Shown here: positions 1 to 64,000 of the stretch, piece after piece
Position numbering within the stretch: position 1 is the stretch's first letter
How the letters are laid out: each line of letters starts with the position of its first letter
Assembly (NCBI RefSeq): GCF_900114835.1
Contig: NZ_FOUJ01000001.1
Span: forward strand, 372,001 to 436,000
DNA: 64,000 nt
Origin: Methanolobus profundi
GTDB lineage: Archaea > Halobacteriota > Methanosarcinia > Methanosarcinales > Methanosarcinaceae
Reading direction: 5' to 3'
Notes under the pieces: generated by a model
Databases searched by the model: none
Seen by the model: only the letters and a program-made list of their open reading frames with translations
What the model was told of the DNA's origin: nothing
Program-made: the position numbers and the translations under genes

Positions 1-162
1 AGCTGGTATTACCTTCGTGATCGTGTCTCGTACAAGCAATTCTTTTTCAGGAGGATAGTCAAATATCCAAAAAGGAACTTCGTTACCAAGACCCCTTGCT
101 TTTAAGAAATCCTCTTTTTGGAGTTCTTCTTTTAGAAGTTCGAGTCTTTCTTCAAGTTTCAT
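1..162 (-). CDS. brxB: BREX protein BrxB (DUF1788), N-terminal fragment
   Basis: The reverse strand from 162 is open to the window edge and encodes 54 residues. The segment KARGLGNEVPFWIFDYPP followed by EKELLVRD matches the strongly conserved N-terminus of DUF1788/BrxB proteins (charged helix, then a GLGNE..F.IFDY.P..EL.VR block). BrxB is a small accessory protein of BREX phage-defence operons whose biochemical role is not settled. The gene reads out of the window to the left, so the remaining brx/pgl genes should lie there. It is divergent from mcrC across 282 bp, and no brxA-like gene precedes it. The family call rests on motif recognition in a short fragment; the presence of a complete BREX operon is inferred. 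Confidence 0.75.
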   Translation of the reverse strand, partial: MKLEERLELLKEELQKEDFLKARGLGNEVPFWIFDYPPEKELLVRDTITKVIPA

Positions 163-444
163 AGTTGCCTGCTTATTATCTCTAAAATTATTTAAAGATG
201 GTCTTTTTATTATATTGGCCATATTTGTTTTGACTTTCAATTTATTCCGACGTTTTACTTTCTTTAGTTGTTGGCTAGTCCTTCAAAACCTGAATCATTG
301 AATAAACAATCTAAGTCATTTTCTTTTTAAAATAGAAAATGTACATCAAGTATATATAATATTTTAGCATGTATGCTTCTAAAATTATTTGTTTTTCTTT
401 TATTAGTACAGAATTCCAGATTTGTCAATTGAATAAAGTGGATT
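163..444. promoter_or_regulatory. divergent brxB / mcrC promoter region
   Basis: This 282-bp AT-rich spacer separates the divergent starts of brxB and mcrC and contains no plausible gene. A TATA-like run (agtatatataatattttag, near 347-366) is suitably placed for rightward transcription towards mcrC with a leader of several tens of bases. Assignment as promoter is by position and composition only. Confidence 0.45.
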
Positions 445-1743
445 ATGATTTCCAACTCCCCAATAACTCTATTCGAATACGAATCCCTCTTCTACTCCGA
501 TCCCAGACTCAGTTCCTACTCTAATCATCTCGACCTCATCGACCAACTCAACCAGTCAAACGGTGAACTCCTGACCTTGCACCGCAACAGTCTACAGGCA
601 AAGCAGTATGTCGGGTTGATTCAGGTCAGGGATCTTTCTATAGAGATACTGCCAAAGATGTACAGGGATGGATTAACAGAGGCTGCACAGGTGGAGCATG
701 CTCAGAGGAATCTGTTGTATCTGCTGCATTACTGTTATGACATACCGATCTATGAGAGTGAGATCGCTCATATGGAGTCCCGGAAGGCAAACTGGTTCGA
801 GATACTGACCTTCATGTTCACCAGGACGCTTCAGGATATATTCAAGAAAGGGGCTCAGAAGCAGTATATCTCAGTAGAGGAGAATTTGCCTTACTTTAAG
901 GGAAAGTGTTTGATACAGAAACATATCGCAGTCAATAGTTTCAAGAAACACCTGTTCTATGTCAACTATGATGAGTTCAGTCCGGATATTCCATTGAACC
1001 AGATGCTCAAGTTTGTTGTCAATAAGTTAAAGCTCAGGTCACAGGACCTTGAGAACAGAAGGAATCTGCATATTCTGGATCAGGAGATGGACGATATATC
1101 ATTGGTATCAAATCCTGCTCCATTGCTTGATAAGGTCATCTTCACGAGGTTGAATGAGAATTATAGGCCGGTATTCAATCTGGCAAAGATGTTCATAGAA
1201 GGGAATGTCGTTGAAACATCGGTCGGTTCTACAGGTGCGTTTGCATTCACTTTTGATATGAATCTGCTATTTGAGCGTTTTATTGCTCGTTTTCTTAAAG
1301 AACATCAGGATTCGATTCTACCTGAACACCTTCAGAACTGTGGAATCTATTCACAGGCCGGTGGTAGAGAGCTTGCCAGGAATTTAAAGGATAGTAAAGT
1401 GTTCTGGTTAAGACCTGATATTCTTCTTGAAGAAAGAGGGCAGGCAAAATTGATCATCGATACAAAGTACAAGAAGCTGAAAAAAGAGGACAGAAAACTT
1501 GGAATTTCTATTTCAGACATGTATCAGATGGCTGCCTATGCAAGCAGATACTGTTGTTCCAATATCATTTTACTTTACCCTCGTACTGCAGGAGGAAATG
1601 AATCAATCCTTGAGGAATATACACTACAAGGAACAGGTCACAAGGTTAGGATAGCAACCGTGGACCTGCGAGTTGATCTGACTAATCCAATTAACAAAAT
1701 GAAACTTATAAACGATCTGAAAGGGATACTAGGAGAGGTTTAA
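445..1743 (+). CDS. mcrC: McrC-type nuclease subunit of an McrBC restriction system
   Basis: 432 residues, the normal length for McrC (PF10117). The N-terminal half carries the family block YVGLIQVRDLSIEILPKM. The C-terminal half is a PD-(D/E)XK nuclease: D325 in LRPDILL and D339-T-K341 in IIDTKYKKL supply the metal-binding D...D-x-K. McrC is the endonuclease that McrB, a GTP-driven AAA+ translocase, loads onto modified (classically methylcytosine) DNA. The order here is mcrC then mcrB, with a 2-bp gap, the reverse of E. coli. The ATG at 445 is preceded by AAGTGG. The target modification cannot be read from the sequence. Confidence 0.88.
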   Translation: MISNSPITLFEYESLFYSDPRLSSYSNHLDLIDQLNQSNGELLTLHRNSLQAKQYVGLIQVRDLSIEILPKMYRDGLTEAAQVEHAQRNLLYLLHYCYDIPIYESEIAHMESRKANWFEILTFMFTRTLQDIFKKGAQKQYISVEENLPYFKGKCLIQKHIAVNSFKKHLFYVNYDEFSPDIPLNQMLKFVVNKLKLRSQDLENRRNLHILDQEMDDISLVSNPAPLLDKVIFTRLNENYRPVFNLAKMFIEGNVVETSVGSTGAFAFTFDMNLLFERFIARFLKEHQDSILPEHLQNCGIYSQAGGRELARNLKDSKVFWLRPDILLEERGQAKLIIDTKYKKLKKEDRKLGISISDMYQMAAYASRYCCSNIILLYPRTAGGNESILEEYTLQGTGHKVRIATVDLRVDLTNPINKMKLINDLKGILGEV

Positions 1744-1745
1744 GA

Positions 1746-4238
1746 ATGGTGAATATATGGTTAATACGACCGGGTGAAGAAGCTCGTTTATGGGAAGAGT
1801 TCCAGAACAAAAAATGCATTGCAATCGGATGGGATGATGATAGTTACTCAAAGTATCAGTCTCTTGCAGATGTAAGGCTAGTACATCGTATGAACAATGC
1901 GAACTCTATCTGGTACTTCTACAAAAACATGAAAATAGGAGACATAGCTGTTGCTATCAAGGGTCAGAAGGGAATCCAGGGTATTGGCAAGATCACAAGC
2001 AGGTATATTGAACCAAATGATCCACAGAATCCCGAAATGGAATATGGACATGTACGATTTGTTGAATGGTTGATTGTTGATAAGGTAAGGGATCTCTCCT
2101 ATAATCTCCCACAAAAAACCATCACTCCACTGAAAGATACCTGGAAATGGGAAGAAATAAAGAATGAGTATATCCAGATCGATGAGAAGTATAAGGAAGT
2201 ATTTGTCGAATTGGAAAGTGGGAGCAAAGTTGACCTTTCACAATTTATAAGACCATTTATATCTGAATTGAATTCAGATGAGTTAAAGAATCGTCGAAAT
2301 GAGCTCATAGCCCGTAGTGAGAACGTACGCAGTAAAATAAGAACAGAATACTTCGAGTCATTAACTGAAGAAGACATCTTCGAGATCTTGAAAAATACAG
2401 AGGCTACATCTCTGGGGAGCCTTGAGTTTGATAGGATAATACGAGAGAACGATGGTTTTGACAAATTTAAAAGAAAACTAGTGGATTTTCTCGAAACAAC
2501 CAGCTTATCTGAGAGTGATGTTAGCAATCTCTTTACTTCATTTAATGGGTTGGGACGTGCCTATTCAACTGAATTAATGTGCTTAAAGCAACCTGATAAA
2601 TTCTGGATATGGAATTCACTAACAGACAAATTGTTTTCAAAGATGAGCATAGATATTGGACAAAACCTTTCTGCCGGTAAAAAGTATGTGGCTATGCAAA
2701 CACACATGTCCGATATTTTGCAGGAACTAAAAAGCACTGGCTTAGAAGATGCCACTTATTTAGATGTCTATCTATTTTCTAAATGGTTAAAAGACAAAGA
2801 TATTTCAGGTGGTCCTTATGGTGCAACAAATACCGCAGTTGTTCTAGATAATCCTCTACTCACAGGTGCACTGTCACATACAAAAAATGTGATTTTGTAT
2901 GGTCCTCCTGGAACCGGTAAAACATATACAGTTCAGCAATTCATAAAGACATTCCTAGCTGATCAGTTATCAAAACCAAAATCATTCGATGAGATCAAGA
3001 CTGAGTATCTTCAGGATTTGACATGGTATCAGATCACTGCATTATCAATGTATTTGAACCATAAAGACGAGAAAATAAAACTTACAGATCTAAGGAAGGA
3101 TGATTTGATTGCCTTTTATTTTGAAAGGGTAAAAGAAAATGCAAGTAACTTATCCAGGTCACTAGGAGCTACTCTGCAAATCTATTCTAATCCGAATAGT
3201 GAAACTGTAAAATATACAAATAAACACACACCTGCACTATTTGATAGAACAAATCAAAATGAATGGTACTTGATACCAGATGGTGTTGAATATGTTGAAA
3301 CAAATCTTTCTGAAATTATAGATGTTCTTTCAAAGAAGAATATAATAACTGAAGAAAGAACTATTGAACAGTTCTGCACTTTCGTCACGTTCCACCAGTC
3401 ATATGGATACGAGGATTTCATTGAAGGATTAAAACCAGTTGTCAATGACAATGGAGATGTTTCCTATAGAGTAGAAGCCGGTGTTTTCAAAGAGATAAGT
3501 GAAAGGGCCAGACATGATTCTGAAAACAATTATGTCCTTGTCATCGATGAGATCAACAGAGGAAATATTGCCAAGATATTCGGTGAACTTATCACTCTGA
3601 TTGAAGATGATAAGCGTAGTGAGGCGAACAAAAAAGGACTAAGTGTCAAACTTCCATATTCAAAAACAGAGTTCTCTGTACCTTCAAACCTTTATATCCT
3701 TGGAACCATGAACACTGCAGATCGTTCAATAGCATTACTGGATATTGCTTTGAGAAGACGGTTCACTTTCCTTGAAATCATGCCGGATTATTCTATTATC
3801 GAATTCGATGTTGGCGGAGTAAATATTGCTTCATTGCTGGAAGGGCTTAATATCACGGTTTCTGCGTTGATTGATAGAGACCATCAGATAGGTCACAGTT
3901 ACTTCTGTGACTTAGCAGATCAGGAAGAGGATTTAGCTAAAGACAAACTGTATTTTATCTGGTATAAGAAAATAATACCTCTGCTACAGGAGTATTTCTA
4001 TAATGACTGGGAGCAGCTCAAGCTTATTCTTGGGGATTTTGTTGTTGAGAATGGGACAAGCAGAGTTCCTGCTTTGAAGGATAAGATCGTTAACAAGAGT
4101 TATGAGATTAGGGATTTTGAAAGAGATTGGAATGCATTTTCTAGGGCTTTGAAGCATATTTATGAAGAACATAAAGATTCTATTTCAATAGAGGAATCAG
4201 CTGACTTGTCTACTGTGAATGATTCTACAGAGGAATAG
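1746..4238 (+). CDS. mcrB: McrB-type AAA+ GTPase with N-terminal EVE/PUA-like reader domain
   Basis: 830 residues. The Walker A is GPPGTGKT (386-393), the Walker B is VLVIDEINRGN (D601, E602) and the sensor block is NTADRS (656-661). IDEINRGNIAKIFGEL and NTADRSIALLDIALRRRF are diagnostic of McrB. The first ~115 residues (IWLIRPGEEARLWEEF...IAIGWDD...GIQGIGKI) resemble the EVE/PUA-like modules that replace the classical DUF3578 reader in many McrB proteins; residues ~170-350 are a linker of unknown fold. The start at 1746 has GGAGAGG 7 bp upstream, inside the mcrC end, so the two genes are translationally coupled. Role: modified-DNA recognition and nucleotide-driven activation of McrC. The reader assignment is less certain than the motor. 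Confidence 0.88.
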   Translation: MVNIWLIRPGEEARLWEEFQNKKCIAIGWDDDSYSKYQSLADVRLVHRMNNANSIWYFYKNMKIGDIAVAIKGQKGIQGIGKITSRYIEPNDPQNPEMEYGHVRFVEWLIVDKVRDLSYNLPQKTITPLKDTWKWEEIKNEYIQIDEKYKEVFVELESGSKVDLSQFIRPFISELNSDELKNRRNELIARSENVRSKIRTEYFESLTEEDIFEILKNTEATSLGSLEFDRIIRENDGFDKFKRKLVDFLETTSLSESDVSNLFTSFNGLGRAYSTELMCLKQPDKFWIWNSLTDKLFSKMSIDIGQNLSAGKKYVAMQTHMSDILQELKSTGLEDATYLDVYLFSKWLKDKDISGGPYGATNTAVVLDNPLLTGALSHTKNVILYGPPGTGKTYTVQQFIKTFLADQLSKPKSFDEIKTEYLQDLTWYQITALSMYLNHKDEKIKLTDLRKDDLIAFYFERVKENASNLSRSLGATLQIYSNPNSETVKYTNKHTPALFDRTNQNEWYLIPDGVEYVETNLSEIIDVLSKKNIITEERTIEQFCTFVTFHQSYGYEDFIEGLKPVVNDNGDVSYRVEAGVFKEISERARHDSENNYVLVIDEINRGNIAKIFGELITLIEDDKRSEANKKGLSVKLPYSKTEFSVPSNLYILGTMNTADRSIALLDIALRRRFTFLEIMPDYSIIEFDVGGVNIASLLEGLNITVSALIDRDHQIGHSYFCDLADQEEDLAKDKLYFIWYKKIIPLLQEYFYNDWEQLKLILGDFVVENGTSRVPALKDKIVNKSYEIRDFERDWNAFSRALKHIYEEHKDSISIEESADLSTVNDSTEE

Positions 4239-4637
4239 AGTATTTCACCTTTATCAGACTGTAACAAGAAGCCACCCATTTTAATGGGTGGTAACTGACT
4301 ATTGATTTCAGGAAAAAACACATCAATTACATTGCTTATTTCGTAAACAATGACCTTTCTGTCATCCATGATTTCATACTCCGTTTTTGATGTACAGATC
4401 TATTCCATAGTCAGAAACGAATTTAGATGACTTAAAACAATATCCTTGTTTTTGTTGAGTTCACCTACAAAATAGTCTCTGAACTCTATTACACTTGATT
4501 TCAGGAGATATTTCCTACAATCCTTTATAATGTACTGCCAGAATCCCAAAGATATTGTTTTTTCTTCTTATTTTCAAAAAATATCATGACATCTAAAAAA
4601 ACATATAACCAATGTAGATACTCTATTAATAAAACGG
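4239..4637. other. 399-bp spacer with a possible decayed gene
   Basis: No intact gene is visible between mcrB and the helicase. On the minus strand a short stretch about 4563-4400 reads like protein (FWQYIIKDCRKYLLKSSVIE..., then an amber stop). It could be the remains of a gene, but neither end is intact and I do not recognise a family. A short hairpin-forming CCACCCATTTTAATGGGTGG lies at about 4273-4292, just past mcrB, and may act as a terminator. Confidence 0.3.
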
Positions 4638-7600
4638 GTGATCTTCATTCATCAAAACACAAACGAATCATTCAAGTTTTCAAATCAGCACATACCTATG
4701 GAATATGCGTGTGATTCTAATGGAGATGTTCTGTATATCACCCAAAGAGAAGAAACTGCAGCTGCTTCTGGGCTTTTCTGTTTGTTATGTGATAAAGAAG
4801 TGATTGCAAAGAACAAGCAAGATTTCCCAAAGAGAAGGTGGCATTTCGCCCATAAAGCAATTGGAGAAAAAGAACATTCATTAGAATCCATAATCCATCT
4901 AAATGCCACAATGAAGGTCTATGACATTTTAAGCTCAAAATTGGATTCAGATGAATCATTAATCTTCAAATTTAGATGTCCTCGATACAATATTGATCAA
5001 TACTACAATAGAATTCCTTTTCCTCTTGAACAACAAGATGGGCTCCGAACTTCTGACTCTTATACCTTTGACATGTTGAAAGATGCAACAGTTATTGAAT
5101 TGGAGAAGCCTTACTCGAATATTGTTCCAGATATTTCTATCTGGAATAATAACAAGATAGTAGCTGCAATTGAGATAACATCAACTCGTGATGTCAGTCT
5201 CAAAAAAAGACAGTTATATAAAGAACATAAGATTCCTGTTATTTTTATTGATGTTTCAACCATTGACAACTATCTTTATTTCGAAAGATCTTCGTTTGAT
5301 GAAGAAAGTATCATTTCTAGTGAAATATATACTTTAATCTTAAACAATCCATGTCAAAAGTACTGTGATTTCACCCATTTTCTCACTACTAAGGAAATGC
5401 TACTCGATCAATTCAAAAGAAAAGAAATGCAGTCTCAAATTAAAGTAAATGAATTTCAGCAGGCATTTACTCTTATAACAGAGGAAACTTCAATAAGTTC
5501 TCTTCCTAAGGTTTTACAAGAGACACCTAGAATTAGAATCGATTCTCTTTCTCTTCCCAGGGAAGCAATTGAGATCTATACGAATGCCGGTATTGAAGAA
5601 TTATATCCTCCCCAGAGTGAGATTGTAAACAAAGGTCTTTTGGAGGGAAATAATATCCTTGCAGCTATTCCAACAGCATGTGGGAAAACACTGGTTGCAG
5701 AGCTTGCTATGCTCAAACATGTTCTTAATGGCGGCAAAGCCCTCTACATTGTTCCCCTGAGGGCCTTGGCAAATGAGAAGTATGAAAGATTCAAGGAATT
5801 CGAATCACTAGGCATAAAGACAGGGATCTCTACCGGAGAACTTGAGTCTAAAAGTGAACAACTCGGTAAGAATGATATCATCGTCTGTACTTCTGAGAAA
5901 ACAGACTCAATGCTTCGCAATGGTACAACTTGGCTACAGGACTTATCCATTGTTGTTGTTGATGAAGTTCATCTCCTAGGAGATTCTCTTAGAGGTCCTA
6001 CTGTAGATATTGTTATAACAAAGCTAAGGAGTATTCCAGACCTACAGATAGTTTCTCTTTCTGCCACAATTGGAAATGCAGAGGTTCTTGCAGAATGGTT
6101 AGATGCTGAACTTGTTGTCAGTGAATGGAGACCAACAGTACTGAATGAAGGAATTGCAATCGGTAAAGCAATGAACTTTTTTACTGGAGAAAATCCTCAT
6201 CAAGAGAAAATAAAGCATGATACAAAGGACATTAGTGCAAATATTGTCCTTGATACAATAGAGCAAGGAGCCCAATGTCTTGTATTTGAAAGCAGTCGAA
6301 GAAATTGTGCAGGCTTTGCTAAGAGATTCTCAAATATTAAGAATCAAGAACAAAGAGCAATAAATGCTTTGTTAGACAACGATAGCAAGAAAGAACTTGC
6401 TGTAATTGCCGATGAGGTTGAACTGTCAAGTAATACCGGTGAAGCAAAGATCCTTGCAGACTGCATTCGTAATGGTTCAGCATATCATCATGCAGGTCTT
6501 AATTCCACTCAGAGAAAACTTGTAGAAGAAGGATTCAAGAACAACTTGATCAAGATAATTTCCTGTACACCAACTTTAGCAGCGGGTATAAATCTTCCAG
6601 CACGAAAGGTTATTATTCGAAATTATTCACGTTTTAATCCAGAATGGGGTATGGTTCCTATTCCTGTCCTTGAATATAAGCAAATGGTAGGAAGAGCAGG
6701 CCGACCACATTTAGATCCTGAAGGTTTTTCTCTTCTTCTTGCTAAAGAAGCTGGCGATATAGATGAACTAAAAGAAAAATATATCTTCGCAACAGCAGAA
6801 GATATCGATTCATACCTACGTGATGAATCAATTCTACGCAGTCATGTACTCGGAATTATAAGCAGTAGTTCATCGATATCACAACAAGGTATCATTGAAT
6901 TCTTCTTAAGAACATTCTCTGCACATACTGGCGATGATAATGAATTTATCGAAAGTATCTATTCCTGCATCGAATTTCTTCAAAATCATGAAATGATAAC
7001 GAATGAAAACAATCTTTACATGCCTACCAGTCTTGGACTATTGGTTTCCCGGATGTACATTAATCCACTGACTGCAGCAATTATCACCGAAAAATTGGAA
7101 TATGCAATGCAATCAAAAATGAAATTAACAATTCTTTCTTTACTCCAATTAGTCTGTATAACTGATGAAATTAGATCTGTTTACATAAAGAACCCCGAAC
7201 TAGTAGAGTATTCATGCATTGCTTTGAAAATCAAAGAAGAAATCATTTGCCCACCCGAGGAACATGCTGACCTTCCTTATGAATATCAATCTTATCTTGA
7301 ATCTTTAAAGAATACCTTAATTTTAAAAGACTGGATTAACGAAGTTGATACCGAAATAATTGTTGAAAAATACTCTACCGGAGAAGGAGACCTTCATAAT
7401 CTATCCAGTGGTGCAGCAAGAATTGCTTCTGCAATCAATCGAATTGCTGCTCTTCGAGAATATGATATACCTTTTAATGGACTTGATATTCGTTTGGAAT
7501 ATGGGGCAGGTCCTGAACTTGTTGATCTCCTTAAAATAAAGAATGTAGGAAGAAAAAGAGCTAGATTACTATATACAAATCATGTCAGGTCAGTTGAAAC

Positions 7601-7769
7601 ATTAAAAACCTGTTCTTTTGAGCAAGTATCCAAGCTGCTCGGTGAAAAGATAACCTTAAAGATATTCAAGCAACTGTCGATGCCAGTACCACCCAGTGTA
7701 GAAAACTCTATTCAAGCTGCTGTAAAAAACTCTGTTGTTGATGCTCAGAAATCCTTATTTGATTTCTAA
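4638..7769 (+). CDS. CoiA-like PD-(D/E)XK nuclease fused to a Hel308-like Ski2 helicase
   Basis: 1043 residues. The N-terminal ~230 residues resemble the CoiA competence nuclease family: a C48-x2-C51 pair, then HFAH (69-72), then a PD-(D/E)XK-like core with D165 (VPDIS) and E179-I-T181 (AIEIT), where the usual lysine is replaced. Residues ~300-1000 form a Ski2-family helicase of Hel308 type: Walker A PTACGKT (345-351), DEVH box (442-445), LSATIGNAE, SSRRNCAGFAKRF, TPTLAAGINLPARKVII and QMVGRAGRP, followed by a ratchet-like segment and C-terminal helix-hairpin-helix region (LLKIKNVGRKRARLLY). Ordinary Hel308 is ~700-750 residues and lacks the nuclease. The start is a GTG at 4638; an ATG at 4698 is the alternative. 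It follows mcrCB on the same strand after 399 bp, in a defence neighbourhood. A role in DNA defence or repair is inferred. Confidence 0.75.
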   Translation: MIFIHQNTNESFKFSNQHIPMEYACDSNGDVLYITQREETAAASGLFCLLCDKEVIAKNKQDFPKRRWHFAHKAIGEKEHSLESIIHLNATMKVYDILSSKLDSDESLIFKFRCPRYNIDQYYNRIPFPLEQQDGLRTSDSYTFDMLKDATVIELEKPYSNIVPDISIWNNNKIVAAIEITSTRDVSLKKRQLYKEHKIPVIFIDVSTIDNYLYFERSSFDEESIISSEIYTLILNNPCQKYCDFTHFLTTKEMLLDQFKRKEMQSQIKVNEFQQAFTLITEETSISSLPKVLQETPRIRIDSLSLPREAIEIYTNAGIEELYPPQSEIVNKGLLEGNNILAAIPTACGKTLVAELAMLKHVLNGGKALYIVPLRALANEKYERFKEFESLGIKTGISTGELESKSEQLGKNDIIVCTSEKTDSMLRNGTTWLQDLSIVVVDEVHLLGDSLRGPTVDIVITKLRSIPDLQIVSLSATIGNAEVLAEWLDAELVVSEWRPTVLNEGIAIGKAMNFFTGENPHQEKIKHDTKDISANIVLDTIEQGAQCLVFESSRRNCAGFAKRFSNIKNQEQRAINALLDNDSKKELAVIADEVELSSNTGEAKILADCIRNGSAYHHAGLNSTQRKLVEEGFKNNLIKIISCTPTLAAGINLPARKVIIRNYSRFNPEWGMVPIPVLEYKQMVGRAGRPHLDPEGFSLLLAKEAGDIDELKEKYIFATAEDIDSYLRDESILRSHVLGIISSSSSISQQGIIEFFLRTFSAHTGDDNEFIESIYSCIEFLQNHEMITNENNLYMPTSLGLLVSRMYINPLTAAIITEKLEYAMQSKMKLTILSLLQLVCITDEIRSVYIKNPELVEYSCIALKIKEEIICPPEEHADLPYEYQSYLESLKNTLILKDWINEVDTEIIVEKYSTGEGDLHNLSSGAARIASAINRIAALREYDIPFNGLDIRLEYGAGPELVDLLKIKNVGRKRARLLYTNHVRSVETLKTCSFEQVSKLLGEKITLKIFKQLSMPVPPSVENSIQAAVKNSVVDAQKSLFDF

Positions 7770-7885
7770 ATATACGTTATTGCTTGATATCCCTATTAGA
7801 GCTAAAAACTGTATCTAAGCTAATTAGACAAAAAAATGAAATATACTTTTCAACAATGTCTTTTTAGCTAAAAATAGTGCAGCCA

Positions 7886-7900
7886 ACCGCCTCAGGCGGT
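7886..7900. terminator. GC-rich hairpin
   Basis: The bases ACCGCC and GGCGGT flank a three-base loop and form a compact GC hairpin in otherwise AT-rich DNA. It lies about 117 bp past the helicase gene and just past the stop codon of the transposase reading frame. It may end transcription from either side, or be a stray repeat unit: a similar GC-rich hairpin occurs at 52505-52518. Confidence 0.35.
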
Positions 7901-7903
7901 ATG

Positions 7904-8881
7904 TCATATTATTGCTGTGAAAAATAAACTAAAAATCTCCATTGATCTTTTTGCATAGCCAGATACCTTCTTTAATTGTGAAAATAATGGCTCTGTAGAA
8001 ATCCTCATCTGAACAATAAACATAACCTTGGCACACCTGTCAAGATTATGTACCAACAGTTTGAATTTGACCTCTTTGACTTGATTCCAATACTTTTTTG
8101 CTTTAATTTCTTCTCCATACTTTCTTTTCAGAACAGAGAACATCGTTTCAACCAAGTTTCTGTTATGATACAAGTCCCTGTCAAATTCCCATTCCATTTT
8201 TCTGCGATATTTGCCTTTGACTCTCTTCCTTTTTCTTTGTCTCAAAGGAATCATAGCTATCGCATCTAATTGTTCTTTTGTTAGTGAATGTATATTTTCT
8301 GAATCGTATCCTTTGTCCATGACATAGTATTTTGATTTGCGGGTTTTATGACATTGCTTCAGCAATGTCATTGCATGTTTTGCATCATGCACAGGTTTAC
8401 CTGATATCTTAAATCCCGTCACAATTAATTTTGCAGTATCAACAGAAATGCTAGTTTTCAGGAATGATCTACGTTTCTTTCCTGTTCTCCAAGAATAATA
8501 GTGGCTACAATGTCCACTAGTAAACCCACTTGAATCAATAGCGGTAATCTCTATCTGCTCACCATATGAATAAAAGAGCTTTAATGTTTGTTGTAGCAAT
8601 CCACTAAAATATACGGACTTGAGTCTACTAATGAATTTTTGAAGGGTAGTAAAATGTGGAACCTGCTTTAACCCTATTCTTGTTTTGACCTCATCCATTA
8701 CTTCGATAAGTTCAACAATATCTCTATAGTCTTCAATAAGGTAATCTTTCAACAATATCAATGTCAATAGCTGGTGCTGAGTGTATTTTCTTTTAGAATA
8801 TTTGCAACTATATATCTGAAGGTGTGAATTTCCTGATACAGCTAAAGCTGTATCAACAAACTTTAAGTACTTATTAACCAA
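7904..8881 (-). CDS. IS5-family DDE transposase reading out of its element
   Basis: 325 residues in the annotated frame. Catalytic DDE residues are D116 (AIDSSGF), D189 (YVMDKGYDS) and E245 ([15 protein letters not shown]), the spacing of IS4/IS5-type transposases. Only residues 1-297 lie inside the element: the inverted repeat ends at codon 298 (STEP), no stop lies inside the IS, and the last ~28 residues ([15 protein letters not shown]...) come from host DNA. The protein may still be active, since the catalytic core is complete. The ATG at 8881 is the first of the frame. The function is transposition of this element. Confidence 0.85.
7989..8004 (+). repeat. left terminal inverted repeat of the IS
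   Basis: GGCTCTGTAGAAATCC pairs with 8973-8988 in inverted orientation (14 of 16). It overlaps the codons for the last residues (ISTEP) of the transposase. Confidence 0.85.
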
Positions 8882-8972
8882 AACACAATCATCCCCTTTG
8901 TGTTTTCTTGTGCTGATTAATACTCAGGGGATTAATCCTTTTTAAATTATTATGCTAAATAAAAAAGAAATA

Positions 8973-8988
8973 GGTTTTTTACAGAGCC
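8973..8988 (-). repeat. right terminal inverted repeat of the IS
   Basis: GGTTTTTTACAGAGCC is the inverted partner of 7989-8004. About 90 bp separate it from the transposase start and should hold its promoter. Confidence 0.85.
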
Positions 8989-9055
8989 AATAAATTAGGT
9001 ATTGAAACCAAATATAATCGAATATTATACTATTGTAATTAAGTTAGATGAATAT

Positions 9056-9321
9056 ATGTCATTAGCAGATCTTAGAATATACTATGCGTGACAGATCAAA
9101 CCCGAGGAACTTGGTGACCAGAAGATTACCGTGGCAGAGTATGTGACCTTGTTTATAATACTGGTTGGGATATTATCAAAGCGGGTGTTATTGAAGGTGA
9201 AGGCATGCTTTCTGAGGCAGCATTTATGTGGATACTTGGTAATTTAACTGGGTATGAGGATGTTGTTGATACTATTGTAGAAGATATTGCCGATGGGATT
9301 TCAGAACGAAACTTTGTATAA
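9056..9321 (+). pseudogene. decayed unidentified gene next to the IS
   Basis: An ATG at 9056 opens a frame (MSLADLRIYYA) that stops at a TGA after 11 codons. Further down, another frame reads convincingly as protein to a TAA at 9319-9321: PEDYRGRVCDLVYNTGWD, then IIKAGVIEGEGMLSEAAF and a tail ending DIADGISERNFV. A TGA and at least one frameshift separate the pieces, so no intact product is expected. I do not recognise the family. The IS inserted just upstream may have removed or displaced its promoter. Confidence 0.45.
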
Positions 9322-9382
9322 TTCGTTATTTATTACATGATTAGATAATACCAAAAAAGAGAGAAAAACTCATCGTTTTCCC

Positions 9383-10720
9383 TCAATACTCAGGCTCCTC
9401 AACTTTTCCCATAAAGAGTATGCATCCAGTCCGTTTATCTTCTATGATGAACAGGAAAGGATGGTCTGCTTTGAATTCCAGTACTTTTTCTGAGGGAACT
9501 ACGGCACAGTCAACTGCTTCAATTGCTGTAGCAGCAGCAGCTTCCGTACCCTTTTCCTGCACATCAATGAATGCCTGGTGGATTACATCATCTAACCATA
9601 GCATGTAATCCTCTGGCACCATCTCTGAGAAATTTGCCCTAATACCAAAAGCATCCACTATTCCCATGTCCTGCAATGTTTCTGGCAATTCGGTTTTAGT
9701 ATCGATTTTGAATTTAGGTAACCAAGTTTGTACCGGATATTGGGAATTCATGGAAGATTTAAGTCTGGTATATTCAGAAAGAGTGAAACTGTCTTCAAAT
9801 TCTCCGATGTCATTTTCTTCTGGAAGCACAATATACATGCATAGATCATTACCTTTGTACGGCAGTTCCACAATCTTTGCGTTTTTACTTTCACCATAAC
9901 TGAAATACTCTTGGATATACATCATATCCACAGGAGTTCCATCTTTACTTGAAGAAGAATTATAAAAGATTCTTTTTTCCGTATTTGTTGTATCAAATTC
10001 ATTCATCCATTTTCCTTTAAAATAAACAGCATTTGTAATGATTATGGCTGTGTCTATGGTTATCAAATTCTCTGGAATCAGATATTTGATTTTATCGTTT
10101 GTTTTTGAAGCAACCCATTCATTGATGATCGTTCTGGACTCTTCCGGTTTACCTCTAAAGTCAATATTTGTTACATTTCCTTCATAGTATTTTTTTGAAT
10201 TTTGTACAAATTGTTGATTCAAAGGATACTCTTTTCGAACCCAGAGGGCATTTGCAGTTTTCAGATCATAGCTATCATCATTTGAATTGATAGTATCCAT
10301 CATATCTTTCGAAGTCTTTTCAAGAATAGGTTTGCTTAGTGGATAATTGAACACATATGCTATCTCTTCCTGTGTAGCACCTTCAGCACCATCATAACAG
10401 ACAGCCATTGCAGTAAAAATGCTGTATGGTGAGAATACCAGATTCTCTTCTTTTGTGAGATTTAAATACATATCAAAAGCAAACGCATTGTTTGCAGTTG
10501 CGATATCATAATCATCGGCTGAGTATGCATATATCATGGTAGCTTTGTCTATAGAATCTGTTTCTGTATGCATGGCCGGAGGGATGCTATTTACGTTATC
10601 AGATTCCATGGAGTTTGTGCTTAATTCTATTTCAGAGCTTGTATCATTTTCGATGCAACCAATGCACAAGAAAACAAAAAGACAAAATGATACTGTTTGT
10701 ATAAATTTTTTATCAATCAT
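9383..10720 (-). CDS. secreted serpin-family protease inhibitor lipoprotein
   Basis: 445 residues with a lipoprotein-like signal (FCLFVFLCIGC) followed by a short linker and a full serpin domain (~60-445): NLVFSPYSIFTAMAVCYDGAEG at the start of the fold and HPFLFIIEDKRTGCILFMGKV at the end. The hinge EKGTEAAAATA (389-399) has the small residues needed for loop insertion, so it should be an inhibitory serpin. By alignment to the antitrypsin loop, P1 falls on Cys405 (VDC|AVV). Serpins trap serine or cysteine proteases by irreversible covalent complex formation. It lies 88 bp downstream of a PepSY-like gene and a clan CD-like protease gene on the same strand, so it may inhibit that protease. The target is inferred. 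Confidence 0.92.
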   Translation of the reverse strand: MIDKKFIQTVSFCLFVFLCIGCIENDTSSEIELSTNSMESDNVNSIPPAMHTETDSIDKATMIYAYSADDYDIATANNAFAFDMYLNLTKEENLVFSPYSIFTAMAVCYDGAEGATQEEIAYVFNYPLSKPILEKTSKDMMDTINSNDDSYDLKTANALWVRKEYPLNQQFVQNSKKYYEGNVTNIDFRGKPEESRTIINEWVASKTNDKIKYLIPENLITIDTAIIITNAVYFKGKWMNEFDTTNTEKRIFYNSSSSKDGTPVDMMYIQEYFSYGESKNAKIVELPYKGNDLCMYIVLPEENDIGEFEDSFTLSEYTRLKSSMNSQYPVQTWLPKFKIDTKTELPETLQDMGIVDAFGIRANFSEMVPEDYMLWLDDVIHQAFIDVQEKGTEAAAATAIEAVDCAVVPSEKVLEFKADHPFLFIIEDKRTGCILFMGKVEEPEY

Positions 10721-10808
10721 AATTTATAATGGATGTGTTTGTACATATAATTAACGGACTATGGAGATTTTGCAAGAACAAAAAAGAAAGAAGGGAGAAA
10801 ATGATACT

Positions 10809-11717
10809 TTAATCTCCTGAATACACAACTGTTAATATTTCTCCAGAATATGCATCAATCCAAGCAGCTCCTGGATAGGCATTTTCTTCAAAACTTGAGT
10901 CTTTAAACTGTATCCACCATGCAAGAGTCGTTGTCCCATTATTCTCTTTCCAAACAAGGTCTGATGAGATGATGTCTAAAGTGTTTGCCTTTTCGATTCC
11001 AATAGTAGGTTCGTTAGCCATATACTCTTTGAGAATTTTGCTCGCCTCAGAATCCATAATACTTGGTTCAGTATCAAATGTGGTCATGTTTTTTTCACTC
11101 ATGGCCCATCGTATACGATAACTTGTAACCTCACCTGTTTCAGCATTAACCCTGATCTGTATTCCATCGGAAAGCGAAGGAACTCCACGAATAATCCTTG
11201 CGTAAGATATTTTGTACTCTGTTGGCAAATTATCTGCAGCAGGTTCCTTGTACTTGACATTTTCAAGCTCGATCTCATTCAGTTTGTCAACTGTCAGTCT
11301 GGATTGAATATAATCTTCTGCTACTTTCAAAGCTTCTTCTTTGCTTATATTCATGTTTCCTTTTACTTTTTTAGATCCATCATATATAAAGAGCAGATCT
11401 CCATTAGACGCATCTACACCTGCTACAACATGTCTTCCATTAGTAGTTTCCGCACTCACTTGCCAAATTAATCCATAATTTTCCTTGTTAAGTAATTCTC
11501 CCTGCGTGGATTTAACAATTACTTCTGGTGCCTCTGATTTTAGTAGCAATTCCGCATCTTCAAAAGCTATATCGGTCTCAGTAGTTGCAGAATCAAGATA
11601 TTTAGTACAGCTTTCATTTTCTTTTGTGAACAACACTGCTCCTTCCTCTGAAGCAAAAGCTAGAAACATTGCACTCACTATAATTAAAGTTAAGATACTA
11701 AGTTGTCTAAATTTCAT
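10809..11717 (-). CDS. secreted PepSY/YcdB-like protein
   Basis: 302 residues with an N-terminal signal or anchor segment (LSILTLIIVSAMFLAFA). At least two PepSY-like units follow: WQVSAETTNGRHVVAGVDASNGDLLFI, ISKEEALKVAEDYIQSRL with IQIRVNAETGEVTSYRI, and a final AAWIDAYSGEILTVVYSGD. The recurring x-V-(D/N)A-x-(T/S)G-(E/D) turn is typical of PepSY. Such domains occur as propeptides and inhibitors of secreted peptidases. GGAGAG precedes the ATG at 11717, only 12 bp after the stop of the upstream protease-like gene, so they are co-transcribed. A role as chaperone or inhibitor of the neighbouring protease is inferred. Confidence 0.65.
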   Translation of the reverse strand: MKFRQLSILTLIIVSAMFLAFASEEGAVLFTKENESCTKYLDSATTETDIAFEDAELLLKSEAPEVIVKSTQGELLNKENYGLIWQVSAETTNGRHVVAGVDASNGDLLFIYDGSKKVKGNMNISKEEALKVAEDYIQSRLTVDKLNEIELENVKYKEPAADNLPTEYKISYARIIRGVPSLSDGIQIRVNAETGEVTSYRIRWAMSEKNMTTFDTEPSIMDSEASKILKEYMANEPTIGIEKANTLDIISSDLVWKENNGTTTLAWWIQFKDSSFEENAYPGAAWIDAYSGEILTVVYSGD

Positions 11718-11729
11718 ACATGTCTCTCC

Positions 11730-12428
11730 TTAAGTTCTTAAACACAAGTTATCGTCGCCTAAAAATCGATTGTATCCAACGTCATCTGCATTTCCAAACT
11801 CTTCCTCAACTTCATCCTCGGCATAGTCTGCAGCATCGCAAACTTCAACATTGGTGAAAGTGGCAAGATCAAAGAATGCTGCGTAAAAACGGGCATTATG
11901 CAAAGTAAAAACCGGACCTCTGTAGCCAAAATAACTATCAAAATCTTCGCATAAAAACTCCCAGCCTAAATCCGCATATTTTGTAGAGTTGCATGTACCC
12001 ATAAAAATGAAGCCACCATTAATGTCATCCAACCAATTGTCTACCTCATTAGCAAACAACCAGCTGGAATCTTTGAATTGTACAGCACTTTTATGGTTAT
12101 CGTCGTCTGATCCTCCATGAGAATGGATTAAAACAACGTTCATATCCACTGTTTCATCAAGTGAATTTATATTATCAATAAAATCCTGATCGCTAGTTGA
12201 TCCAGTGCCATAGTCTGCAATTACATTGACATCAGGAATTAAAACCATATCTGCCCTTGCTTCAACCATTCTGGAATTTATATAATTTATTTCATTAGCA
12301 GTAAGGTCTCCAAATTGAGTTCGACTTCGATCTATCATTGCGTCAGTAGCCGATGCTGGCACAATAAGCAACAATAGCAAAAAGCAAATTGTGCACAGAA
12401 GTTTTGATTTCGTTCTTTTTGTTTTCAT
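11730..12428 (-). CDS. secreted clan CD (caspase/gingipain-like) cysteine protease candidate
   Basis: 232 residues with a Sec signal peptide (LLCTICFLLLLLIVPASA). A hydrophobic strand followed by His-Gly (NVVLIHSHGG, H104-G105) and, 42 residues later, a strand ending in Cys (GFIFMGTCNS, C146) reproduce the His/Cys dyad of clan CD proteases. The segment after the Cys (FGYRGPVFTLHNARFYAAFF...VCDAADYAEDEV) resembles the G(A/P)V..F..A layout of the C25/C11 group. GAGGT precedes the ATG at 12428. It heads a probable operon with the PepSY-like and serpin genes. I see motif-level support only; a non-catalytic relative is possible. Confidence 0.58.
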   Translation of the reverse strand: MKTKRTKSKLLCTICFLLLLLIVPASATDAMIDRSRTQFGDLTANEINYINSRMVEARADMVLIPDVNVIADYGTGSTSDQDFIDNINSLDETVDMNVVLIHSHGGSDDDNHKSAVQFKDSSWLFANEVDNWLDDINGGFIFMGTCNSTKYADLGWEFLCEDFDSYFGYRGPVFTLHNARFYAAFFDLATFTNVEVCDAADYAEDEVEEEFGNADDVGYNRFLGDDNLCLRT

Positions 12429-12765
12429 TTTCTTAACCTCTTTTATTCACTCCCGAGGCAATATTACGCAAGCTTTAAGCATTATCAAAACTAACAATAT
12501 CTTGCCTCAGGGCAATTTCGAGATCCAGGACAATATTACCAACACTGCTTGGATCTCGAGCACATTTCTTCATGTAGCAATTAAAAATTATACAGAGCTT
12601 ATTAATTTATTTTGGCCTTCTCATCCAACTAAAAATGCTGTATTGTAAATTTGGATCACTATCAGAATTCTGAGCTTACACTCAACACTGAGTTGGATGA
12701 TACGGCCAAAAATCCTAAATATATTATTTTGACATGTTTATTAGACTACTAAAAAGGTGTAAATC
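12429..12765. repeat. spacer packed with three inverted repeats
   Basis: Between two divergent signal-peptide genes lie three separate stem candidates. They are 12455-12465 with 12496-12508 (GAGGCAATATT / AATATCTTGCCTC), 12519-12527 with 12550-12558 (CGAGATCCA / TGGATCTCG), and 12610-12630 with 12691-12711 (21-base arms, 18 pairing). The third loop contains a perfect palindrome TCAGAATTCTGA (12662-12673). A TATA-like AATATATTATTT at about 12718-12729 probably serves the gene at 12766. The stems could be operators, a small mobile repeat or an RNA. Confidence 0.5.
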
Positions 12766-13209
12766 ATGATTAAAAAAATAGGTATTGTTTTATTATTCCT
12801 GTTGTTTTCAGCAGGTTGTGCAGTTGCAGAAGAAAATCTTGCTTCAGATGAACTCTCTGCCCAGGGTTATATTGTAACACCATCGAAGAACGACAATGAC
12901 CCCTTTCCAATTTTGAAAACATCTGATACTATTACACAGGGTGAAACAAACTGGCATTATAAATCAGTTAGTTCTTACATCACGACCTTAGATGTAAATC
13001 TTAACTGGGGAAATACAGGCAACTCTCTCAGGCTCACGATTTATACTCCTGACGGTGTTACACTTGGTCCTTACTATGATAGTGCAGACGGATCAATTGA
13101 CGGCAAGATTGATCTTGATATTACAAATTCAAATGGCATTGCCACAGGAACCTGGAACTACAAAGTCTATGGATATAGTGTATACGGTACTGAATCTTAC
13201 ACAATTTAA
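12766..13209 (+). CDS. small secreted protein with GYIVTP motif
   Basis: 147 residues with a signal peptide (GIVLLFLLFSAGCAVAEE, a possible lipobox SAGC). The mature protein begins with a GYIVTPS motif and continues as a beta-rich domain (NWHYKSVSSYITTLDVNLNW, SLRLTIYTPDGVTLGPYYDSADGSIDG) resembling bacterial prepeptidase C-terminal-like or carbohydrate-module folds. AAAAGGTGT precedes the ATG. The stop is 2 bp before the next gene, whose extracellular segment carries the same GYIVTP motif, so the two products probably work together at the cell surface. The family is not named with confidence. Confidence 0.7.
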   Translation: MIKKIGIVLLFLLFSAGCAVAEENLASDELSAQGYIVTPSKNDNDPFPILKTSDTITQGETNWHYKSVSSYITTLDVNLNWGNTGNSLRLTIYTPDGVTLGPYYDSADGSIDGKIDLDITNSNGIATGTWNYKVYGYSVYGTESYTI

Positions 13210-13211
13210 CC

Positions 13212-13988
13212 ATGGAAAAAGCGTTCTTTAAAGCAGGATTTTTCCTGCTTTTTATCATATGTAGTATTACCGTTGTATTAGCTTCTGATGACAACGGAGG
13301 ATACATAGTAACACCCACTACAGGTGAATATCCAGAAGGTGCAATTGTCGACCACACAGAAGCAGATGGAAATATTACTTTTTGGGATTTACCATTGTGG
13401 ATACAAGTTTCTGTTATTAGCGGGATGCTAATCCCCGTAATTGCTTCGTTCAAATATTTCCCTATACTTCTTGGGAAGCTCATTAAGAAAAAAGAAAATG
13501 CAAAACTACGTGCCATTAGTTCTTACATCAAAGAGAATCCAGGTTGCTTTGAAGCTGAAATTTCAAAAAATCTAGATATAAAAAGAGGGACACTTCGTCA
13601 TTACCTTGGCAAGTTAATAGAACAAAACCTAATTTCAACGATAAGGAATGGAAAAATTAAAAATATTTTCCCCACAGGTTTTTTTGAATCGAATGAACAG
13701 AAAAGATTTCACCTTCATTTAAAAAATGATACTCGCAAGATTATGCTAAATACCATTACTGAAAAGCCTGGAATTACAGGACAAGAATTAGCTTCTGAGT
13801 TGGCACTAGACAAAAGTACAATTCATTGGCATATCAGTAAACTTCTTGGTGATGATATTGTTCGCATTGAAAGAGATGGTCGTTTCAACAAACACTATCT
13901 GAAGAGTAATTCTAGGATTATTTCCGATTTTGAATGCAGCACGCAATATGAGGGCGAGTGTTCACAGTTCCCTGCCTGTCAAAAATAG
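13212..13988 (+). CDS. membrane-anchored tandem winged-helix transcription regulator
   Basis: 258 residues. An N-terminal hydrophobic segment (8-24), an external stretch with GYIVTPTTGEYPEGA, a second membrane span (~62-86) and a cytoplasmic part with two winged helices: LRAISSYIKENPGCFEAEIS...RGTLRHYLGKL (~97-150) and IMLNTITEKPGITGQELA...STIHWHISKLL (~174-235). The layout is that of a one-component sensor passing an outside signal to DNA. It follows the secreted GYIVTP protein by 2 bp and shares its motif, suggesting that the secreted protein is ligand or decoy. A Cys-rich tail (FECSTQYEGECSQFPACQK) could bind metal. Similar membrane-bound HTH proteins are frequent in Methanosarcina. Target genes are unknown; the divergent protease-serpin operon is a candidate. 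Confidence 0.78.
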   Translation: MEKAFFKAGFFLLFIICSITVVLASDDNGGYIVTPTTGEYPEGAIVDHTEADGNITFWDLPLWIQVSVISGMLIPVIASFKYFPILLGKLIKKKENAKLRAISSYIKENPGCFEAEISKNLDIKRGTLRHYLGKLIEQNLISTIRNGKIKNIFPTGFFESNEQKRFHLHLKNDTRKIMLNTITEKPGITGQELASELALDKSTIHWHISKLLGDDIVRIERDGRFNKHYLKSNSRIISDFECSTQYEGECSQFPACQK

Positions 13989-14247
13989 TATCTATATATT
14001 TATGGCAGATTGATTATATTTAAAATACTAAATAATCGATTTCAGACTAATATCTACAAAAAAAGGTTACTGTAGGTTAATAAGACATTCATACGAATAT
14101 ACTTTCGGAACTACTATTATATGCAAAACAAATAAAGTCAATCTATTTATTCTCTATAGTGATATACACATCATGGCCAAAAACGGCAATATGGTAATTG
14201 ATTTGCAATAAAGAATATGTAATACATTAAAAACACAAGCACTATAT

Positions 14248-14265
14248 ACTTACTACACAGTAAGT
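14248..14265 (+). promoter_or_regulatory. 7-bp hairpin overlapping a TATA element
   Basis: ACTTACT and AGTAAGT flank ACAC immediately downstream of CACTATATACT. The site lies 12 bp before the original start of the decayed ATPase gene. A repressor-type operator is possible. Confidence 0.35.
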
Positions 14266-14277
14266 TACTATAAGGTA

Positions 14278-14888
14278 ATGTTCTATGCCGCGTGAAAGAG
14301 CTCTCCCAACTTGAAGATATATTCAATGCTCCTTCTTCATCTCTTGTTGTTTTCTATGGGAGAAGACGTGTGGGAAAGACAGAGCTGAGCAAAGAGTTTG
14401 TCAAGAATAAAAAAGCCTTTACCTTTTTGTGGAGACGAAAAGTGAAGAACTTTTATTGCGTGATCTGGAAGTTGAACTTGGGACCATAACAGGTATCAAG
14501 CCACGTTTGGACAGTTTTGATGATTTTTTCACTTTCATATTTAGAATGCAGGAAAAACTGGTGATCATACTTGGCGAGTTTCAGAATTTTACTAAAGTGA
14601 ATCCGGATCTCTATTCCAAATTTCAGGAATAGGTGGAAAAAAGAAACAGAGATAGACCTTATTGCTTTTGACAAAACTAGCCTTAGTGCTCTGTTCTGTG
14701 AAGTAAAATGGAAGCATCTGTCAGAAAAAGGGGCCTTAAACATAATAGAGGATCTGAGGTCTAAATCAAAAGAAGTGGAGGGTACATGGAACCCTAACTA
14801 CTGCCTTATAGCTAAAAAGATTGGAGGAAAAGAGAAAATGGATTTCCTTGCTCTGGATCTGGACGATATCAAGATAGAGTGTACGTAA
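14278..14888 (+). pseudogene. decayed archaeal ATPase (PF01637/DUF234 family)
   Basis: Family members begin MFYDRxxEL and carry a GRRRVGKT P-loop. Here ATGTTCTAT (14278) is followed by a 1-base loss, after which the right frame resumes (VKELSQLEDIFNAPSSSLVV, FYGRRRVGKTELS). A second frameshift lies near 14430 (METKSEELLLRDLEVE...). After LYSKFQE (14630) the middle of the gene is missing and the DUF234 C-terminus follows (RWKKETEIDLIAFDKTSLSA...FCEVKWKHL), ending at TAA 14886-14888. A full-length gene would be ~1.4 kb, so at least two frameshifts and a large deletion are present. Not expected to be functional. Confidence 0.85.
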
Positions 14889-14916
14889 CAGAACTGACCA
14901 CTTTCGAGTTGAATTC

Positions 14917-15279
14917 TCATGAGAATAAACTCAATTTCTTTGTTAATTTATCAATATCTTCACTCTTCATGGGGAAGAAACCCAATGCTGTAATTGTCCC
15001 GGGTTCCACTTCTGTCCTTCCAGCATCGCGTACAAGTTCACAGATATATCCTTCATTAATGGCTTTGTCCCTGAAGTTCAACAATTTGGTTCGATTCTTG
15101 ATCTTCAGAACAACTTTCTTTTGTTGTTTTCCATCATCGAACCATTCTTTAATATCATCAAGACGGTCCAGATTTTTGAGGATCGGAGTTATAGATGCAT
15201 GGGCAACCTGAACTCCAAGCTTCCCGGGAGACATTTCCACATCTTCAGGTATCACTATTACTTGTTTATATTCCCACAT
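14917..15279 (-). CDS. pth2: peptidyl-tRNA hydrolase, archaeal type (Pth2)
   Basis: 120 residues, the usual length. YKQVIVIPEDVEMSPGKLGV, QVAHASI, KKVVLKI and a C-terminal DAGRTEVEPGTITALGFFP are the conserved Pth2 blocks. The enzyme hydrolyses the ester bond of peptidyl-tRNAs released from stalled ribosomes, recycling tRNA in the cytoplasm. GAAGGAAT precedes the ATG. A single-copy core gene, it stands isolated among decayed and accessory genes, which suggests that the accessory genes were inserted around it. Confidence 0.95.
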   Translation of the reverse strand: MWEYKQVIVIPEDVEMSPGKLGVQVAHASITPILKNLDRLDDIKEWFDDGKQQKKVVLKIKNRTKLLNFRDKAINEGYICELVRDAGRTEVEPGTITALGFFPMKSEDIDKLTKKLSLFS

Positions 15280-15292
15280 ATTCCTTCACTTT

Positions 15293-15553
15293 TTAGATAT
15301 TGAATACTTGGTAATGTCTGAAAGCTTGTATATAATTTTCGAAATGCTGACATGCTGTATCATATATTCCCCAAGCACACACATTTCCTAGAATGATGAT
15401 TCTAAGTACAATGTCAGGATGTAAATCACTTGATTGAGTTTCAATAAATGGATACACGTCATATGATGTTAATGCAGAAGTTCTTTGCTCTTTTCGATAT
15501 TCATTGATTCTATCGTATACTTCCCTTTCATTTGTAATTGGTTTTTCACTCAT
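15293..15553 (-). CDS. hypothetical protein, 86 residues
   Basis: The frame from ATG 15553 gives MSEKPITNEREVYDRINEYR followed by a stretch that includes DIVLRIIILGNVCAWGIYDTA. The frame continues upstream to 15700, but that extension looks non-coding and there is no ribosome site there. It is predicted soluble with a hydrophobic C-terminal helix. The gene ends 14 bp before pth2 starts and could be in one transcript with it. I recognise no family. Confidence 0.45.
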   Translation of the reverse strand: MSEKPITNEREVYDRINEYRKEQRTSALTSYDVYPFIETQSSDLHPDIVLRIIILGNVCAWGIYDTACQHFENYIQAFRHYQVFNI

Positions 15554-15754
15554 GTAATGTAGTATATTTTGAGTATATATTCTGATGAGCCTAGTGAGGT
15601 GAAAGTGAATATATCTGTTTCTATTGTTGGCCATAACAAAAGTGTTTTTTGAATAGAGGAAAAGCCTTGCAAGAAACTTTAAGAAAAAGTCCTGATGCAT
15701 TTAGTGAGCCTCTTGTTGCGCATTATCTTCAACACTATATGGGGAAAGGTTAAA

Positions 15755-15775
15755 GGTAAACATAATATGTTTACC
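15755..15775. promoter_or_regulatory. perfect 10-bp-arm palindrome upstream of the MCM-like pair
   Basis: The arms GGTAAACATA and TATGTTTACC are separated by a single A. The palindrome is ~125 bp before the MCM-like gene and includes a TATA-like core. It has the form of a dimeric repressor operator, perhaps autoregulation of the replication-like module. No second copy was noticed in the window. Confidence 0.5.
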
Positions 15776-15900
15776 CTTATAATCAACATGCACCGGCTCA
15801 GTTATCCTTATGTATGAGAAGTTTTTAATGTAAATTGAAAGTTTCAAAATATCCTCAAAGAATTGTATTGAACGTTATCATCAATTTGAAAGGTGCTAAT

Positions 15901-16641
15901 ATGGAAGATAACATTCCCATAAATGTAAGTGATATTCGAAGTAAACATCTTCACAAAGAAATAGTTGTGAAGGGTTTGGTTTATGAAATGAACATGGTGC
16001 AACCTAAGATTCAAAAAGCTGCATTTAAATGTCAGCAATGTGGTGCAATTATCTATGAGGATGTACTGGAAGAACCAGAAATTTGCAGTAAATGTCAAAA
16101 AAATGCCCAATTTAAATTTATAGAAGAAAAATGCAAATTTATAGATCATAGAGAAGTAATACTAGTTGAAATCCCCAGTAGATTTGATAATCCATCTACA
16201 AAGTATTCTCTTAAGATTGAGCTTGAAGATGATAATGTAGATATTGTAAAAGTAGGGGACGTTATACAAGTAACAGGAATGCTTAGAACATCAACTATTC
16301 CTAAAAAGAACAGGAAAGCTCCTGAATTTATATTCTCTGCCGACACCATACATACGATTGGGCAATATGGATCTTACTCAAACAGGGTTGTTTATGAAGA
16401 TCTACTAGAATCTAATAACGATAAAATAATATCGCAAAGAGACCGGATAAAAATATTAAAAGATACTATACAAGAGCTTACTGATCTTTCTCCAGAAGGC
16501 AAAGCTAAAGTTGAAGATGTATATGAGAGAGTATCAACGTCTGGTATTGAAAAAGATGATGCAGAATCTCTTGTAGATAGGATGCGCAGGTCTGGTGATA
16601 TAATCCTAATAGATGGTCAATTTTTAAAACGGATAGAATAG
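15901..16641 (+). CDS. MCM-like protein without AAA+ domain (OB/zinc N-domain plus winged helix)
   Basis: 246 residues from ATG 15901, which has AAAGGTG upstream; the frame is open from 15835 but that extension lacks a site. Residues ~8-150 match the MCM N-terminal OB domain: IRSKHLHKEIVVKGLVYEM, zinc ligands C44/C47 and C62/C65, KCKFIDHREVILVEIP, and LEDDNVDIVKVGDVIQVTGML. Residues ~195-246 (LSPEGKAKVEDVYERVSTSG then DDAESLVDRMRRSGDIILI) match the C-terminal MCM winged helix. The ~330-residue ATPase core normally between them is absent. It probably binds single-stranded DNA or replicative MCM. It is the first gene of a pair with 16676. MCM relationship is clear; function is inferred. Confidence 0.82.
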   Translation: MEDNIPINVSDIRSKHLHKEIVVKGLVYEMNMVQPKIQKAAFKCQQCGAIIYEDVLEEPEICSKCQKNAQFKFIEEKCKFIDHREVILVEIPSRFDNPSTKYSLKIELEDDNVDIVKVGDVIQVTGMLRTSTIPKKNRKAPEFIFSADTIHTIGQYGSYSNRVVYEDLLESNNDKIISQRDRIKILKDTIQELTDLSPEGKAKVEDVYERVSTSGIEKDDAESLVDRMRRSGDIILIDGQFLKRIE

Positions 16642-16675
16642 GTATTTCTGAATTATAAATAGAGGGGGCATTGAA

Positions 16676-17905
16676 TTGACTGAAAGAAATTATGGTTTTC
16701 AAATCTCAGGGATTGAATATTACACTACCTATGAGAAGGAAAATTGTGGTTTTGTACGGTTTGATGGTCGAAGTAAAAGAATATTTTATCTTGATTGTTA
16801 TCCAGGTTATTCCATTAAAAAAGATAAGTACGTGGTAGCAGAGGGCGAAGTTCCTGAAAATAACGATCTTATAGAAATAGTGTCCTTTGAAACTGATAAG
16901 CGTCCTATACCAACAAGGGATGGATTTGAATATGCTATTACAAAAACCGTTCACAAGTGGAAAAAAGTAGACCCTCAGAAGATAATCACCAGAAAACCGT
17001 TACCTTCTGAAGAGTTTACAAATTATTTCACATACCCTTTCATCTCTGACAGTAAATATGATACAGCTAAATGTCTGGCTATGTATGCAGTTTCAAGTTA
17101 TGTCCAAGGGTATGATGGTGTAGGTGGTATTCATTCAGGAGTTAAAATACATGATAAAAAGGTCACTGTTCTAAACAGGTTGCTATATGGAATTCCAGAT
17201 GAATTTAGGCAAAAAAGTTCTGATAAGTATTACGAGACCACTAATCAGAACAAACCATTAAATTATCAGGGTAAGTCTGAAGTAAATATCAATTATTTAA
17301 ACCCAAAGTCAATTTATGTTCATATTCCTCTTTTTCTCAACCTTGAGGTTAAAAGAAAAAGCGATTATTTGGATAATTTAAAACATATGGAACCATTGAT
17401 TCAGGCCCAGATACGTGATGCTGTTTTATTTAAACCAGATATTTCGGAAAGTATGAAAAAATATCTTGTTGATCGAACTTATGAGATGATCGAAAAATAC
17501 AAAGATCAATCTGAACGTGGTTTCTATCTTGATCTTAGTTCAACTGCAGCAAAAGTAAGTACTGCTTTAGCTAGGACAGAGTACGGTAAGAAGTTGACTA
17601 AGAAAGTGATCGATGATGGAGTTCTAACATGGATTGATAATTATGACTTTGCAACCAAAAGATTCGGGTCAAATATCAATGTGAAGGAGGAATCCAGACT
17701 TTCAAATGCTGCGCTCATGTTGTACATAACTCTTGAAGATACATATGGAATTGATATTGATATACCATTAAATGAAGCAAGAATTGTATCAAAAATGAGT
17801 GAGTGGGAGTTTGAAGGAGCTATTGCAGAGTTAAGAAGGAAGAATGCAGTGATATGTCCTGATAACTATTCTATAAGGTTGATTCCTCTCACTTTAGATC
17901 ATTGA
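16676..17905 (+). CDS. partner of the MCM-like protein, possibly a degenerate MCM ATPase core
   Basis: 409 residues starting at TTG 16676, with GAGGGGG 7 bp upstream deciding the start. No Walker A or B is present. Parts recall the MCM core and lid: YDTAKCLAMYAVSSYVQGYDG (compare the DxxxKxALxLQLFGG region), ISESMKKYLVDRTYEMIEKY and LDLSSTAAKVSTALARTEYG (compare the helical lid with the arginine finger), and a C-terminal winged-helix-like WEFEGAIAELRRKNAVICPD. It is encoded 34 bp after the AAA+-less MCM gene, so the pair might rebuild an inactive MCM-like particle. The similarity is faint and by eye. It could equally be an unrelated DNA-binding protein. Confidence 0.5.
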   Translation: MTERNYGFQISGIEYYTTYEKENCGFVRFDGRSKRIFYLDCYPGYSIKKDKYVVAEGEVPENNDLIEIVSFETDKRPIPTRDGFEYAITKTVHKWKKVDPQKIITRKPLPSEEFTNYFTYPFISDSKYDTAKCLAMYAVSSYVQGYDGVGGIHSGVKIHDKKVTVLNRLLYGIPDEFRQKSSDKYYETTNQNKPLNYQGKSEVNINYLNPKSIYVHIPLFLNLEVKRKSDYLDNLKHMEPLIQAQIRDAVLFKPDISESMKKYLVDRTYEMIEKYKDQSERGFYLDLSSTAAKVSTALARTEYGKKLTKKVIDDGVLTWIDNYDFATKRFGSNINVKEESRLSNAALMLYITLEDTYGIDIDIPLNEARIVSKMSEWEFEGAIAELRRKNAVICPDNYSIRLIPLTLDH

Positions 17906-18116
17906 TATTCTAATCAGCTGAAATTCCAGTTCAATAAAAGGTCTACAGGATAATTAAAAGAGAAAAGGTGAAATAACACCTTACTCCACAAAAACAGGAC
18001 AATGGTCATATCTTCATCAAGACCATATTCCAGATTAAACCTAACACGTCTGACTCACATACAAGATCTGAATCATCGTTCAAAACGATTTGATCATATG
18101 TGTGATCTGTAGACTT
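17906..18116. other. spacer with an imperfect long hairpin
   Basis: About 18053-18107 can fold into an interrupted stem (TCACATA...GATC...ATCGTT / AACGAT...GATC...TATGTGTGA). It lies between the ends of two convergent reading frames and may be a bidirectional terminator. No gene is seen. Confidence 0.35.
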
Positions 18117-18729
18117 CTAATTATCATCAATTACAAAATCATTCTCCTCTGGATTCTGTGACTGTACATAGGATAGCCATCATATAATCCATAAGTCTCC
18201 TCTATGGCTTTGTTAGGGTATGTGTGAAAGACAATAAGGATTGCATCATAATTACCCCGTAAGGTCTCTATAGAGGCGATATAAGGCTGCCTGTGTAAAG
18301 GGTCTGTTCCATCTGGATATGTATAAGCATTACTGACAGATACAGTGTTGGAATTATAGACGTAAGCATACTGTTCCTTGCTTGTCGTACGTCCTAGCCT
18401 TTCACTGACAACATAATCATATTGTGATTCATCAGAGTTAACCAGGTCCAAAAGCTCATGTAAAGCAGTTTGTGAACTGTCTCTGATCTCCTATATTGTA
18501 ATCACATCATGGGTCCTGACAATATCTGCAAGTATACCCATCACCTCTGGCTTCGATGCTTTTGTAACTTCGAATACATGGATATTGAATGCACCCACAC
18601 GTAAAGTGTCATATGCAACGGTTTTGTTTACTGTTTCAGTGAGTTCTTCAGTGGAAATCAGTATTGTCTTCTGAAATACGTCCAAATGTGAACTAATCAG
18701 AATGAAAATTGCGAGAATCTGTATTTCAT
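18117..18729 (-). pseudogene. decayed endonuclease/exonuclease/phosphatase-family (DNase I-like) secreted nuclease
   Basis: A signal-like start (ATG 18729, MKYRFSQFSF) is out of frame with the body. The body reads LRVGAFNIHVFEVTKASKPE, ILADIVRTHDVITI, then an in-frame amber (18491-18493) where the family has the conserved Gln of the QE motif, then EIRDSSQTALHELLDLVNSD, YDYVVSERLGRTTSKEQYAY, QPYIASIETLRGNYDAILI, FHTYPNKAIEE. A frameshift follows and a fragment (EENDFVIDDN) ends at 18117. The C-terminal catalytic GDFNAD/H part is missing. Lesions at both ends argue for decay, although amber could be read as pyrrolysine in this lineage. Confidence 0.75.
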
Positions 18730-19104
18730 GTAATCCGCTCTAAATTGAACAGTTAATTAAAAAATTTAGGTTTTTGGAAGAAAAAAACTTAAAATATGCT
18801 CTGAAAATCCCTCCTCAAATTCGTTCCAAATTGCACAGATGCACAAAAATGCATATAATTTATCATTTTAACTTCTATAAAATGGGCTATTTTTCAGGGA
18901 TTAAAATCTGGATGGTTTTCCTAAAATACTATTCAAAGTATTCTGCATTTTACTTATTTAATTATTGTGTATTGTTATGTTTCCTATTAACTAGATTCTG
19001 TGGGGTGGTTTTACAATGTTCACATCGTTACACTGTAAATTATAATATATTAACAAAATAAAGTAGGTTGCCTGGTACGTTTTCAGAGAGTATATTTCTA
19101 TACA
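18730..19104. other. AT-rich spacer without recognisable gene
   Basis: An open frame at 18774-19061 exists, but its composition is Phe/Tyr/Leu/Lys-rich, as expected from AT-rich non-coding DNA. It has no ribosome site, and I see no family. Confidence 0.5.
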
Positions 19105-19120
19105 AAACGTTTATATATTT
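19105..19120 (+). promoter_or_regulatory. archaeal BRE/TATA promoter of a candidate RNA
   Basis: AAAACGTTTATATATTT (19104-19120) has a purine-rich BRE and a TATA box. Transcription would start ~25 bp further, at about 19138, exactly where a strong 5' hairpin begins. Confidence 0.5.
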
Positions 19121-19271
19121 AAAATCACCTGTTTTTTGTACCAGAAGAAGAATAGCTTCTGGTGTTCAATGAAAAAATGCACAAGATTTGCCATCCTGAT
19201 TCATTACAATCTAGATTTCTACCGGATCATTTCTCTGTGGGTTAAGGAGAACTCGCAAACGTAAACCTATT

Positions 19272-19296
19272 GGTTTTTGTGTCACTTCGGTTTCAC
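19272..19296 (+). repeat. direct repeat unit 1 (25 bp)
   Basis: The unit includes TTTTTGTGTCACTTCGGTTT and is identical to 19332-19356; the period is 60 bp. The 35-bp spacer between the units is unique. Confidence 0.9.
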
Positions 19297-19331
19297 AATA
19301 CACTGAAAAGATGCGTCTATACGACTACTTG

Positions 19332-19356
19332 GGTTTTTGTGTCACTTCGGTTTCAC
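19332..19356 (+). repeat. direct repeat unit 2 (25 bp)
   Basis: Exact second copy of 19272-19296. Only two units are present and there are no cas genes, so it is not called a CRISPR array. Confidence 0.9.
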
Positions 19357-19403
19357 TCTTATTTAGGTAGCGTATATTGAGTGGATTTGCAAAATCCACT
19401 CTC

Positions 19404-19434
19404 AGACTTCAGGGGGATTAATCTCCTGAAGTCT
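19404..19434 (+). terminator. strong hairpin ending the candidate RNA
   Basis: AGACTTCAGG pairs perfectly with CCTGAAGTCT across an 11-base loop and is followed by TTTAATTATT. It fits the 3' end of the RNA transcribed from ~19138. Confidence 0.5.
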
Positions 19435-19440
19435 TTAATT

Positions 19441-19777
19441 ATTAGGAAAACTTGTTTTGAATTACTGATTCTTTTACAAACACAAATGGTTGCAAGACTT
19501 TATCATCCCATATGTTTTTGTCTTCAATGATAATTCACTGCACAGTATGCATTATTTGTCGATGATGGGTAGTAGCATTTCTGCAATATTATATACTATG
19601 TTTATATACTATGCTTACATCTTATAGAGTACATACCAGGTTTGATTATAAAATGGAATATCTTCATATCAGATCAGCGGGTGGACTATTACATAGCAGA
19701 TGTTTGCTAAATAGTTGCTTTTGTAATAGAGATATACAATTTTGATATATTTGTGACTGTTTGAATTGGCTTTGACT
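19441..19777. other. AT-rich spacer with tandem TATA-like repeats
   Basis: No gene is seen. The 12-base unit TTATATACTATG occurs twice in a row (about 19587-19612) and may provide the promoter for the small gene at 19831. Confidence 0.4.
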
Positions 19778-19849
19778 ATGGAGTGTTCCGACACTCTCGC
19801 CATTATTTACAAAATAAAAGAGATGTAATAATGAGAGAAAACACTCCAT
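19778..19849 (+). promoter_or_regulatory. mutually exclusive stems around a start codon
   Basis: GAGTGT-TCCG-ACACTC (19781-19796) is a local hairpin. The same left arm, as ATGGAGTGT (19778-19786), is perfectly complementary to ACACTCCAT (19841-19849), inside the first codons of the small gene at 19831. The two pairings exclude each other; one would bury the ribosome site. An RNA switch is possible. Confidence 0.4.
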
Positions 19850-19995
19850 CTGATGATTTGCAAGAACTGAGAAACCACCCTTTGATAAGAGAATATGCTT
19901 CTGTAGATGATAATATCTACGAGCTTATCAAAGCTACAAATCCTACACTTAGGATGTTTATGGACCTAGCAAAAAAAATCGTTTCAGGGGAATAG
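19831..19995 (+). CDS. small acidic hypothetical protein, 54 residues
   Basis: It starts at ATG 19831 after AGATG(TAAT). It begins MRENTPSDDLQELRNHPLIR and ends MFMDLAKKIVSGE. It is predicted helical and soluble, with no recognisable domain. It converges on the integrase gene (43 bp between stops), a usual place for small regulators such as excisionase-like proteins, but it shows no obvious HTH. The candidate switch structure overlaps its start. Confidence 0.5.
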   Translation: MRENTPSDDLQELRNHPLIREYASVDDNIYELIKATNPTLRMFMDLAKKIVSGE

Positions 19996-20038
19996 ATATA
20001 TGTTCCCCAATTTGTTTTGAATTATTTCTGTAACAAAT

Positions 20039-21250
20039 TCAGATTGTTAAATCATTTGAATTAATAGCATTAACCATTTCTCTAGCTTTTTCACTCTGCA
20101 GAAACATCTGTAAAATTTCTGGTAGTTTATCTTCATACTTCTTAATTTCATCCTGTGCACTGTGGTCTAAAACAAGAGAACATTGTGAACAGAATTTATC
20201 TTCTGGTTTTAATACATTGCTGCATCTTGGACATTTTTTGAGAGTAACATGACGTTTATCCTCGGTCTTTAGGCCACATTTCTCAAATATTCTATCGTTC
20301 ATCTCTTGGTCTGTAAAATTGGCATAGATCTTGAACATTTGAGTTGATCCTTTTGACCAGCCAGCTCGATGCTTTATTTCTTGTTCATTGTAGCCATCAA
20401 GGATCCAATGAGTTATTGCTAGATGTCTGAAACTATGGGGATTTACACGTTTTTTTATACCAGCTTTCAAGCCAACATTTTTGATCATCACTCTTGCAGT
20501 CTTGTAGCTTAAAGGCTCCATGTTTTTATCACGGGTAACCCACAAAGGTGCTTCTGGATCATCTTTTAGTGGGTGCACAGCTAACCATTGATTGAGATAG
20601 CCAGTTGACCATGTAATTGGTATTCCTTTAGCATTCATATTTTTCTTGCTTCTTGAAGTACTTGATACGTATATAATAGCACCATACTGATTGAAATCCA
20701 CATTTTTAATACGGCATGAAGCTAGTGCTCCAATACGCATTCCACTATCTGCTAAGACCGTAATAAAAGCTTTATCTCGTGGATGTCTACATGCCTCAAT
20801 CAGTTTATCGAATTCTTCCTGTGTAAGTAGATCTTGAGGTTGTACTGGAGTTGCAAGACTTTTGAGTTTAATATTCTTGACCCATTTTGGAGGCTCATCA
20901 TCATGATACCAACGCATGAACTTCTTAACAAATTTTTTGTAATTTCTGATACCTCCTTGGGAAAGACCTTTTTCATCTTCAAGGTGCATTACAAGTTTCT
21001 CAAAGTCCATCTGGTCAAGTTCAATGATGTCTTTATTTATCCCAATAGCACGTAGGTAACTCAACATGCGTGTACTGTAGTTAACATAACCTGTAATCGT
21101 GCTTTTTGCCAGTCCTTCATGTCTACAGGATACAACAAACTTCTCCAAAAGGTCGATGTTATCCTGGCCGATATCTGCCTTACGCAATCTTTCCATTGCC
21201 TGTACAAAGCCCGAATCTGAACTGTGGATATCATCTACACTTTTTGTCAT
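20039..21250 (-). CDS. tyrosine recombinase (integrase) with C-terminal zinc ribbon
   Basis: 403 residues. A SAM-like core-binding domain (~30-120) precedes the catalytic domain with R172 (DSGMRIGAL), H272-x2-R275 (HSFRHLA), W298 and nucleophile Y309 (KIYANFT). A C-terminal zinc ribbon (C340/C343, C354/C357) follows, then a helical tail, a composition frequent in archaeal and haloarchaeal integrases. It cuts and rejoins DNA at attachment sites through a 3'-phosphotyrosine intermediate. It sits at the boundary between the AT-rich accessory region and ordinary genes, so it may have integrated that region. No tRNA att site was found next to it. The ATG at 21250 is the first of the frame. Confidence 0.93.
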   Translation of the reverse strand: MTKSVDDIHSSDSGFVQAMERLRKADIGQDNIDLLEKFVVSCRHEGLAKSTITGYVNYSTRMLSYLRAIGINKDIIELDQMDFEKLVMHLEDEKGLSQGGIRNYKKFVKKFMRWYHDDEPPKWVKNIKLKSLATPVQPQDLLTQEEFDKLIEACRHPRDKAFITVLADSGMRIGALASCRIKNVDFNQYGAIIYVSSTSRSKKNMNAKGIPITWSTGYLNQWLAVHPLKDDPEAPLWVTRDKNMEPLSYKTARVMIKNVGLKAGIKKRVNPHSFRHLAITHWILDGYNEQEIKHRAGWSKGSTQMFKIYANFTDQEMNDRIFEKCGLKTEDKRHVTLKKCPRCSNVLKPEDKFCSQCSLVLDHSAQDEIKKYEDKLPEILQMFLQSEKAREMVNAINSNDLTI

Positions 21251-21270
21251 AGTTATGTATTAGATATTTA

Positions 21271-21297
21271 GGACTATAAAGTTTTGTTAGATAGTCC
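21271..21297. promoter_or_regulatory. 7-bp inverted repeat at the integrase promoter
   Basis: GGACTAT (21271-21277) and ATAGTCC (21291-21297) lie 20 bp upstream of the integrase start, within the 256-bp spacer to the divergent VWA gene. It may be an operator or recombinase binding site. A TATA-like ACTTATAAGG near 21472 serves the rightward gene. Confidence 0.4.
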
Positions 21298-21506
21298 GGT
21301 TAGGCCCACTTAAAAACTTTATTTTCATATTATTCTATGCGTTTTTAAGTCTGTGTCATTTATCCAATTCTTTTTGTGCAGATCGTTAATTAAGACCCTT
21401 AGCTGTGCTTTCCCTCACATAACTACCAATTTTGCTAACCACTAACCGAACATTTCCCTGTTCCTGCATAGTACTTATAAGGAAGCAACAATAAATTCGA
21501 TAACAG

Positions 21507-23870
21507 ATGGATAAGTGGACTGAAAGTACCTTTCCGGAAGATAGCAACGAACCTAAAACCCTTACAGAAGAAGACCTGCTTCTGCTTATAGAGAAGAGGT
21601 TCCCTGGAAGGGATTACCACAGGAATTTTCTTAGCGTTCTGAAGAAAAGCAGATCATCATATAATGGTGAACTTACTGGGACTGCCTCTATGTTGCTTGA
21701 TAAGGACTGGATGCTTGCAGGACTTTTCTTTGAGGCTCTTCCCGAAGCAGCAGAGAACACAGGTCCTGAGGATATCAGGAAATGGGCAGGTATCGGGATT
21801 AAGATATTTGACCTGGATAAGGATCTGGCGATCAAGTATTTTTCCTTTTCAGCTCCGCTTTTAAAGGATCTGACCGTCAGTGAACTTGAAGAGTGGGCTT
21901 TGAAGGGTATAGCTGTCTTTGAAGCTGATCCAGCACAAGGAATACCTTATTTTTCCCTGAGGTCTGAAAATTCACTGGAATTCATTGAGAACATCAAGGG
22001 ATCTGTAGCTCTCACTGATATCTTAAAAGTTCTCAAATATTATGCCCTTGGGCTATCAGGTATCAATTTTAACATTCTTTCAAAAAGGGCTTTAGGGGCA
22101 GATAATGAACTTGGGTCAATGAACCCTGTTATCGCAGGGAATACTATCTACCTTCCACCTCGAATTACGAGATATGGTGATCTTGAAGATAATTTTAAGA
22201 TCTACAAGTTGAGCATAATGCATGAGGTCGGACACATCCGTTTCAGTTCACATGAACCGGAACGTGAGGGAGCAGTAGAACTGATGGCAGATATCAGAAG
22301 AAGATATTCGACCATGAAGAAAAGGATCCCTCTGCCAGGAATGCAGGCGGATGGTGCCATTGGAATTACGGATATCATAGCTCTTTTTCCCAATCAGGCA
22401 CTTGCAGGAACAATACTTGGTATTCTTGAAGATTCAAGGGTCGAGTACCGGATAATGGAACATTATCATGGGGTCAGGTCCGATCTTGAGATAATAAGGT
22501 ATCAGATGCTTTTGACAAGACCAGCTCCCGGCGGAAAGCTCGAAGAATTCATGGAAGCACTTCTTTGGATTTCGATCGGACATACGCCTGTCCATGATCA
22601 GAGCAATGGAACAAGGCTTCTTCTGGATACAATAAGGCCAATGCTGGCGGAAAGCATATTCAGAGAAGGTTCTTCTATACTCGATTCCCTTACTGCGACA
22701 TTCAGGATATATCAGATCCTTGATGAACAAGAGGGTCCTTTGAGTCAGAAGGAGTATGAAGTACTGAAGAACATTGAGTATCGTGGAGTGAGCATTGGGG
22801 CATATGATATGAAAGACCCTCTTTCCTCCCGGTCACATGAGAATATTATCAGGAATTTCATCCCGGAAATGAAAGTGGAAATGACAGTGGAAAAAGAACC
22901 ATTTCCGGAAGAAAGGGTCAGGGGTCAGCCAACTTATGCTGAAAAAAAGAACTGGAACATACTTGGAACTTACAGGTATGATGAATGGGATGCTGTTATC
23001 AATGACTATAAAGCGGACTGGTGCACTGTCAACGAGGTCGAACCTCTGGGTATGTCCAGCGATTACTACAAAGAAGCTTCAGAACAATACAAAAATGAGA
23101 TATCACTGATAAGGCAGATATTCAACAGAATGAAGCCTGAAGCATTCCGAAAGATGAAGGAACAGATCGATGGAACTGAGGTGGATATCGATGCCTTCAT
23201 TGATGCACTGGTCCAGAGAAAATGTGGTATAAACCCCGATGATGGTCTCTATATGAGATGGGACAAGCATGAAAGGGATGTTGCAACTCTTTTCCTTGTA
23301 GATGTGAGCTATTCCACCCATAAAATGGTGAACTATGAGGAAAAAAGTATACTGGACGTTGAAAAAGATTCTCTTATAATCATGACACAGGCCCTTGAAA
23401 GTATTGGTGACAACTATGCGATCTACGCATTTTCAGGTAAGGACAGGGATGATGTTGAGTACTTTGTCATAAAGGAGTTCGATGAGGATCTGTCGGACGA
23501 TGTCGCACGCAGGATAAGTGTGCTTGAACCGGTATCCAACACAAGGCTTGGACCTGCTATCCGTCATTCGATCAGGAAGCTGGACAAAATAAATACCAGG
23601 ACAAAGATCATAATACTGCTGTCAGATGGTGAACCCTTCGACATCTCCAGGGGAGAAAGTGCATACAAAGAAAGCATTGCTGAAGAAGATACCAGAATAG
23701 CTATTATGGAAAGCAATGCAAAGGGAATTGACCTCTTCTGCATAACTGTGGATCCTGACCCGGGGAAATATCTTGATAATATATTCTCTGATGCAGGCTA
23801 TACGATAATAGACGATGCCAGCTTGCTTCCGGAGACACTTCCGGTTCTGTATAAGAGAATAACTACCTGA
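21507..23870 (+). CDS. NorD/CbbO-like VWA protein with an internal HExxH motif
   Basis: 787 residues. The N-terminal ~200 are helical and repeat-like. A zinc-type HEVGH motif (239-243) sits in IYKLSIMHEVGHIRFSSHEP. The last ~200 residues are a von Willebrand A domain with a MIDAS site: D599-x-S601-x-S603 (VDVSYSTH), a Thr in NTRLGPAIRH and LSDGEPFD. NTRLGPAIRHSIR and the spacing are typical of the NorD/CbbO family, which works with MoxR AAA+ ATPases to insert metals or remodel enzymes. No MoxR gene is adjacent. An M1 peptidase gene follows 121 bp downstream. Role: probably a cytoplasmic enzyme-maturation or chaperone component; the substrate is unknown. Confidence 0.75.
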   Translation: MDKWTESTFPEDSNEPKTLTEEDLLLLIEKRFPGRDYHRNFLSVLKKSRSSYNGELTGTASMLLDKDWMLAGLFFEALPEAAENTGPEDIRKWAGIGIKIFDLDKDLAIKYFSFSAPLLKDLTVSELEEWALKGIAVFEADPAQGIPYFSLRSENSLEFIENIKGSVALTDILKVLKYYALGLSGINFNILSKRALGADNELGSMNPVIAGNTIYLPPRITRYGDLEDNFKIYKLSIMHEVGHIRFSSHEPEREGAVELMADIRRRYSTMKKRIPLPGMQADGAIGITDIIALFPNQALAGTILGILEDSRVEYRIMEHYHGVRSDLEIIRYQMLLTRPAPGGKLEEFMEALLWISIGHTPVHDQSNGTRLLLDTIRPMLAESIFREGSSILDSLTATFRIYQILDEQEGPLSQKEYEVLKNIEYRGVSIGAYDMKDPLSSRSHENIIRNFIPEMKVEMTVEKEPFPEERVRGQPTYAEKKNWNILGTYRYDEWDAVINDYKADWCTVNEVEPLGMSSDYYKEASEQYKNEISLIRQIFNRMKPEAFRKMKEQIDGTEVDIDAFIDALVQRKCGINPDDGLYMRWDKHERDVATLFLVDVSYSTHKMVNYEEKSILDVEKDSLIIMTQALESIGDNYAIYAFSGKDRDDVEYFVIKEFDEDLSDDVARRISVLEPVSNTRLGPAIRHSIRKLDKINTRTKIIILLSDGEPFDISRGESAYKESIAEEDTRIAIMESNAKGIDLFCITVDPDPGKYLDNIFSDAGYTIIDDASLLPETLPVLYKRITT

Positions 23871-23991
23871 AAAGGCATAGTTCTGATTTTACTTTTGCTG
23901 TTCATCTTGTGAATAAAAATAAGTCTGATCAGTTACATTTGATTATAGAAGACCATACTATCATTATATCTTATTTATCAGAGTGGATTCG

Positions 23992-26820
23992 ATGGAAAGA
24001 ATATACAAATATTATCCGGAAGATTTTGGAGAACTAACTGTCAAAGTAGTACATATGGACCTTCTTTTCGATATCTTTGACGACCATACAAAGGTAAGAT
24101 CCGATCTCAAATTAAGAACACTTGCTGATCCCATCAATGAACTGGAACTGAATTGCAAGAAACTTGAGATACTGTCAGTGACCTGCAAAGAGTATGATAT
24201 TGATCATGAATACAGGGAAAAGGACGATATCCTCCTGATAAAGTTCGGCCAGAAAGTACCTGAGAACACCGAGGTTCTGATCACTACCGAGACCATCTGC
24301 AGACCTACAATGAACATACTGGAGGGTCTATACTATGATGAGACCCCGGCAGGTGCCCCGCCACAGCAGATCACACAGTGTCAGCAATGGGGATTCCAGA
24401 GGATCGTTCCATGTATCGATGACATGACAGCTAAATGCACCTACACGACGACCATCATTGCCGATGAGCGATATACGAATATGATCACCAACGGTGACAT
24501 CATAGAGGAAAGACACTCCGTTGGGAATGGAAGGGACATGATCGTCTATGATAATTCGATAACCCCAATGGCCACATATCTGTTCTTCCTTGGTGTTGGT
24601 ACCTATGAGACATTCAGGAAGGAGTTCGAGTATCCTGATGGATACACTTTTGATCTGGAATTGCTGGTGCCACCGGGCTCTGACCCAATAATAGCTCAGA
24701 GGTCTCTTGATATTCTTTACGATTCCATAATGTGGATCTATCTTTTCACAGGTCCCAGACAATATGAACAACTGGAAATACGCCAGCAGCTCATGGATAT
24801 GGTCAGACGAAGAGACCTTCTTAAAAATGAAGGCAAAGCTGCTAATGACAAACTGGACCTGATAAGGGAGGAACTGAAAAGTGTTGTAAGGACCATACAG
24901 GCCGGATACAGGTATACTGGTACCGTTTACAGGGAGATCGGCATGCAGAACTCCAATTTCGGCGGCATGGAGAATGTTGGGAACACCACCATCAGTACCA
25001 ATCGTATAATGCCATTCCCTCAGATGACCGACAATGCTTTTGAGTATCTCATGAGGGTGAAGGTGCATGAGTTCTACCATAACCTGAACGGTTCTGAGGT
25101 CACCGGCAAAAGTCCTTTTGAGATATGGCTCAACGAAGCGGTCACTGTCCATATAGAGAGGATGTATCATGCATATCATTTCGGTGAGGATTATAGTCGT
25201 CTTCAGGAAGTCCTTGACCTTCTGGCACCAGGTTCCGGAACCTTTGCACTTGACCGTGGAGCAGCTTCTATGCCGATCATCCCTGATGGGTTCAATGACC
25301 CTGATGACCTCATCAGCGCTGTGACATATGTAAAGGCTCCAGAGTTTGTAATGATGATAGAGAAACTCATGGGAAAAAGTACATTTGTCGAGGCTCTTGA
25401 TGTCTATCATTCCAGATATAAACATTCAAATGCTTCAAGCTGGGAATGGATCGAAGCGATGGAAGAGGTTTCGGGTCAGAAGTTCAAAGATATGGCAGAT
25501 ATCTGGCTGAAACAGACACAGTTCCCTGTGGTCCATGTCAAAACATCCTATGATGAGAATGAAAGGACCTACACATTGTTATTAGAACAGGAAGTCCCGG
25601 AAGGTGCTTCTTTCTGGCATCTCCCATTCAGTGTAGCTCTTGTTGATGAAGAAGGAAATGACATTTCTGAAGTTATGGAACTTATGCAGGGTAAGGAGAA
25701 GACGATAGTTATCAATGATGTTGATAAACCGGCATTCTTGTCCCTGAACCGTGGCTATTCTTTCTTTGGAAAAGTGGTCCATGATGTTGATATCGGGGAA
25801 CTGGTCTTACAGGCAAGAGTGGACTCAGACCTGATAAACCGGTTCATTGCATTCTACAGGATAGTGGATATGGAAAAAATGGAGCTGATCAGTAACAGTG
25901 ATTCTCTTCCATCAAAAGAGTTCACAGACCTGTATTATGAGTTCGTCATGGACAATGACCTGATGAATGAAGCAGGTGCTCAGTTCCTGACCATCTTCGA
26001 ATCTGTGGAGGACGAGGGACTTTCACACAGCTACCAGTTGTTATATGAAGTTAAGAAGAAACTTCTCAAAGCAATAGCAAGCAGACATGATGATTCTCTT
26101 ATATCACTATATAAGGTTTACAGCGAAAAGGAATACGATGGTCAGGATTACCTGAACGAAGAGGTGACTGCTATCAAGGACCGTCAGGTAAAGAATACAA
26201 TTCTCTCTGTCCTTTCCACTCTTGATACTTCCACAGTTCATCAGATGATAAAGGAACAGTTCGAGGCAGCTCAGAATGCTACGGATAAATTAAGTGCTTT
26301 CAGTTATTATCTTAACAGTTCAGCACCTGACAGGATCTCGTTGATGCAAGCCTTCCAGAAGGAAGCTCAGAAGGATCCGGTAAGCTGGGAAGCTTTCCTG
26401 AGGGTTGTAGGAAGCAACAGCAGTGATGATGTATTTGATCTGGTAAGGAAAGTTGGAAGTTCCAGTTCTTTCAGGATAGAGCAGGCAAATGATCAGAGAG
26501 CACTTTACGGAAGCTTTGCATTTAACCGAAAGAGATCCCTTCAGACCGAAGAGGGAAGGAAGTTGCTTGAAGATATAGTACTCAGGCTGGCAAAGGTCAA
26601 TGAATACAATGCTGTAAGCATACTCAATGTCCTTGCTAATATCGACAGGATGGAGGAAGAGTATCACATTCCTCTGGTGGGAATGATGGCTCGTTTTCTG
26701 GAGCAGCTCGATAAGGACAGTTCACCAAGTGTCTACAACAGGATCAGGAAGATACTTCTGAACACTCCGAAAGCCGTGGGAAGATATGAAGCAGTCAATG
26801 GAAAGATAGACCTTGGTTAA
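23992..26820 (+). CDS. M1-family zinc aminopeptidase-like protein
   Basis: 942 residues from ATG 23992 (GAGTGG upstream); an in-frame GTG at 23983 is the alternative. The N-terminal beta domain, the exopeptidase motif GGMEN and zinc ligands H359, H363 (HEFYH) and E382 (NEAVT) with the standard 18-residue gap define family M1. Residues beyond ~560 form the HEAT-like C-terminal domain of long aminopeptidase N. M1 enzymes remove N-terminal residues from peptides in the cytoplasm. An insertion of ~60 residues (GPRQYEQLEIRQQLMD to KSVVRTIQAG) interrupts the catalytic domain before GGMEN and is unusual. It lies after the VWA gene and may be co-expressed with it. Confidence 0.88.
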   Translation: MERIYKYYPEDFGELTVKVVHMDLLFDIFDDHTKVRSDLKLRTLADPINELELNCKKLEILSVTCKEYDIDHEYREKDDILLIKFGQKVPENTEVLITTETICRPTMNILEGLYYDETPAGAPPQQITQCQQWGFQRIVPCIDDMTAKCTYTTTIIADERYTNMITNGDIIEERHSVGNGRDMIVYDNSITPMATYLFFLGVGTYETFRKEFEYPDGYTFDLELLVPPGSDPIIAQRSLDILYDSIMWIYLFTGPRQYEQLEIRQQLMDMVRRRDLLKNEGKAANDKLDLIREELKSVVRTIQAGYRYTGTVYREIGMQNSNFGGMENVGNTTISTNRIMPFPQMTDNAFEYLMRVKVHEFYHNLNGSEVTGKSPFEIWLNEAVTVHIERMYHAYHFGEDYSRLQEVLDLLAPGSGTFALDRGAASMPIIPDGFNDPDDLISAVTYVKAPEFVMMIEKLMGKSTFVEALDVYHSRYKHSNASSWEWIEAMEEVSGQKFKDMADIWLKQTQFPVVHVKTSYDENERTYTLLLEQEVPEGASFWHLPFSVALVDEEGNDISEVMELMQGKEKTIVINDVDKPAFLSLNRGYSFFGKVVHDVDIGELVLQARVDSDLINRFIAFYRIVDMEKMELISNSDSLPSKEFTDLYYEFVMDNDLMNEAGAQFLTIFESVEDEGLSHSYQLLYEVKKKLLKAIASRHDDSLISLYKVYSEKEYDGQDYLNEEVTAIKDRQVKNTILSVLSTLDTSTVHQMIKEQFEAAQNATDKLSAFSYYLNSSAPDRISLMQAFQKEAQKDPVSWEAFLRVVGSNSSDDVFDLVRKVGSSSSFRIEQANDQRALYGSFAFNRKRSLQTEEGRKLLEDIVLRLAKVNEYNAVSILNVLANIDRMEEEYHIPLVGMMARFLEQLDKDSSPSVYNRIRKILLNTPKAVGRYEAVNGKIDLG

Positions 26821-26905
26821 GATAAGAGGCCTTATCAAGGTCCTTTTATCATTTTCTTCTATTATTTACTGTAAAGCCCGTTCTTTCTTCATGATGAAGC
26901 GTTGC

Positions 26906-27562
26906 TCAGAGGAATGCAGATAGATTATCATAATTAAGAAGGAACCACAGGCCGAAAACTCCCATGAAAGCTCCGCAGAAGTAGAGTATCCTTTCATGTG
27001 TTCTTGGTGAGAACAGTTCTTTTCCTCTTGAGAATGAAGATGAGACCGCTACAAGGAATCCAAGGTCTGCCAGCCAGTGTCCAAGGATGAACACGATAAC
27101 TGCGGAGATACCTAACAGGTATTCCTGAAGGATGATGGCACTGCCTGCGGTCAGCCACCATATTACAAGAGAAGGGTTCAGAGCAGAGGTTATTATCCCT
27201 GCAGATACAGGACTAGATGAGAGTTCCTGTTTACCGGAAGATGCTGAAATGTCCATTGTGGAAACCTTTTTTGCACTACTGATGAGGACCAGTGCGAAGA
27301 GTATCATCATAGCTCCTCCCATTATGGATATGTATGACATTACACTCTCTCCAAGAAAAGCTGTGGCACCAGCCAGGATAAGCAGGAAAATAGCTGTTTC
27401 CACAAGTGCATGTCCGATAAATACCCATGGACCAGTTCTCCATCCGTTCTTCATGGAAATGCCAATGGTCGCGAACATCATAGGTCCGGGAATAATGGCA
27501 GCGGATATGCCTACTGTGATTCCCAGAACAAGAGCTTGTAACAGATCTATAATGTCTATCAC
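26906..27562 (-). CDS. LysE/RhtB-family exporter
   Basis: 218 residues with six hydrophobic segments and the N-terminal block GISAAIIPGPMMFATIG, typical of LysE superfamily transporters. ALNPSLVIWWLTAG is the conserved second-half motif. These proteins export amino acids or related solutes. The substrate cannot be told. It is divergent from the FKBP gene across 177 bp that contain a TATA-like GGCTATATATTT. Confidence 0.85.
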   Translation of the reverse strand: MIDIIDLLQALVLGITVGISAAIIPGPMMFATIGISMKNGWRTGPWVFIGHALVETAIFLLILAGATAFLGESVMSYISIMGGAMMILFALVLISSAKKVSTMDISASSGKQELSSSPVSAGIITSALNPSLVIWWLTAGSAIILQEYLLGISAVIVFILGHWLADLGFLVAVSSSFSRGKELFSPRTHERILYFCGAFMGVFGLWFLLNYDNLSAFL

Positions 27563-27739
27563 CCGATAACCGAATTAAATATACAATAATGGCTATATAT
27601 TTAACAGATTTGCTGCGTAATATCTGTTAATGTCTCAGCATTCTGATTTCATAATATTACCAAAACACCTAAGTAATGTCCCTGCCTCCATTGAGCCAAA
27701 ATGAGTGAGAGCTTGTTTTGTATAAACCGAGTTGATATT

Positions 27740-28165
27740 TTGCCAATACAAGATGGAGATACGATAAAGATAGACTATACCGGCACACTTGATGACGGTA
27801 GTGTTTTTGATAGTTCTGAGAACCATGACGAACCTCTTGAGTTCACAGTAGGTGCAGGTCAGGTCATACCAGGCTTTGATGAAGCTGTAAAGGGTATGGA
27901 AGTAGGCGGAGAGAAGACATTCAGAATTGAGGCTGCTGAAGCTTATGGTGAAGCAGACCCTGCTCTTACACAGACCGTGCCAAGGTCGATGCTCCAGTCT
28001 GAGTCAGAGATATGTGCAGGAATGATGATCATGGTAGGTACAGCTGATGGCCAGCAGATGCCAGCAAGGATCTCAGAGCTGACCGATGAGACCATAACCC
28101 TTGACATGAACCATCCACTTGCAGGCAAGGCACTTACATTCAGCATCAAGGTAGTTGAAGCATAA
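27740..28165 (+). CDS. FKBP-type peptidyl-prolyl isomerase (SlyD-like)
   Basis: 141 residues if started at TTG 27740 (GAGTTGAT just upstream, giving the usual MPIQDGDTIKIDYTG start). An ATG at 27701 in the same frame would add 13 atypical residues. The FKBP core (KIDYTGTLDDGSVFDSS, LEFTVGAGQVIPGFDEAV, GMEVGGEKTFRI, AEAYGEAD) carries an insert-in-flap domain (~70-125), as in archaeal FKBPs and SlyD. It catalyses proline isomerisation and acts as a folding helper. No His-rich metal tail is present. Confidence 0.9.
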   Translation: MPIQDGDTIKIDYTGTLDDGSVFDSSENHDEPLEFTVGAGQVIPGFDEAVKGMEVGGEKTFRIEAAEAYGEADPALTQTVPRSMLQSESEICAGMMIMVGTADGQQMPARISELTDETITLDMNHPLAGKALTFSIKVVEA

Positions 28166-28334
28166 GCTTTCCTTTTGAGCTCATCCTGAGTTCAGATCTT
28201 TTTTTATATTACTTTCTGGAAATCGATATATAATATATGGTTTTATTTTAATTGATGATACATTGCCCTTTATCAGGGACCACAGTTATTCATTTCACTC
28301 GATCCACATTTATTCTTCTATCCAAGGTGTGAGA

Positions 28335-28772
28335 ATGTCAGTAATAGATGTCTTTGCAATATTCTATGTAGCTGCCCAGGTAATTGAACGGATCACTGAT
28401 TCTATAATTAAGTCGATAGGGCCATATGATGATACGAAGGCTGACATTGAGATCACTTCTTTTCAAATAGATAGAATAAAAGCAAAGCTGGATAGTGACA
28501 TCGGGAAAGAAGAAGAGAAAAGGCTATACGATAAGTTCCATACTCTGTTGAAATACAAGAATCAAAGGGATAATCGGATGGTCCTTGGTGTATTTGTTCT
28601 GACCTCGTTCCTGGGAATATTTCTGGCATTTGTACTGCAGCTGCGATTCCTGGAAATGCTGGGTGTAACTGTCCTTCCGGTAATAGACTCTATTGTAACA
28701 GGTTTCTTAATATCCGGTGGCACAAAACCACTACACGACCTGATCAAATATATCGAAAAGGCCAAAGGTTGA
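28335..28772 (+). CDS. membrane protein of unknown function, 145 residues
   Basis: It starts at ATG 28335 after AAGGTGTGAG; the frame is open further upstream, but without a ribosome site. There is an N-terminal amphipathic helix (MSVIDVFAIFYVAAQVIERI), a charged coiled-coil-like middle (IDRIKAKLDSDIGKEEEKRL) and two hydrophobic segments (~85-105 and ~110-130). The ending GGTKPLHDLIKYIEKAK recalls small phage- and plasmid-encoded membrane proteins. Convergent with the helicase, 6 bp between stops. Function unknown. Confidence 0.65.
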   Translation: MSVIDVFAIFYVAAQVIERITDSIIKSIGPYDDTKADIEITSFQIDRIKAKLDSDIGKEEEKRLYDKFHTLLKYKNQRDNRMVLGVFVLTSFLGIFLAFVLQLRFLEMLGVTVLPVIDSIVTGFLISGGTKPLHDLIKYIEKAKG

Positions 28773-28778
28773 AACGGA

Positions 28779-31583
28779 TCATTGCCCCATCTTTTCAAAT
28801 GACTTCTTCCTTAATTCCTGCAGTTTAGCATCATCGGGCTTCTCTGTCAATGCCTTATCGAACATCTCAACTGCACCATTAAAGTCACCAAGCCGGTGAA
28901 GGGCGATACCTTTGTGTTTCCAGACCACACTCTTTGCATATCCCATGCCTATCAGTTTATTGAAACACGTAAGAGCCATCTGGTTCTGTCCCAGATGGAG
29001 GCAGGTTATACCCTTGTTCATAAGGGCAGTGGCATTCGAAGGCTGAAGCTGGAGGGCAGCCTCGAAGCATTCGTAGGCAAGCTCTCTGTTCTTCTCTCTT
29101 CCTGCCTGAACTCCTTCCTGTATCCATTCTGATACGCTTTTCCTGTCACGCTGCCTGAGCTTCCTTCTTGCTCTGTTAAGTGCAGCATTGTGATCGAATG
29201 GCCTGTCCTCAGGTTTTCTCTGTACAGGTTCGACGGTCTCTTTCTGACCCGGCCTTTCAGTTTTCCTGACCACTTTCCTCTTCTCAGGGATATATGCAGG
29301 CTTATTGAGCATCTTTCGGAGTATCATTATCGCTGCATCCTTATCAAGAGGACTATTATTGTTACCGCATTTTGGTGACTGGATACATGAAGGACAACCA
29401 TCTAAGCATGGGCAGCTCTCAATGGATCGCAGGGTCACTTCAAGCATCTCCACTATCTTCTCATACCCACTTTCAGCATATCCGACCCCTCCGGGATGTC
29501 CGTCATATACGAATATGCCTGTATTGTGGGAGAGGTCAGCATGTTCTGGTGTGGAAACACCGCCAACATCATTCCTGTCGGCCAGTAGATGAAGTGGGTA
29601 CATTGCTATCATGGCATGCTCAATGGCATGTATACCGCCTGCGAGATCGCGGTCGTACTCGCTCACCAATTCGGTGAAACTAAAGGGCAGTTCAAGCCAG
29701 AGGGCTTCTGTTTCAAGTTTGAACTCCGGCATATCCAGAGGCAGGTTTCCAAGCTCTGTATCTGTTCGTTGCTGGAACTTCTTGTAACCGGTAACTTGCT
29801 GGGTAACATCAACATCACCAAATCCTACCTTGACATCAGGGTAGGTTCCAAGAGGCTTTGTATCCACAACTTCCCTGACGACGATGTCCGATGACACCAG
29901 GGACCTTGTGTAATACCCGTCCTGTGCCTTCTCCACATGTATCTCTTTCTTACCGTGATCCAGCTTTGTGACACAGTAAGGAGTTCCTTTGTTGATGTAT
30001 ACTGCACCCTCGAATGCTTCCCTGTATGCCCGCAGTCTTTCAATATCCTTTTCCAGAGGTTTTCTGGTAGCCTTGTCGATGATAGTGTAATTATTATTAT
30101 CTATACTGCGTATGGATAATCTCATGTGCGGGTTCGGGTCAAGTGATCTCTTTTCATTTATTCCTTCCAGCAGATCCTCTTCCTCAAGCACCTTCACGAT
30201 GGTATCGAACTCAGGACCGAAAAATTCGCTGTCCTTTGCTCTTAATGGAAGTTCTTTTGCAGCACATAACAGATGGCCTGCCTGTATGTAACGGTTCGAG
30301 ACATTGACAACAGCTTCTTCACATTTTCTTCTGAAGAAGTCCTGTGGATTTCTCATGTAATATTGGTCAAGAGCATTGGAATCGGCAACAAGTGCAACTA
30401 TACTTTCCCTGCTTCCACGACCTGCTCTTCCTGCCTGTTGTCTGGCGCTCATGATCGTTCCCGGGAAACCATCCATAATACAGGCATCAAGTCCTCCAAT
30501 ATCGATCCCAAGTTCCAGGGCATTTGTGGAGATCACACCATCGATGTTGCCTTGTGCAAGCTCTTTTTCTATGGTTTCACGTTCATCCCCGTGGTAACCT
30601 CCTCTGTAAGGGCTGATCCTTTCCTCCCCTCCCCTTTCTGCAAGTGTGTTCTTTGCCTGGACGTACATCCTCTCGACCTTTTGCCTCGAACGTGCAAAGG
30701 CTATTGTCTGGAGGTCACTCTGGACGAAGGTGGTAAAAAGGTCAACAGTCTCTCCGAAACTTGCTTTTCTCCGGGTGAAGTTATTTGACTTTGAATATAG
30801 GGGAGGGTTCCAGAATATGAATTTCTGTGGTCCCTGGCCTGAACTGTCGTTATCGATAAGTGTGAGGTCCTTTCCGGTAAGAGCAGAACTGTGAGCTACC
30901 GGATTACCAATGGTTGCAGTACAGCATATGTACTGTGGGTTTGACCCATAGTGCTCGCAGACACGGTTCAGTCTTCTCAGGAGATTTCCCATGTGGCTTC
31001 CCATGACACCACTGTATGAGTGGCTCTCGTCCAGGATAATGAAATTAAGATTGGAAAGGAAATACTTCCATTGGTGTTTCCATTGCAGGAAACTTAAATG
31101 CAGCATTTCGGGATTCGTAAAGATGATCTTTGTGTTGCCATATTTGACCGTATCCTTCTCGGACTTTGTCATGGAACCTACGAATCGGTCGATGTTCACA
31201 CTCAATCCCATTGTATGACTGAGCTTCCTGAAGGTGTCAAGCTGGTCATTCACAAGGGCGTTCAGGGGTGATATGTAAAGTGCTGTTGCATGTGGCTCTT
31301 CCAGAAGACGCTCGAATATGGGGAGCATGTAGCACATGGATTTGCCGCTGGCAGTGCTGGTCGAAAGTACGATATTCTTCCTTTGTCTTGCCAGTTCCAC
31401 GGCTTCGGCCTGATGAGCATAGAGTTTATCAATTCCGTTCTCACTCAATGCGTATCTTATAAGAGGATTTATCTCGGCATCCCTGAACTCTGCTTCTCTG
31501 CCCGGCAGGTCCTCTATGTGAGATATCTGTCCTTCATATCGTCTTGATGATCGGATCATTTCGATCAGCTGAGAAATATCCAT
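28779..31583 (-). CDS. MrfA/Hrq1-like DEAD/DEAH helicase with DUF1998 and C-terminal TPRs
   Basis: 934 residues. Two RecA domains: Q-like YAHQAEAVELARQ, Walker A STASGKS, DESH box (IILDESHSYSGVMGSHM), CCTATIGNP, TNALELGIDIGGLDACI and QQAGRAGRGS. The DUF1998/MrfA zinc site (CPCLDGCPSCIQSPKCG) follows. Residues ~790-934 add tetratricopeptide repeats (NRELAYECFEAALQLQPSNA, ALMNKGITCLHLGQNQMALT, GDFNGAVEMFDKALTEKPDD). MrfA is a 3'-5' helicase of mitomycin-type damage repair in Bacillus, related to eukaryotic Hrq1. The TPR tail is an addition suggesting a protein partner. It is monocistronic and starts at ATG 31583. Confidence 0.9.
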   Translation of the reverse strand: MDISQLIEMIRSSRRYEGQISHIEDLPGREAEFRDAEINPLIRYALSENGIDKLYAHQAEAVELARQRKNIVLSTSTASGKSMCYMLPIFERLLEEPHATALYISPLNALVNDQLDTFRKLSHTMGLSVNIDRFVGSMTKSEKDTVKYGNTKIIFTNPEMLHLSFLQWKHQWKYFLSNLNFIILDESHSYSGVMGSHMGNLLRRLNRVCEHYGSNPQYICCTATIGNPVAHSSALTGKDLTLIDNDSSGQGPQKFIFWNPPLYSKSNNFTRRKASFGETVDLFTTFVQSDLQTIAFARSRQKVERMYVQAKNTLAERGGEERISPYRGGYHGDERETIEKELAQGNIDGVISTNALELGIDIGGLDACIMDGFPGTIMSARQQAGRAGRGSRESIVALVADSNALDQYYMRNPQDFFRRKCEEAVVNVSNRYIQAGHLLCAAKELPLRAKDSEFFGPEFDTIVKVLEEEDLLEGINEKRSLDPNPHMRLSIRSIDNNNYTIIDKATRKPLEKDIERLRAYREAFEGAVYINKGTPYCVTKLDHGKKEIHVEKAQDGYYTRSLVSSDIVVREVVDTKPLGTYPDVKVGFGDVDVTQQVTGYKKFQQRTDTELGNLPLDMPEFKLETEALWLELPFSFTELVSEYDRDLAGGIHAIEHAMIAMYPLHLLADRNDVGGVSTPEHADLSHNTGIFVYDGHPGGVGYAESGYEKIVEMLEVTLRSIESCPCLDGCPSCIQSPKCGNNNSPLDKDAAIMILRKMLNKPAYIPEKRKVVRKTERPGQKETVEPVQRKPEDRPFDHNAALNRARRKLRQRDRKSVSEWIQEGVQAGREKNRELAYECFEAALQLQPSNATALMNKGITCLHLGQNQMALTCFNKLIGMGYAKSVVWKHKGIALHRLGDFNGAVEMFDKALTEKPDDAKLQELRKKSFEKMGQ

Positions 31584-31820
31584 TTTTGGCTGGCTCCGCT
31601 GGCTATTAGGTATTTCATCCTTTAAAGCTTATAGTCCAATAGCTGACCTCTTTATAGTTCCACTGTGCTTGATACCGAATTCCCGGGTGCACAACTTTAT
31701 TATAATAAGATGCAATTTCCTGTGTTGCCTTTCATTCTCATATCATCGGACCTTACGTGAAGTATGGAAAACGATATGTTCATGGAGTCCAGTATGAATA
31801 GTAATTAAAGTGATGATAAA

Positions 31821-32363
31821 ATGGTTCCAAAAAAATGTTTTTTGACTAAAGGTGTTGGTGTACACAAGGACAAATTAGCATCTTTTGAATTGGCACTACG
31901 TGAGGCACGTATAGAGAAGTATAATCTTGTTAGTGTTTCCAGTATCCTTCCACCTAATTGTAAACTCATAACCAGAGAAGAGGGGATAAATGAATTGCCT
32001 GCAGGTGAGATCGTTCATTGTGTTCTTGCACGTAATGAGACAAATGAGCCACAAAGACTTGTGTCTGCTGCTGTTGGAACCGCAGTTCCTGTAAATGAGG
32101 GTAAGTATGGTTACATATCCGAGCATCACACTTTTGGTGAGGATGAGTTCATTGCAGGTGAGTATGCTGAAGACCTTGCAGCAACAATGCTTGCAACAAC
32201 CCTTGGAATAGAGTTCGATGCAGATTCTGCATGGCATGAGAGGGAGCAGGTCTACAAGGCAAGTGGACACATAATAAACACGACCCATTGCTGCCAGGTA
32301 GCATATGGGGATAAGGACGGCAAGTGGACCACTGTTGTGGCAGCAATGGTCTTCATTGAGTGA
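31821..32363 (+). CDS. pdaD: pyruvoyl-dependent arginine decarboxylase
   Basis: 180 residues. [13 protein letters not shown] contains the self-cleavage site: the proenzyme splits between S40 and S41, and S41 becomes the pyruvoyl group. [36 protein letters not shown] and [14 protein letters not shown] are family blocks. It makes agmatine from arginine for polyamine and, in archaea, agmatidine synthesis. GTGATGATAAA precedes the ATG. It stands alone between the helicase and a divergent acetyltransferase. Confidence 0.95.
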
Positions 32364-32399
32364 AAAAGGCAGAAACCTTTTTCCACATTCTTTTCTGGA

Positions 32400-32825
32400 T
32401 CACAAGATTTTTTTTCTCATAGATATATGTTCGATACCTGCATCCAGGTAGATATTTCCGTATTCCTTAAAGCCGAACTTCTCATAGAAGCCAGTGGCAT
32501 ATGTCTGTGATGAAAGAACGATCTCTGTAGCTCCCATCGAAATAGCTTTTCCTATCAGTTCTTCCATCAACAGATTCCCAAGTCCCATGTTCCGATATTC
32601 TCTTAGAACGCATATCCTTCCAATAACAAAAGAGCTTCCAGTTTCAAATATTCTGCCTGTGGCAACTGGTGTCCTGTCATCATATACAACAAGATGCAGG
32701 GCTATATTGTCATATTCGTCTATCTCAAGCTCTTCGGGAACTTTCTGCTCTACTACAAATACTTCCCTTCGAACCATGTAGGCATCAATAAAGTTATCAT
32801 GTCTGTTTGTCCATTTTATTTGCAT
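32400..32825 (-). CDS. GNAT acetyltransferase, ElaA/YitI-like
   Basis: 141 residues from ATG 32825; a GTG at 32855 is in frame but has no better ribosome site. The acetyl-CoA block is ICVLREYRNMGLGNLLMEELIGKA, and the C-terminal strand-helix is SSQTYATGFYEKFGFKEYG. The start YMVRREVFVVEQKVPEELEID is typical of the ElaA-type subgroup. It transfers an acetyl group to an unknown small molecule or amino group. Confidence 0.88.
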   Translation of the reverse strand: MQIKWTNRHDNFIDAYMVRREVFVVEQKVPEELEIDEYDNIALHLVVYDDRTPVATGRIFETGSSFVIGRICVLREYRNMGLGNLLMEELIGKAISMGATEIVLSSQTYATGFYEKFGFKEYGNIYLDAGIEHISMRKKIL

Positions 32826-32977
32826 GTTGATGTCGCTTTTTGTTTTCCTTATCACAATAATGTATCATTATTAACTGTTACTTCCATTTGCTTTCCTGAT
32901 ATTATTTTTTTTAAAATATGCTAACAAGAAGCATCATAATCGAAATATTTAAGTAACTTACCGTTTATCGATAGCCG

Positions 32978-32995
32978 TCTATAGTATACTATAGA
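32978..32995. promoter_or_regulatory. perfect 18-bp palindrome before the acidic lipoprotein gene
   Basis: TCTATAGTATACTATAGA is its own complement. It lies 33 bp before the start at 33028 and includes or abuts the TATA element. A related element precedes the ABC transporter gene at 33579-33595. Probably a shared operator. Confidence 0.55.
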
Positions 32996-33027
32996 CTATA
33001 TAGCAATGTAGTGATTGGAGATCTAAC

Positions 33028-33342
33028 ATGAAGAAATTTTTAAGCTTACTCATGGTTTTCCTGATGATCGGACTCGTAGCCGTATCAGGATGTGCAGACA
33101 CAGCTGAAGAAACAGCTGCAGAAGAACACACAGAAGAAGTAGCAGAAGAAGTTACTGAGGAAACAGCAGCAGAAGATGCAGCAGCTGAAGAAGATGTAGC
33201 AGCAGCAGATGCAAACGAGACAGCAACTGAAGAAGTTGTCACAGAAGAGACAACCGAGGAAGCTGCAGAAGAAACAGCAACTGAAGAAGTTGTCGCAGAA
33301 GAGACAACCGAGGAAGTTGCAGACGAGACAGCAACCGAATAA
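33028..33342 (+). CDS. very acidic Ala/Glu/Thr-repeat lipoprotein
   Basis: 104 residues. A signal peptide with lipobox (LVAVSGC) is followed by ~80 residues made almost only of A, E, T, V and D, including a repeated unit (ETATEEVV, EETTEE). The net charge is strongly negative and no fold is expected. The signal region is nearly identical to that of the binding protein at 33619 (GLVAVSGCAD-x-AE), pointing to a common origin of the 5' ends. A good ribosome site (TTGGAG) precedes the ATG. A role as a cell-surface charged linker or spacer is inferred. Confidence 0.75.
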   Translation: MKKFLSLLMVFLMIGLVAVSGCADTAEETAAEEHTEEVAEEVTEETAAEDAAAEEDVAAADANETATEEVVTEETTEEAAEETATEEVVAEETTEEVADETATE

Positions 33343-33578
33343 TTTCTTTTAACTACATATCCATACTCTGGCATTCCTTCCGGACACAGGTTCGGGGATT
33401 GCCAGTATGTATGACCTGTCACACGTATCTTTCTACTTTTCTAATTGTCTGATATATCTTATCTGGCAAAAAATAATTTTCTGTCATCATAACTGTTTTT
33501 CCTGACCCTGTTTTTATATCCTGTGTTCAGAATTTCATATAGATATCCTTATATTGATTGCAAATTGATGCATACTGG

Positions 33579-33595
33579 TCTATAGTCTATATAGA
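33579..33595. promoter_or_regulatory. palindromic element before the ABC transporter operon
   Basis: TCTATAGTCTATATAGA has 6-bp inverted arms and resembles the palindrome at 32978-32995. It lies 23 bp before the start at 33619. Confidence 0.5.
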
Positions 33596-33618
33596 GATTA
33601 TTTCAGGTAGGATCAGAA

Positions 33619-34416
33619 ATGAAAAGATCATTGAATATTTTATTGATAGGCCTATTATTGGTCGGACTTGTTGCTGTATCAGGATGTGCTGACAGCGCAG
33701 AAGGAAGCGGTACTGCAGATGATGTGGCAGAGGAAGAAGTACCTGTATATATCGTAGGTACAGAGCCTTATTTCCCACCATTCGAATATGCAGATGAGAA
33801 CAACAGTAATGAGATCATAGGTTTTGATGTAGATCTCATCAATGCGATCGCCGAGGATCAGGGCTTTGAGATCGAATGGAAGGACCTTGAGTTCGATGCA
33901 CTTATCCCTGCTCTCCAGTCAGGACAGATCGACATGATCGTTTCCGGAATGACCATCACTGAAGAGAGAGAGGAATCCGTTGATTTCAGTGAACCATATA
34001 TCAATGCAGGTCTTGCTCTTGCAGTAGCAGTTGACAACGATGAGATACAGAGTGTCGATGACATTGAAGGAAAGGTCGCTGTAGTTCAGCAGGGTTCAAC
34101 AGGATCCCAGAAGGCTGATGAACTTAAGGACGAAGGTGTCATTGAGGATGTCATCTATCTTGCACATGTCAATGATATCATACTGAATCTCCAGAGCGGA
34201 CGTGCAGACTTCATGATAAATGACCTTCCTGTAACCCAGGCCTACATAAGCCAGAACCCTGGTGTTATCAAGATAGTCGATGACCAGATACAGAGTGAAT
34301 CCTATGGATTTGCTGTAAAGACCGGAAACACAGAACTTCTTGAGAAGCTCAACGCAGGTCTTGCCAACGTTCAGGCAGATGGTACATACGATGAGATCAT
34401 GGAGAAGTATTTCTAA
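33619..34416 (+). CDS. polar amino-acid ABC transporter, substrate-binding lipoprotein
   Basis: 265 residues. The lipobox LVAVSGC is followed by an acidic linker and a family 3 solute-binding domain (YIVGTEPYFPPFEYADENN, IIGFDVDLINAIAED, ALQSGQIDMIVSGMTITEER, VDFSEPYINAGLALAV). It is anchored outside the membrane and delivers polar amino acids (glutamine/arginine type) to the permease. It is the first gene of a three-gene set (binding protein, permease, ATPase) preceded by the palindromic element at 33579. The substrate is not predictable. Confidence 0.92.
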   Translation: MKRSLNILLIGLLLVGLVAVSGCADSAEGSGTADDVAEEEVPVYIVGTEPYFPPFEYADENNSNEIIGFDVDLINAIAEDQGFEIEWKDLEFDALIPALQSGQIDMIVSGMTITEEREESVDFSEPYINAGLALAVAVDNDEIQSVDDIEGKVAVVQQGSTGSQKADELKDEGVIEDVIYLAHVNDIILNLQSGRADFMINDLPVTQAYISQNPGVIKIVDDQIQSESYGFAVKTGNTELLEKLNAGLANVQADGTYDEIMEKYF

Positions 34417-34581
34417 GATATTCCGAATGAATATGCAGGTCACCTGCATATCCTTTCTTTTTTATTAGTTAGTTAACAAAAGGGAATTCCCGTTCTCATA
34501 TCGTTACATTTATATGTTCATCACGTATGGCTGTTTATTGTCTTGTAATGGCAGTCCATAGCAAAAAAAGGAGGTATTGCC

Positions 34582-35274
34582 CTGTCCCTTTTATCAACTT
34601 ATCTGGAACACATAATAAAAGTCCTTCCTGACCTTGTCACAGGGTCAATGATCACAATAGAGATCACATCTTTCTCTCTGTTGTTCGGAATGATCCTTGG
34701 GACTGTATCAGGTCTTGGCAAATTATCAAAAAAACGATTTTTCAGGTATCCTAGTATCGTTTACATCGATTTTATACGTGGCACTCCTCTGCTTGTACAG
34801 ATATTGCTTTTCTACTATGGTATTCCGGGGTTATATTCCAATGTTACCGGTAACTCATTCAATATCGATCCTATACTTGCAGGTATCATTGTCTGTAGTA
34901 TCAACAGCGGGGCATATATTGCTGAGATCGTTCGTGCAGGTATCCAATCCATCGATAAAGGGCAGATGGAGGCAGCACGTTCACTGGGTATGAATGAAAG
35001 GATGGCAATGAAAGAGATCATCCTTCCGCAGGCATTCAGGAGAATAATACCTCCTCTTGGAAATGAGTTCATAGCTCTTTTGAAAGACTCATCACTGCTT
35101 GCTGTAATTGGTGTCCATGAATTGCTCAAGACCGGGCAGTTATACATCTCAAGAACATTTGCAGCTTTTCCGGTGTATATAGCTGTGGCACTTATGTACC
35201 TGATACTGACCATTGTGATCTCAAGGATAGTGTCCTATTCAGAAAGGAGGCTTGGTGTAAGTGATAGGAGTTAA
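34582..35274 (+). CDS. polar amino-acid ABC transporter permease, probable CUG start
   Basis: HisM/GlnP-type permease with four to five membrane spans and the EAA-loop motif [20 protein letters not shown]. The first ATG (34648) would cut off the first helix region. The frame is open upstream to 34549 with credible family sequence ([20 protein letters not shown]), yet holds no ATG, GTG or TTG there. A perfect GGAGGT (34570-34575) sits 6 bp before CTG 34582, which I take as start (230 residues). It overlaps the ATPase gene by 14 bp. Role: membrane channel of the importer. The start is an inference; a sequencing error is the alternative. Confidence 0.85.
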
Positions 35275-35983
35275 AGGACTTTATAAGAGATTCGGGGAAC
35301 TGGAGGTGCTTAAAGGCATCTCTATAGACATAAAAGAAAGTGAAGTGGTCTGTGTCATTGGTCCTTCTGGCTCGGGTAAAAGTACTTTTCTCAGGTGTAT
35401 CAACCTTCTGGAAATGCCTAGCTCAGGAGAGATCACCATTGATGGTGAAACGATAACTGACAAAAATATTGATCTCAATAAGATCCGTGAAGAAGCAGGT
35501 ATGGTCTTCCAGCACTTCAATCTCTTCCCTCACAAGACGACATTACAGAACGTAGCTCTGGCACCGATGAAGGTCCGGAAGCTCTCAAAGGAAGAAGCTG
35601 AAGAGCGTGCCCTTGAATTGCTCGATAAGGTAGGCCTGGCAGATAAAGCACATGTATATCCTTCATCGCTCTCAGGAGGACAGAAACAAAGAGTTGCCAT
35701 AGCAAGGGCACTTGCAATGCGTCCAAAGGTCATGCTCTTTGACGAACCTACATCTGCACTTGACCCGGAGATGGTGGGTGAGGTATTAGGGGTCATGAAG
35801 GACCTGGCCATGGCAGGCATGACAATGGTCGTTGTCACTCACGAGATGGGATTTGCCAGGGAAGTTGCTGACAGGGTTCTCTTCATGGATGATGGTATCA
35901 TTATAGAGCAGGGAACACCTGATGATATATTCTCAAATGCAAAGCATGAGAGAACAAGATCATTCCTTGGCAAGATACTTTGA
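35261..35983 (+). CDS. polar amino-acid ABC transporter ATPase
   Basis: 240 residues, GTG start with AAAGGAGG 10 bp upstream inside the permease gene. Walker [11 protein letters not shown]-loop [11 protein letters not shown], signature LSGGQKQR, Walker [15 protein letters not shown] and the H-loop VTHEMGFA are all intact, as in GlnQ/HisP. It powers uptake by ATP hydrolysis in the cytoplasm. It is the last gene of the operon. Confidence 0.95.
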
Positions 35984-36049
35984 TATCTGGATATACAAAT
36001 AGAAGTATTAGCAGGATGATAGTATCATTACTTTCATCCTTTTCATGAT

Positions 36050-36550
36050 CTATTTCTTTTCAGCAAGCTCCTTTATTCCATTCTTATCCAGTCTGTATAT
36101 GAGCCACTCTTTCTGGAGCTCTCCTCCAAAGTGCTCATAGAATTTCCTTGCCGGGTTCCAGTCAAGTACGCTCCATTCCATTCTGCCACAATCACGTTCC
36201 TGTGCGATCTGTCCGCAGCGTACCATTAGTGCTTTTCCTACGCCCATACCACGGAACTCAGAATGTACGAATATATCTTCAATGTATAATCCCGGCTTGC
36301 CCACAAATGAGGAGAAGTTATGGAAGAACATAATAAAACCTGCAGGCTTTCCGTTGACCTCGGCCACTATCGCCTCTGCGTATGTCCTTTCGCCGAAGAG
36401 AGCTTCTCTGAGTGTTTCCTCAGTTGAAAGCACATGGTCGGCAAGACCTTCGAATTCAGCCAGTGAACGTACAAGATCCATGATAAGTGGAATGTCCTGT
36501 TCACCTGTATGTCTTACAATTATCTCATTTTTCTGTGATCCATTTTCCAT
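36050..36550 (-). CDS. GNAT acetyltransferase, diamine/thialysine acetyltransferase-like
   Basis: 166 residues from ATG 36550, which has GAGGTG 5 bp upstream; an ATG six codons earlier lacks a site. The sequence IVRHTGEQDIPLIMDLVRSL, LYIEDIFVHSEFRGMGVGKA and WSVLDWNPARKFYEHFGGEL matches the SSAT-like subgroup. It may acetylate polyamines or related amines, which would fit with the arginine decarboxylase 4 kb away, but the substrate is not certain. Confidence 0.88.
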   Translation of the reverse strand: MENGSQKNEIIVRHTGEQDIPLIMDLVRSLAEFEGLADHVLSTEETLREALFGERTYAEAIVAEVNGKPAGFIMFFHNFSSFVGKPGLYIEDIFVHSEFRGMGVGKALMVRCGQIAQERDCGRMEWSVLDWNPARKFYEHFGGELQKEWLIYRLDKNGIKELAEKK

Positions 36551-36670
36551 TATCACACCTCTGGTCATTGTAACTAATGATTTGCTCTGGCAGCGTTAAT
36601 TTCTCATTCTATTAGGGTACTACTATTTCTATCAAACCGATAAAGCCGTTCAGACAAAAGGTGAATGTAG

Positions 36671-36844
36671 ATGCATGTTTCAAAGATAGCTATCATATCT
36701 CTTGTTGTTCTCATATTGGTGACAATACTTGTTACCCAGGCATTGCAGGACACCATTTATTTCTCCCTGTTCGTAGGGATACCTTCCGGGATAATTGCTT
36801 CTGTATTGACCTTTGTTTATCTTTTCAGGCAAAAGGGTCAATAA
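36671..36844 (+). CDS. small two-span membrane protein, 57 residues
   Basis: ATG 36671 follows AAAAGGTGA at good spacing. It begins MHVSKIAIISLVVLILVTIL; a VTQALQDTIYFSLFVGIPSG block and SVLTFVYLFRQKGQ complete it. Two hydrophobic helices flank a short loop. It ends 22 bp before the DUF1638 gene and is probably in its transcript. It is easy to miss because of its size. Function unknown. Confidence 0.65.
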   Translation: MHVSKIAIISLVVLILVTILVTQALQDTIYFSLFVGIPSGIIASVLTFVYLFRQKGQ

Positions 36845-36866
36845 CTAATAATGAGAAGTTAGAAAT

Positions 36867-37667
36867 ATGCCATTACTAACTATCCTATCATGCAAGATCC
36901 TTCAGGACGAAGTGGTACACATTCTGAAAAATGATCATCTGGTGGATGAGATCCTTGTTGTTGGTAATGGACAGGAAGATGACCTGGTTTCAAAGCTTCG
37001 CATGGCTGGCCTGGACCATCTCTTGTTGTCCCCTGCAAAACTTCGGTCAGATACGGAAACCTACAGGAACGATCCTGAAAAGTATTCTGTAATGATATAC
37101 ATGGTAGAACTTGCATTACACGAGTTCCCAAAGATCCTCAAAACAGAGGTCTACAAGTTAATAGATGAGTTAGGACAGTGTTCCAGTGGGATCCTTCTCT
37201 TCTATGGACTGTGTGGGAACGTTTTCGATAAGCTGGATATTGATTTCTCTCACCTTGAAGACACATGTCCTGTGAGGATCCTCAGGGATGATACAAGGGT
37301 AGTTGATGATTGTATAGGTGCGACCCTTGGAGGTTGTGGTGAATACCTTGCTACTCTAAAAAACCTCAGTGAACATGGTACCTTCCTTTTCACACCTATG
37401 TATGCCCATGCCTGGCGGGAGATCATGAGGGTCGATCCGGTAAAACCTGAGAAGACAATAAAGATGCTCAGGAAGGTCAATGAGATGACAGGCTACAAGC
37501 GGGTTGCCAAGATCCGTACTGGTCTGACATATACTGACAATTTCGATGAGAAGGTAGATGAGTTCGCAGAGATATTTGATTTTGAGGTGCTGGAGCTAGA
37601 GGGCGGACAGGATCTTTTTGAAAAATGCTACGAGGATATCAAGCACGATATAATTGGTTGCAAGTAG
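36867..37667 (+). CDS. DUF1638 protein
   Basis: 266 residues matching the DUF1638 family: it starts LTILSCKILQDEVVHIL, with GILLFYGLCGNV, GATLGGCGEYLATL and a C-terminal GGQDLFEKCYEDI. Conserved Cys in SCKI, GLCGN and GGCGEY could bind a metal or corrinoid-related cofactor. The family is common in methylotrophic methanogens and is often found near corrinoid methyltransferase genes, but its biochemistry is not known to me. No methyltransferase is adjacent here. Confidence 0.8.
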   Translation: MPLLTILSCKILQDEVVHILKNDHLVDEILVVGNGQEDDLVSKLRMAGLDHLLLSPAKLRSDTETYRNDPEKYSVMIYMVELALHEFPKILKTEVYKLIDELGQCSSGILLFYGLCGNVFDKLDIDFSHLEDTCPVRILRDDTRVVDDCIGATLGGCGEYLATLKNLSEHGTFLFTPMYAHAWREIMRVDPVKPEKTIKMLRKVNEMTGYKRVAKIRTGLTYTDNFDEKVDEFAEIFDFEVLELEGGQDLFEKCYEDIKHDIIGCK

Positions 37668-37884
37668 TTGTTCTCATGTGTATGTAACAAACACTTTTAC
37701 CAATTTTAGTAACATATATTTCTGAATACGTTAAAGAAAAGTTTATACTTCATGTAACCTGACATTTTAAACAGGAGAGTTTTTCATATTATTTGGAAGA
37801 TGTCAGGAGAAATATGTATTTTACTATTTTTCAAATATCACAATGTTCTGAATAGAAAGTATATGATCGTTCTAGGTGATGGTA

Positions 37885-38397
37885 ATGGGGACAAGGGAAG
37901 AATTACTTAGCAAAGGATACGAAATAGCAACATTCGCTGCAGGTTGCTTTTGGGGAGTCGAATCGGTTTTCAGAAAAGTAAAAGGTATAGATCACACTCA
38001 GGTGGGATATACCGGTGGGACAACGGTGAATCCTAGCTATAAAGAGGTGTGTACCGGGACCACCGGACATGCAGAGGCAGTGGAACTGATATTCGATCCG
38101 AATATAGTCCCATATCACAAACTGCTGGAGCTTTTTTGGGCATTACACGATCCTACCACCCTTAACAGACAGGGGCCGGACGTAGGAACACAATATCGTT
38201 CTGCTATATTCTATCATAATGCTGATCAGCAACATGCGGCTATAGCTTCCAAAATGGACCTTCAAAGATCAGGCAAATTCGATAATGAGATCACTACCGA
38301 GATAGTACCTGCAGGCCCATTCTATCGTGCAGAGGAATATCATCAGCAGTATTTTGAAAAGATGGGTACAGAAGGCGGCTGCATAATGAAGTATTGA
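37885..38397 (+). CDS. msrA: peptide methionine sulfoxide reductase A
   Basis: 170 residues from ATG 37885 (AGGTGAT upstream; GTG 37876 and ATG 37879 are alternatives). The catalytic motif is GCFWGVE, with [46 protein letters not shown] and YHQQYF. It reduces methionine-S-sulfoxide in proteins and protects against oxidants. The 217-bp upstream region is AT-rich and holds its promoter. It is monocistronic. Confidence 0.95.
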
Positions 38398-38665
38398 CCG
38401 CAAGGTCTCTACACTTCCATTTCTATTTCCATACCACTTCAAAAATAAATTATGTTCGTATACAGGGTATAATAATATATAGAGTAAGGCATTATAATTC
38501 TTATTGGGGTAGCAACGAGAACTAATTGGCAGATGCATACTCATAGACGTGGTTTAGAGCTTTGCTTACATACAACTACAGGGTAAGTATTGACCTGATA
38601 GGGGTGATGTCCTGAAAGACCTTAGAAAAAATAGCCAGCAATGTGATAATGATGACAGATATCAC

Positions 38666-40507
38666 ATGCTTTTTGAAAGAGCATCAAGTGCCATTGTCAT
38701 ACACAGGGAAGGGCAGATACTTGATGCCAATGCAAGTGCTTGTGAGCTGTTCGGGTACAATTCAGAGGGATTGAAAGGGCAGGACCTGTTATCATTCGTA
38801 GAAGGATCTGGCGAGGAGATCAGGAATATTATCCCAAATGGAACTTCACGTTCTGAGTTAAGGATACAAAAGGCAGATAGTACATTGATAGACGTGGAAG
38901 TAAGTTCTTTCAATATAGATGATGATGGCTCTGTTCAGGGTGCTATAATAAGGGATATTACAGAGTTTCTGGATGCCAGGAAGACACTACAGGATAATCT
39001 GAGGTTCATAGGCACCTTGCTGGATACCATTCCAAGTCCGATCTACTATAAGGACCGGAACAATGTCTATATTGGTTGTAACAAGGCTTTTTCAAAGGAT
39101 ATAATCGGGGTTCCAAAAGAAGATATAATCGGTAAGAACCTTTTTGATTTCTCTCATGCAATTCCGCTGGATACAGCTTCTGTATACCACAAGTTCGACA
39201 TGGAGCTCATGCTGAAGGGTGGCACCCAGAGATATGAAGGAACTGTCAGGAAAGCTGATGGAAAAGCGGGAGATTTCATTTTCAACAAAGCTGTCTATAC
39301 AGACTATACGGGAAAGATAAATGGGATAGTTGGTGTCATGCTCGAGGTCACCGACTACAAGAAAGCAGTTCAGTCCCTTCTCGAAAAGACAAGCCTTCTG
39401 GAAGGACTATTGAGGTCAGTACCTGATATGGTCTTCTTTAAGGACCGCAAAGGTGTATATCTTGGTTCTAATCCTGTGTTCTCGGAATATGTGGGTATAC
39501 CTATGGACGATATCATCGGGAAGACTGATTTTGAACTGTTCGACCAGGAGACGGCTGAATTCTTCCGTGAGAAGGACAGAGCAGTAATAGAATCAGGTTC
39601 TTCTCGCAGGAATGAGGAATGGGTGGATTATCCTGATGGCAGCAGAGTTCTCCTTGAGACTTTCAAAGCTCCTTTGAGGATGCCGGATGGGAACATTATT
39701 GGTTCATTGGGTATAGGTCGTGATATCACTGGTAGAAAACTGGCTGAACACTCTATCCTTGAAGCTAAGATCGCAGCAGAGGTGGCTAACAGGACAAAGA
39801 ACGAGTTCATTGCCAATATGAGCCATGAACTGCGCACACCGTTGAACTCGATAATAGGATTCTCGGATGTACTTGCAGAAGGAATATCCGGTGACCTGAA
39901 CAATGAGCAGGCCAGATATGTGTCACATATTTCGAACAGTGGTAAACATCTGTTAGGGATCATCAATAGTATAATCGATATTTCCAAGATAGAGAATGGG
40001 AAAGTAGAACTCTATTATGAGCTTGTGGATATCATCGATCTTATAAATGAGTCCATTGATCTGCTTACTCCTCTGGCAGAGCAGAAGAGCATAGTCATTC
40101 AAGTGGAGGACAGGTCTGCATCCCGAATGTGCATCATTGGAAAGACCCAGATATCCCAGGTGCTTTACAATCTAATAGGAAATGCAATAAAATTCACTCA
40201 TCCTGGTGGATCGGTCACAATAACTATTGATGAAGAGGAGGACGTATTCTCCATTTCCGTAACAGATACCGGTATAGGTATTCCTCATGATCATCTTGAA
40301 GATATATTCCTTCCTTTCAAGCAGGTGGATTCACAAAAGAGCAGACGTTATTCAGGAACAGGTCTTGGACTTGCACTTGTCAGGGAGTTCGTAGAGATTC
40401 ATGGGGGCCATGTAAAGGTGGAAAGTGAACCTGAAAAAGGAAGTACATTCAGTTTTACGGTCCCAAAGAAGGTCACTAAGAATGAAGATCGACCCAAAAG
40501 TCTATAA
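38666..40507 (+). CDS. soluble PAS-PAS-PAS sensor histidine kinase
   Basis: 613 residues from ATG 38666. Three PAS domains (~1-105, ~110-240, ~245-365) precede HisKA with H387 (NMSHELRTPLNS) and HATPase_c (NAIKFTHPGG, DTGIGIP, GTGLGLALV). No membrane segment, so it senses in the cytoplasm. The protein may begin earlier: the frame stays open to 38594, the residues RYH before M are typical of a PAS N-cap, and GGGGTGAT (38601-38608) precedes a CTG at 38612. No response regulator is next to it. A b5-like gene follows. Confidence 0.9.
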   Translation: MLFERASSAIVIHREGQILDANASACELFGYNSEGLKGQDLLSFVEGSGEEIRNIIPNGTSRSELRIQKADSTLIDVEVSSFNIDDDGSVQGAIIRDITEFLDARKTLQDNLRFIGTLLDTIPSPIYYKDRNNVYIGCNKAFSKDIIGVPKEDIIGKNLFDFSHAIPLDTASVYHKFDMELMLKGGTQRYEGTVRKADGKAGDFIFNKAVYTDYTGKINGIVGVMLEVTDYKKAVQSLLEKTSLLEGLLRSVPDMVFFKDRKGVYLGSNPVFSEYVGIPMDDIIGKTDFELFDQETAEFFREKDRAVIESGSSRRNEEWVDYPDGSRVLLETFKAPLRMPDGNIIGSLGIGRDITGRKLAEHSILEAKIAAEVANRTKNEFIANMSHELRTPLNSIIGFSDVLAEGISGDLNNEQARYVSHISNSGKHLLGIINSIIDISKIENGKVELYYELVDIIDLINESIDLLTPLAEQKSIVIQVEDRSASRMCIIGKTQISQVLYNLIGNAIKFTHPGGSVTITIDEEEDVFSISVTDTGIGIPHDHLEDIFLPFKQVDSQKSRRYSGTGLGLALVREFVEIHGGHVKVESEPEKGSTFSFTVPKKVTKNEDRPKSL

Positions 40508-40538
40508 ATCTAAAATTAAATGTATGGGTGGTGAGGAT

Positions 40539-40775
40539 ATGCAGGAATTCACAATAGAAGAAGTCGCAAAATTCAATGGAAAAGATAACGAAAAGATCTA
40601 TGTCGTCTACTCTGGTAATGTCTATGATGTAAGTGAAAGTGATTTTTGGGATGATGGAGAACACATGGGACTGCATGAAGCAGGTACTGACCTTACTGAG
40701 TCCCTGGACCTTGAAGCTCCTCATGAGGTCGACGCACTTGAGAGCTATCCTATAGTGGGCACCATCAAAAAATAG
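40539..40775 (+). CDS. small cytochrome b5-like heme/steroid-binding protein
   Basis: 78 residues from ATG 40539, with GGTGAGG just upstream. FTIEEVAKFNGKDNEKIYVV, YSGNVYDVSESDFW, HMGLHEAGTDLTESL and APHEVDALESYPIVG give the compact Cyt-b5-like domain of archaea and anaerobes; several His residues could bind heme. It begins 31 bp after the kinase gene and is probably co-transcribed, so a redox or ligand input to the PAS kinase is imaginable. Confidence 0.85.
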   Translation: MQEFTIEEVAKFNGKDNEKIYVVYSGNVYDVSESDFWDDGEHMGLHEAGTDLTESLDLEAPHEVDALESYPIVGTIKK

Positions 40776-40803
40776 ATTCTATCTTAGCGAGATTAGTACT
40801 TGA

Positions 40804-43734
40804 CTAATGATGCAGAGGTATCTCGAATATGAACGATGAACCTTTACCGGGTTCACTTTCAACACGTATACTTCCTCCATGCATCTCAACATATTTTTTA
40901 ACAATAGCAAGACCAAGCCCTGAACCCTGGTAGTTCCGACTGAGTGCTGAATCTACCTGTCTGAAAGGCTGGAAGAGGTTCTTCTGGTCTTCAGGAAGGA
41001 TGCCGATCCCTGAATCTCTGACCTCTATTTCTGCATTGTTCAATACTCTCCTTGCAAATATCTGGATGCTACCATCTTCGAGTGTAAATTTGATAGCATT
41101 TCCAACTAGGTTGTAAAGGATCTGCTTTATTTTCAGGCGATCTGCTTCTATTATATCTATATCTTCCTCAACAGTATATTCAAAGGAGATGCCCTTATTT
41201 GCTGCAAGTGGCAGCAGTGTTCTCTTTACCTCGTCTATTATTTCAACAATGCTGAATTCTTCTATAGTAAGCTCCATCTTGCCAGCTTCTATTTTTGATA
41301 TATCAAGGATGTCATTAATAACTTCCAGAAGGTGCTTACCACTGTTGGAGATATTTGTAAGGTACTTTTCTTGTTTGTTGCTGGAAATGTTGATTCCACT
41401 GTATAGTAGCATGTCAGAGAAACCGATGATGGAATTGAGTGGTGTACGGAGTTCGTGACTCATATTAGTAAGGAACTCACTCTTTGCTCTGTTCGACGCT
41501 TCAGCAGCAATCTTTGCATCGATAAGTGCCTCTTCAACCTCTTTTCTTGAAGAAATATCATAGAAGCTCTCTACAAGGTACTCCTTTCCTTTCAATTCTA
41601 CCGTTACGACGGATTTTATTACTGGTATCTCTTTTCCATCCTTGTTCAAAAGTATCCTTTCCGAGCGATCAACAGTTTGATGAAGGTCTATTATGGGACA
41701 ATATCCCTCTTCTGCAGTGCACACAAAACGATGACATACATTGCCTATTATCTCTTCTTTTGGCAGACCTATCAGTTCTACTGCAACAGGATTGACATCT
41801 ACAATGGTTTTGCTCTTTTTATCAATGAGCATGATACCTGCATTGATATTGTCGATGATGGTAAGTAGCCTTTCAAGCAGTTCATGTTCCATCTCATCGA
41901 GGCGTTTTCTTTCACTAACGTCACGAATAATGGCCACTGCATTCCATGTTCCATCTGAGAGTTGCATAGAGGATAAGGAAAGCTCGATCGGGAACTCTGT
42001 TCCGTCCTTTCGTTTTCCTTCAAGGTCAATAGTGTTACCAATTACTGCTCCCATTCCAGTTTCTGTAAATTTTCTAAAACCTTCTTTATATGCATCACTA
42101 TATTTGTCCGGTGAAACAAACTCATGTACCATTTTTCCTATAACATCTTCTTCTGAATATCCAAAGATCCTTGTAGCAGAATTGTTCCAGAAAATGGTTT
42201 TCCCTTCATTGTTGACCATTATTATTGCATCATTTGCATAAGTGGCTATCTTGGAGAACTTTTCTTCACTAAGTAGTAATTTCTCTTCTGCTGCCTTCCT
42301 TTTATCTATCTCCGATCTTAGTTCATTTTCACGAGATAGGAGGTCTGTGATATCATTGTGGGCATAAAGCCTTCCATGAATTTCATTATTAACGATAAGT
42401 GGTAATGAAAAAGTCTCGATAGTTCTTCCATCTTTCAATTCAGCAATTGATCTTTTGATATCAAATGAATATTTCCTTTCATCTGATCTGCTTGCTATCT
42501 CTTCTGGATTCTTGGCCTTTTGGATGATATATCTTAATAATTCCTGAGCATCATTTCCAAAATCCATTTCAGGTGGTATTTCAAAAATGTTCCTGTACTC
42601 AGGATTCATGAAAATTATCTTTTTATCTTTAGTAACTGCTACAAGTCCATATCTAATTGATTCGATAGTCGATTGAAAGATAGCACTTGTTCTTTGTAAT
42701 GAATCCAGCATTGAGTTGATATTGTCAGCAAGGTCTGACAGTTCATCTTCTCCATTAATGTAAAGGCGGGAATTGATATCAGCTTTCATATCGATATCTT
42801 GGATCCCATCACGTAGTGATGTTATTCGTGACAGGAGGTCTTTTTTCAGCAGGAACAACAATAAAAGGGCAAATGTCATAGATATGAAAAGTGTCAGATA
42901 GAATGTAGTGGATATGGCTGCAAGACCTTCTTTATTAATTGCTCTGGACATTTCAGTCTTTGCAATTAGTGAAGGCTCTCCATAGATGTCTTCAATTATG
43001 AAATAAGCTGATATCACATTTCTATTATTGCCGATCGATGTTGCATAGTTATCTTTCATCACTTGTTCTTTGACCGATGCAAAATCAAATGGAAGATCAT
43101 TCTCGATATGATTTATCTCGATCGGAAGCAAGGTTTGCTCTTCCATTGGTTCTATGAATGAATCATCGAGGAATCTTCCAATGATCAAAGTGCCTGCAAT
43201 AGGACCTTCATAGTTACTCTGTATGATCGGTCTTGAAACTACGATAACCGGGAGGTCAGAGAGCATTATTATCCCTGAAGATGATGATGAAGTAGTGGTA
43301 TGTCCCAGCATTATACTGTTCCCATTTAATTCTTCAAGAAGGGCAGATGGTGTAGGTATCTCTTTTTCCTCAGTGAGGTCACATGCTCTACTATAAACAA
43401 GATTTCCGTCTCTGTCATAGAACAGCATGAAATTCACATCAAGTGTTAACAAGGTTTCAATAGAATCCAGATTAGATTCTATATATTTGGAATTACCATC
43501 CTGAACAAACTTATATGTATCATCCCATGCAGACCAGTCATACGCATTATTATCCATGTGGGATATCTCATTTTCGAATGCACGCTGTACTCTAAGTGTG
43601 TTGTCTTTCAGAACGTCATTCTCAATTTGTTGGGTATGGCTCATGAAAACATAGTGTGTAACAGATGCTGTAAGCAAAAAGAGGAAAATAAATACTATTC
43701 CCAGAGTTGCTATCGTTTTGTTATATATTTTCAT
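40804..43734 (-). CDS. membrane CHASE4-HAMP-PAS sensor histidine kinase
   Basis: 976 residues. One N-terminal helix (11-30), an extracellular CHASE4 domain (AYDWSAWDDTYKFVQDGN is diagnostic), a second helix (~270-292), HAMP (~293-345), three PAS domains (~350-745), HisKA with H760 (NMSHELRTPLNS) and HATPase_c (NAIKFTLEDG, DSGIGI, GSGLGLAIVKKY). It senses an unknown outside ligand. The HisKA/ATPase part is closely similar to the neighbouring soluble kinase, which suggests duplication. There is no linked response regulator. Confidence 0.93.
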   Translation of the reverse strand: MKIYNKTIATLGIVFIFLFLLTASVTHYVFMSHTQQIENDVLKDNTLRVQRAFENEISHMDNNAYDWSAWDDTYKFVQDGNSKYIESNLDSIETLLTLDVNFMLFYDRDGNLVYSRACDLTEEKEIPTPSALLEELNGNSIMLGHTTTSSSSSGIIMLSDLPVIVVSRPIIQSNYEGPIAGTLIIGRFLDDSFIEPMEEQTLLPIEINHIENDLPFDFASVKEQVMKDNYATSIGNNRNVISAYFIIEDIYGEPSLIAKTEMSRAINKEGLAAISTTFYLTLFISMTFALLLLFLLKKDLLSRITSLRDGIQDIDMKADINSRLYINGEDELSDLADNINSMLDSLQRTSAIFQSTIESIRYGLVAVTKDKKIIFMNPEYRNIFEIPPEMDFGNDAQELLRYIIQKAKNPEEIASRSDERKYSFDIKRSIAELKDGRTIETFSLPLIVNNEIHGRLYAHNDITDLLSRENELRSEIDKRKAAEEKLLLSEEKFSKIATYANDAIIMVNNEGKTIFWNNSATRIFGYSEEDVIGKMVHEFVSPDKYSDAYKEGFRKFTETGMGAVIGNTIDLEGKRKDGTEFPIELSLSSMQLSDGTWNAVAIIRDVSERKRLDEMEHELLERLLTIIDNINAGIMLIDKKSKTIVDVNPVAVELIGLPKEEIIGNVCHRFVCTAEEGYCPIIDLHQTVDRSERILLNKDGKEIPVIKSVVTVELKGKEYLVESFYDISSRKEVEEALIDAKIAAEASNRAKSEFLTNMSHELRTPLNSIIGFSDMLLYSGINISSNKQEKYLTNISNSGKHLLEVINDILDISKIEAGKMELTIEEFSIVEIIDEVKRTLLPLAANKGISFEYTVEEDIDIIEADRLKIKQILYNLVGNAIKFTLEDGSIQIFARRVLNNAEIEVRDSGIGILPEDQKNLFQPFRQVDSALSRNYQGSGLGLAIVKKYVEMHGGSIRVESEPGKGSSFIFEIPLHH

Positions 43735-43964
43735 GTAGGCACCGCAAATATTAATAAACAGGTACTGTAGGAATCACAGGATACTTTTTAATAGTAGTTG
43801 ATAAGCAATATTTTATTTATTTGGGTCTTATATATCTTATTGTATAAAAACTGTGCATATTATGCTCAAAAGAAATTATCTGCAGATATCGTTATTTAAT
43901 GGATGTTATATGAGCTATCTTTATAATGGATGCTTGTTTATAGGTGCAGCACACAGGTGATGTT

Positions 43965-44390
43965 TTGGTCAGAGTATTAGCAACAGGAACATTCGATCTT
44001 CTTCATCCGGGACACATACTCTATCTTAGCGAAGCCAGAAGATTGGGCGATGAACTATATGTTATAGTTGCAAGAGAGTCTATGATAAGACACAAACCAA
44101 AGCCTATTATTTCTGATGAGCAAAGAGTGGAAATGGTCAGTGCTTTGAAAGTAGTGGATGTTGCTCTTTCAGGAAGTGAATCTGATATTTTTGACCCCAT
44201 CAGACAGATCAGACCGGATATAATTGCTCTTGGACATGACCAGGGCTTCGATGTTGAACAGCTTCAAAAGGAGCTTCATGAAAGGGGTCTTGACTGTAAG
44301 GTCGTAAGGGTCGAAAGCTCGTTGAGCTGTTCTCTTTGCAGTAGTGGTAAGATCATCAAAAAGGTTCTTGAACGCTATCAAAAAGAGTAA
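43965..44390 (+). CDS. ribL: FAD synthetase RibL
   Basis: 141 residues from TTG 43965, chosen because AGGTGATG ends directly upstream and it gives the normal MVRVLATGTFDLLHPGH start; GTG 43944 in frame is less likely. The nucleotidyltransferase HxGH (HPGH), SDEQRVEMVSALKVVD and a C-terminal Cys pair (CSLC) match archaeal RibL, which adenylates FMN to FAD using CTP/ATP chemistry of the glycerol-3-phosphate cytidylyltransferase fold. It converges on the riboflavin operon. Confidence 0.88.
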   Translation: MVRVLATGTFDLLHPGHILYLSEARRLGDELYVIVARESMIRHKPKPIISDEQRVEMVSALKVVDVALSGSESDIFDPIRQIRPDIIALGHDQGFDVEQLQKELHERGLDCKVVRVESSLSCSLCSSGKIIKKVLERYQKE

Positions 44391-44461
44391 ATTAAAACAC
44401 TTTTTTAGATATTTAGTGATCTAATTTAAGAATAGTAGGTAATGATAATTAAAAAGGATCC

Positions 44462-45604
44462 TCAGGCAAGAGCTGCCTTGATCCTTTCCAATCCTTCCTG
44501 TATCCTTTCCAGTGATGTGGCATAGGATATCCTGATAAAGTCTTTGCCGCTTTCTCCGAAAGCTGATCCCGGGGTCACTGCAACATGTGCATCCTTGAGA
44601 AGTTTCTCAGTGACGACATTTCCATCTCCATATGCGCTGACATCTGCAAAGGCATAGAAAGCACCGCCTGGTTTCTGGCATTTGATATCAAGAGCATTCA
44701 GACCATCTACTAGAAGGTCACGTCTGGCCTTGAACCTGTCCACCATTTCAGTAACTGGTTCCTGTGGTCCTTCAAGTGCTGCAATACCTCCATACTGGAC
44801 AAAGCTCGTTGCACTGCTGACAGAATGGGATTGTATCTTCAGCATTCCTTTGATGATGTCTGACCTTGCATGGACGTAACCAAGTCTCCAGCCGGTCATT
44901 GCGTATGCCTTTGAAAAACCGTTAACTGTAATGGTCCTGTCCTGCATCCCTTCAAAGGAACCGATGCTCTGGTGTTTCTGATCATAGATGATCTTCTCGT
45001 ATATCTCATCAGAGAGCACAAGTATATCATTGTCGATCGCTATGTCCGCGATGTTCTGCAGGGTCTTCTTATCATAGACAGCACCGGTAGGATTTCCGGG
45101 ACTATTGACAACAATGAGCTTTGTTCTCTCATTGATGTACTCTTCCAGATCAATGGGTTTGAAGCCATTTTCCGGATCAGTAGGGACCCATGTTGTGTTG
45201 GCACCTGCGAATTTGATGGCAGGGTCATATGATACCCATGCAGGGTCGAAAAGGACCGCTTCATCATTATCGTCAAGTACTGACATCATTATCTCAAAAA
45301 TGGCCTGCTTTGCACCGGGCGTAACTATAATGTCCGAGGCACTGGCATCCAGTTTGTTCTCTGTACAGAGCTTTTCAGCAATAGCACTTCTAAGTGCAGG
45401 GACTCCGGCACCAGGTGCGTAATGTGTTTCTCCCCTGTACATTGCATCCGCTGCTGCATCACAGATGTGCTTTGGAGTATCGAAATCAGGTTCACCAAGA
45501 GTGAAACTGATTATATCGATCCCTTCCTGCCTCATCTTATTGGCAACATTTGCAGCTTTCATCGTTGCTGACTCTTCCACCCTTTCTAACCTTGATGATG
45601 CCAT
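44462..45604 (-). CDS. class I PLP-dependent aminotransferase (aspartate aminotransferase-like)
   Basis: 380 residues. PLP lysine K232 (NGFSKAYAMTGWRLGY), D199 (VLSDEIY) and NSPGNPTGAVY are conserved; R240 follows. It belongs to the Igamma aspartate aminotransferase group. It exchanges amino groups between an amino acid (probably aspartate) and 2-oxoglutarate. It is the last gene of a four-gene minus-strand run with ribC and ribH (60 bp after ribH). The exact donor cannot be read from sequence. Confidence 0.92.
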   Translation of the reverse strand: MASSRLERVEESATMKAANVANKMRQEGIDIISFTLGEPDFDTPKHICDAAADAMYRGETHYAPGAGVPALRSAIAEKLCTENKLDASASDIIVTPGAKQAIFEIMMSVLDDNDEAVLFDPAWVSYDPAIKFAGANTTWVPTDPENGFKPIDLEEYINERTKLIVVNSPGNPTGAVYDKKTLQNIADIAIDNDILVLSDEIYEKIIYDQKHQSIGSFEGMQDRTITVNGFSKAYAMTGWRLGYVHARSDIIKGMLKIQSHSVSSATSFVQYGGIAALEGPQEPVTEMVDRFKARRDLLVDGLNALDIKCQKPGGAFYAFADVSAYGDGNVVTEKLLKDAHVAVTPGSAFGESGKDFIRISYATSLERIQEGLERIKAALA

Positions 45605-45664
45605 GCAATTAACACAACCATTTTTCAGTTTTGCACTTTGAACTTCTAGAGTAATTATTTGGTA

Positions 45665-46069
45665 TTAAAGGCGCTGCACAAGCTTTATGGCAGCTTCCAC
45701 ACCACGCTTTCCGTAATCCACGCGCTGGTGTGCTTCCATTCTGGTCATTCCGGGTCCTGCAATTCCAAGTGTTACAGGCTTGTTATATTCCAGTGAGAGA
45801 TCGGTGATCTTTCTTGCTGCATGCTGCACAACTATCTCATCGTGCTGGGTAGCACCTTCTATTACTATCCCCATTGTAACAACGGCATCGATATCCTCAC
45901 GCTCGCAGAGCTTCTTGATAGCCAGTGGCATATCATATACTCCCGGGACAAGGATCTTTTCGACAACCTCTGCTCCGAGGAACTTAGCATGCTCTTCACC
46001 GAGCATTTCCATCTGGAATGTAAGGTCCCTGTTAAATTCAGCTATTACAAATCCCAATTTTATGGTCAT
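45665..46069 (-). CDS. ribH: 6,7-dimethyl-8-ribityllumazine synthase
   Basis: 134 residues from ATG 46069 (AGTGAT upstream). [48 protein letters not shown] and [13 protein letters not shown] match lumazine synthase, including the substrate-binding GATQHD loop. It condenses 5-amino-6-ribitylaminouracil with dihydroxybutanone phosphate. It forms oligomeric shells. The partner ribC is 70 bp upstream. Confidence 0.95.
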
Positions 46070-46139
46070 AATGATCACTTACGAGTTTAGATTGATTTAG
46101 ATTGATTATTAGATCTTCTGTTGTTCGCTTGTTCCGGCA

Positions 46140-46607
<468 letters not shown>

Positions 46608-46622
46608 TTACCTGTAGTATAA

Positions 46623-47774
46623 TTAAAGGAGGGTGTCCAGCACATCGCTGGCAGCCTCTACACCTGGTCCGAGTTCGGATACTACTCCTCTCTTCTTAAG
46701 GACCACTTCAAGTTCCTGTATTGTAAGCATAATATCCTTTGGCTGGACATTACCCATGCTTCCGATCCTGAAGATCTTTCCGCTGAGGTGTGACTGTCCG
46801 CCGGCAATGGTAATGCCTCTTGCCATCATATCCTTCTTGATGTCATTACCTGTAACTCCTTCCGGAGCTTTCATAGCGGTAACGGTGTTGGAATAGTGGC
46901 TGTGGTCATCATTGAGCTGTGGGAACATCTCAAGACCCATTGCAGTTGCTGCTGCACGTATTGCTTTAGCACCTGTTGCGTGGCGGTTGATCCTTGCATC
47001 CATACCTTCTTCTTTAACAATGTGAAGTGCTTCCTGAAGACCAAAGAACAATGGCACTGCAGGTGTGTATGGTGTCTGTGATTTGTCACCGCTCTTCTTG
47101 TATGCTTTAAGATCGAGATAATATGGAAGTGCGTCCTTCTCATCCATTGCTGCAAGGGCACGTTCACTGACAGAGATCATTGAAAGGCCTGGTGGTGCAG
47201 CGAGACATTTCTGTGAACCCACGACTGCGATATCGACTCCCCATTCATCTGTCTTGACGGTGTCTCCGCCAAGGGTTGTGACACCATCCATGATAAAGAG
47301 TGCATCATGCTTCTTTGCGAGCTTGCCTATCTCTTCTGCAGGATTCTGGATACCGACCGAGGTCTCATTGTGGATAAGGGTAATTGCCTTTGCACCTTCT
47401 TCGAGTTTCTTCTCTACCTCGCTGAGGTCGAAGGAGTGTCCCCACTCTATTTGAAGAGCGTTCACATTGCCGTATCTTGCAGCGATGTCCTTGAACCTCT
47501 CTCCGAACTTACCGTTCTCAAGGGCGACAACAACGTCGTCCTTACCTACTGTACATCCTACAGCAGCTTCCATTGCAGCGGTTCCTGAACCACTTAAGAT
47601 AAAAATGTCATTCTTTGTCTGGAAAACATCTGCCAGTATCTCACAGCAGTCATCGTACATTGCTGAGAACTCTGCTCCCCTGTGGTTTATCATGGGTTTT
47701 GACATTGCCCTGAGGACGCGGGGTGCGACCGGAACCGGCCCTGGCATCATAAGAAGTGTATCTTCAAGATTCAT
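46623..47774 (-). CDS. alanine/serine-glyoxylate aminotransferase-family enzyme
   Basis: 383 residues, class V PLP fold. MMPGPVPVAPRVLRAMSKPM, SGSGTAAMEAAVGC, D163 (MDGVTTLGGD) and K189 (VVGSQKCLAAPPG) are intact. Relatives act on alanine, serine or phosphonates with glyoxylate or pyruvate. In methanogens similar enzymes supply serine- or cysteate-type intermediates, but the substrate here is undetermined. It is the first gene of the ribC/ribH operon. GGAGATCAAT precedes the ATG. Confidence 0.92.
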   Translation of the reverse strand: MNLEDTLLMMPGPVPVAPRVLRAMSKPMINHRGAEFSAMYDDCCEILADVFQTKNDIFILSGSGTAAMEAAVGCTVGKDDVVVALENGKFGERFKDIAARYGNVNALQIEWGHSFDLSEVEKKLEEGAKAITLIHNETSVGIQNPAEEIGKLAKKHDALFIMDGVTTLGGDTVKTDEWGVDIAVVGSQKCLAAPPGLSMISVSERALAAMDEKDALPYYLDLKAYKKSGDKSQTPYTPAVPLFFGLQEALHIVKEEGMDARINRHATGAKAIRAAATAMGLEMFPQLNDDHSHYSNTVTAMKAPEGVTGNDIKKDMMARGITIAGGQSHLSGKIFRIGSMGNVQPKDIMLTIQELEVVLKKRGVVSELGPGVEAASDVLDTLL

Positions 47775-48107
47775 ATTGATCTCCTGATCATGTTAGTGTA
47801 ACTGAAATCTGTAATTATTCGTTTGCCGTATGGCAAGTCATCCATTCGACAACTTTTGCCTGATATGCAACCCTATTATATAAACCTATTATGAATGCCC
47901 GGTCCAAGTCTGTGACCTGAGCGGAATGTGCAATATTTCAGTCAATTTCCATGCAGCAAATAACATCATAGAATCTTTGAATTTATAAGAAACATTCGCT
48001 TTGCAGTAAAACAAGAGAAAGGAATTGTGATCCCAGTTTAAAAAAGGACTTTAAAGCAGGTCCTGATAAAAGTAGTAGTATTTCAATAAAAAAGAAAATG
48101 GAAGAGA
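47775..48107. promoter_or_regulatory. promoter region of the aminotransferase-rib operon
   Basis: No gene is seen in 333 bp. TTATATAA (about 47875-47882), read leftward, is a good TATA box giving a leader of roughly 75 nt for the gene at 47774. No FMN riboswitch-like sequence was recognised. Confidence 0.4.
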
Positions 48108-49568
48108 TCACTCTCTCCATTCGTATATGTAGTTGGTCCTGTAGAAAGCACCATTCTGGTAGGTGTATGTCATTCTGAATGAGCCACCAAATGCGTTCTC
48201 CCATGGTGCGTCAGCCTTGAAGGTACCTTCCTTTACGGTGCCTGTTGGGTCACTATGCTCCATCTTGAAGAAAGCTCCATAAACATCATCTTCCAGATAA
48301 TAATGGCTTCCGGAACCTCCTGTGATACCGATATCTGCTGCATCTATGACAATGTAGCTTGAATCGCCAAGGTAGAGACCTTTAGTTTCCATTAATGTTG
48401 CCTCTTTTCTAACATTGATCACGATCTCTTCTTCGGCAGCGTAGAATTCCTCTGGGTCTTCAGCTATTGTTCTTACCTGTGCGGTCTCGCCTTTGTCTCC
48501 TATGTCACTGGTCCAGACATTTCCTCTCTCGTAGTCCACATCATATGCGTAGTAATCATGTGTGCTTTCTACTTTGTCTCCGTAGTCTTCAACTTCAACG
48601 AGGTACCATCCAGGTGTTACGCCTGATAAAGCTGCACTTGTTGCAGTTGTGGACTGTCTTGTTCCTGTCCATCCACCGCTCCATGATGAACTGTCAGAGC
48701 CGTATCTCCAGTTACCCTCGAATGAATTTCCATCGCTGCTGAGTTTAAGTTCCACGTCTCCTGCATCGCTAGGTCCTGCATATGATGGGCTCTCTGACCA
48801 GGTACCGATGAATACGTCACCGTTCATTACACCTTCAAGTTTACCACTATCGTGTGTGTATTCTCCGTATATCTTGCCACCTGATTCCCAGAATTCCATG
48901 TCGCCCCAGTTAGATGTCCATTCACCTACAAAGCTGTATGATGTGCTCTGAGCTGTAAATCCGCTTTGTGGAACTGGTGTATCATCAGTTGTTCCTGAGC
49001 TTCCAAAATCTGCTTTGTGGCTGTCAACAGTTGTGGCATCCAGAAGGTCAAATGGTTCTGAAACGGTTGCTCCATCTATTATTTCAAAGTCCACTGATTC
49101 CTCAACACCTGCACCACTGATAACTACTCTGTAATCTCCAAGTGGCCAGCCGTCATCTGGTTGTTCCAGAATGAAAGTTCCACGTCCAAAGTCTTCCCCA
49201 GTCTCAGATTCAAAGGTGTAGATAGAGTAATCAGAATCAAGGTATATCCATTCCACACTTATCGTATCGTAATTGAAGTTGTCATAGATGAACCATGCAT
49301 ACAATTCCTCAGAATCCTGAGAGTATTTGAGTACTTTGTCTACTGGTATGAAGTTCACAGTTGATGATGTCATCATAACTTCAAGGAGCCTTGGTGATCC
49401 GCTGGCTGTCATATCTCCGTATTTGTCTGTGACTGCATCGACTATCTGCTGTTCTTCTTCGGTTGCTCCGAAGCTTCCCGGCTTGTATGAGTCACTTATG
49501 TCTGTACATCCTGAAAGGCCAACAACCATGGCTATCAGGAGTATTGCTACTGCTATTTTTGATCTCAT
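48108..49568 (-). CDS. large secreted lipoprotein of unknown function
   Basis: 486 residues from ATG 49568 (GGGTGGT upstream). The lipobox is VVGLSGC. An N-terminal region (~30-180) resembles a beta-sandwich with STVNFIPVDKVLKYSQDSEE. A central Trp/Gly-rich repeat region (GEWTSNWGDMEFWESGGKIY, GTWSESPS, GNWRYGSDSSSWSGGWTGT) looks like a lipocalin-like or calycin fold. The C-terminal part is another beta domain. All predicted outside the cell. I do not recognise a named family. Confidence 0.8.
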   Translation of the reverse strand: MRSKIAVAILLIAMVVGLSGCTDISDSYKPGSFGATEEEQQIVDAVTDKYGDMTASGSPRLLEVMMTSSTVNFIPVDKVLKYSQDSEELYAWFIYDNFNYDTISVEWIYLDSDYSIYTFESETGEDFGRGTFILEQPDDGWPLGDYRVVISGAGVEESVDFEIIDGATVSEPFDLLDATTVDSHKADFGSSGTTDDTPVPQSGFTAQSTSYSFVGEWTSNWGDMEFWESGGKIYGEYTHDSGKLEGVMNGDVFIGTWSESPSYAGPSDAGDVELKLSSDGNSFEGNWRYGSDSSSWSGGWTGTRQSTTATSAALSGVTPGWYLVEVEDYGDKVESTHDYYAYDVDYERGNVWTSDIGDKGETAQVRTIAEDPEEFYAAEEEIVINVRKEATLMETKGLYLGDSSYIVIDAADIGITGGSGSHYYLEDDVYGAFFKMEHSDPTGTVKEGTFKADAPWENAFGGSFRMTYTYQNGAFYRTNYIYEWRE

Positions 49569-49787
49569 TTTTACCACCCAGCTATTACTTATAATAATTT
49601 GCTGTTCAGTCCGCTATAATTTTTCATATATATTAACTTTTTTATTATTTTTTTACATTAAGCTTTTATTTTTTATTGTGATATATGCAATGATCTAAAA
49701 TGAGTGACCTTCGTTTCTTCATCTCTTAGCTCGATCATAAAGAAGAAGTTCTTAACTTAAGCGATGTTCATTTTTCTGAAAGGAGCG

Positions 49788-49913
49788 ATGGGAAAAAAGC
49801 ATCCGCTCAACATATACTTCATTAAGGAAAAGAAGATAGATCCGGAACCTCAGTTCGTAATTATACTTGCTGGTCCGGGTTTTGTATGGTCAGGGATGAT
49901 CCTGCAAAACTAA
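49788..49913 (+). CDS. possible 41-residue protein
   Basis: AAAGGAG directly precedes ATG 49788. The product would begin MGKKHPLNIYFIKEKKIDPE and end GPGFVWSGMILQN. The region otherwise is empty between two minus-strand genes. It has no recognised relatives, and the spacing of the ribosome site (2 bp) is short, so this could be chance. Confidence 0.25.
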   Translation: MGKKHPLNIYFIKEKKIDPEPQFVIILAGPGFVWSGMILQN

Positions 49914-49941
49914 AAAAATGGAGTGATCCTCTTTAGTTATC

Positions 49942-50499
49942 TTACTCGCTTAGCAACTTCAGTATATCATACTTCGTTACAACGCCAGTTACCTGTCCTT
50001 TTTCCAATACCAGCACTGCAGGGTTCTTTTCAAGCATATAGGATGCGGTCTTTACATCTGTGCCCGGAGAGAGTGTAGGGAATGAATCGCCCATGATATC
50101 ACCTACAAGCATGTGTGATACAACTGATGTCTTCTTGTCTGCCATGGACCTGATGATCATATCCTCTGAGATACTACCGACAGATATCCCCTCCTGTATC
50201 ACAGGTATCTGGGATATGTTGTATTCTTCCATGATGTGAACAGCCTTATCGATGCTCTCATCAGGTGAGACCGATATAATTTCACGGTGCATTATATCTT
50301 TCAGATAGATATCTTCCTTCTCTATATCGTTGAAAACATCGATGATCTTCTTTAGGGTAGATAATCTAGGGTCGACATCTCCTGCCTCTATTCTTGCTAT
50401 GAGGGGTTGGCTGACCCCTGCTCTCTTTGCAAGATCGCTCTGTGTAAGACCAAGATCTGTCCTTTTTTGTTTCAGTTCATCTGGTGATGGAAGTTGCAT
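49942..50499 (-). CDS. HTH-CBS transcriptional regulator
   Basis: 185 residues. An XRE-type helix-turn-helix (LKQKRTDLGLTQSDLAKRAG, VSQPLIARIEAGDVDP) is followed by two CBS domains (~65-125 IMHREIISVSPDESIDKAVH; ~130-185 LVGDIMGDSFPTLSPGTDVK). CBS pairs usually bind adenosine nucleotides, so it probably couples DNA binding to cellular energy state. This architecture is conserved in euryarchaeal methanogens. Its targets are unknown; the lipoprotein genes on both sides are candidates. Confidence 0.92.
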   Translation of the reverse strand: MQLPSPDELKQKRTDLGLTQSDLAKRAGVSQPLIARIEAGDVDPRLSTLKKIIDVFNDIEKEDIYLKDIMHREIISVSPDESIDKAVHIMEEYNISQIPVIQEGISVGSISEDMIIRSMADKKTSVVSHMLVGDIMGDSFPTLSPGTDVKTASYMLEKNPAVLVLEKGQVTGVVTKYDILKLLSE

Positions 50500-50591
50500 G
50501 AGTATTACTGATGGTAATTATCATATTTAAAACCCATCAGAGAAAAGAACACTGGGGCAGTGATATCTAAAAAAGAAAAACAGGGACTGGA

Positions 50592-51062
50592 TCATTCCTG
50601 TTCTGAAGTATCCATCTCCATGACAACATTACCTTCCTCATCAGTCATGGTAATCTTACCGTTGATAGCTTTCATTTCAGACATGACATTGCCATCTTCG
50701 TCATAATATGTCATGATGAAACTTTCCTCGTTCTCATCAATAGGAGTATACATCTCCATTCTGGCAAAGCCATCTTCGCTGTCCACATTCATTTCAGCTA
50801 CCGTATGGCACATCTCAATTCCCTCGATGACCTCAGTGCCTAAGACTTCCATTACCATACTTTCACCTGTGTTAGGGTCTCTGATGGTCATAGTTGAACC
50901 TACGGGACATACTTCATCTTCTACACCTTCAGTGTAGGTGACCTCATATTCTTTACCATCCTCGCCTTCTACGGTAGTGGTGGTGGTTTCCTTATCGCTA
51001 CAACCTGATACTGCCAGTGACAATACCAACAACATAATGAATACTGCTATTTTCTTGTTCAT
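50592..51062 (-). CDS. small lipoprotein of unknown function
   Basis: 156 residues with signal and lipobox (LSLAVSGC). The mature part is Met- and Glu-rich (EDGFARMEMYTPIDENEESF, TYYDEDGNVMSEMKAINGKI) with two Cys (VCPVGS, EMCHTV). The tandem short beta units DEDGNVMSEM and DEEGNVVMEM resemble one another. The ATG is preceded by AAAGGGGTG. No family is recognised. Confidence 0.75.
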   Translation of the reverse strand: MNKKIAVFIMLLVLSLAVSGCSDKETTTTTVEGEDGKEYEVTYTEGVEDEVCPVGSTMTIRDPNTGESMVMEVLGTEVIEGIEMCHTVAEMNVDSEDGFARMEMYTPIDENEESFIMTYYDEDGNVMSEMKAINGKITMTDEEGNVVMEMDTSEQE

Positions 51063-51198
51063 AGAACACCCCTTTTAAAGGAGATTAGACTGTTGTCCTG
51101 ATTTAAATGTGTCGTTTTGTTGTTCTTACTTATCAGGGTTGAAAAAGTGAGGTCCGGTTTCATATCACTATAGTGGTATTTCCCGGCGATCAATTAAA

Positions 51199-52161
51199 TT
51201 AAAATAGGGTGAACAGGCCGATGATATATGCAAGATAGACACCAAGTATCACACCGCCTTCCCATCTTTCCAGTTTTCTTCCTGTGATACCGAATATCAC
51301 AAGAAGTACCATTATGAGAAGCATGAACGGGAAATCGTAGTTAAGGGACTGGCTGAGTATTGTAAGTGGTCTTATCTGTGAGGATGCACCGAGAATTAGT
51401 GCTATGTCCATGGTATTTGCACCGAGTATGTTACCTATGGAAATATCCTGATGTCCTTTCAATGTGGAAGAGACCGCAGTGATCAGTTCAGGAAGGGATG
51501 TTCCAAGTGCAACAAGTGTGAGGGCTATTATCATCTCAGGTATTCCCAGCCATTCTGCAATTGTAATACCGGCATCCACAAGGATACGGCTTCCTACGAC
51601 AACAAGCAGTGCACCTACGATAAAGAGTGCAATATCTTTTCTTAACTGGCTTAAGGGGACCTTTTCCCTGAGCTCTTCATTTCCATCAAAGACCGCACGC
51701 TGAAGGCGGAAATTATAATACATGAATCCTACGAACACGAGCAAAAGCAAGATCCCATCGAATGAGGAAACAACACCATCATATGCCACAGCTATCAGAA
51801 GCAGGGCAGAGGTGAGCATAAACCCACCCTTGCGTGTGAAACCATGGAGTTCTACAGGAATTGCCTTGATCAATATTATTGCACCAAGAACAAGACCGAT
51901 GTTGCATATTGCTGAACCTACTGCGTTACCCACTGTCATTTCCACGTGGTCAAGATATGCCGCCATGGCAGAAACAGTGAATTCAGGTGCGGTAGTTGCA
52001 AAGCTCACAATTGTGGCCCCTATGATTATCTTTGGGATGCCACTTTTCTCTGAGATCGAAACTGCAGATTCCACGAACCAGTCAGCACCTTTTGTGATCA
52101 TCAGAAGACTTACAAGCAATAATACAACCGTTACAAGCATGAGGGACCTATACATTTCCAT
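51199..52161 (-). CDS. CaCA-family Na+/Ca2+ (cation) antiporter
   Basis: 320 residues from ATG 52161; an ATG at 52218 would add 19 residues without a ribosome site. Ten hydrophobic segments. The two alpha repeats are GATIVSFATTAPEFTVSAMA and LTLVALGTSLPELITAVSS, each with the ion-binding (T/S)xPE core. They exchange Na+ or H+ for Ca2+ across the membrane. The two halves are in the usual inverted arrangement, with a short hydrophilic loop (FDGNEELREKVPLSQLRKD) between them. Confidence 0.9.
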   Translation of the reverse strand: MEMYRSLMLVTVVLLLVSLLMITKGADWFVESAVSISEKSGIPKIIIGATIVSFATTAPEFTVSAMAAYLDHVEMTVGNAVGSAICNIGLVLGAIILIKAIPVELHGFTRKGGFMLTSALLLIAVAYDGVVSSFDGILLLLVFVGFMYYNFRLQRAVFDGNEELREKVPLSQLRKDIALFIVGALLVVVGSRILVDAGITIAEWLGIPEMIIALTLVALGTSLPELITAVSSTLKGHQDISIGNILGANTMDIALILGASSQIRPLTILSQSLNYDFPFMLLIMVLLVIFGITGRKLERWEGGVILGVYLAYIIGLFTLF

Positions 52162-52231
52162 GGGATTTAAAAGTAAGTGAGAGAAATGTAAGAATAATAG
52201 GAAGCAATCACATATCATGAATAGCTAAACC

Positions 52232-52256
52232 GACCCGAAGGGTCCGGCGAAGCCGG
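52232..52256. repeat. two tandem GC hairpins with GAA triloops
   Basis: GACCC-GAA-GGGTC (52232-52244) is directly followed by CCGGC-GAA-GCCGG (52244-52256), sharing one base. They stand in an otherwise AT-rich 416-bp spacer. A third GC hairpin, CGCCGC-CT-GCGGCG, lies at 52505-52518 before the end of the VIT gene. They could be terminators, RNA sites or repeats. No gene is seen in the spacer. Confidence 0.5.
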
Positions 52257-52577
52257 CACGATCCTAAAAAGTGCAAGAAATGTTCGTGCTTTCATTTTTT
52301 GTCTGCATGTAAACAAGGATTTTCACAGACTTTATAGTTGACCAAAATAAAAAATAATATCAACCTGCATGGAAATTGCACAGCTAAACATTCCATAATG
52401 TTTATTTTTCTCATCGTAGCATATTTTTTCCACGAATTACAACTTTGATCCTGTAATTACCATAATTGTATTATTTACATAGTCTTCCTGACAGTGATGG
52501 AACGCGCCGCCTGCGGCGGATGGTCGCTTTGTTCTTTGTTTTCTGTTAAGTGTTGCTGGAGGTCTGAATGAAATTCA

Positions 52578-53135
52578 TCACTCCAGTCCAAGCATTGTAA
52601 CTGCTGCTACTATCATAATTCCAAGGGCTACCATACGAACTGAGTGTTTTATCATACTCTGCTTTGCCAGCTTTCCTGAGTATACTCCGAGTATCGACAG
52701 GACAACTATGCTGCAAATTATTGCCACTTCGAGCATGTATTCATCAAGAAGCAGGAATGGAAGTATCGGAACAAGGGAACCTAAGAAACTTGCTCCTCCG
52801 TGGAAGAAGGAGTCGCTCCATATCTTCTTTTTAGCTTCCTCTTCCAGTCTTGTGCTGTTGAGGCTGCGCAGGAGGGGCTTTTCCATTTCTGCCAGCTTTC
52901 CGAATTCCACTGCGCTCTCTGCCAGATATGAGCCAACACCATTTGTGAGTGCCAGTGCCACTGCGCCACCCAATGCGGCATTAATGACAATGGTAGGGTC
53001 ATCAGATACATGTGATGTACCTATCACAACACCAAGAACTGCGAGTATACCATCGATACTACCAAGAATGATATAGCGTCCATGTTCTGTTTTCAACTTA
53101 AATCGTCTTTTTTTGAAAGATCCTGTATTATTCAT
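52578..53135 (-). CDS. VIT1/CCC1-family membrane transporter
   Basis: 185 residues, five hydrophobic segments. GRYIILGSIDGILAVLGVVI is the conserved first helix, NGVGSYLAESAVEFGKLAEM the second with the metal-facing charged residues, and a cytoplasmic charged stretch precedes GGASFLGSLVPILPFLL. VIT1 proteins move Fe2+ or Mn2+ in exchange for protons. It is a short archaeal version. ATG at 53135. Confidence 0.85.
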   Translation of the reverse strand: MNNTGSFKKRRFKLKTEHGRYIILGSIDGILAVLGVVIGTSHVSDDPTIVINAALGGAVALALTNGVGSYLAESAVEFGKLAEMEKPLLRSLNSTRLEEEAKKKIWSDSFFHGGASFLGSLVPILPFLLLDEYMLEVAIICSIVVLSILGVYSGKLAKQSMIKHSVRMVALGIMIVAAVTMLGLE

Positions 53136-53273
53136 GATTACCTTCTGGTCTTGAAATCAAACTCATGTTAGATATACACACAAAGCTTTTTTTCTTTTTC
53201 GGATATTGAACAAGGTTAAGCTTATTGCACATGATAAAAATACAGACCCGACAACCCATAAAGGAATGGTCCC

Positions 53274-54155
53274 ATGAAAGTTCACCCAAGATGTTCATAT
53301 TGCCTGCTCTCCAGGGTACACCAGGAAGCGGAACTGTCTACCGATGACGAAGAACTGATGCACAAAGCAGTTCTCGGCGGAATTGAAGTACTGAATTCCC
53401 TCTATGAGCCAGGAATGCCTGCCGCAGAGCTGTCCACTCCAATGCACAGGAAAGCCTATGAGATCCTTAATGATAATGATCCATATCGTAGTGTGAAAGA
53501 ACTGAGCAGTCAGACAGCAGCCAGGTTCATGCCGGTGATCCGTTCATATGTATTTAATGAAGATGGTGATGATATCGCCACGTTCAAACGCGCTGTCCTT
53601 GCGGCAGTTATAGGGAACTATTTCGACTATGGTGTTATGGGCCTTGAAGTGCCTATCGATGTGTTCGATGATACTTTCAGGGAACACTTCAAGCGCGGAC
53701 TGGACATAGATGACACTGACAGGATGCTGGATAAGCTTAGCAATGTCGTATATCTGGCTGATAACTGCGGAGAGATACTTATCGACACTCTTGTGTTCGA
53801 GATCATCAGGAAAATGGGTGGAAAGATAACCCTTGTTGTAAGGGGTGCTCCCATACTGAACGATGTCACAATGGATGAGATCGAAGAGTTCGGTATTGCC
53901 GATAAGGTAGACAGGGTTCTTACAACAGGTTCTAATGCAATAGGTGTTCGTTTCGAGGAAGCTCCACAGGAGCTCAAAGATGCACTGGACAACGCATCAC
54001 TCATTATAAGTAAAGGAATGGCAAATTACGAGACACTGTCAGAAGAGAATTATAGACCAATAGCATATTTACTTAAGGTGAAGTGCGATCCCGTAGGGGA
54101 GGATATCGGTGCACCTAAAGGCTGCTCAGTGGCCCGTTTATTGGAAGAGGAGTGA
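53274..54155 (+). CDS. DUF89/ARMT1-like damage-control phosphatase
   Basis: 293 residues. CxxC (C8, C11) in HPRCSYCLL, an N-terminal helical domain and the metal/phosphate site DNCGEILIDTL, with VRGAPILNDVTMDEIEEFG and ISKGMANYETLSE, all typical of DUF89 (COG1578). Family members are divalent-metal (Ni, Co or Mn) dependent phosphatases that remove damaged phosphometabolites. It is followed after 6 bp by a CooT-like gene, so both are one transcript. Substrate unknown. Confidence 0.9.
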   Translation: MKVHPRCSYCLLSRVHQEAELSTDDEELMHKAVLGGIEVLNSLYEPGMPAAELSTPMHRKAYEILNDNDPYRSVKELSSQTAARFMPVIRSYVFNEDGDDIATFKRAVLAAVIGNYFDYGVMGLEVPIDVFDDTFREHFKRGLDIDDTDRMLDKLSNVVYLADNCGEILIDTLVFEIIRKMGGKITLVVRGAPILNDVTMDEIEEFGIADKVDRVLTTGSNAIGVRFEEAPQELKDALDNASLIISKGMANYETLSEENYRPIAYLLKVKCDPVGEDIGAPKGCSVARLLEEE

Positions 54156-54161
54156 TATAGT

Positions 54162-54350
54162 ATGTGTGAACTTAAGGTGATCCTTGATAATGGTGAGTCC
54201 CGTGATGTCGTAATGGAATCCGTTACAAAGATGGTCGTTAACGGAGATGACGTCGATCTTTACGGTATACTCGGAGAGAAAAAGACTGTTAAAGGCTCGA
54301 TAAAGGAGATCAGCTTCGCAGCGGGGGAAGCTATAATAATTCAAAAGTGA
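54162..54350 (+). CDS. cooT: CooT-family nickel-binding protein
   Basis: 62 residues. MCELKVILDNG with Cys at position 2, MVVNGDDVDLYGILGEKKTV and KGSIKEISF match the CooT family, whose dimer binds Ni(II) through the N-terminal Met-Cys. In carboxydotrophs CooT helps Ni delivery to CO dehydrogenase. This genome has CODH (cdh) genes 6.6 kb downstream. GAGGAGTGATA precedes the ATG. Coupled to the DUF89 phosphatase. Role in Ni supply to Cdh is inferred. Confidence 0.85.
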   Translation: MCELKVILDNGESRDVVMESVTKMVVNGDDVDLYGILGEKKTVKGSIKEISFAAGEAIIIQK

Positions 54351-54435
54351 GTATTATATATTCATATTTTTACATAATTATCAGATTTGAAATCAGGTAT
54401 GTTGAATTAAATAGATCAGATAGGAAGGAACTAAG

Positions 54436-55443
54436 ATGTCAAAAGTAAAAGTTGCAATAAATGGATATGGTACTATTGGTAAACGTGTTGCTGATGCAGT
54501 TACCATGCAGGATGATATGGAGATAATCGGTGTTGCTAAGACAAGACCTAACTATGAGGCATTCGTTGCACACGACAAGGGATATGATGTCTACACACTT
54601 GCTGACAGGGTCGATGCAATGACCAGCGCAGGTATCCCTGCAGCAGGAACCGTTGAAGATATGATATCAAAGGCCGATGTGGTCGTTGACTGTACACCAG
54701 GCGGTGTTGGTGAGAAGAACAAGGCACTTTACGAAAAAGCAGGTGTAAAGGCTATCTGGCAGGGTGGCGAGGACCATGATCTTGCAGGTTGTTCATTCAA
54801 TGCAGAGGCAAACTATGCAGAAGCACTCGGAAAGGACTTCGTTAGAGTGGTATCCTGTAACACAACAGGTCTGTGCAGAGTTATCTATCCACTTGACCAG
54901 GAATATGGTGTCAAGAAGGTAAGAGTAACACTCATGAGAAGAGCTGCAGATCCAAATGATATCAAGACCGGTCCTATCAATGCTATCGTTCCTAACCCGA
55001 TCAAGCTTCCTTCACACCACGGTCCTGATGTAAAGTCCGTTATACCACACATCAACATCACATCAACCGCAGTCAAGCTGCCAACAACTTTGATGCACCT
55101 TCACACACTCAACATCGAGCTTGAGAAAGAATGCACAGCAGATGATGTAAAGGCTATCTTTGCAAAGCAGCCACGTGTAAGGATGGTAGGACAGGGTATC
55201 ACCTCAACAGCCGAGGTAATGGAGCTCGGAAAGGACCTTGGACGTCCAAGAGGCGACATGTGGGAGAACTGTGTCTGGGAAGACTCTGTCACAATGTACG
55301 AGGGAGAGCTTTACTTCTTCCAGGCGATCCACCAGGAATCCGATGTAATTCCTGAAAATGTCGATGCTATCCGTGCCATGATGGAACTTGAATCCGATGG
55401 TGCAAAGTCCGTAGCAAAGACCAACAAGGCAATGGGACTCTAA
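54436..55443 (+). CDS. gap: type II glyceraldehyde-3-phosphate dehydrogenase
   Basis: 335 residues. Rossmann motif INGYGTIGKRVADAV, catalytic C141 (VVSCNTTGLCR), archaeal-type SLPSHHGPDVKSV-like segment (LPSHHGPDVKSV). It interconverts glyceraldehyde-3-phosphate and 1,3-bisphosphoglycerate with NADP+/NAD+. In methanogens it runs mainly in gluconeogenesis. GGAAGGAACTAAG precedes the ATG. It is followed by the IMPase/FBPase-like and NAD kinase genes in the same direction, consistent with a gluconeogenic and NADP group. Confidence 0.96.
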   Translation: MSKVKVAINGYGTIGKRVADAVTMQDDMEIIGVAKTRPNYEAFVAHDKGYDVYTLADRVDAMTSAGIPAAGTVEDMISKADVVVDCTPGGVGEKNKALYEKAGVKAIWQGGEDHDLAGCSFNAEANYAEALGKDFVRVVSCNTTGLCRVIYPLDQEYGVKKVRVTLMRRAADPNDIKTGPINAIVPNPIKLPSHHGPDVKSVIPHINITSTAVKLPTTLMHLHTLNIELEKECTADDVKAIFAKQPRVRMVGQGITSTAEVMELGKDLGRPRGDMWENCVWEDSVTMYEGELYFFQAIHQESDVIPENVDAIRAMMELESDGAKSVAKTNKAMGL

Positions 55444-55470
55444 AACCAGTTAATACTTGAGACAGGCTCT

Positions 55471-56289
55471 ATGCAGTGCACAGGCGATCTCCTGGAACTG
55501 AGTGAAAGGATAGCTGATGCAGTGCATAATGCCATTGATGGACTTGTCGGCACATCTGATGCCGGCCGGGTCCTTTATACAGGGGCGGACGGAACACCCA
55601 CAAAACTAATTGATGATGTTTCCGAAAAAGCTATTTTTGAACTGCTGGTGAAAGAGGATACCCCATTCAGGGTTATCAGTGAGGAAGCAGGGGAAAAGAT
55701 AATTGGTACCTCTCCTGATCATACGATGGTGATCGATCCCATAGATGGGACCTATAATGCTTCTCAGGGTATCCCGTTCTATTCTCTTTCGATCGCAGTC
55801 ACCACAAAGGACCTGAATGATATCCGTTTTGGGTATGTGCAGAACCTTGCTACAGGTGATACATTCCATGCTGAGGTCGGAAAGGGTTCGTACTATAATG
55901 GTAAAAGAATATCAACATCTGATAATCAGGATATCAGCAGATTCTGCGTAAGTATTTACGGTTACAGGAACAATATATCTGATGCTTCCAGGCTCTCTGA
56001 GAATGTCAGAAGGGTCAGATCGCTTGGAAGTGTGGCACTTGAACTATGCTATGTTGCAGCGGGGATGACCGATGCATTCGCAGATGTCAGGGGGACTATG
56101 CGTATGACAGATATTGCTGCAGGCAAGCTTATTGTAGAAGAGGCCGGAGGTATTGTTACCAACGGATACGGTGAATCTTTAAAGTTAGAGGACAATGTAA
56201 TGAGTAGGGATAGTGTGATCGCATCGAACGGACTTGCACATGAAATGATCTTAAAGCTTTCAACAGGGGTAGTACATGAAGGTCAGTAA
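55471..56289 (+). CDS. IMPase/FBPase-family phosphatase (archaeal type IV, SuhB-like)
   Basis: 272 residues. E71-E72 (VISEEAGE) and D89-P-I-D92-G-T94 form the Mg2+/phosphate site, with a second Asp in MTDIAAGKLI. Archaeal members hydrolyse fructose-1,6-bisphosphate, inositol monophosphate or NADP+. It overlaps nadK by 14 bp. In some methanogens the two are one polypeptide (NADP phosphatase/NAD kinase), so control of NAD(P) levels is as plausible as gluconeogenesis after gap. Confidence 0.92.
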   Translation: MQCTGDLLELSERIADAVHNAIDGLVGTSDAGRVLYTGADGTPTKLIDDVSEKAIFELLVKEDTPFRVISEEAGEKIIGTSPDHTMVIDPIDGTYNASQGIPFYSLSIAVTTKDLNDIRFGYVQNLATGDTFHAEVGKGSYYNGKRISTSDNQDISRFCVSIYGYRNNISDASRLSENVRRVRSLGSVALELCYVAAGMTDAFADVRGTMRMTDIAAGKLIVEEAGGIVTNGYGESLKLEDNVMSRDSVIASNGLAHEMILKLSTGVVHEGQ

Positions 56290-57109
56290 AATTGGGATAG
56301 TATCGCGCTTTGATCAGCAGGATGCTCTTGATATGGTCAGGAAGATCCACGATGAGTTCAGTTCAAAGGTGGATATCGTACTCTCTCCTAAGACCGGTAA
56401 GCATCTTGGGCTAACAGAGAACACTCTTCCGGTGGAGGAAATGCGTGCGGCTGGTGTCCAGATGATAATCTCGGTCGGTGGTGACGGCACGGTCCTCAGG
56501 AACATATCAAAGATGGATGACCCGCTTCCGGTCCTTGGTATAAATATGGGTACACTTGGTTTCCTTGTGGATATCCCTCCAGAGGATGCGATAACGGGTA
56601 TCGGGGATGTGCTTAAAGGTTTCACGTATACTGAACGGTCAAGGCTCAGTGTGCATCTGAACGGAAAAAGGCTTCAGGATGCTACCAATGAGATCGTTCT
56701 TATAACAGCCAGGCCGGCAAAGATCCTTACATTTAGAATTGCAGTGGATAATTCAGAGATAGAGGATATGAGGGCTGACGGGATCGTTGTTGCGACACCT
56801 ACCGGGTCAACCGCGTATGCTATGAGTGCAGGGGGGCCGATAGTCGATCCTCGTGTAGATGCATCGATCATTGTGCCGATAGCTCCGTTCAAATTATCTG
56901 CAAGGCCCTGGATAGTTCCGGGTGATAGCAATATTAAAGTGGAAATGACAATTCCTGAGAAAGAGGCGGTCATTGTCATAGATGGTCAGCATTCCTATGC
57001 TATGAAGGAGAATGATGTTGTCACGATCACCAGGGGGCAGAATCCTGCAAGGTTTGTGAGCAGCTCTGTTAATGGCTTTTATGAAAAGGTGCAGAGCAAG
57101 CTTGCCTGA
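56276..57109 (+). CDS. nadK: NAD kinase
   Basis: 277 residues. GGDGT (68-72) is the ATP site; the NE motif (TNEIVLITARP), ADGIVVATPTGSTAYAMSAG and GPIVDPR complete the family. It makes NADP+ from NAD+ with ATP or polyphosphate. The start lies inside the upstream phosphatase gene (14-bp overlap), and AGGGGTAG gives a ribosome site there. No terminator is seen after it; a TATA (TTATATAAT) for the next gene is at about 57250. Confidence 0.95.
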   Translation: MKVSKIGIVSRFDQQDALDMVRKIHDEFSSKVDIVLSPKTGKHLGLTENTLPVEEMRAAGVQMIISVGGDGTVLRNISKMDDPLPVLGINMGTLGFLVDIPPEDAITGIGDVLKGFTYTERSRLSVHLNGKRLQDATNEIVLITARPAKILTFRIAVDNSEIEDMRADGIVVATPTGSTAYAMSAGGPIVDPRVDASIIVPIAPFKLSARPWIVPGDSNIKVEMTIPEKEAVIVIDGQHSYAMKENDVVTITRGQNPARFVSSSVNGFYEKVQSKLA

Positions 57110-57295
57110 ACAGCAGCGTGACCTTTGTATCTTGTAAATATATCTGGATAATTCGTAAAATCAGCATTAAATTGCCTTCTATACACTAGATAAACATTGC
57201 TCTTCAACATTTGTTGAAAAGCTACAAAATACCTTAAAAAACCTAACAGTTATATAATGGGACTGGAAATTCACACCAATCACAGGAGTCAAACC

Positions 57296-58468
57296 ATGTC
57301 AGAAAATAAGGATTACTCAAGAAACAAGCTTATGGATCAGTTGAATTTGCCACCTCTTGATATTGAGATCTGCGATGTGACGCTCAGAGATGGTGAGCAA
57401 ACACCTGGAGTGGTCTTTACAAGGGAAGAGAAGATCGCCCTTGCGACAGAGCTTGACTCAGTTGGTGTTGATATTATCGAGGCAGGTTTCCCTGTTGTCT
57501 CTGTCTCTGAAAAGGCTGTAGTTAAGGAAATAGCTAACCTGGGTCTTGATGCACGCACATGTTGTCTTGCCAGGTCAAAGGTAAGTGATGTTGAGACAGC
57601 TGTGGATTGTGATGTTGATTTCGTCAGCATATTCATTGCAATGTCAGATCTCCATCTTAAATACAAGTATCACAAGAGCTGTGCGGAGATGTTCTCATGT
57701 GCAATGGAGGCTGTGCAGTATGCCAAGGACCACGGTGTTGGTGTAAGGTTCGCAGCTGAGGATGGAAGCAGAACTGATGTAGAGGTACTGAAGACCGCTT
57801 TCAGGGCAGCTGAGGAATACAAAGTGGACTATGTAAGTATAGCTGACACGATCGGTATACTGAACCCCAGCACTACCTATTATCTTGTAAATGAGATCAA
57901 GAAGACCGTTGATACTCCTGTCTGTATCCACTGCCATAATGATCTTGGAATGGCAACTGCAAATACCCTTGCTGCTGCAGAGGCAGGTGCAAAGCAACTT
58001 CATACTACTGTAAATGCAATAGGTGAAAGAGCAGGTAATGCTTCACTTGAAGAGGTCCTTGTTGCACTGAGGATCCAGTATGGTATTGAAAGGTATGATA
58101 CTACAAAGCTCACTGAGCTTTCAAAGATGGTAAATGAATATTCAGGGCTCAAACCTGCAGTGAACAAGGCAATTGTCGGTGAGCACACATTCTCGCATGA
58201 ATCCGGTATACATGTCTGTGCAATTCTGGAAGAACCACGTACATATGAGCTGTTCAGCCCGGAGATGGTAGGTGGAAAGCGTCATCTCATCGTAGGTAAA
58301 CATACGGGAATGAAAGCTTTGACAGGTATTGTCGGAGATATGGGACACGAACTTTCAAAAGAGCAACTTGCATCACTTCTTGACAGGATAAAGAACTGTA
58401 CTGAAACAAAGCACGGTATCTCTCCTGAAAGACTTGAATCTATGATAAAAGAAACAAAACAGCATTAA
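57296..58468 (+). CDS. aksA: homocitrate synthase-family protein, AksA-like
   Basis: 390 residues from ATG 57296 with GGAG 9 bp upstream; the ATG at 57257 lies within the TATA box and is not the start. DVTLRDGEQTPGVVFTREEK, HCHNDLGMATANTLAAAEAG and AIGERAGNASLEEVLVAL are the LeuA/HCS signatures. AksA condenses acetyl-CoA with 2-oxoglutarate and homologues in coenzyme B biosynthesis. LeuA or CimA-like enzymes are alternatives; the shorter length without a LeuA regulatory domain favours AksA. Its end overlaps the next convergent gene by 4 bp. Confidence 0.85.
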   Translation: MSENKDYSRNKLMDQLNLPPLDIEICDVTLRDGEQTPGVVFTREEKIALATELDSVGVDIIEAGFPVVSVSEKAVVKEIANLGLDARTCCLARSKVSDVETAVDCDVDFVSIFIAMSDLHLKYKYHKSCAEMFSCAMEAVQYAKDHGVGVRFAAEDGSRTDVEVLKTAFRAAEEYKVDYVSIADTIGILNPSTTYYLVNEIKKTVDTPVCIHCHNDLGMATANTLAAAEAGAKQLHTTVNAIGERAGNASLEEVLVALRIQYGIERYDTTKLTELSKMVNEYSGLKPAVNKAIVGEHTFSHESGIHVCAILEEPRTYELFSPEMVGGKRHLIVGKHTGMKALTGIVGDMGHELSKEQLASLLDRIKNCTETKHGISPERLESMIKETKQH

Positions 58469-59058
58469 TAATCCATTAATGCTTCTTTTTTCCTTCTTGA
58501 ATTATGCCTGATCTCTGTGTCATTAACAGCTCCGTCCTCATCATCTTTTTCAAAGTGGCTGTCGTCGTAATAATTCATCTCATCGTTCTCGAGTATGATG
58601 ACGTAGTCTGCAGAGTTTCTCAGAGCGGTTGAAAAGCCCGGTTCTACTCCAAATATTATAGTTTCTTTGCCATGTTCATTGGCTTTGTTCAGGAGTGGTT
58701 TGAAATCCGCATCCCTTGTAACAAGTGCTATGGTATCGATGGTCGGATTGTATACCAGTTCCATTCCTTCCACGGCAAGTCTTACATCCACATCGCTTGA
58801 ACATATTATAGGTTCAAAACCATTGTTCTCGATAGCCTCTACCAGTTTATCAGAAGCATACTGGTTCAGGAAGACCCTTCCTATCTTTACGTTCCCGTAT
58901 TCTTTCAGGACATCCCTGATCTCTTCGAGGTTCACATTGAACTCTTTGCGCAATACGTTAGGACCATCTACAAGAAGACCTATGCTTCGTCTTCCTGTCT
59001 CTTTTTTAGTACTAAGGTATTTTACAATTGAATTCAGTCCGGTTTTCACATTAGCCAT
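58465..59058 (-). CDS. NYN/PIN-like domain protein (TIGR00288 family)
   Basis: 197 residues. RSIGLLVDGPNVLRKEFNVN, VKIGRVFLNQYASDKLVEAI, VDVRLAVEGMELVYNPTIDT and IALVTRDADFKPLLNKANEH give the conserved Asp set of NYN nucleases (D near GLLVDGPN, D in SSDVDV, D in TRDADF). These are probable RNases. The Asp/Arg-rich C-terminus is disordered. The end overlaps the convergent aksA-like gene by 4 bp. Target unknown. Confidence 0.88.
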   Translation of the reverse strand: MANVKTGLNSIVKYLSTKKETGRRSIGLLVDGPNVLRKEFNVNLEEIRDVLKEYGNVKIGRVFLNQYASDKLVEAIENNGFEPIICSSDVDVRLAVEGMELVYNPTIDTIALVTRDADFKPLLNKANEHGKETIIFGVEPGFSTALRNSADYVIILENDEMNYYDDSHFEKDDEDGAVNDTEIRHNSRRKKEALMDY

Positions 59059-59263
59059 GTTTCCTCTCTATAATTATAATATGACCGATCAGAACGATCG
59101 TGTCAGACAAATATCAATAATTGCAATATATGGGTATATGTTTGGCTCAAAGGCACGTCATAAATATTATTACTATATGATCTTAACTTTATATGATATA
59201 ACTGTTACTGGGGCCGCACGCTATTATGAGTATTTATGAATACTTAATGGTGCAATATCGGTG

Positions 59264-59680
59264 TCAAATAATATCTGACATCGATCTCTTTGTGACCTCT
59301 GTACCTGGTTTGCTACTATTTTTCAGAATAAAATAGTTTGCAAGCCTCCCACCAACTCTCTTTCTAGTAAAAAGGATTTCTCCGCCATGTTTTATAAACG
59401 TATCCATCACTTCTTCGAACTGTCCCCGTTCCATGTCCGATAGTTCTATCAGGCTCTCACCGTCAAGTATCCAGTTATAGACCTTCAGAAGATTTATCTC
59501 TCTTACCCGCTTCAGTCCTTCTGTGTCTTTATATTCGTCAACATAGATCGAGCGTTTGAGTTCCGGTGACCATCCTGCTAGTTTCTCCTGCATGTCGATA
59601 AATTGTACAGGGATAACTTCGCCTTCTTCAGGTCTTGGAAAAACTCTGGCAAGATTATTCCTTGCTCCTGCCAACAGCAT
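59264..59680 (-). CDS. conserved protein of unknown function coupled to rhomboid
   Basis: 138 residues from ATG 59680, formed by the TGATG overlap with the rhomboid stop (an in-frame GTG at 59683 is the alternative). The sequence (MLLAGARNNLARVFPRPEEG, VQFIDMQEKLAGWSPELKRS, LKVYNWILDGESLIELSDME) looks soluble, with a short C-terminal winged-helix-like GGEILFTRKRVGGRLANYFI. I do not recognise the family. Tight coupling suggests a regulator or partner of the rhomboid. Confidence 0.7.
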   Translation of the reverse strand: MLLAGARNNLARVFPRPEEGEVIPVQFIDMQEKLAGWSPELKRSIYVDEYKDTEGLKRVREINLLKVYNWILDGESLIELSDMERGQFEEVMDTFIKHGGEILFTRKRVGGRLANYFILKNSSKPGTEVTKRSMSDII

Positions 59681-60546
59681 CACCTTCTATAATATGTGTC
59701 ACCATATGAATTGTATCGCATCTGTGCTCTTTTTATTCTGCTTCCCATGAGCAGACCTACAAGGATACCGCTCAGGTGTGCAGTGTGGGCTATCATGTCG
59801 TTGGAACCCAGCAGAATAAAGTCAAAGAGTGCGAAAAGTACCAATGCATGGGTGATCTGCATGGGGATGAAATATACGTATACCCTTATGTCCGGGGCTA
59901 TTATGGCAAGTGCTGCAAAGACTCCCATTATCGCTCCACTGGCACCGACAACAGGTGTGTATATCGCGCTGCTTGTCAGGGAATAGGCTATAGCTGCAAC
60001 CAGACCTGCTGCAAAGTATACGTAAAGGAATATCTTCTTGCCGGCTCTCCTTTCCAGTTCCGGTCCAAAGAAGAACAGTACCAGCATATTGAAGAATATG
60101 TGGGTGAAGTCAGCATGAACGAACATGTGTGTGACAAGTGTCCATGGATGTGTGAATATGAATGCGGGTACCATCTGGAAAAGCTGCTGATAGCCCGGTA
60201 TAAGTATCTGCAGAATGAATGAGAAGATACATAGATAGATTATTGCCATTGAAGGGCTGGTCTTCATGGAGTACTTTATGTTACTTCCAGCACTCTTGAC
60301 CGCACTTTTGGCTGCATGTTTCGCAGTGTTCTTAAGGATATCTTTGAAGATATCTTCGTTCCCTGTATTTCCATATCCGGAGCTTCCGCTATATGCTCTG
60401 TCCTGTTTGACCTGTTCGAGGCCTTCGCATGCATGTTGCTCAGGAAGTCTATGCCCGGAACAGAATACTTTTCCGCAAAAACGGCATTTGAAGGGAATGT
60501 TCTCTTCTTTGCCACATATCCAGCATTTTTTGTCCAAATAAGTCAC
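59680..60546 (-). CDS. rhomboid intramembrane protease with N-terminal AN1 zinc finger
   Basis: 288 residues. An AN1-type zinc finger (C8, C11, C21, C24, C29, H32, H38, C40) is followed by a linker, then six membrane helices. Catalytic S203 (GASGAIMG) and H257 (AHTAHLSG) form the dyad; H149 and N153 lie in HADFTHIFFNM. Rhomboids cleave single-pass substrates within the membrane. AN1 fingers bind unfolded or ubiquitin-like proteins in eukaryotes, so this may select substrates. It starts at 60546. Confidence 0.92.
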   Translation of the reverse strand: MTYLDKKCWICGKEENIPFKCRFCGKVFCSGHRLPEQHACEGLEQVKQDRAYSGSSGYGNTGNEDIFKDILKNTAKHAAKSAVKSAGSNIKYSMKTSPSMAIIYLCIFSFILQILIPGYQQLFQMVPAFIFTHPWTLVTHMFVHADFTHIFFNMLVLFFFGPELERRAGKKIFLYVYFAAGLVAAIAYSLTSSAIYTPVVGASGAIMGVFAALAIIAPDIRVYVYFIPMQITHALVLFALFDFILLGSNDMIAHTAHLSGILVGLLMGSRIKRAQMRYNSYGDTYYRR

Positions 60547-60634
60547 CGTTATGTAATGCTTCTTTTATGAGTAGACGGACATCAAATAAAACTATTTCTG
60601 AGGAACATAGAAAAGAGGTACATATATTATCAAG

Positions 60635-60666
60635 AATAATCGTGACAGATATCGGAAAACTTATAT
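60635..60666 (+). promoter_or_regulatory. distal copy of a repeated promoter element before cdhA
   Basis: AATAATCGTGACAGATATCG followed by GAAAACTTATAT is repeated with changes at 60760. Each copy ends in a TATA-like run, suggesting tandem promoters or operator sites. Confidence 0.5.
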
Positions 60667-60759
60667 GCTAAAATTGTGTATTGATTTCACTTATTACTCA
60701 TATGCTCGAATATATTGTTTTGATCGATGCTTTATGTGAAACATTGCAAAATGATCACA

Positions 60760-60794
60760 AATAATCGTGATAGATTCAGGAAACTTTTTTATAT
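60760..60794 (+). promoter_or_regulatory. proximal promoter element of the cdh operon
   Basis: AATAATCGTGATAGATTCAG then GAAACTTTTTTATAT, the second copy of the element at 60635. The TATA would start transcription near 60817, leaving a 5' leader of about 110 nt before cdhA. Long leaders are known for methanosarcinal cdh operons. Confidence 0.55.
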
Positions 60795-60925
60795 AGGGTC
60801 GTATTATTAGAACATCTTACATAACAGTTTCAAAATTATTACAAATCTAATTGTAAATAACAACAAATTATAATTTAGTGTTTTTTCGTAGCACTTCTAC
60901 ACCTATAAAGGAGGACAAAACAAAC

Positions 60926-63337
60926 ATGAGCGACATAGAAACTGGAAAGTTTTCCATTGATGAGCTGGAAAATGTCCAGATCACAATTGGCAAGATCGTA
61001 GGTGCCATTGAGAAAAAAGCGAAAGAAGAGGGAGTTGAAGTAGGCCCAACCCCAAAGCCGGGTATCTCTGGCCTCAGGGACTGGGACCACAAACTGCTGT
61101 CACGTTATCAGCCAGTTTACACCCCGGTCTGTGACCAGTGTTGTTACTGTACCTTTGGTAAATGTGACCTTGGTGGCAACAAGGAAGGTGCCTGTGGTAT
61201 CAACATGGAGGCTCACCAGGCTCGTGAGACCCTTCTGAGAGTTATCACTGGTGCTGCTGCACACTCTGCACACGGACGTCACATCCTTCACCATCTCATA
61301 GATATCTATGGCCGCGATAAAGCTATAGATGTAGGTCCATCAAATCTGGTTGCACCAAACACCCAGGCAGTAACAGGTATCAAGCCGGAAACACTTGGTG
61401 ACCTTGAAGAGGTAATGGACTATGTTGAGGAACAGATCAACCAGCTTCTTGCTACTGTACATGCAGGACAGGAAGGTGCAGCTATTGATTTCGAGTCAAA
61501 GGTCCTCCATGGTGGAATGCTTGACCATGTAGGTATGGAAGTCTCAGACCTTGCTCAGATGTCCTGTCTCGGAATGCCAAAGTCTGATACTGAAGCACCT
61601 CTTGTTGAGATCGGAATGGGTTGCATTGATTCAAAGAAACCTGTACTTCTGGTTATCGGTCACAATGTTTCAGGTGTTACATACATCATGGATTACATAC
61701 ATGACCACAACCTTGACGATAAGATCGAACTCGGTGGACTTTGCTGTACTGCTATCGATATGACACGTTACAAGGTAGAGAACGGTGGCCAGCCAAGGGC
61801 TAAGGTCATAGGTACCCTTGCAAAGGAGCTCAAGATGATCAGGTCCGGTGTACCTGATGTTATCGTTGTTGATGAACAGTGTGTCAGAGCTGATGTCCTT
61901 GAGGAAGCAAAGAAACTCTCTATCCCTGTTATCACAACTAACGAGAAGATAATGTATGGTCTTCCAAACAGGTCCAAGGATAGTGCAAAGGATATCATTG
62001 AAGACCTTTCCACATTCAAGGACCCTGGAGCACTTATACTCGACTATGATACTCTTGGAGAGGTAGCTCCTGAACTTGCGATCAAGATGTCAAAGATCCG
62101 TGAGGACATGGGTATCAAGGCACTTCCAAGCGATGAGGAACTTCAGGGACTCTCTGAGAAATGTGTCCAGTGTGCTGCATGTGAAATGGACTGTCCTGCA
62201 AACCTGCCTATCATGGCAGCAATGAAGGCAGGAGTTGACAAGGACTTCAGCAAGTTCGAGGAACTCCACGATGTCTGTATCGGTTGTGGAAGATGTGACC
62301 AGGCATGTCCAAAGGATATTCCTGTACTCGATATGATCGAGCAGGCATCCCGTAAGATCATCCGTGAAGAAAAGGGATTGATGCGTGCCGGAAGAGGTCA
62401 GATAAGTGATCCTGAGATCCGTGAAGAAGGTGTCAATCTTGTTCTCGGTACAACACCAGGTATCATCGCTATGGTAGGATGTTCCAACTATCCGAATGGT
62501 ACAAGGGACCTCTACACAGTTGCAGATGAGATGCTCAAGAGAAACTACATCGTTGTCATGTCCGGATGTTCCGCAATGGACCTTGGAATGTACAAGAACG
62601 AAGATGGTCAGACCCTCTATGAGAAGTATCCTGCAAAGTTCCTTGCCGGTAACCTTATTAATGTAGGTTCATGTGTCTCTAACTCACACATCACAGGAAC
62701 AGCTATCAAAGTCGCCGCAATTTTCGCACAGAGAAATGTCAGCGGTAACTACGAAGAGATCGCTGATTACATCACAAACCGTATCGGTGCTGTCGGTGTA
62801 GCATGGGGAGCATACTCTCAGAAGGCGATCGCTATCGGTTCAGGCTGTAACAGGCTTGGTATCCCTGTAGTTGTCGGACCACATGGTTCAAAGTACAGAA
62901 GAGCACTCATTGGTAAGCCATATGATGAGGCTGCCTGGAAGGTATATGATGCAAGAGATGGTTCAGAAATGCCGATCCCTTCATCACCTGAGTTCCTGCT
63001 TACAACAGCAGAATCCGTTGAGGAACTCTTCCCAATGCTTGCAAAGAACTGTATCCGTCCATCTGATAACAACATGGGAAGGATGATCAAACTGACCCAT
63101 TACATGGAACTAAGCCAGAAGTACCTCGGTCACATGCCAGAGGACTGGTATAAGTTTGTAAGGACAGAGACAGACCTTCCACTTGCAAAGCGTGAGCAAC
63201 TCCTCAAGATACTTGAGGCAGATCATGGATGGGAGATCGACTGGAAGCGTAAGAAGATCATTTCAGGTCCAACAATGAAGTCTGATGTTTCAGCTCAGCC
63301 TACAAACGTCAAGAGGCTCTGCAAGGGGGAATGCTAA
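60926..63337 (+). CDS. cdhA: acetyl-CoA decarbonylase/synthase, CO dehydrogenase alpha subunit
   Basis: 803 residues, normal CdhA length, from ATG 60926 (AAAGGAGG upstream; the TTG at 60878 is not the start). The N-terminal Cys cluster [20 protein letters not shown] with GACGI binds iron-sulfur centres. Two 4Fe-4S ferredoxin motifs follow at C413/C416/C419/C423 and C451/C454/C457/C461, an archaeal insertion. Ligands of the Ni-Fe C-cluster lie in [43 protein letters not shown] and [10 protein letters not shown]. It oxidises CO to CO2 in the ACDS complex during aceticlastic methanogenesis or carbon fixation. CdhB follows by one base. Confidence 0.98.
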
Positions 63338-63338
63338 A

Positions 63339-63851
63339 ATGGTCGATACAACAAAGAACACACTGATCTACACAACTTCAGGTAGAAAGGTCGCAAAACC
63401 TGTAAATCCGAATGTTGCAGGTAAGATGATATCAAAAGCGAAGAGACCTCTTCTAGTAGTAGGTGCTGAGCTCCTTAAAGATGAGAAGCTCATTGAGAAG
63501 GCAATTACGATCGCAAAGAAGGGAATTCCGGTAGCTGCTACCGGACATTCCATTACTGCATTGGTAGACAAGGATATAGATGTAAAATACATCAACATAC
63601 ACTCACTTGGTACTTTCCTCGGGGATAAGAACTGGACCGGTCTTGATGGTCAGGGTTCATACGACACTGTCATTTTCCTCGGCCACAAGAAATATTATCT
63701 TGACCAGGTACTTTCAGGCATTAAGAATTTCACTGATCTTAAGGCCCTTGCTATCGAAAGACATTTCATGCAGAACGCTACATTGTCCTTTGGAAACCTC
63801 AAGCCTGAGGTTCATCTTGAGGCTCTTGATGAATTAATTGAGAATTTATGA
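63339..63851 (+). CDS. cdhB: acetyl-CoA decarbonylase/synthase, epsilon subunit
   Basis: 170 residues from ATG 63339, one base after cdhA; AAGGGGGAAT inside the cdhA end is the ribosome site. [35 protein letters not shown] and [20 protein letters not shown] match CdhB, a flavodoxin-like subunit that binds CdhA in the alpha2epsilon2 component and may help FAD-linked electron transfer. Confidence 0.97.
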
Positions 63852-63887
63852 TTATATTTTATATGGTGACAATACGGAGAACTAATC

Positions 63888-64000
63888 ATGGCAGATGAAT
63901 TCCCTTTTGAAATATCTCCTATGTTTGAAGGAGAGAGAATTAGAAAAGATGGTATGTTTGTAGAACTTGCAGGTCCGAAGTCCAAAGGATTCGAACTTGT
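63888..64000 (+). CDS. cdhC: acetyl-CoA decarbonylase/synthase beta subunit, N-terminal fragment
   Basis: The ATG at 63888 (ACGGAG upstream) opens a frame to the window edge with 37 residues: MADEFPFEISPMFEGERIRK, then DGMFVELAGPKSKGFEL. This is the conserved CdhC start. CdhC carries the A-cluster that makes or cleaves acetyl-CoA. It continues the operon, with cdhD and cdhE expected beyond. Confidence 0.95.
   Translation, partial: MADEFPFEISPMFEGERIRKDGMFVELAGPKSKGFEL

Follow-up and report, generated by a model that had tools for sequence, protein, structure and literature searches.

CoiA-like domains have been joined repeatedly to the repair helicase Hel308 in Methanosarcinaceae

Archaea and animals share the repair helicase Hel308 (HELQ/POLQ family), which binds forked DNA and unwinds it in the 3' to 5' direction. 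CoiA, in contrast, comes from bacterial transformation, where it is an orphan. In the stretch of Methanolobus profundi DNA analysed here (64,000 nucleotides, referred to as the window), one gene appears to join a CoiA-like domain to a complete Hel308, in the company of defence genes. What could such a domain be doing on a repair helicase, and does the protein serve defence, repair or both? To answer this, we analysed the protein, its surroundings and its relatives. The features of the locus are collected in Table 1.

Table 1. Features of the fusion gene and its surroundings (nucleotide positions are those of the window unless stated otherwise)
Feature	Position	Strand	Evidence or remark
brxB, 5' part	1..240	-	PADLOC BrxB 2e-69; divergent, at the window edge
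brxC, pglX	outside the window, G000:C7:366-371 kb		PADLOC BrxC E 0, PglX 3e-262
pglZ- and brxL-like genes	beyond brxC/pglX in G000		by reading and position only
mcrC	445..1743	+	PF10117, E 2.4e-78
mcrB-type AAA ATPase	1746..4238	+	AAA_5; adjacent to mcrC
CoiA-like nuclease domain-Hel308 fusion gene	4638..7769	+	1043 aa; GTG start; profile and motif evidence
N-domain (residues ~20-215): zinc ribbon C48/C51/H69/H72, then PD-(D/E)XK-like core	4695..5282	+	invariant columns, CoiA_N, hhalign, AF2
E83-x3-H87, invariant helix motif common to CoiA-type N-domains	4884..4898	+	alignment
Putative active-site hairpin P164-D165 ... E179-I-T181	5127..5180	+	alignment and model
Variable linker (residues 216-299)	5283..5534	+	dN/dS 0.66
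Hel308 part, full-length (residues 300-1043)	5535..7766	+	Pfam, PRK02362, motif reading
Hel308 motifs	residues 345-351 (Walker A PTACGKT), 442-445 (DEVH), 475-477 (SAT), 685-690 (GRAGRP)		
Hel308 C-terminal domains	residues 833-956 (domain 4), 963-1008 (HhH)		
IS transposase, downstream boundary of the fusion gene	7904..8881	-	PF01609, E 5e-20

A full-length Hel308 with a CoiA-like N-terminal domain

The gene is a single uninterrupted frame. Its true start is uncertain, as an in-frame ATG at 4698 (Met21), which coincides with the beginning of the solo relatives of the N-domain, is an alternative to the GTG. Residues 300-1043 matched the NCBIfam model of Hel308 (PRK02362) over positions 2-738 of 739, with 859.5 bits and an E of 2e-258, slightly under the curated cut-off of 887. 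Pfam detected DEAD, Helicase_C and Helicase_dom4_arc (4.9e-22), as well as HHH_5 at 3.5e-4, under its own cut-off. The protein thus matches Hel308 over its whole length, including domain 4 and the HhH domain 5, with the Walker A, DEVH, SAT and GRAGRP motifs all intact, and it carries about 300 additional N-terminal residues that include the nuclease-like module. Domain calls and motifs support the proposal, made in an earlier note on this DNA from its letters alone, that a nuclease-like module of the CoiA type precedes a complete Hel308, and the motifs that it had placed (C48...C51, H69-F-A-H72, D165, E179-I-T181, PTACGKT and DEVH) are where it had read them.

When we compared the window protein with its orthologue in genome G002, dN/dS was 0.10 for the helicase, 0.21 for the N-domain (residues 20-215) and 0.66 for the linker. 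Both functional parts are therefore maintained, and the gene is under purifying selection. One could argue that the fusion is a product of gene decay or of assembly errors. The first is ruled out by the lack of stops and by dN/dS values of 0.10-0.21, and the second by the continuous frames and by the G002 and G024 genomes, which are single-contig.

Regarding the N-domain, we aligned 12 sequences with 21-28% identity to the window protein (87% in the G002 orthologue). All of them keep residues C48, C51, H69, H72, E83, H87, E156, P164, D165 and E179, and the motifs are not due to chance because they are invariant at this level of identity. The zinc-ribbon cysteines read C48-L-L-C51 in the window protein, and the E-x3-H motif reads E-T-D-W-H in the fusions of G022 and G024. 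The E-x3-H, D and E positions are also present in separately fused CoiA-type domains. Comparison with the CoiA profiles gave a mixed outcome for the earlier note's assignment. In the window protein, CoiA_N (PF25164) reached 19.3 bits, below the gathering cut-off of 26.3, and CoiA_nuc (PF06054) gave no match. Six of the seven N-domain family members tested matched CoiA_N, the best of them at 3.9e-11, and other fusions scored above the cut-off (1.8e-12 in G426 and 2.2e-8 in G022). An hhalign comparison between the N-domain alignment (A3, too diverse to serve as a scanning profile) and a CoiA alignment, composed of the G022 and G024 domains and four plasmid proteins annotated as CoiA, gave an E of 3.1e-9 (96%), convincing over the ribbon and the first helix only. 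Residues 179-181 are E-I-T in the window protein vs E-L-Q in the G022 and G024 domains.

We also predicted the structures of the window N-domain and of one compact bacterial relative with AF2, both at low confidence (pLDDT 53 and 57). In the window model, the elements follow the order helix (with E83 and H87), strand, D165 strand, E179 strand, helix and strand. This topology agrees, at those pLDDT values, with the PD-(D/E)XK core that we sought, alpha-beta-beta-beta-alpha-beta with acidic residues on the hairpin. The best structural matches of the two low-confidence models were mostly PD-(D/E)XK nucleases (Z up to 8.6; 3hrl, I-Bth0305I, 1wdj and Bax1 among them), so that restriction-endonuclease-like folds prevail, in line with the nuclease module of the earlier note. 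Foldseek with the N-domain model returned nothing significant (best E 0.09), and a sequence search of the PDB gave no relevant match. By profile, motif and predicted fold, the N-domain appears to be CoiA-like, weakly so for the window protein taken alone.

Neighbourhood, copies and relatives

The fusion gene lies downstream of mcrC and mcrB on the same strand, with a brx gene nearby, and the PF10117, AAA_5 and PADLOC matches bear out this reading of the neighbourhood. A hairpin (ccacccattttaatgggtgg) at 4271-4292, between mcrB and the fusion gene, is perhaps a terminator. The copies of the window genome (G000) and G002 have only about 3.4 kb in common, 92% identical, and their immediate flanks are unrelated; therefore, the fusion gene moved as a unit. 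Both copies are found beside an McrBC and BREX cluster, which confirms the defence neighbourhood for this clade; BrxB, BrxC and PglX of the window genome were identified by PADLOC, and the BREX genes of G002 by reading and position. The CoiA-Hel308 combination as such is absent from PADLOC, as the earlier note had expected of the standard defence lists. The G002 island also holds, near the fusion (L046:4165-9367), a prokaryotic viperin (PADLOC pVip 7e-79), a Csa3/CARF protein and a TPR protein.

The canonical Hel308 of the window genome is a plain protein of 747 aa encoded in the usual place, between trpB and hisD, and is 47% identical to the fusion helicase. With a normal Hel308 also in the genome, the fusion is therefore an extra copy. 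A third Hel308-like gene is found at about 925-928 kb of the same contig (L047:4888-8118, minus strand). Its product, a Hel308/HamB-like helicase of 1076 aa, carries at its C-terminus a PNP_UDP_1 domain (5.9e-18), which also matches the PADLOC effector profile PN-superfamily (2.4e-18), a second effector joined to a Hel308-like helicase in this genome.

We detected relatives of the N-domain, mostly solo proteins of about 250-480 aa, in six Methanolobus genomes and in the neighbouring genus Methanococcoides; a small number of further genomes of the phylum and two Poribacteria also have them. A search of our genome contig collection returned solo homologues only, including those of Poribacteria. 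Neither the phage records nor five scans of viral contigs gave an N-domain match. The view of CoiA as a competence protein of Firmicutes proved too narrow: the family is also archaeal, and plasmids of proteobacteria and actinobacteria carry members of it. In E. coli, moreover, an anti-phage selection yielded a protein with a CoiA domain (PMC9519451). Two solo relatives have neighbours of their own. In G226, a CoiA-like protein is encoded immediately downstream of a 1522-aa HerA/FtsK-like ATPase (L073:3195-8892), possibly a further defence pair. In G026, another lies next to genes that we took, from reading and position, for PglZ-like and BrxL-like ones (L050:1926-8288), which suggests a link between the family and BREX.

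Repeated origin of the fusion

We searched 109 genomes of the family plus the window genome, within a sample of about 450 genomes of one phylum. Six Methanosarcinaceae genomes (G000, G002, G384, G426, G022 and G024) encode a Hel308 with a large N-terminal extension, and all six extensions contain a CoiA-like domain. Other long or additional Hel308 proteins were rejected as fusions: the ten haloarchaeal frames that we read are high-GC open frames with no CoiA motif, the long Hel308 of G034 has low-complexity inserts and no CoiA domain, and an extra Hel308 of G001 (L053:7752-10031, minus strand) has no N-domain and has lost its Walker A (TSFVSEKRL).

We built two helicase trees from different samples. 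Well-supported branches force five changes of state in each of them, and 0% of the bootstraps had a single change. Fusion helicases pair with plain ones (G384 with G036, G426 with G422, G022 with G007, and G024 with the plain copy of G000), and those of G000 and G002 lie apart, next to a helicase from a Methanomethylovorans hollandica plasmid. Among plain Hel308 proteins, the one encoded on this plasmid (NC_019972, L158:5740-7998, minus strand) is closest to the helicase of the window fusion, and plasmids may spread hel308 genes. Five changes in a tree could in principle include losses, and we therefore compared the N-domains among the fusions. They are closer to different solo proteins than to each other, except for those of G022 and G024, which are 49% identical and could come from a common donor.

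In three cases, the DNA itself is decisive and marks the point of insertion. Between G384 and G036, identity is 94% in the gene upstream and again from the Hel308 start codon on, through hisD; the stretch in between differs and, in G384, holds the CoiA domain. We found the same kind of boundary between G022 and G007 and between G024 and G000, so that in G384, G022 and G024 the homology to plain-hel308 relatives ends at the ancestral hel308 start. These three loci show a clean insertion of a CoiA cassette at the start codon of the ancestral hel308. According to these results, the CoiA-Hel308 architecture arose repeatedly and independently, which suggests that CoiA-type and Hel308 activities may work together.

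In G384, G022 and G024, the fusion lies at the normal chromosomal locus of hel308, beside hisD. No other Hel308 was found in G384 (94% complete) or G022 (99% complete), and the fusion is probably also the only one of G426, a contig-cut genome that is 76% complete. The earlier note had foreseen a single-protein effector of defence or repair. The defence context stands, as two orthologous copies and their co-location with defence genes, but a solely defensive architecture does not, given the three genomes with the fusion at the hel308 locus, where the other placed fusions lie. The contexts are thus mixed rather than purely housekeeping, and defence is one context of the fusion, not the only one.

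Possible function and comparison with known systems

On the combined weight of sequence and models, we lean, a little beyond an even chance, towards a Hel308-guided, structure-selective nuclease that was recruited to a defence island in the window genome. The Hel308 part would load on forked or single-stranded DNA and move 3' to 5' using ATP, bringing the putative nuclease to DNA that is branched or unwound. Cleavage would then be confined to structures that are abnormal or replicating. The nuclease would, in most of the fusions, arm the cell's own repair or fork helicase. The separate mobile copy of the window would most likely attack foreign DNA during its replication or recombination and leave the housekeeping to the ordinary Hel308 of the same genome. 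Fusion to the cell's sole Hel308 would imply that cleavage is restrained or structure-specific, whereas the extra copy in the window would be free to specialise, and its island location suggests defence.

One could argue that the protein serves repair and not defence, with the CoiA domain cutting the recombination or fork intermediates that Hel308 unwinds and the island copy being a hitchhiker or a repair helper. The fusions beside hisD, two of them the sole Hel308 of their genomes, speak for this reading, as does the link of CoiA to DNA uptake and recombination during transformation (PMC1189080). Yet G000 and G002 keep an ordinary Hel308, and the fusion is there a mobile extra gene inside McrBC and BREX islands, so we regard a pure repair role as the less likely of the two, though a serious competitor.

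That the N-domain is no nuclease, and that its zinc ribbon and restriction-endonuclease-like fold instead steer Hel308 by binding DNA or a partner protein, seems improbable to us. It would fit the low confidence of the predicted structure and the missing lysine, which the earlier note had rightly noticed and read as possible inactivity or the use of another residue. This lysine of the ExK position is absent from the window N-domain and from all aligned relatives, but CoiA itself is a PD-EXQ variant that lacks it, as in BglII (PMC1189080). Because the absence is family-wide and shared with CoiA, it is no sign of decay or inactivity, and H87 or another residue may serve in its place. The invariance of E83, H87, E156, D165 and E179 at 21-28% identity, and the recurrence of the E-x3-H, D and E positions in separately fused domains, also argue against a non-catalytic role. 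Equally hard to sustain is a single-chain, Hachiman-like damage sensor and suicide nuclease, in which the helicase would restrain the nuclease until damaged or viral DNA is met and host and virus DNA are then degraded: the authors of the Hachiman work liken HamB to Hel308 in function, with HamA as its nuclease (PMC12278908), and PADLOC HamB profiles match the fusion helicase with 171 bits, but Hel308 fits far better (859 bits), the N-domain gave no HamA (DUF1837) match in PADLOC or Pfam, and a sole housekeeping Hel308 that bears the same kind of nuclease elsewhere argues against broad toxicity.

Returning to the structure-selective nuclease, a bolder extension, which we find rather doubtful, is that Methanosarcinaceae repeatedly arm their own repair helicase by placing a CoiA cassette at the start codon of hel308, so that surveillance of the genome becomes surveillance against viruses, with the window gene as a specialised mobile descendant. 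If this were true, the nucleoside-phosphorylase fusion of the same genome would make Hel308 a general sensor that takes different effectors. Apart from this extension, the several independent fusions are in themselves evidence of unusual strength that a nuclease of the CoiA type works on DNA structures handled by Hel308, and they make the substrate of CoiA directly testable.

Helicase-nuclease pairings are of a known kind; the pairing of CoiA with Hel308 and its repeated origin appear to be new. Of the open papers that we searched, none names the two together, which leaves the novelty provisional, and CoiA is not mentioned in a survey of archaeal immunity (PMC12988326). Compared with Hel308, the archaeal Ski2-like DNA helicase (PRK02362/NF040935), the fusion spans the whole profile, including domain 4 and HhH; unlike it, the fusion has an N-terminal nuclease-like module and, in the window, is an extra copy in a defence island. 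With the CoiA family (PF25164 CoiA_N, PF06054 CoiA_nuc) it shares the C-x2-C...HFxH ribbon, the E-x3-H helix and a predicted PD-(D/E)XK-type core that lacks the lysine, whereas the window protein has E-I-T instead of E-x-Q, a sub-threshold CoiA_N, no CoiA_nuc and a fused helicase. Bax1-XPB, which functions in nucleotide excision repair, is a comparable case, an archaeal SF2 helicase acting with a PD-(D/E)XK nuclease, the one that recurs among the structural matches of the N-domain, but its components are separate proteins and its helicase is another one. Finally, Hachiman (HamA-HamB) follows a similar logic, a nuclease paired with a Hel308-related SF2 helicase in a defence context. It consists, however, of two proteins with a HamA nuclease, whereas the window encodes a single protein with a CoiA-like nuclease domain and a true Hel308, and membership is rejected because neither PADLOC nor Pfam gave a HamA match. 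The fusion gene offers a possible path from a housekeeping repair helicase to an immune effector, one that parallels the proposed kinship of HamB with Hel308.

Follow-up and report, generated by a model that had tools for sequence, protein, structure and literature searches.

A conserved family of putative Walker-less MCM paralogues in methanogens, paired with an AAA+-less MCM in Methanolobus profundi

Introduction

Little is known of how MCM rings in archaea are put together, loaded onto DNA and removed from it. In Methanopyrus kandleri, the MCM homologue MkaMCM2 (PDB 3F8T) is inactive and naturally carries internal deletions (PMC2933578), and haloarchaea carry C-terminally truncated MCMs of 312–315 amino acids that have been described as the N-terminal domain only (PMC3972481). 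The eukaryotic protein MCMBP contains an MCM-like domain that lacks Walker A, and it promotes assembly of MCM2–7 (PMC9018068).

Here we compare with these systems two adjacent genes of Methanolobus profundi, located in a 64,000-nucleotide stretch of contig NZ_FOUJ01000001.1 (positions 372,001–436,000 of the forward strand; hereafter the window, to which all coordinates refer). An initial annotation, made from the sequence alone, had read the pair as one MCM helicase split over two genes.

Results

Gene 1 is an MCM without the AAA+ core

The first gene of the pair encodes a short protein with MCM domains at both ends.

15901–16641, forward strand: gene 1 (P0001), ATG start, 246 amino acids; an AAA+-less MCM consisting of OB, zinc ribbon and MCM winged helix
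15928–16290, forward strand: MCM_OB domain of gene 1 with zinc ligands C44, C47, C62 and C65
16399–16629, forward strand: C-terminal, MCM-type winged helix of gene 1

The Pfam model MCM_OB matches residues 10–130 (2.8e-24), solved archaeal MCM N-domains match with E down to 5e-17, and the four cysteines are invariant across four AAA+-less relatives. Residues 167–243 share 45% identity with the winged helix (WH) of the host MCM, the OB domains of the two proteins are 31% identical, and one relative of gene 1 is matched by MCM_C at 8.6e-7, above its Pfam cut-off. These matches bear out the domains that the initial annotation had assigned to gene 1, as well as its statement that the ATPase core is lacking: the OB is fused straight onto the winged helix, leaving no residues between them for the AAA+ core, of which about 350 residues are missing.

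The same make-up recurs in genomes G004, G461, G082, G408 (two copies), G450 (two copies), G451 and G322, and G060 encodes a zinc-less version. Since relatives exist in other genomes and the OB is so divergent, we reject an origin of gene 1 by recent deletion within the local mcm gene, an outcome that the initial annotation had named as contradicting its reading. In a tree of OB and WH columns, the AAA+-less MCMs of Methanosarcinaceae cluster (support 84/87) separately from the local mcm, and that of G082 falls with its own lineage; the tree has long branches, so these groupings are tentative.

Gene 2 resembles a compact MCM stripped of its motor

The second gene starts 34 bp after the stop codon of gene 1, and the two are probably co-transcribed in the window.

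16676–17905, forward strand: gene 2 (P0002), TTG start behind GAGGGGG, 409 amino acids; a Walker-less MCM-like protein
16709–16966, forward strand: N-terminal OB-like beta domain of gene 2 (residues 12–97), predicted fold, without zinc ribbon
16973–17425, forward strand: shrunken AAA-like core of gene 2 (residues 100–250), predicted fold, P-loop absent
17447–17665, forward strand: region of gene 2 homologous to the MCM AAA-lid (residues 258–330), from sequence profiles
17705–17881, forward strand: C-terminal winged helix of gene 2 (residues 344–402), collinear with MCM

Single-sequence searches with gene 2 in Pfam, NCBIfam, PHROGs, phage records, IMG/VR and GTDB contigs returned nothing or chance matches, with no convincing family match in the first three. 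Its relatives first came from genome searches, and the link to MCM became visible only through family profiles. Against the PDB, the first 12 of 39 profile matches were MCM chains, as were most of the others, with a best E of 1e-5 and alignments at the lid and WH. MCM_lid was detected in 5 of 16 family members, and hhalign comparison of the family with 58 archaeal MCMs gave an E of 1.3e-5, with lid and WH collinear. In a six-frame profile search of 394 genomes, the matches outside the family were almost only MCM-sized frames (about 700 amino acids and more), aligned at profile positions 258–410, again lid and WH, with E from 3e-8 to 1e-4; the subset of these frames compared by eye (e.g. in G225, G410, G233, G420 and G422) corresponded to the mcm genes of those genomes.

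An AlphaFold2 model of gene 2 from 48 sequences reached a pLDDT of 87.2 and a pTM of 0.79, and the best 50 Foldseek matches to it were all MCM chains (E 4e-10 to 6e-8, alignments of about 360–535 columns). TM-scores to these chains were only 0.33–0.39 over the query, because the domains are arranged differently and much of the MCM core has been lost. An earlier model from 16 sequences had a pLDDT of 62, and MCMs still ranked first. The sequence profiles thus reach no further than lid and WH; OB and core were assigned from the predicted fold. That gene 2 is an MCM paralogue which has lost the apparatus for ATP binding and hydrolysis and kept lid and WH is well supported by the profile matches, and the model predicts that an OB-like domain and a shrunken AAA-like core are also retained, in the order OB–core–lid–WH. 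The likeness to MCM core and lid noted in the initial annotation therefore goes beyond chance, and the contrary result that it had allowed for, a fold unrelated to AAA+/MCM, did not appear in the prediction.

The annotation was likewise right about the missing Walker motifs: none of 48 family members has a Walker A motif (GxxxxGK[ST]), and the core, of about 150 residues, has no room for either the Walker B region or the helix-2 insert of MCM. CxxC motifs or a zinc ribbon are also absent from all 48, despite the OB-like predicted fold.

The pair in the window consists of two motorless MCM paralogues, not of one MCM split in two. The split proposed in the initial annotation does not stand, since gene 2 by itself encodes a whole, if compact, chain of MCM type, with an OB-like domain, a core remnant, a lid and a WH, and the two families mostly occur apart. 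For the same reason, we discarded the idea that gene 2 supplies the missing half of gene 1, as its family mostly stands alone.

The gene 2 family is widespread, patchy and under purifying selection

With a profile of 48 rows, the family (about 410 residues) was found in 38 of 394 Halobacteriota genomes by our own count from the rows, and in 37 genomes with a smaller profile. A first search had found homologues in 16 of 100 related genomes, and a profile search of the taxonomic family found them in 31 of 112 genomes. Homologues occur in named records of Methanolobus, Methanosarcina, Methanolinea and Methanoregula, among others; a further one, annotated as 'hypothetical protein', lies on plasmid pMETHO01 of Methanomethylovorans hollandica. 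The family is uncharacterised and, in the libraries searched, neither named nor represented by a model, and a literature search covering few subscription journals found no description of it. Many related genomes have no homologue; replication in general therefore cannot depend on the family.

In class II methanogens the gene 2 family is under strong purifying selection, with a dN/dS of 0.05–0.15 in 24 close pairs; mcm genes of the same or sister genomes show 0.03–0.05. Values for the AAA+-less mcm family lie mostly at 0.25–0.4, indicating weaker constraint, and both families are far from neutral, with dN/dS well below 1. These values refer to the families, as no relative is close enough to the window pair for its own selection to be measured. 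This lack, together with broken copies elsewhere (G009, G234 and G461), is what could be said for the genes being relics, functionless fragments of mcm in decay. We regard this as highly improbable given the dN/dS of both families, and also because genes 1 and 2 of the window are both intact, with ribosome-binding-like sites.

Most copies of the gene 2 family are solitary at chromosomal loci, several of which are common to sister species (e.g. beside topA and ilv genes). No replication gene adjoins about 40 of 53 loci; around the 53 we found an integrase at a few, parA at two, orc1/cdc6 at one and an AAA+-less mcm at two. The orc1/cdc6 gene, in G026, lies directly upstream and ends at the first base of the gene 2 homologue, and its product matches TIGR02928 (3e-45) and has a Cdc6 lid and WH. 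The tie of the family to initiation genes is thus recurrent but loose. As a separate observation, G461 encodes at L203:3728-4648 an Orc1/Cdc6-like protein (Cdc6_lid 2e-12) with the P-loop GGTGVST, which has no lysine, about 10 kb from its AAA+-less mcm and broken gene 2 homologue.

The patchy presence across genomes, with some copies broken, would suit an inhibitor or immunity factor, in which motorless subunits poison the MCM rings of an invading plasmid or virus, or brake the host MCM in a dominant-negative manner. Dead subunits with intact MCM-type interfaces would be natural poisons, and the G461 copy lies in an island with restriction-like genes. At most loci, however, defence genes are not evidently linked, and strong purifying selection at stable loci fits a housekeeping role better, so that we judge this reading unlikely.

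In Methanomicrobiales (L073, L074, L076, L077, L083, L084, L126, L127 and L128), the gene 2 homologue lies downstream of a conserved HTH-like gene of 136–199 amino acids; by eye only, the product of this gene has a likeness to the N-terminal domain of archaeal PheRS alpha.

Such an arrangement, and the retention of winged helices and OB-like folds in both proteins of the pair, could point to DNA-binding regulators apart from helicase function, that is, OB and winged-helix proteins turned to transcription or nucleoid roles. Conservation of the lid and the MCM order OB–core–lid–WH argue instead for MCM-like contacts, and we find a regulator of this kind distinctly unlikely.

The two families rarely meet

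In the 112 genomes of the taxonomic family, the gene 1 type occurs in 8, the gene 2 type in 31 and both in 4. Each family usually lacks the other type nearby. Co-occurrence in 4 of 8 genomes compared to 2.2 expected is not significant (p = 0.15), and conserved co-occurrence was accordingly dropped. Two of the four co-occurring genomes, the window's and G461, have the genes next door to each other, for which a rough model (two neighbours in 3000) gives a chance of about 3e-6; in G461, the AAA+-less mcm stands tail-to-tail with a frame-broken gene 2 homologue. The interpretation given in the initial annotation finds partial support overall; as to its two-gene system, the next-door placement in these two genomes is not expected by chance.

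The pair lies in an AT-rich island

Two further features of the window concern the setting of the pair.

15751–15779, no strand: near-perfect palindrome, 121 bp before the start of gene 1; a candidate operator, not conserved in relatives
20039–21250, reverse strand: tyrosine integrase bearing a zinc ribbon, close to the right-hand edge of the AT-rich island; shown for context

The perfect palindrome that the initial annotation had placed upstream of the pair is present at 15755–15775, where GGTAAACATA-A-TATGTTTACC has 10-bp arms around one central base; extended to 15751–15779, 13 of 14 bp pair. It is unique within the 3.1-Mb genome. The window holds six such palindromes, where first-order Markov sequences would give 0.5 per window, and in relatives, seven upstream regions were all without a palindrome of this kind, so that we rejected it as a conserved element of the system.

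The island has a G+C content of 33–38%, compared to 40–48% to its right, and the pair lies 2 kb from the integrase. The island replaces the conserved upstream neighbour of a vWA gene (21507), a neighbour seen in four relatives. With an integrase present and this neighbour replaced, the window copy is accessory; many others are stably placed in the chromosome. Linkage to integrases, which the initial annotation had suggested surveying across genomes, does not appear to be general.

This setting would suit a replication-takeover module of a mobile element, in which the pair, or gene 2 with Orc1/Cdc6, would draw the host MCM to the element's origin, the chromosomal genes being integrated copies. 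Consistent with such a module, one homologue is on pMETHO01, several other copies have an integrase close by and two have parA, and mobile archaeal MCMs are well known (PMC3307487, PMC3984812). However, most copies stand alone at chromosomal loci, several common to sister species, with dN/dS near 0.1, and gene 2 homologues were absent from phage records and IMG/VR contigs. We consider a takeover module rather unlikely.

Several other elements were seen around the pair. An apparently broken archaeal ATPase gene (14292–14632) and a broken nuclease-like gene (18131–18685) flank it on either side, a sign of a decaying island. An accessory peptidyl-tRNA hydrolase (PTH2) gene at 14917–15279 is odd mobile cargo: it is 92–98% identical to several scattered copies in G010 (some partial) and to one in G022, some copies adjoin tyrosine recombinases, and each genome also keeps its own divergent PTH2. 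As PTH2 copies move independently, we excluded this gene from the system. The same AT-rich stretch contains an archaeal serpin gene (9383–10720; PF00079, 6e-112), and between the pair and the integrase lie an exact 25-bp direct repeat (19272–19296 and 19332–19356) and, after it, a further palindrome with 10-bp arms (19379–19401).

Discussion

With the motor lost and its family kept under strong selection, gene 2 probably does not unwind DNA but serves to control the helicase that does. By analogy with MCMBP, our tentative preference is for gene 2 as a non-catalytic partner of the host MCM and Orc1/Cdc6, with gene 1 as an accessory NTD–WH subunit. The gene 2 protein would bind the replicative MCM, or Orc1/Cdc6 en route to MCM loading, using surfaces by which MCM subunits bind each other, and this binding would control how the ring is assembled, loaded or unloaded, a role like that of MCMBP, also Walker-less, in eukaryotes. 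Gene 1 may be a second non-motor subunit that docks on the MCM N-tier or on origin DNA, and the island may have recruited the pair to steer the host MCM. A broader proposal, possible though on balance doubtful, is that class II methanogens have an archaeal counterpart of MCMBP which handles MCM with Orc1/Cdc6, as a chaperone, loader or unloader, and that replication is redirected in some islands by combining it with another motorless MCM.

If this is true, archaea too have evolved control of MCM by a motorless relative, a mode familiar from eukaryotic MCMBP. Genetic tools exist for methanogens, and a conserved non-catalytic paralogue of MCM in this group would allow direct tests of how the MCM ring is controlled. 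For dead or truncated archaeal MCMs there are precedents (PMC2933578, PMC3972481).

Compared to the MCM helicase itself (MCM2–7 or archaeal MCM), gene 1 has the OB, zinc ribbon and WH, and gene 2 has the lid and WH in sequence and the overall fold order in the predicted model. Both lack Walker A, Walker B and a complete AAA+ core, and gene 2 also lacks the zinc ribbon. Gene 1 resembles the haloarchaeal truncated MCMs in having the MCM N-terminal region without AAA+, but it is shorter and has kept a C-terminal winged helix. Like MkaMCM2, gene 2 is MCM-derived, with Walker A lost and internal deletions; unlike MkaMCM2, described as a single-species protein, it is shorter, zinc-less and part of a broad conserved family, and the direct match of its family profile to 3F8T was not significant (E 0.68). 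With eukaryotic MCMBP, gene 2 shares an MCM-like domain without Walker motifs, but it occurs in other taxa, no MCMBP family model was among its Pfam or NCBIfam matches, and its binding to MCM is a proposal. We therefore use MCMBP as a working analogue for gene 2, not as a family to which it can be assigned.
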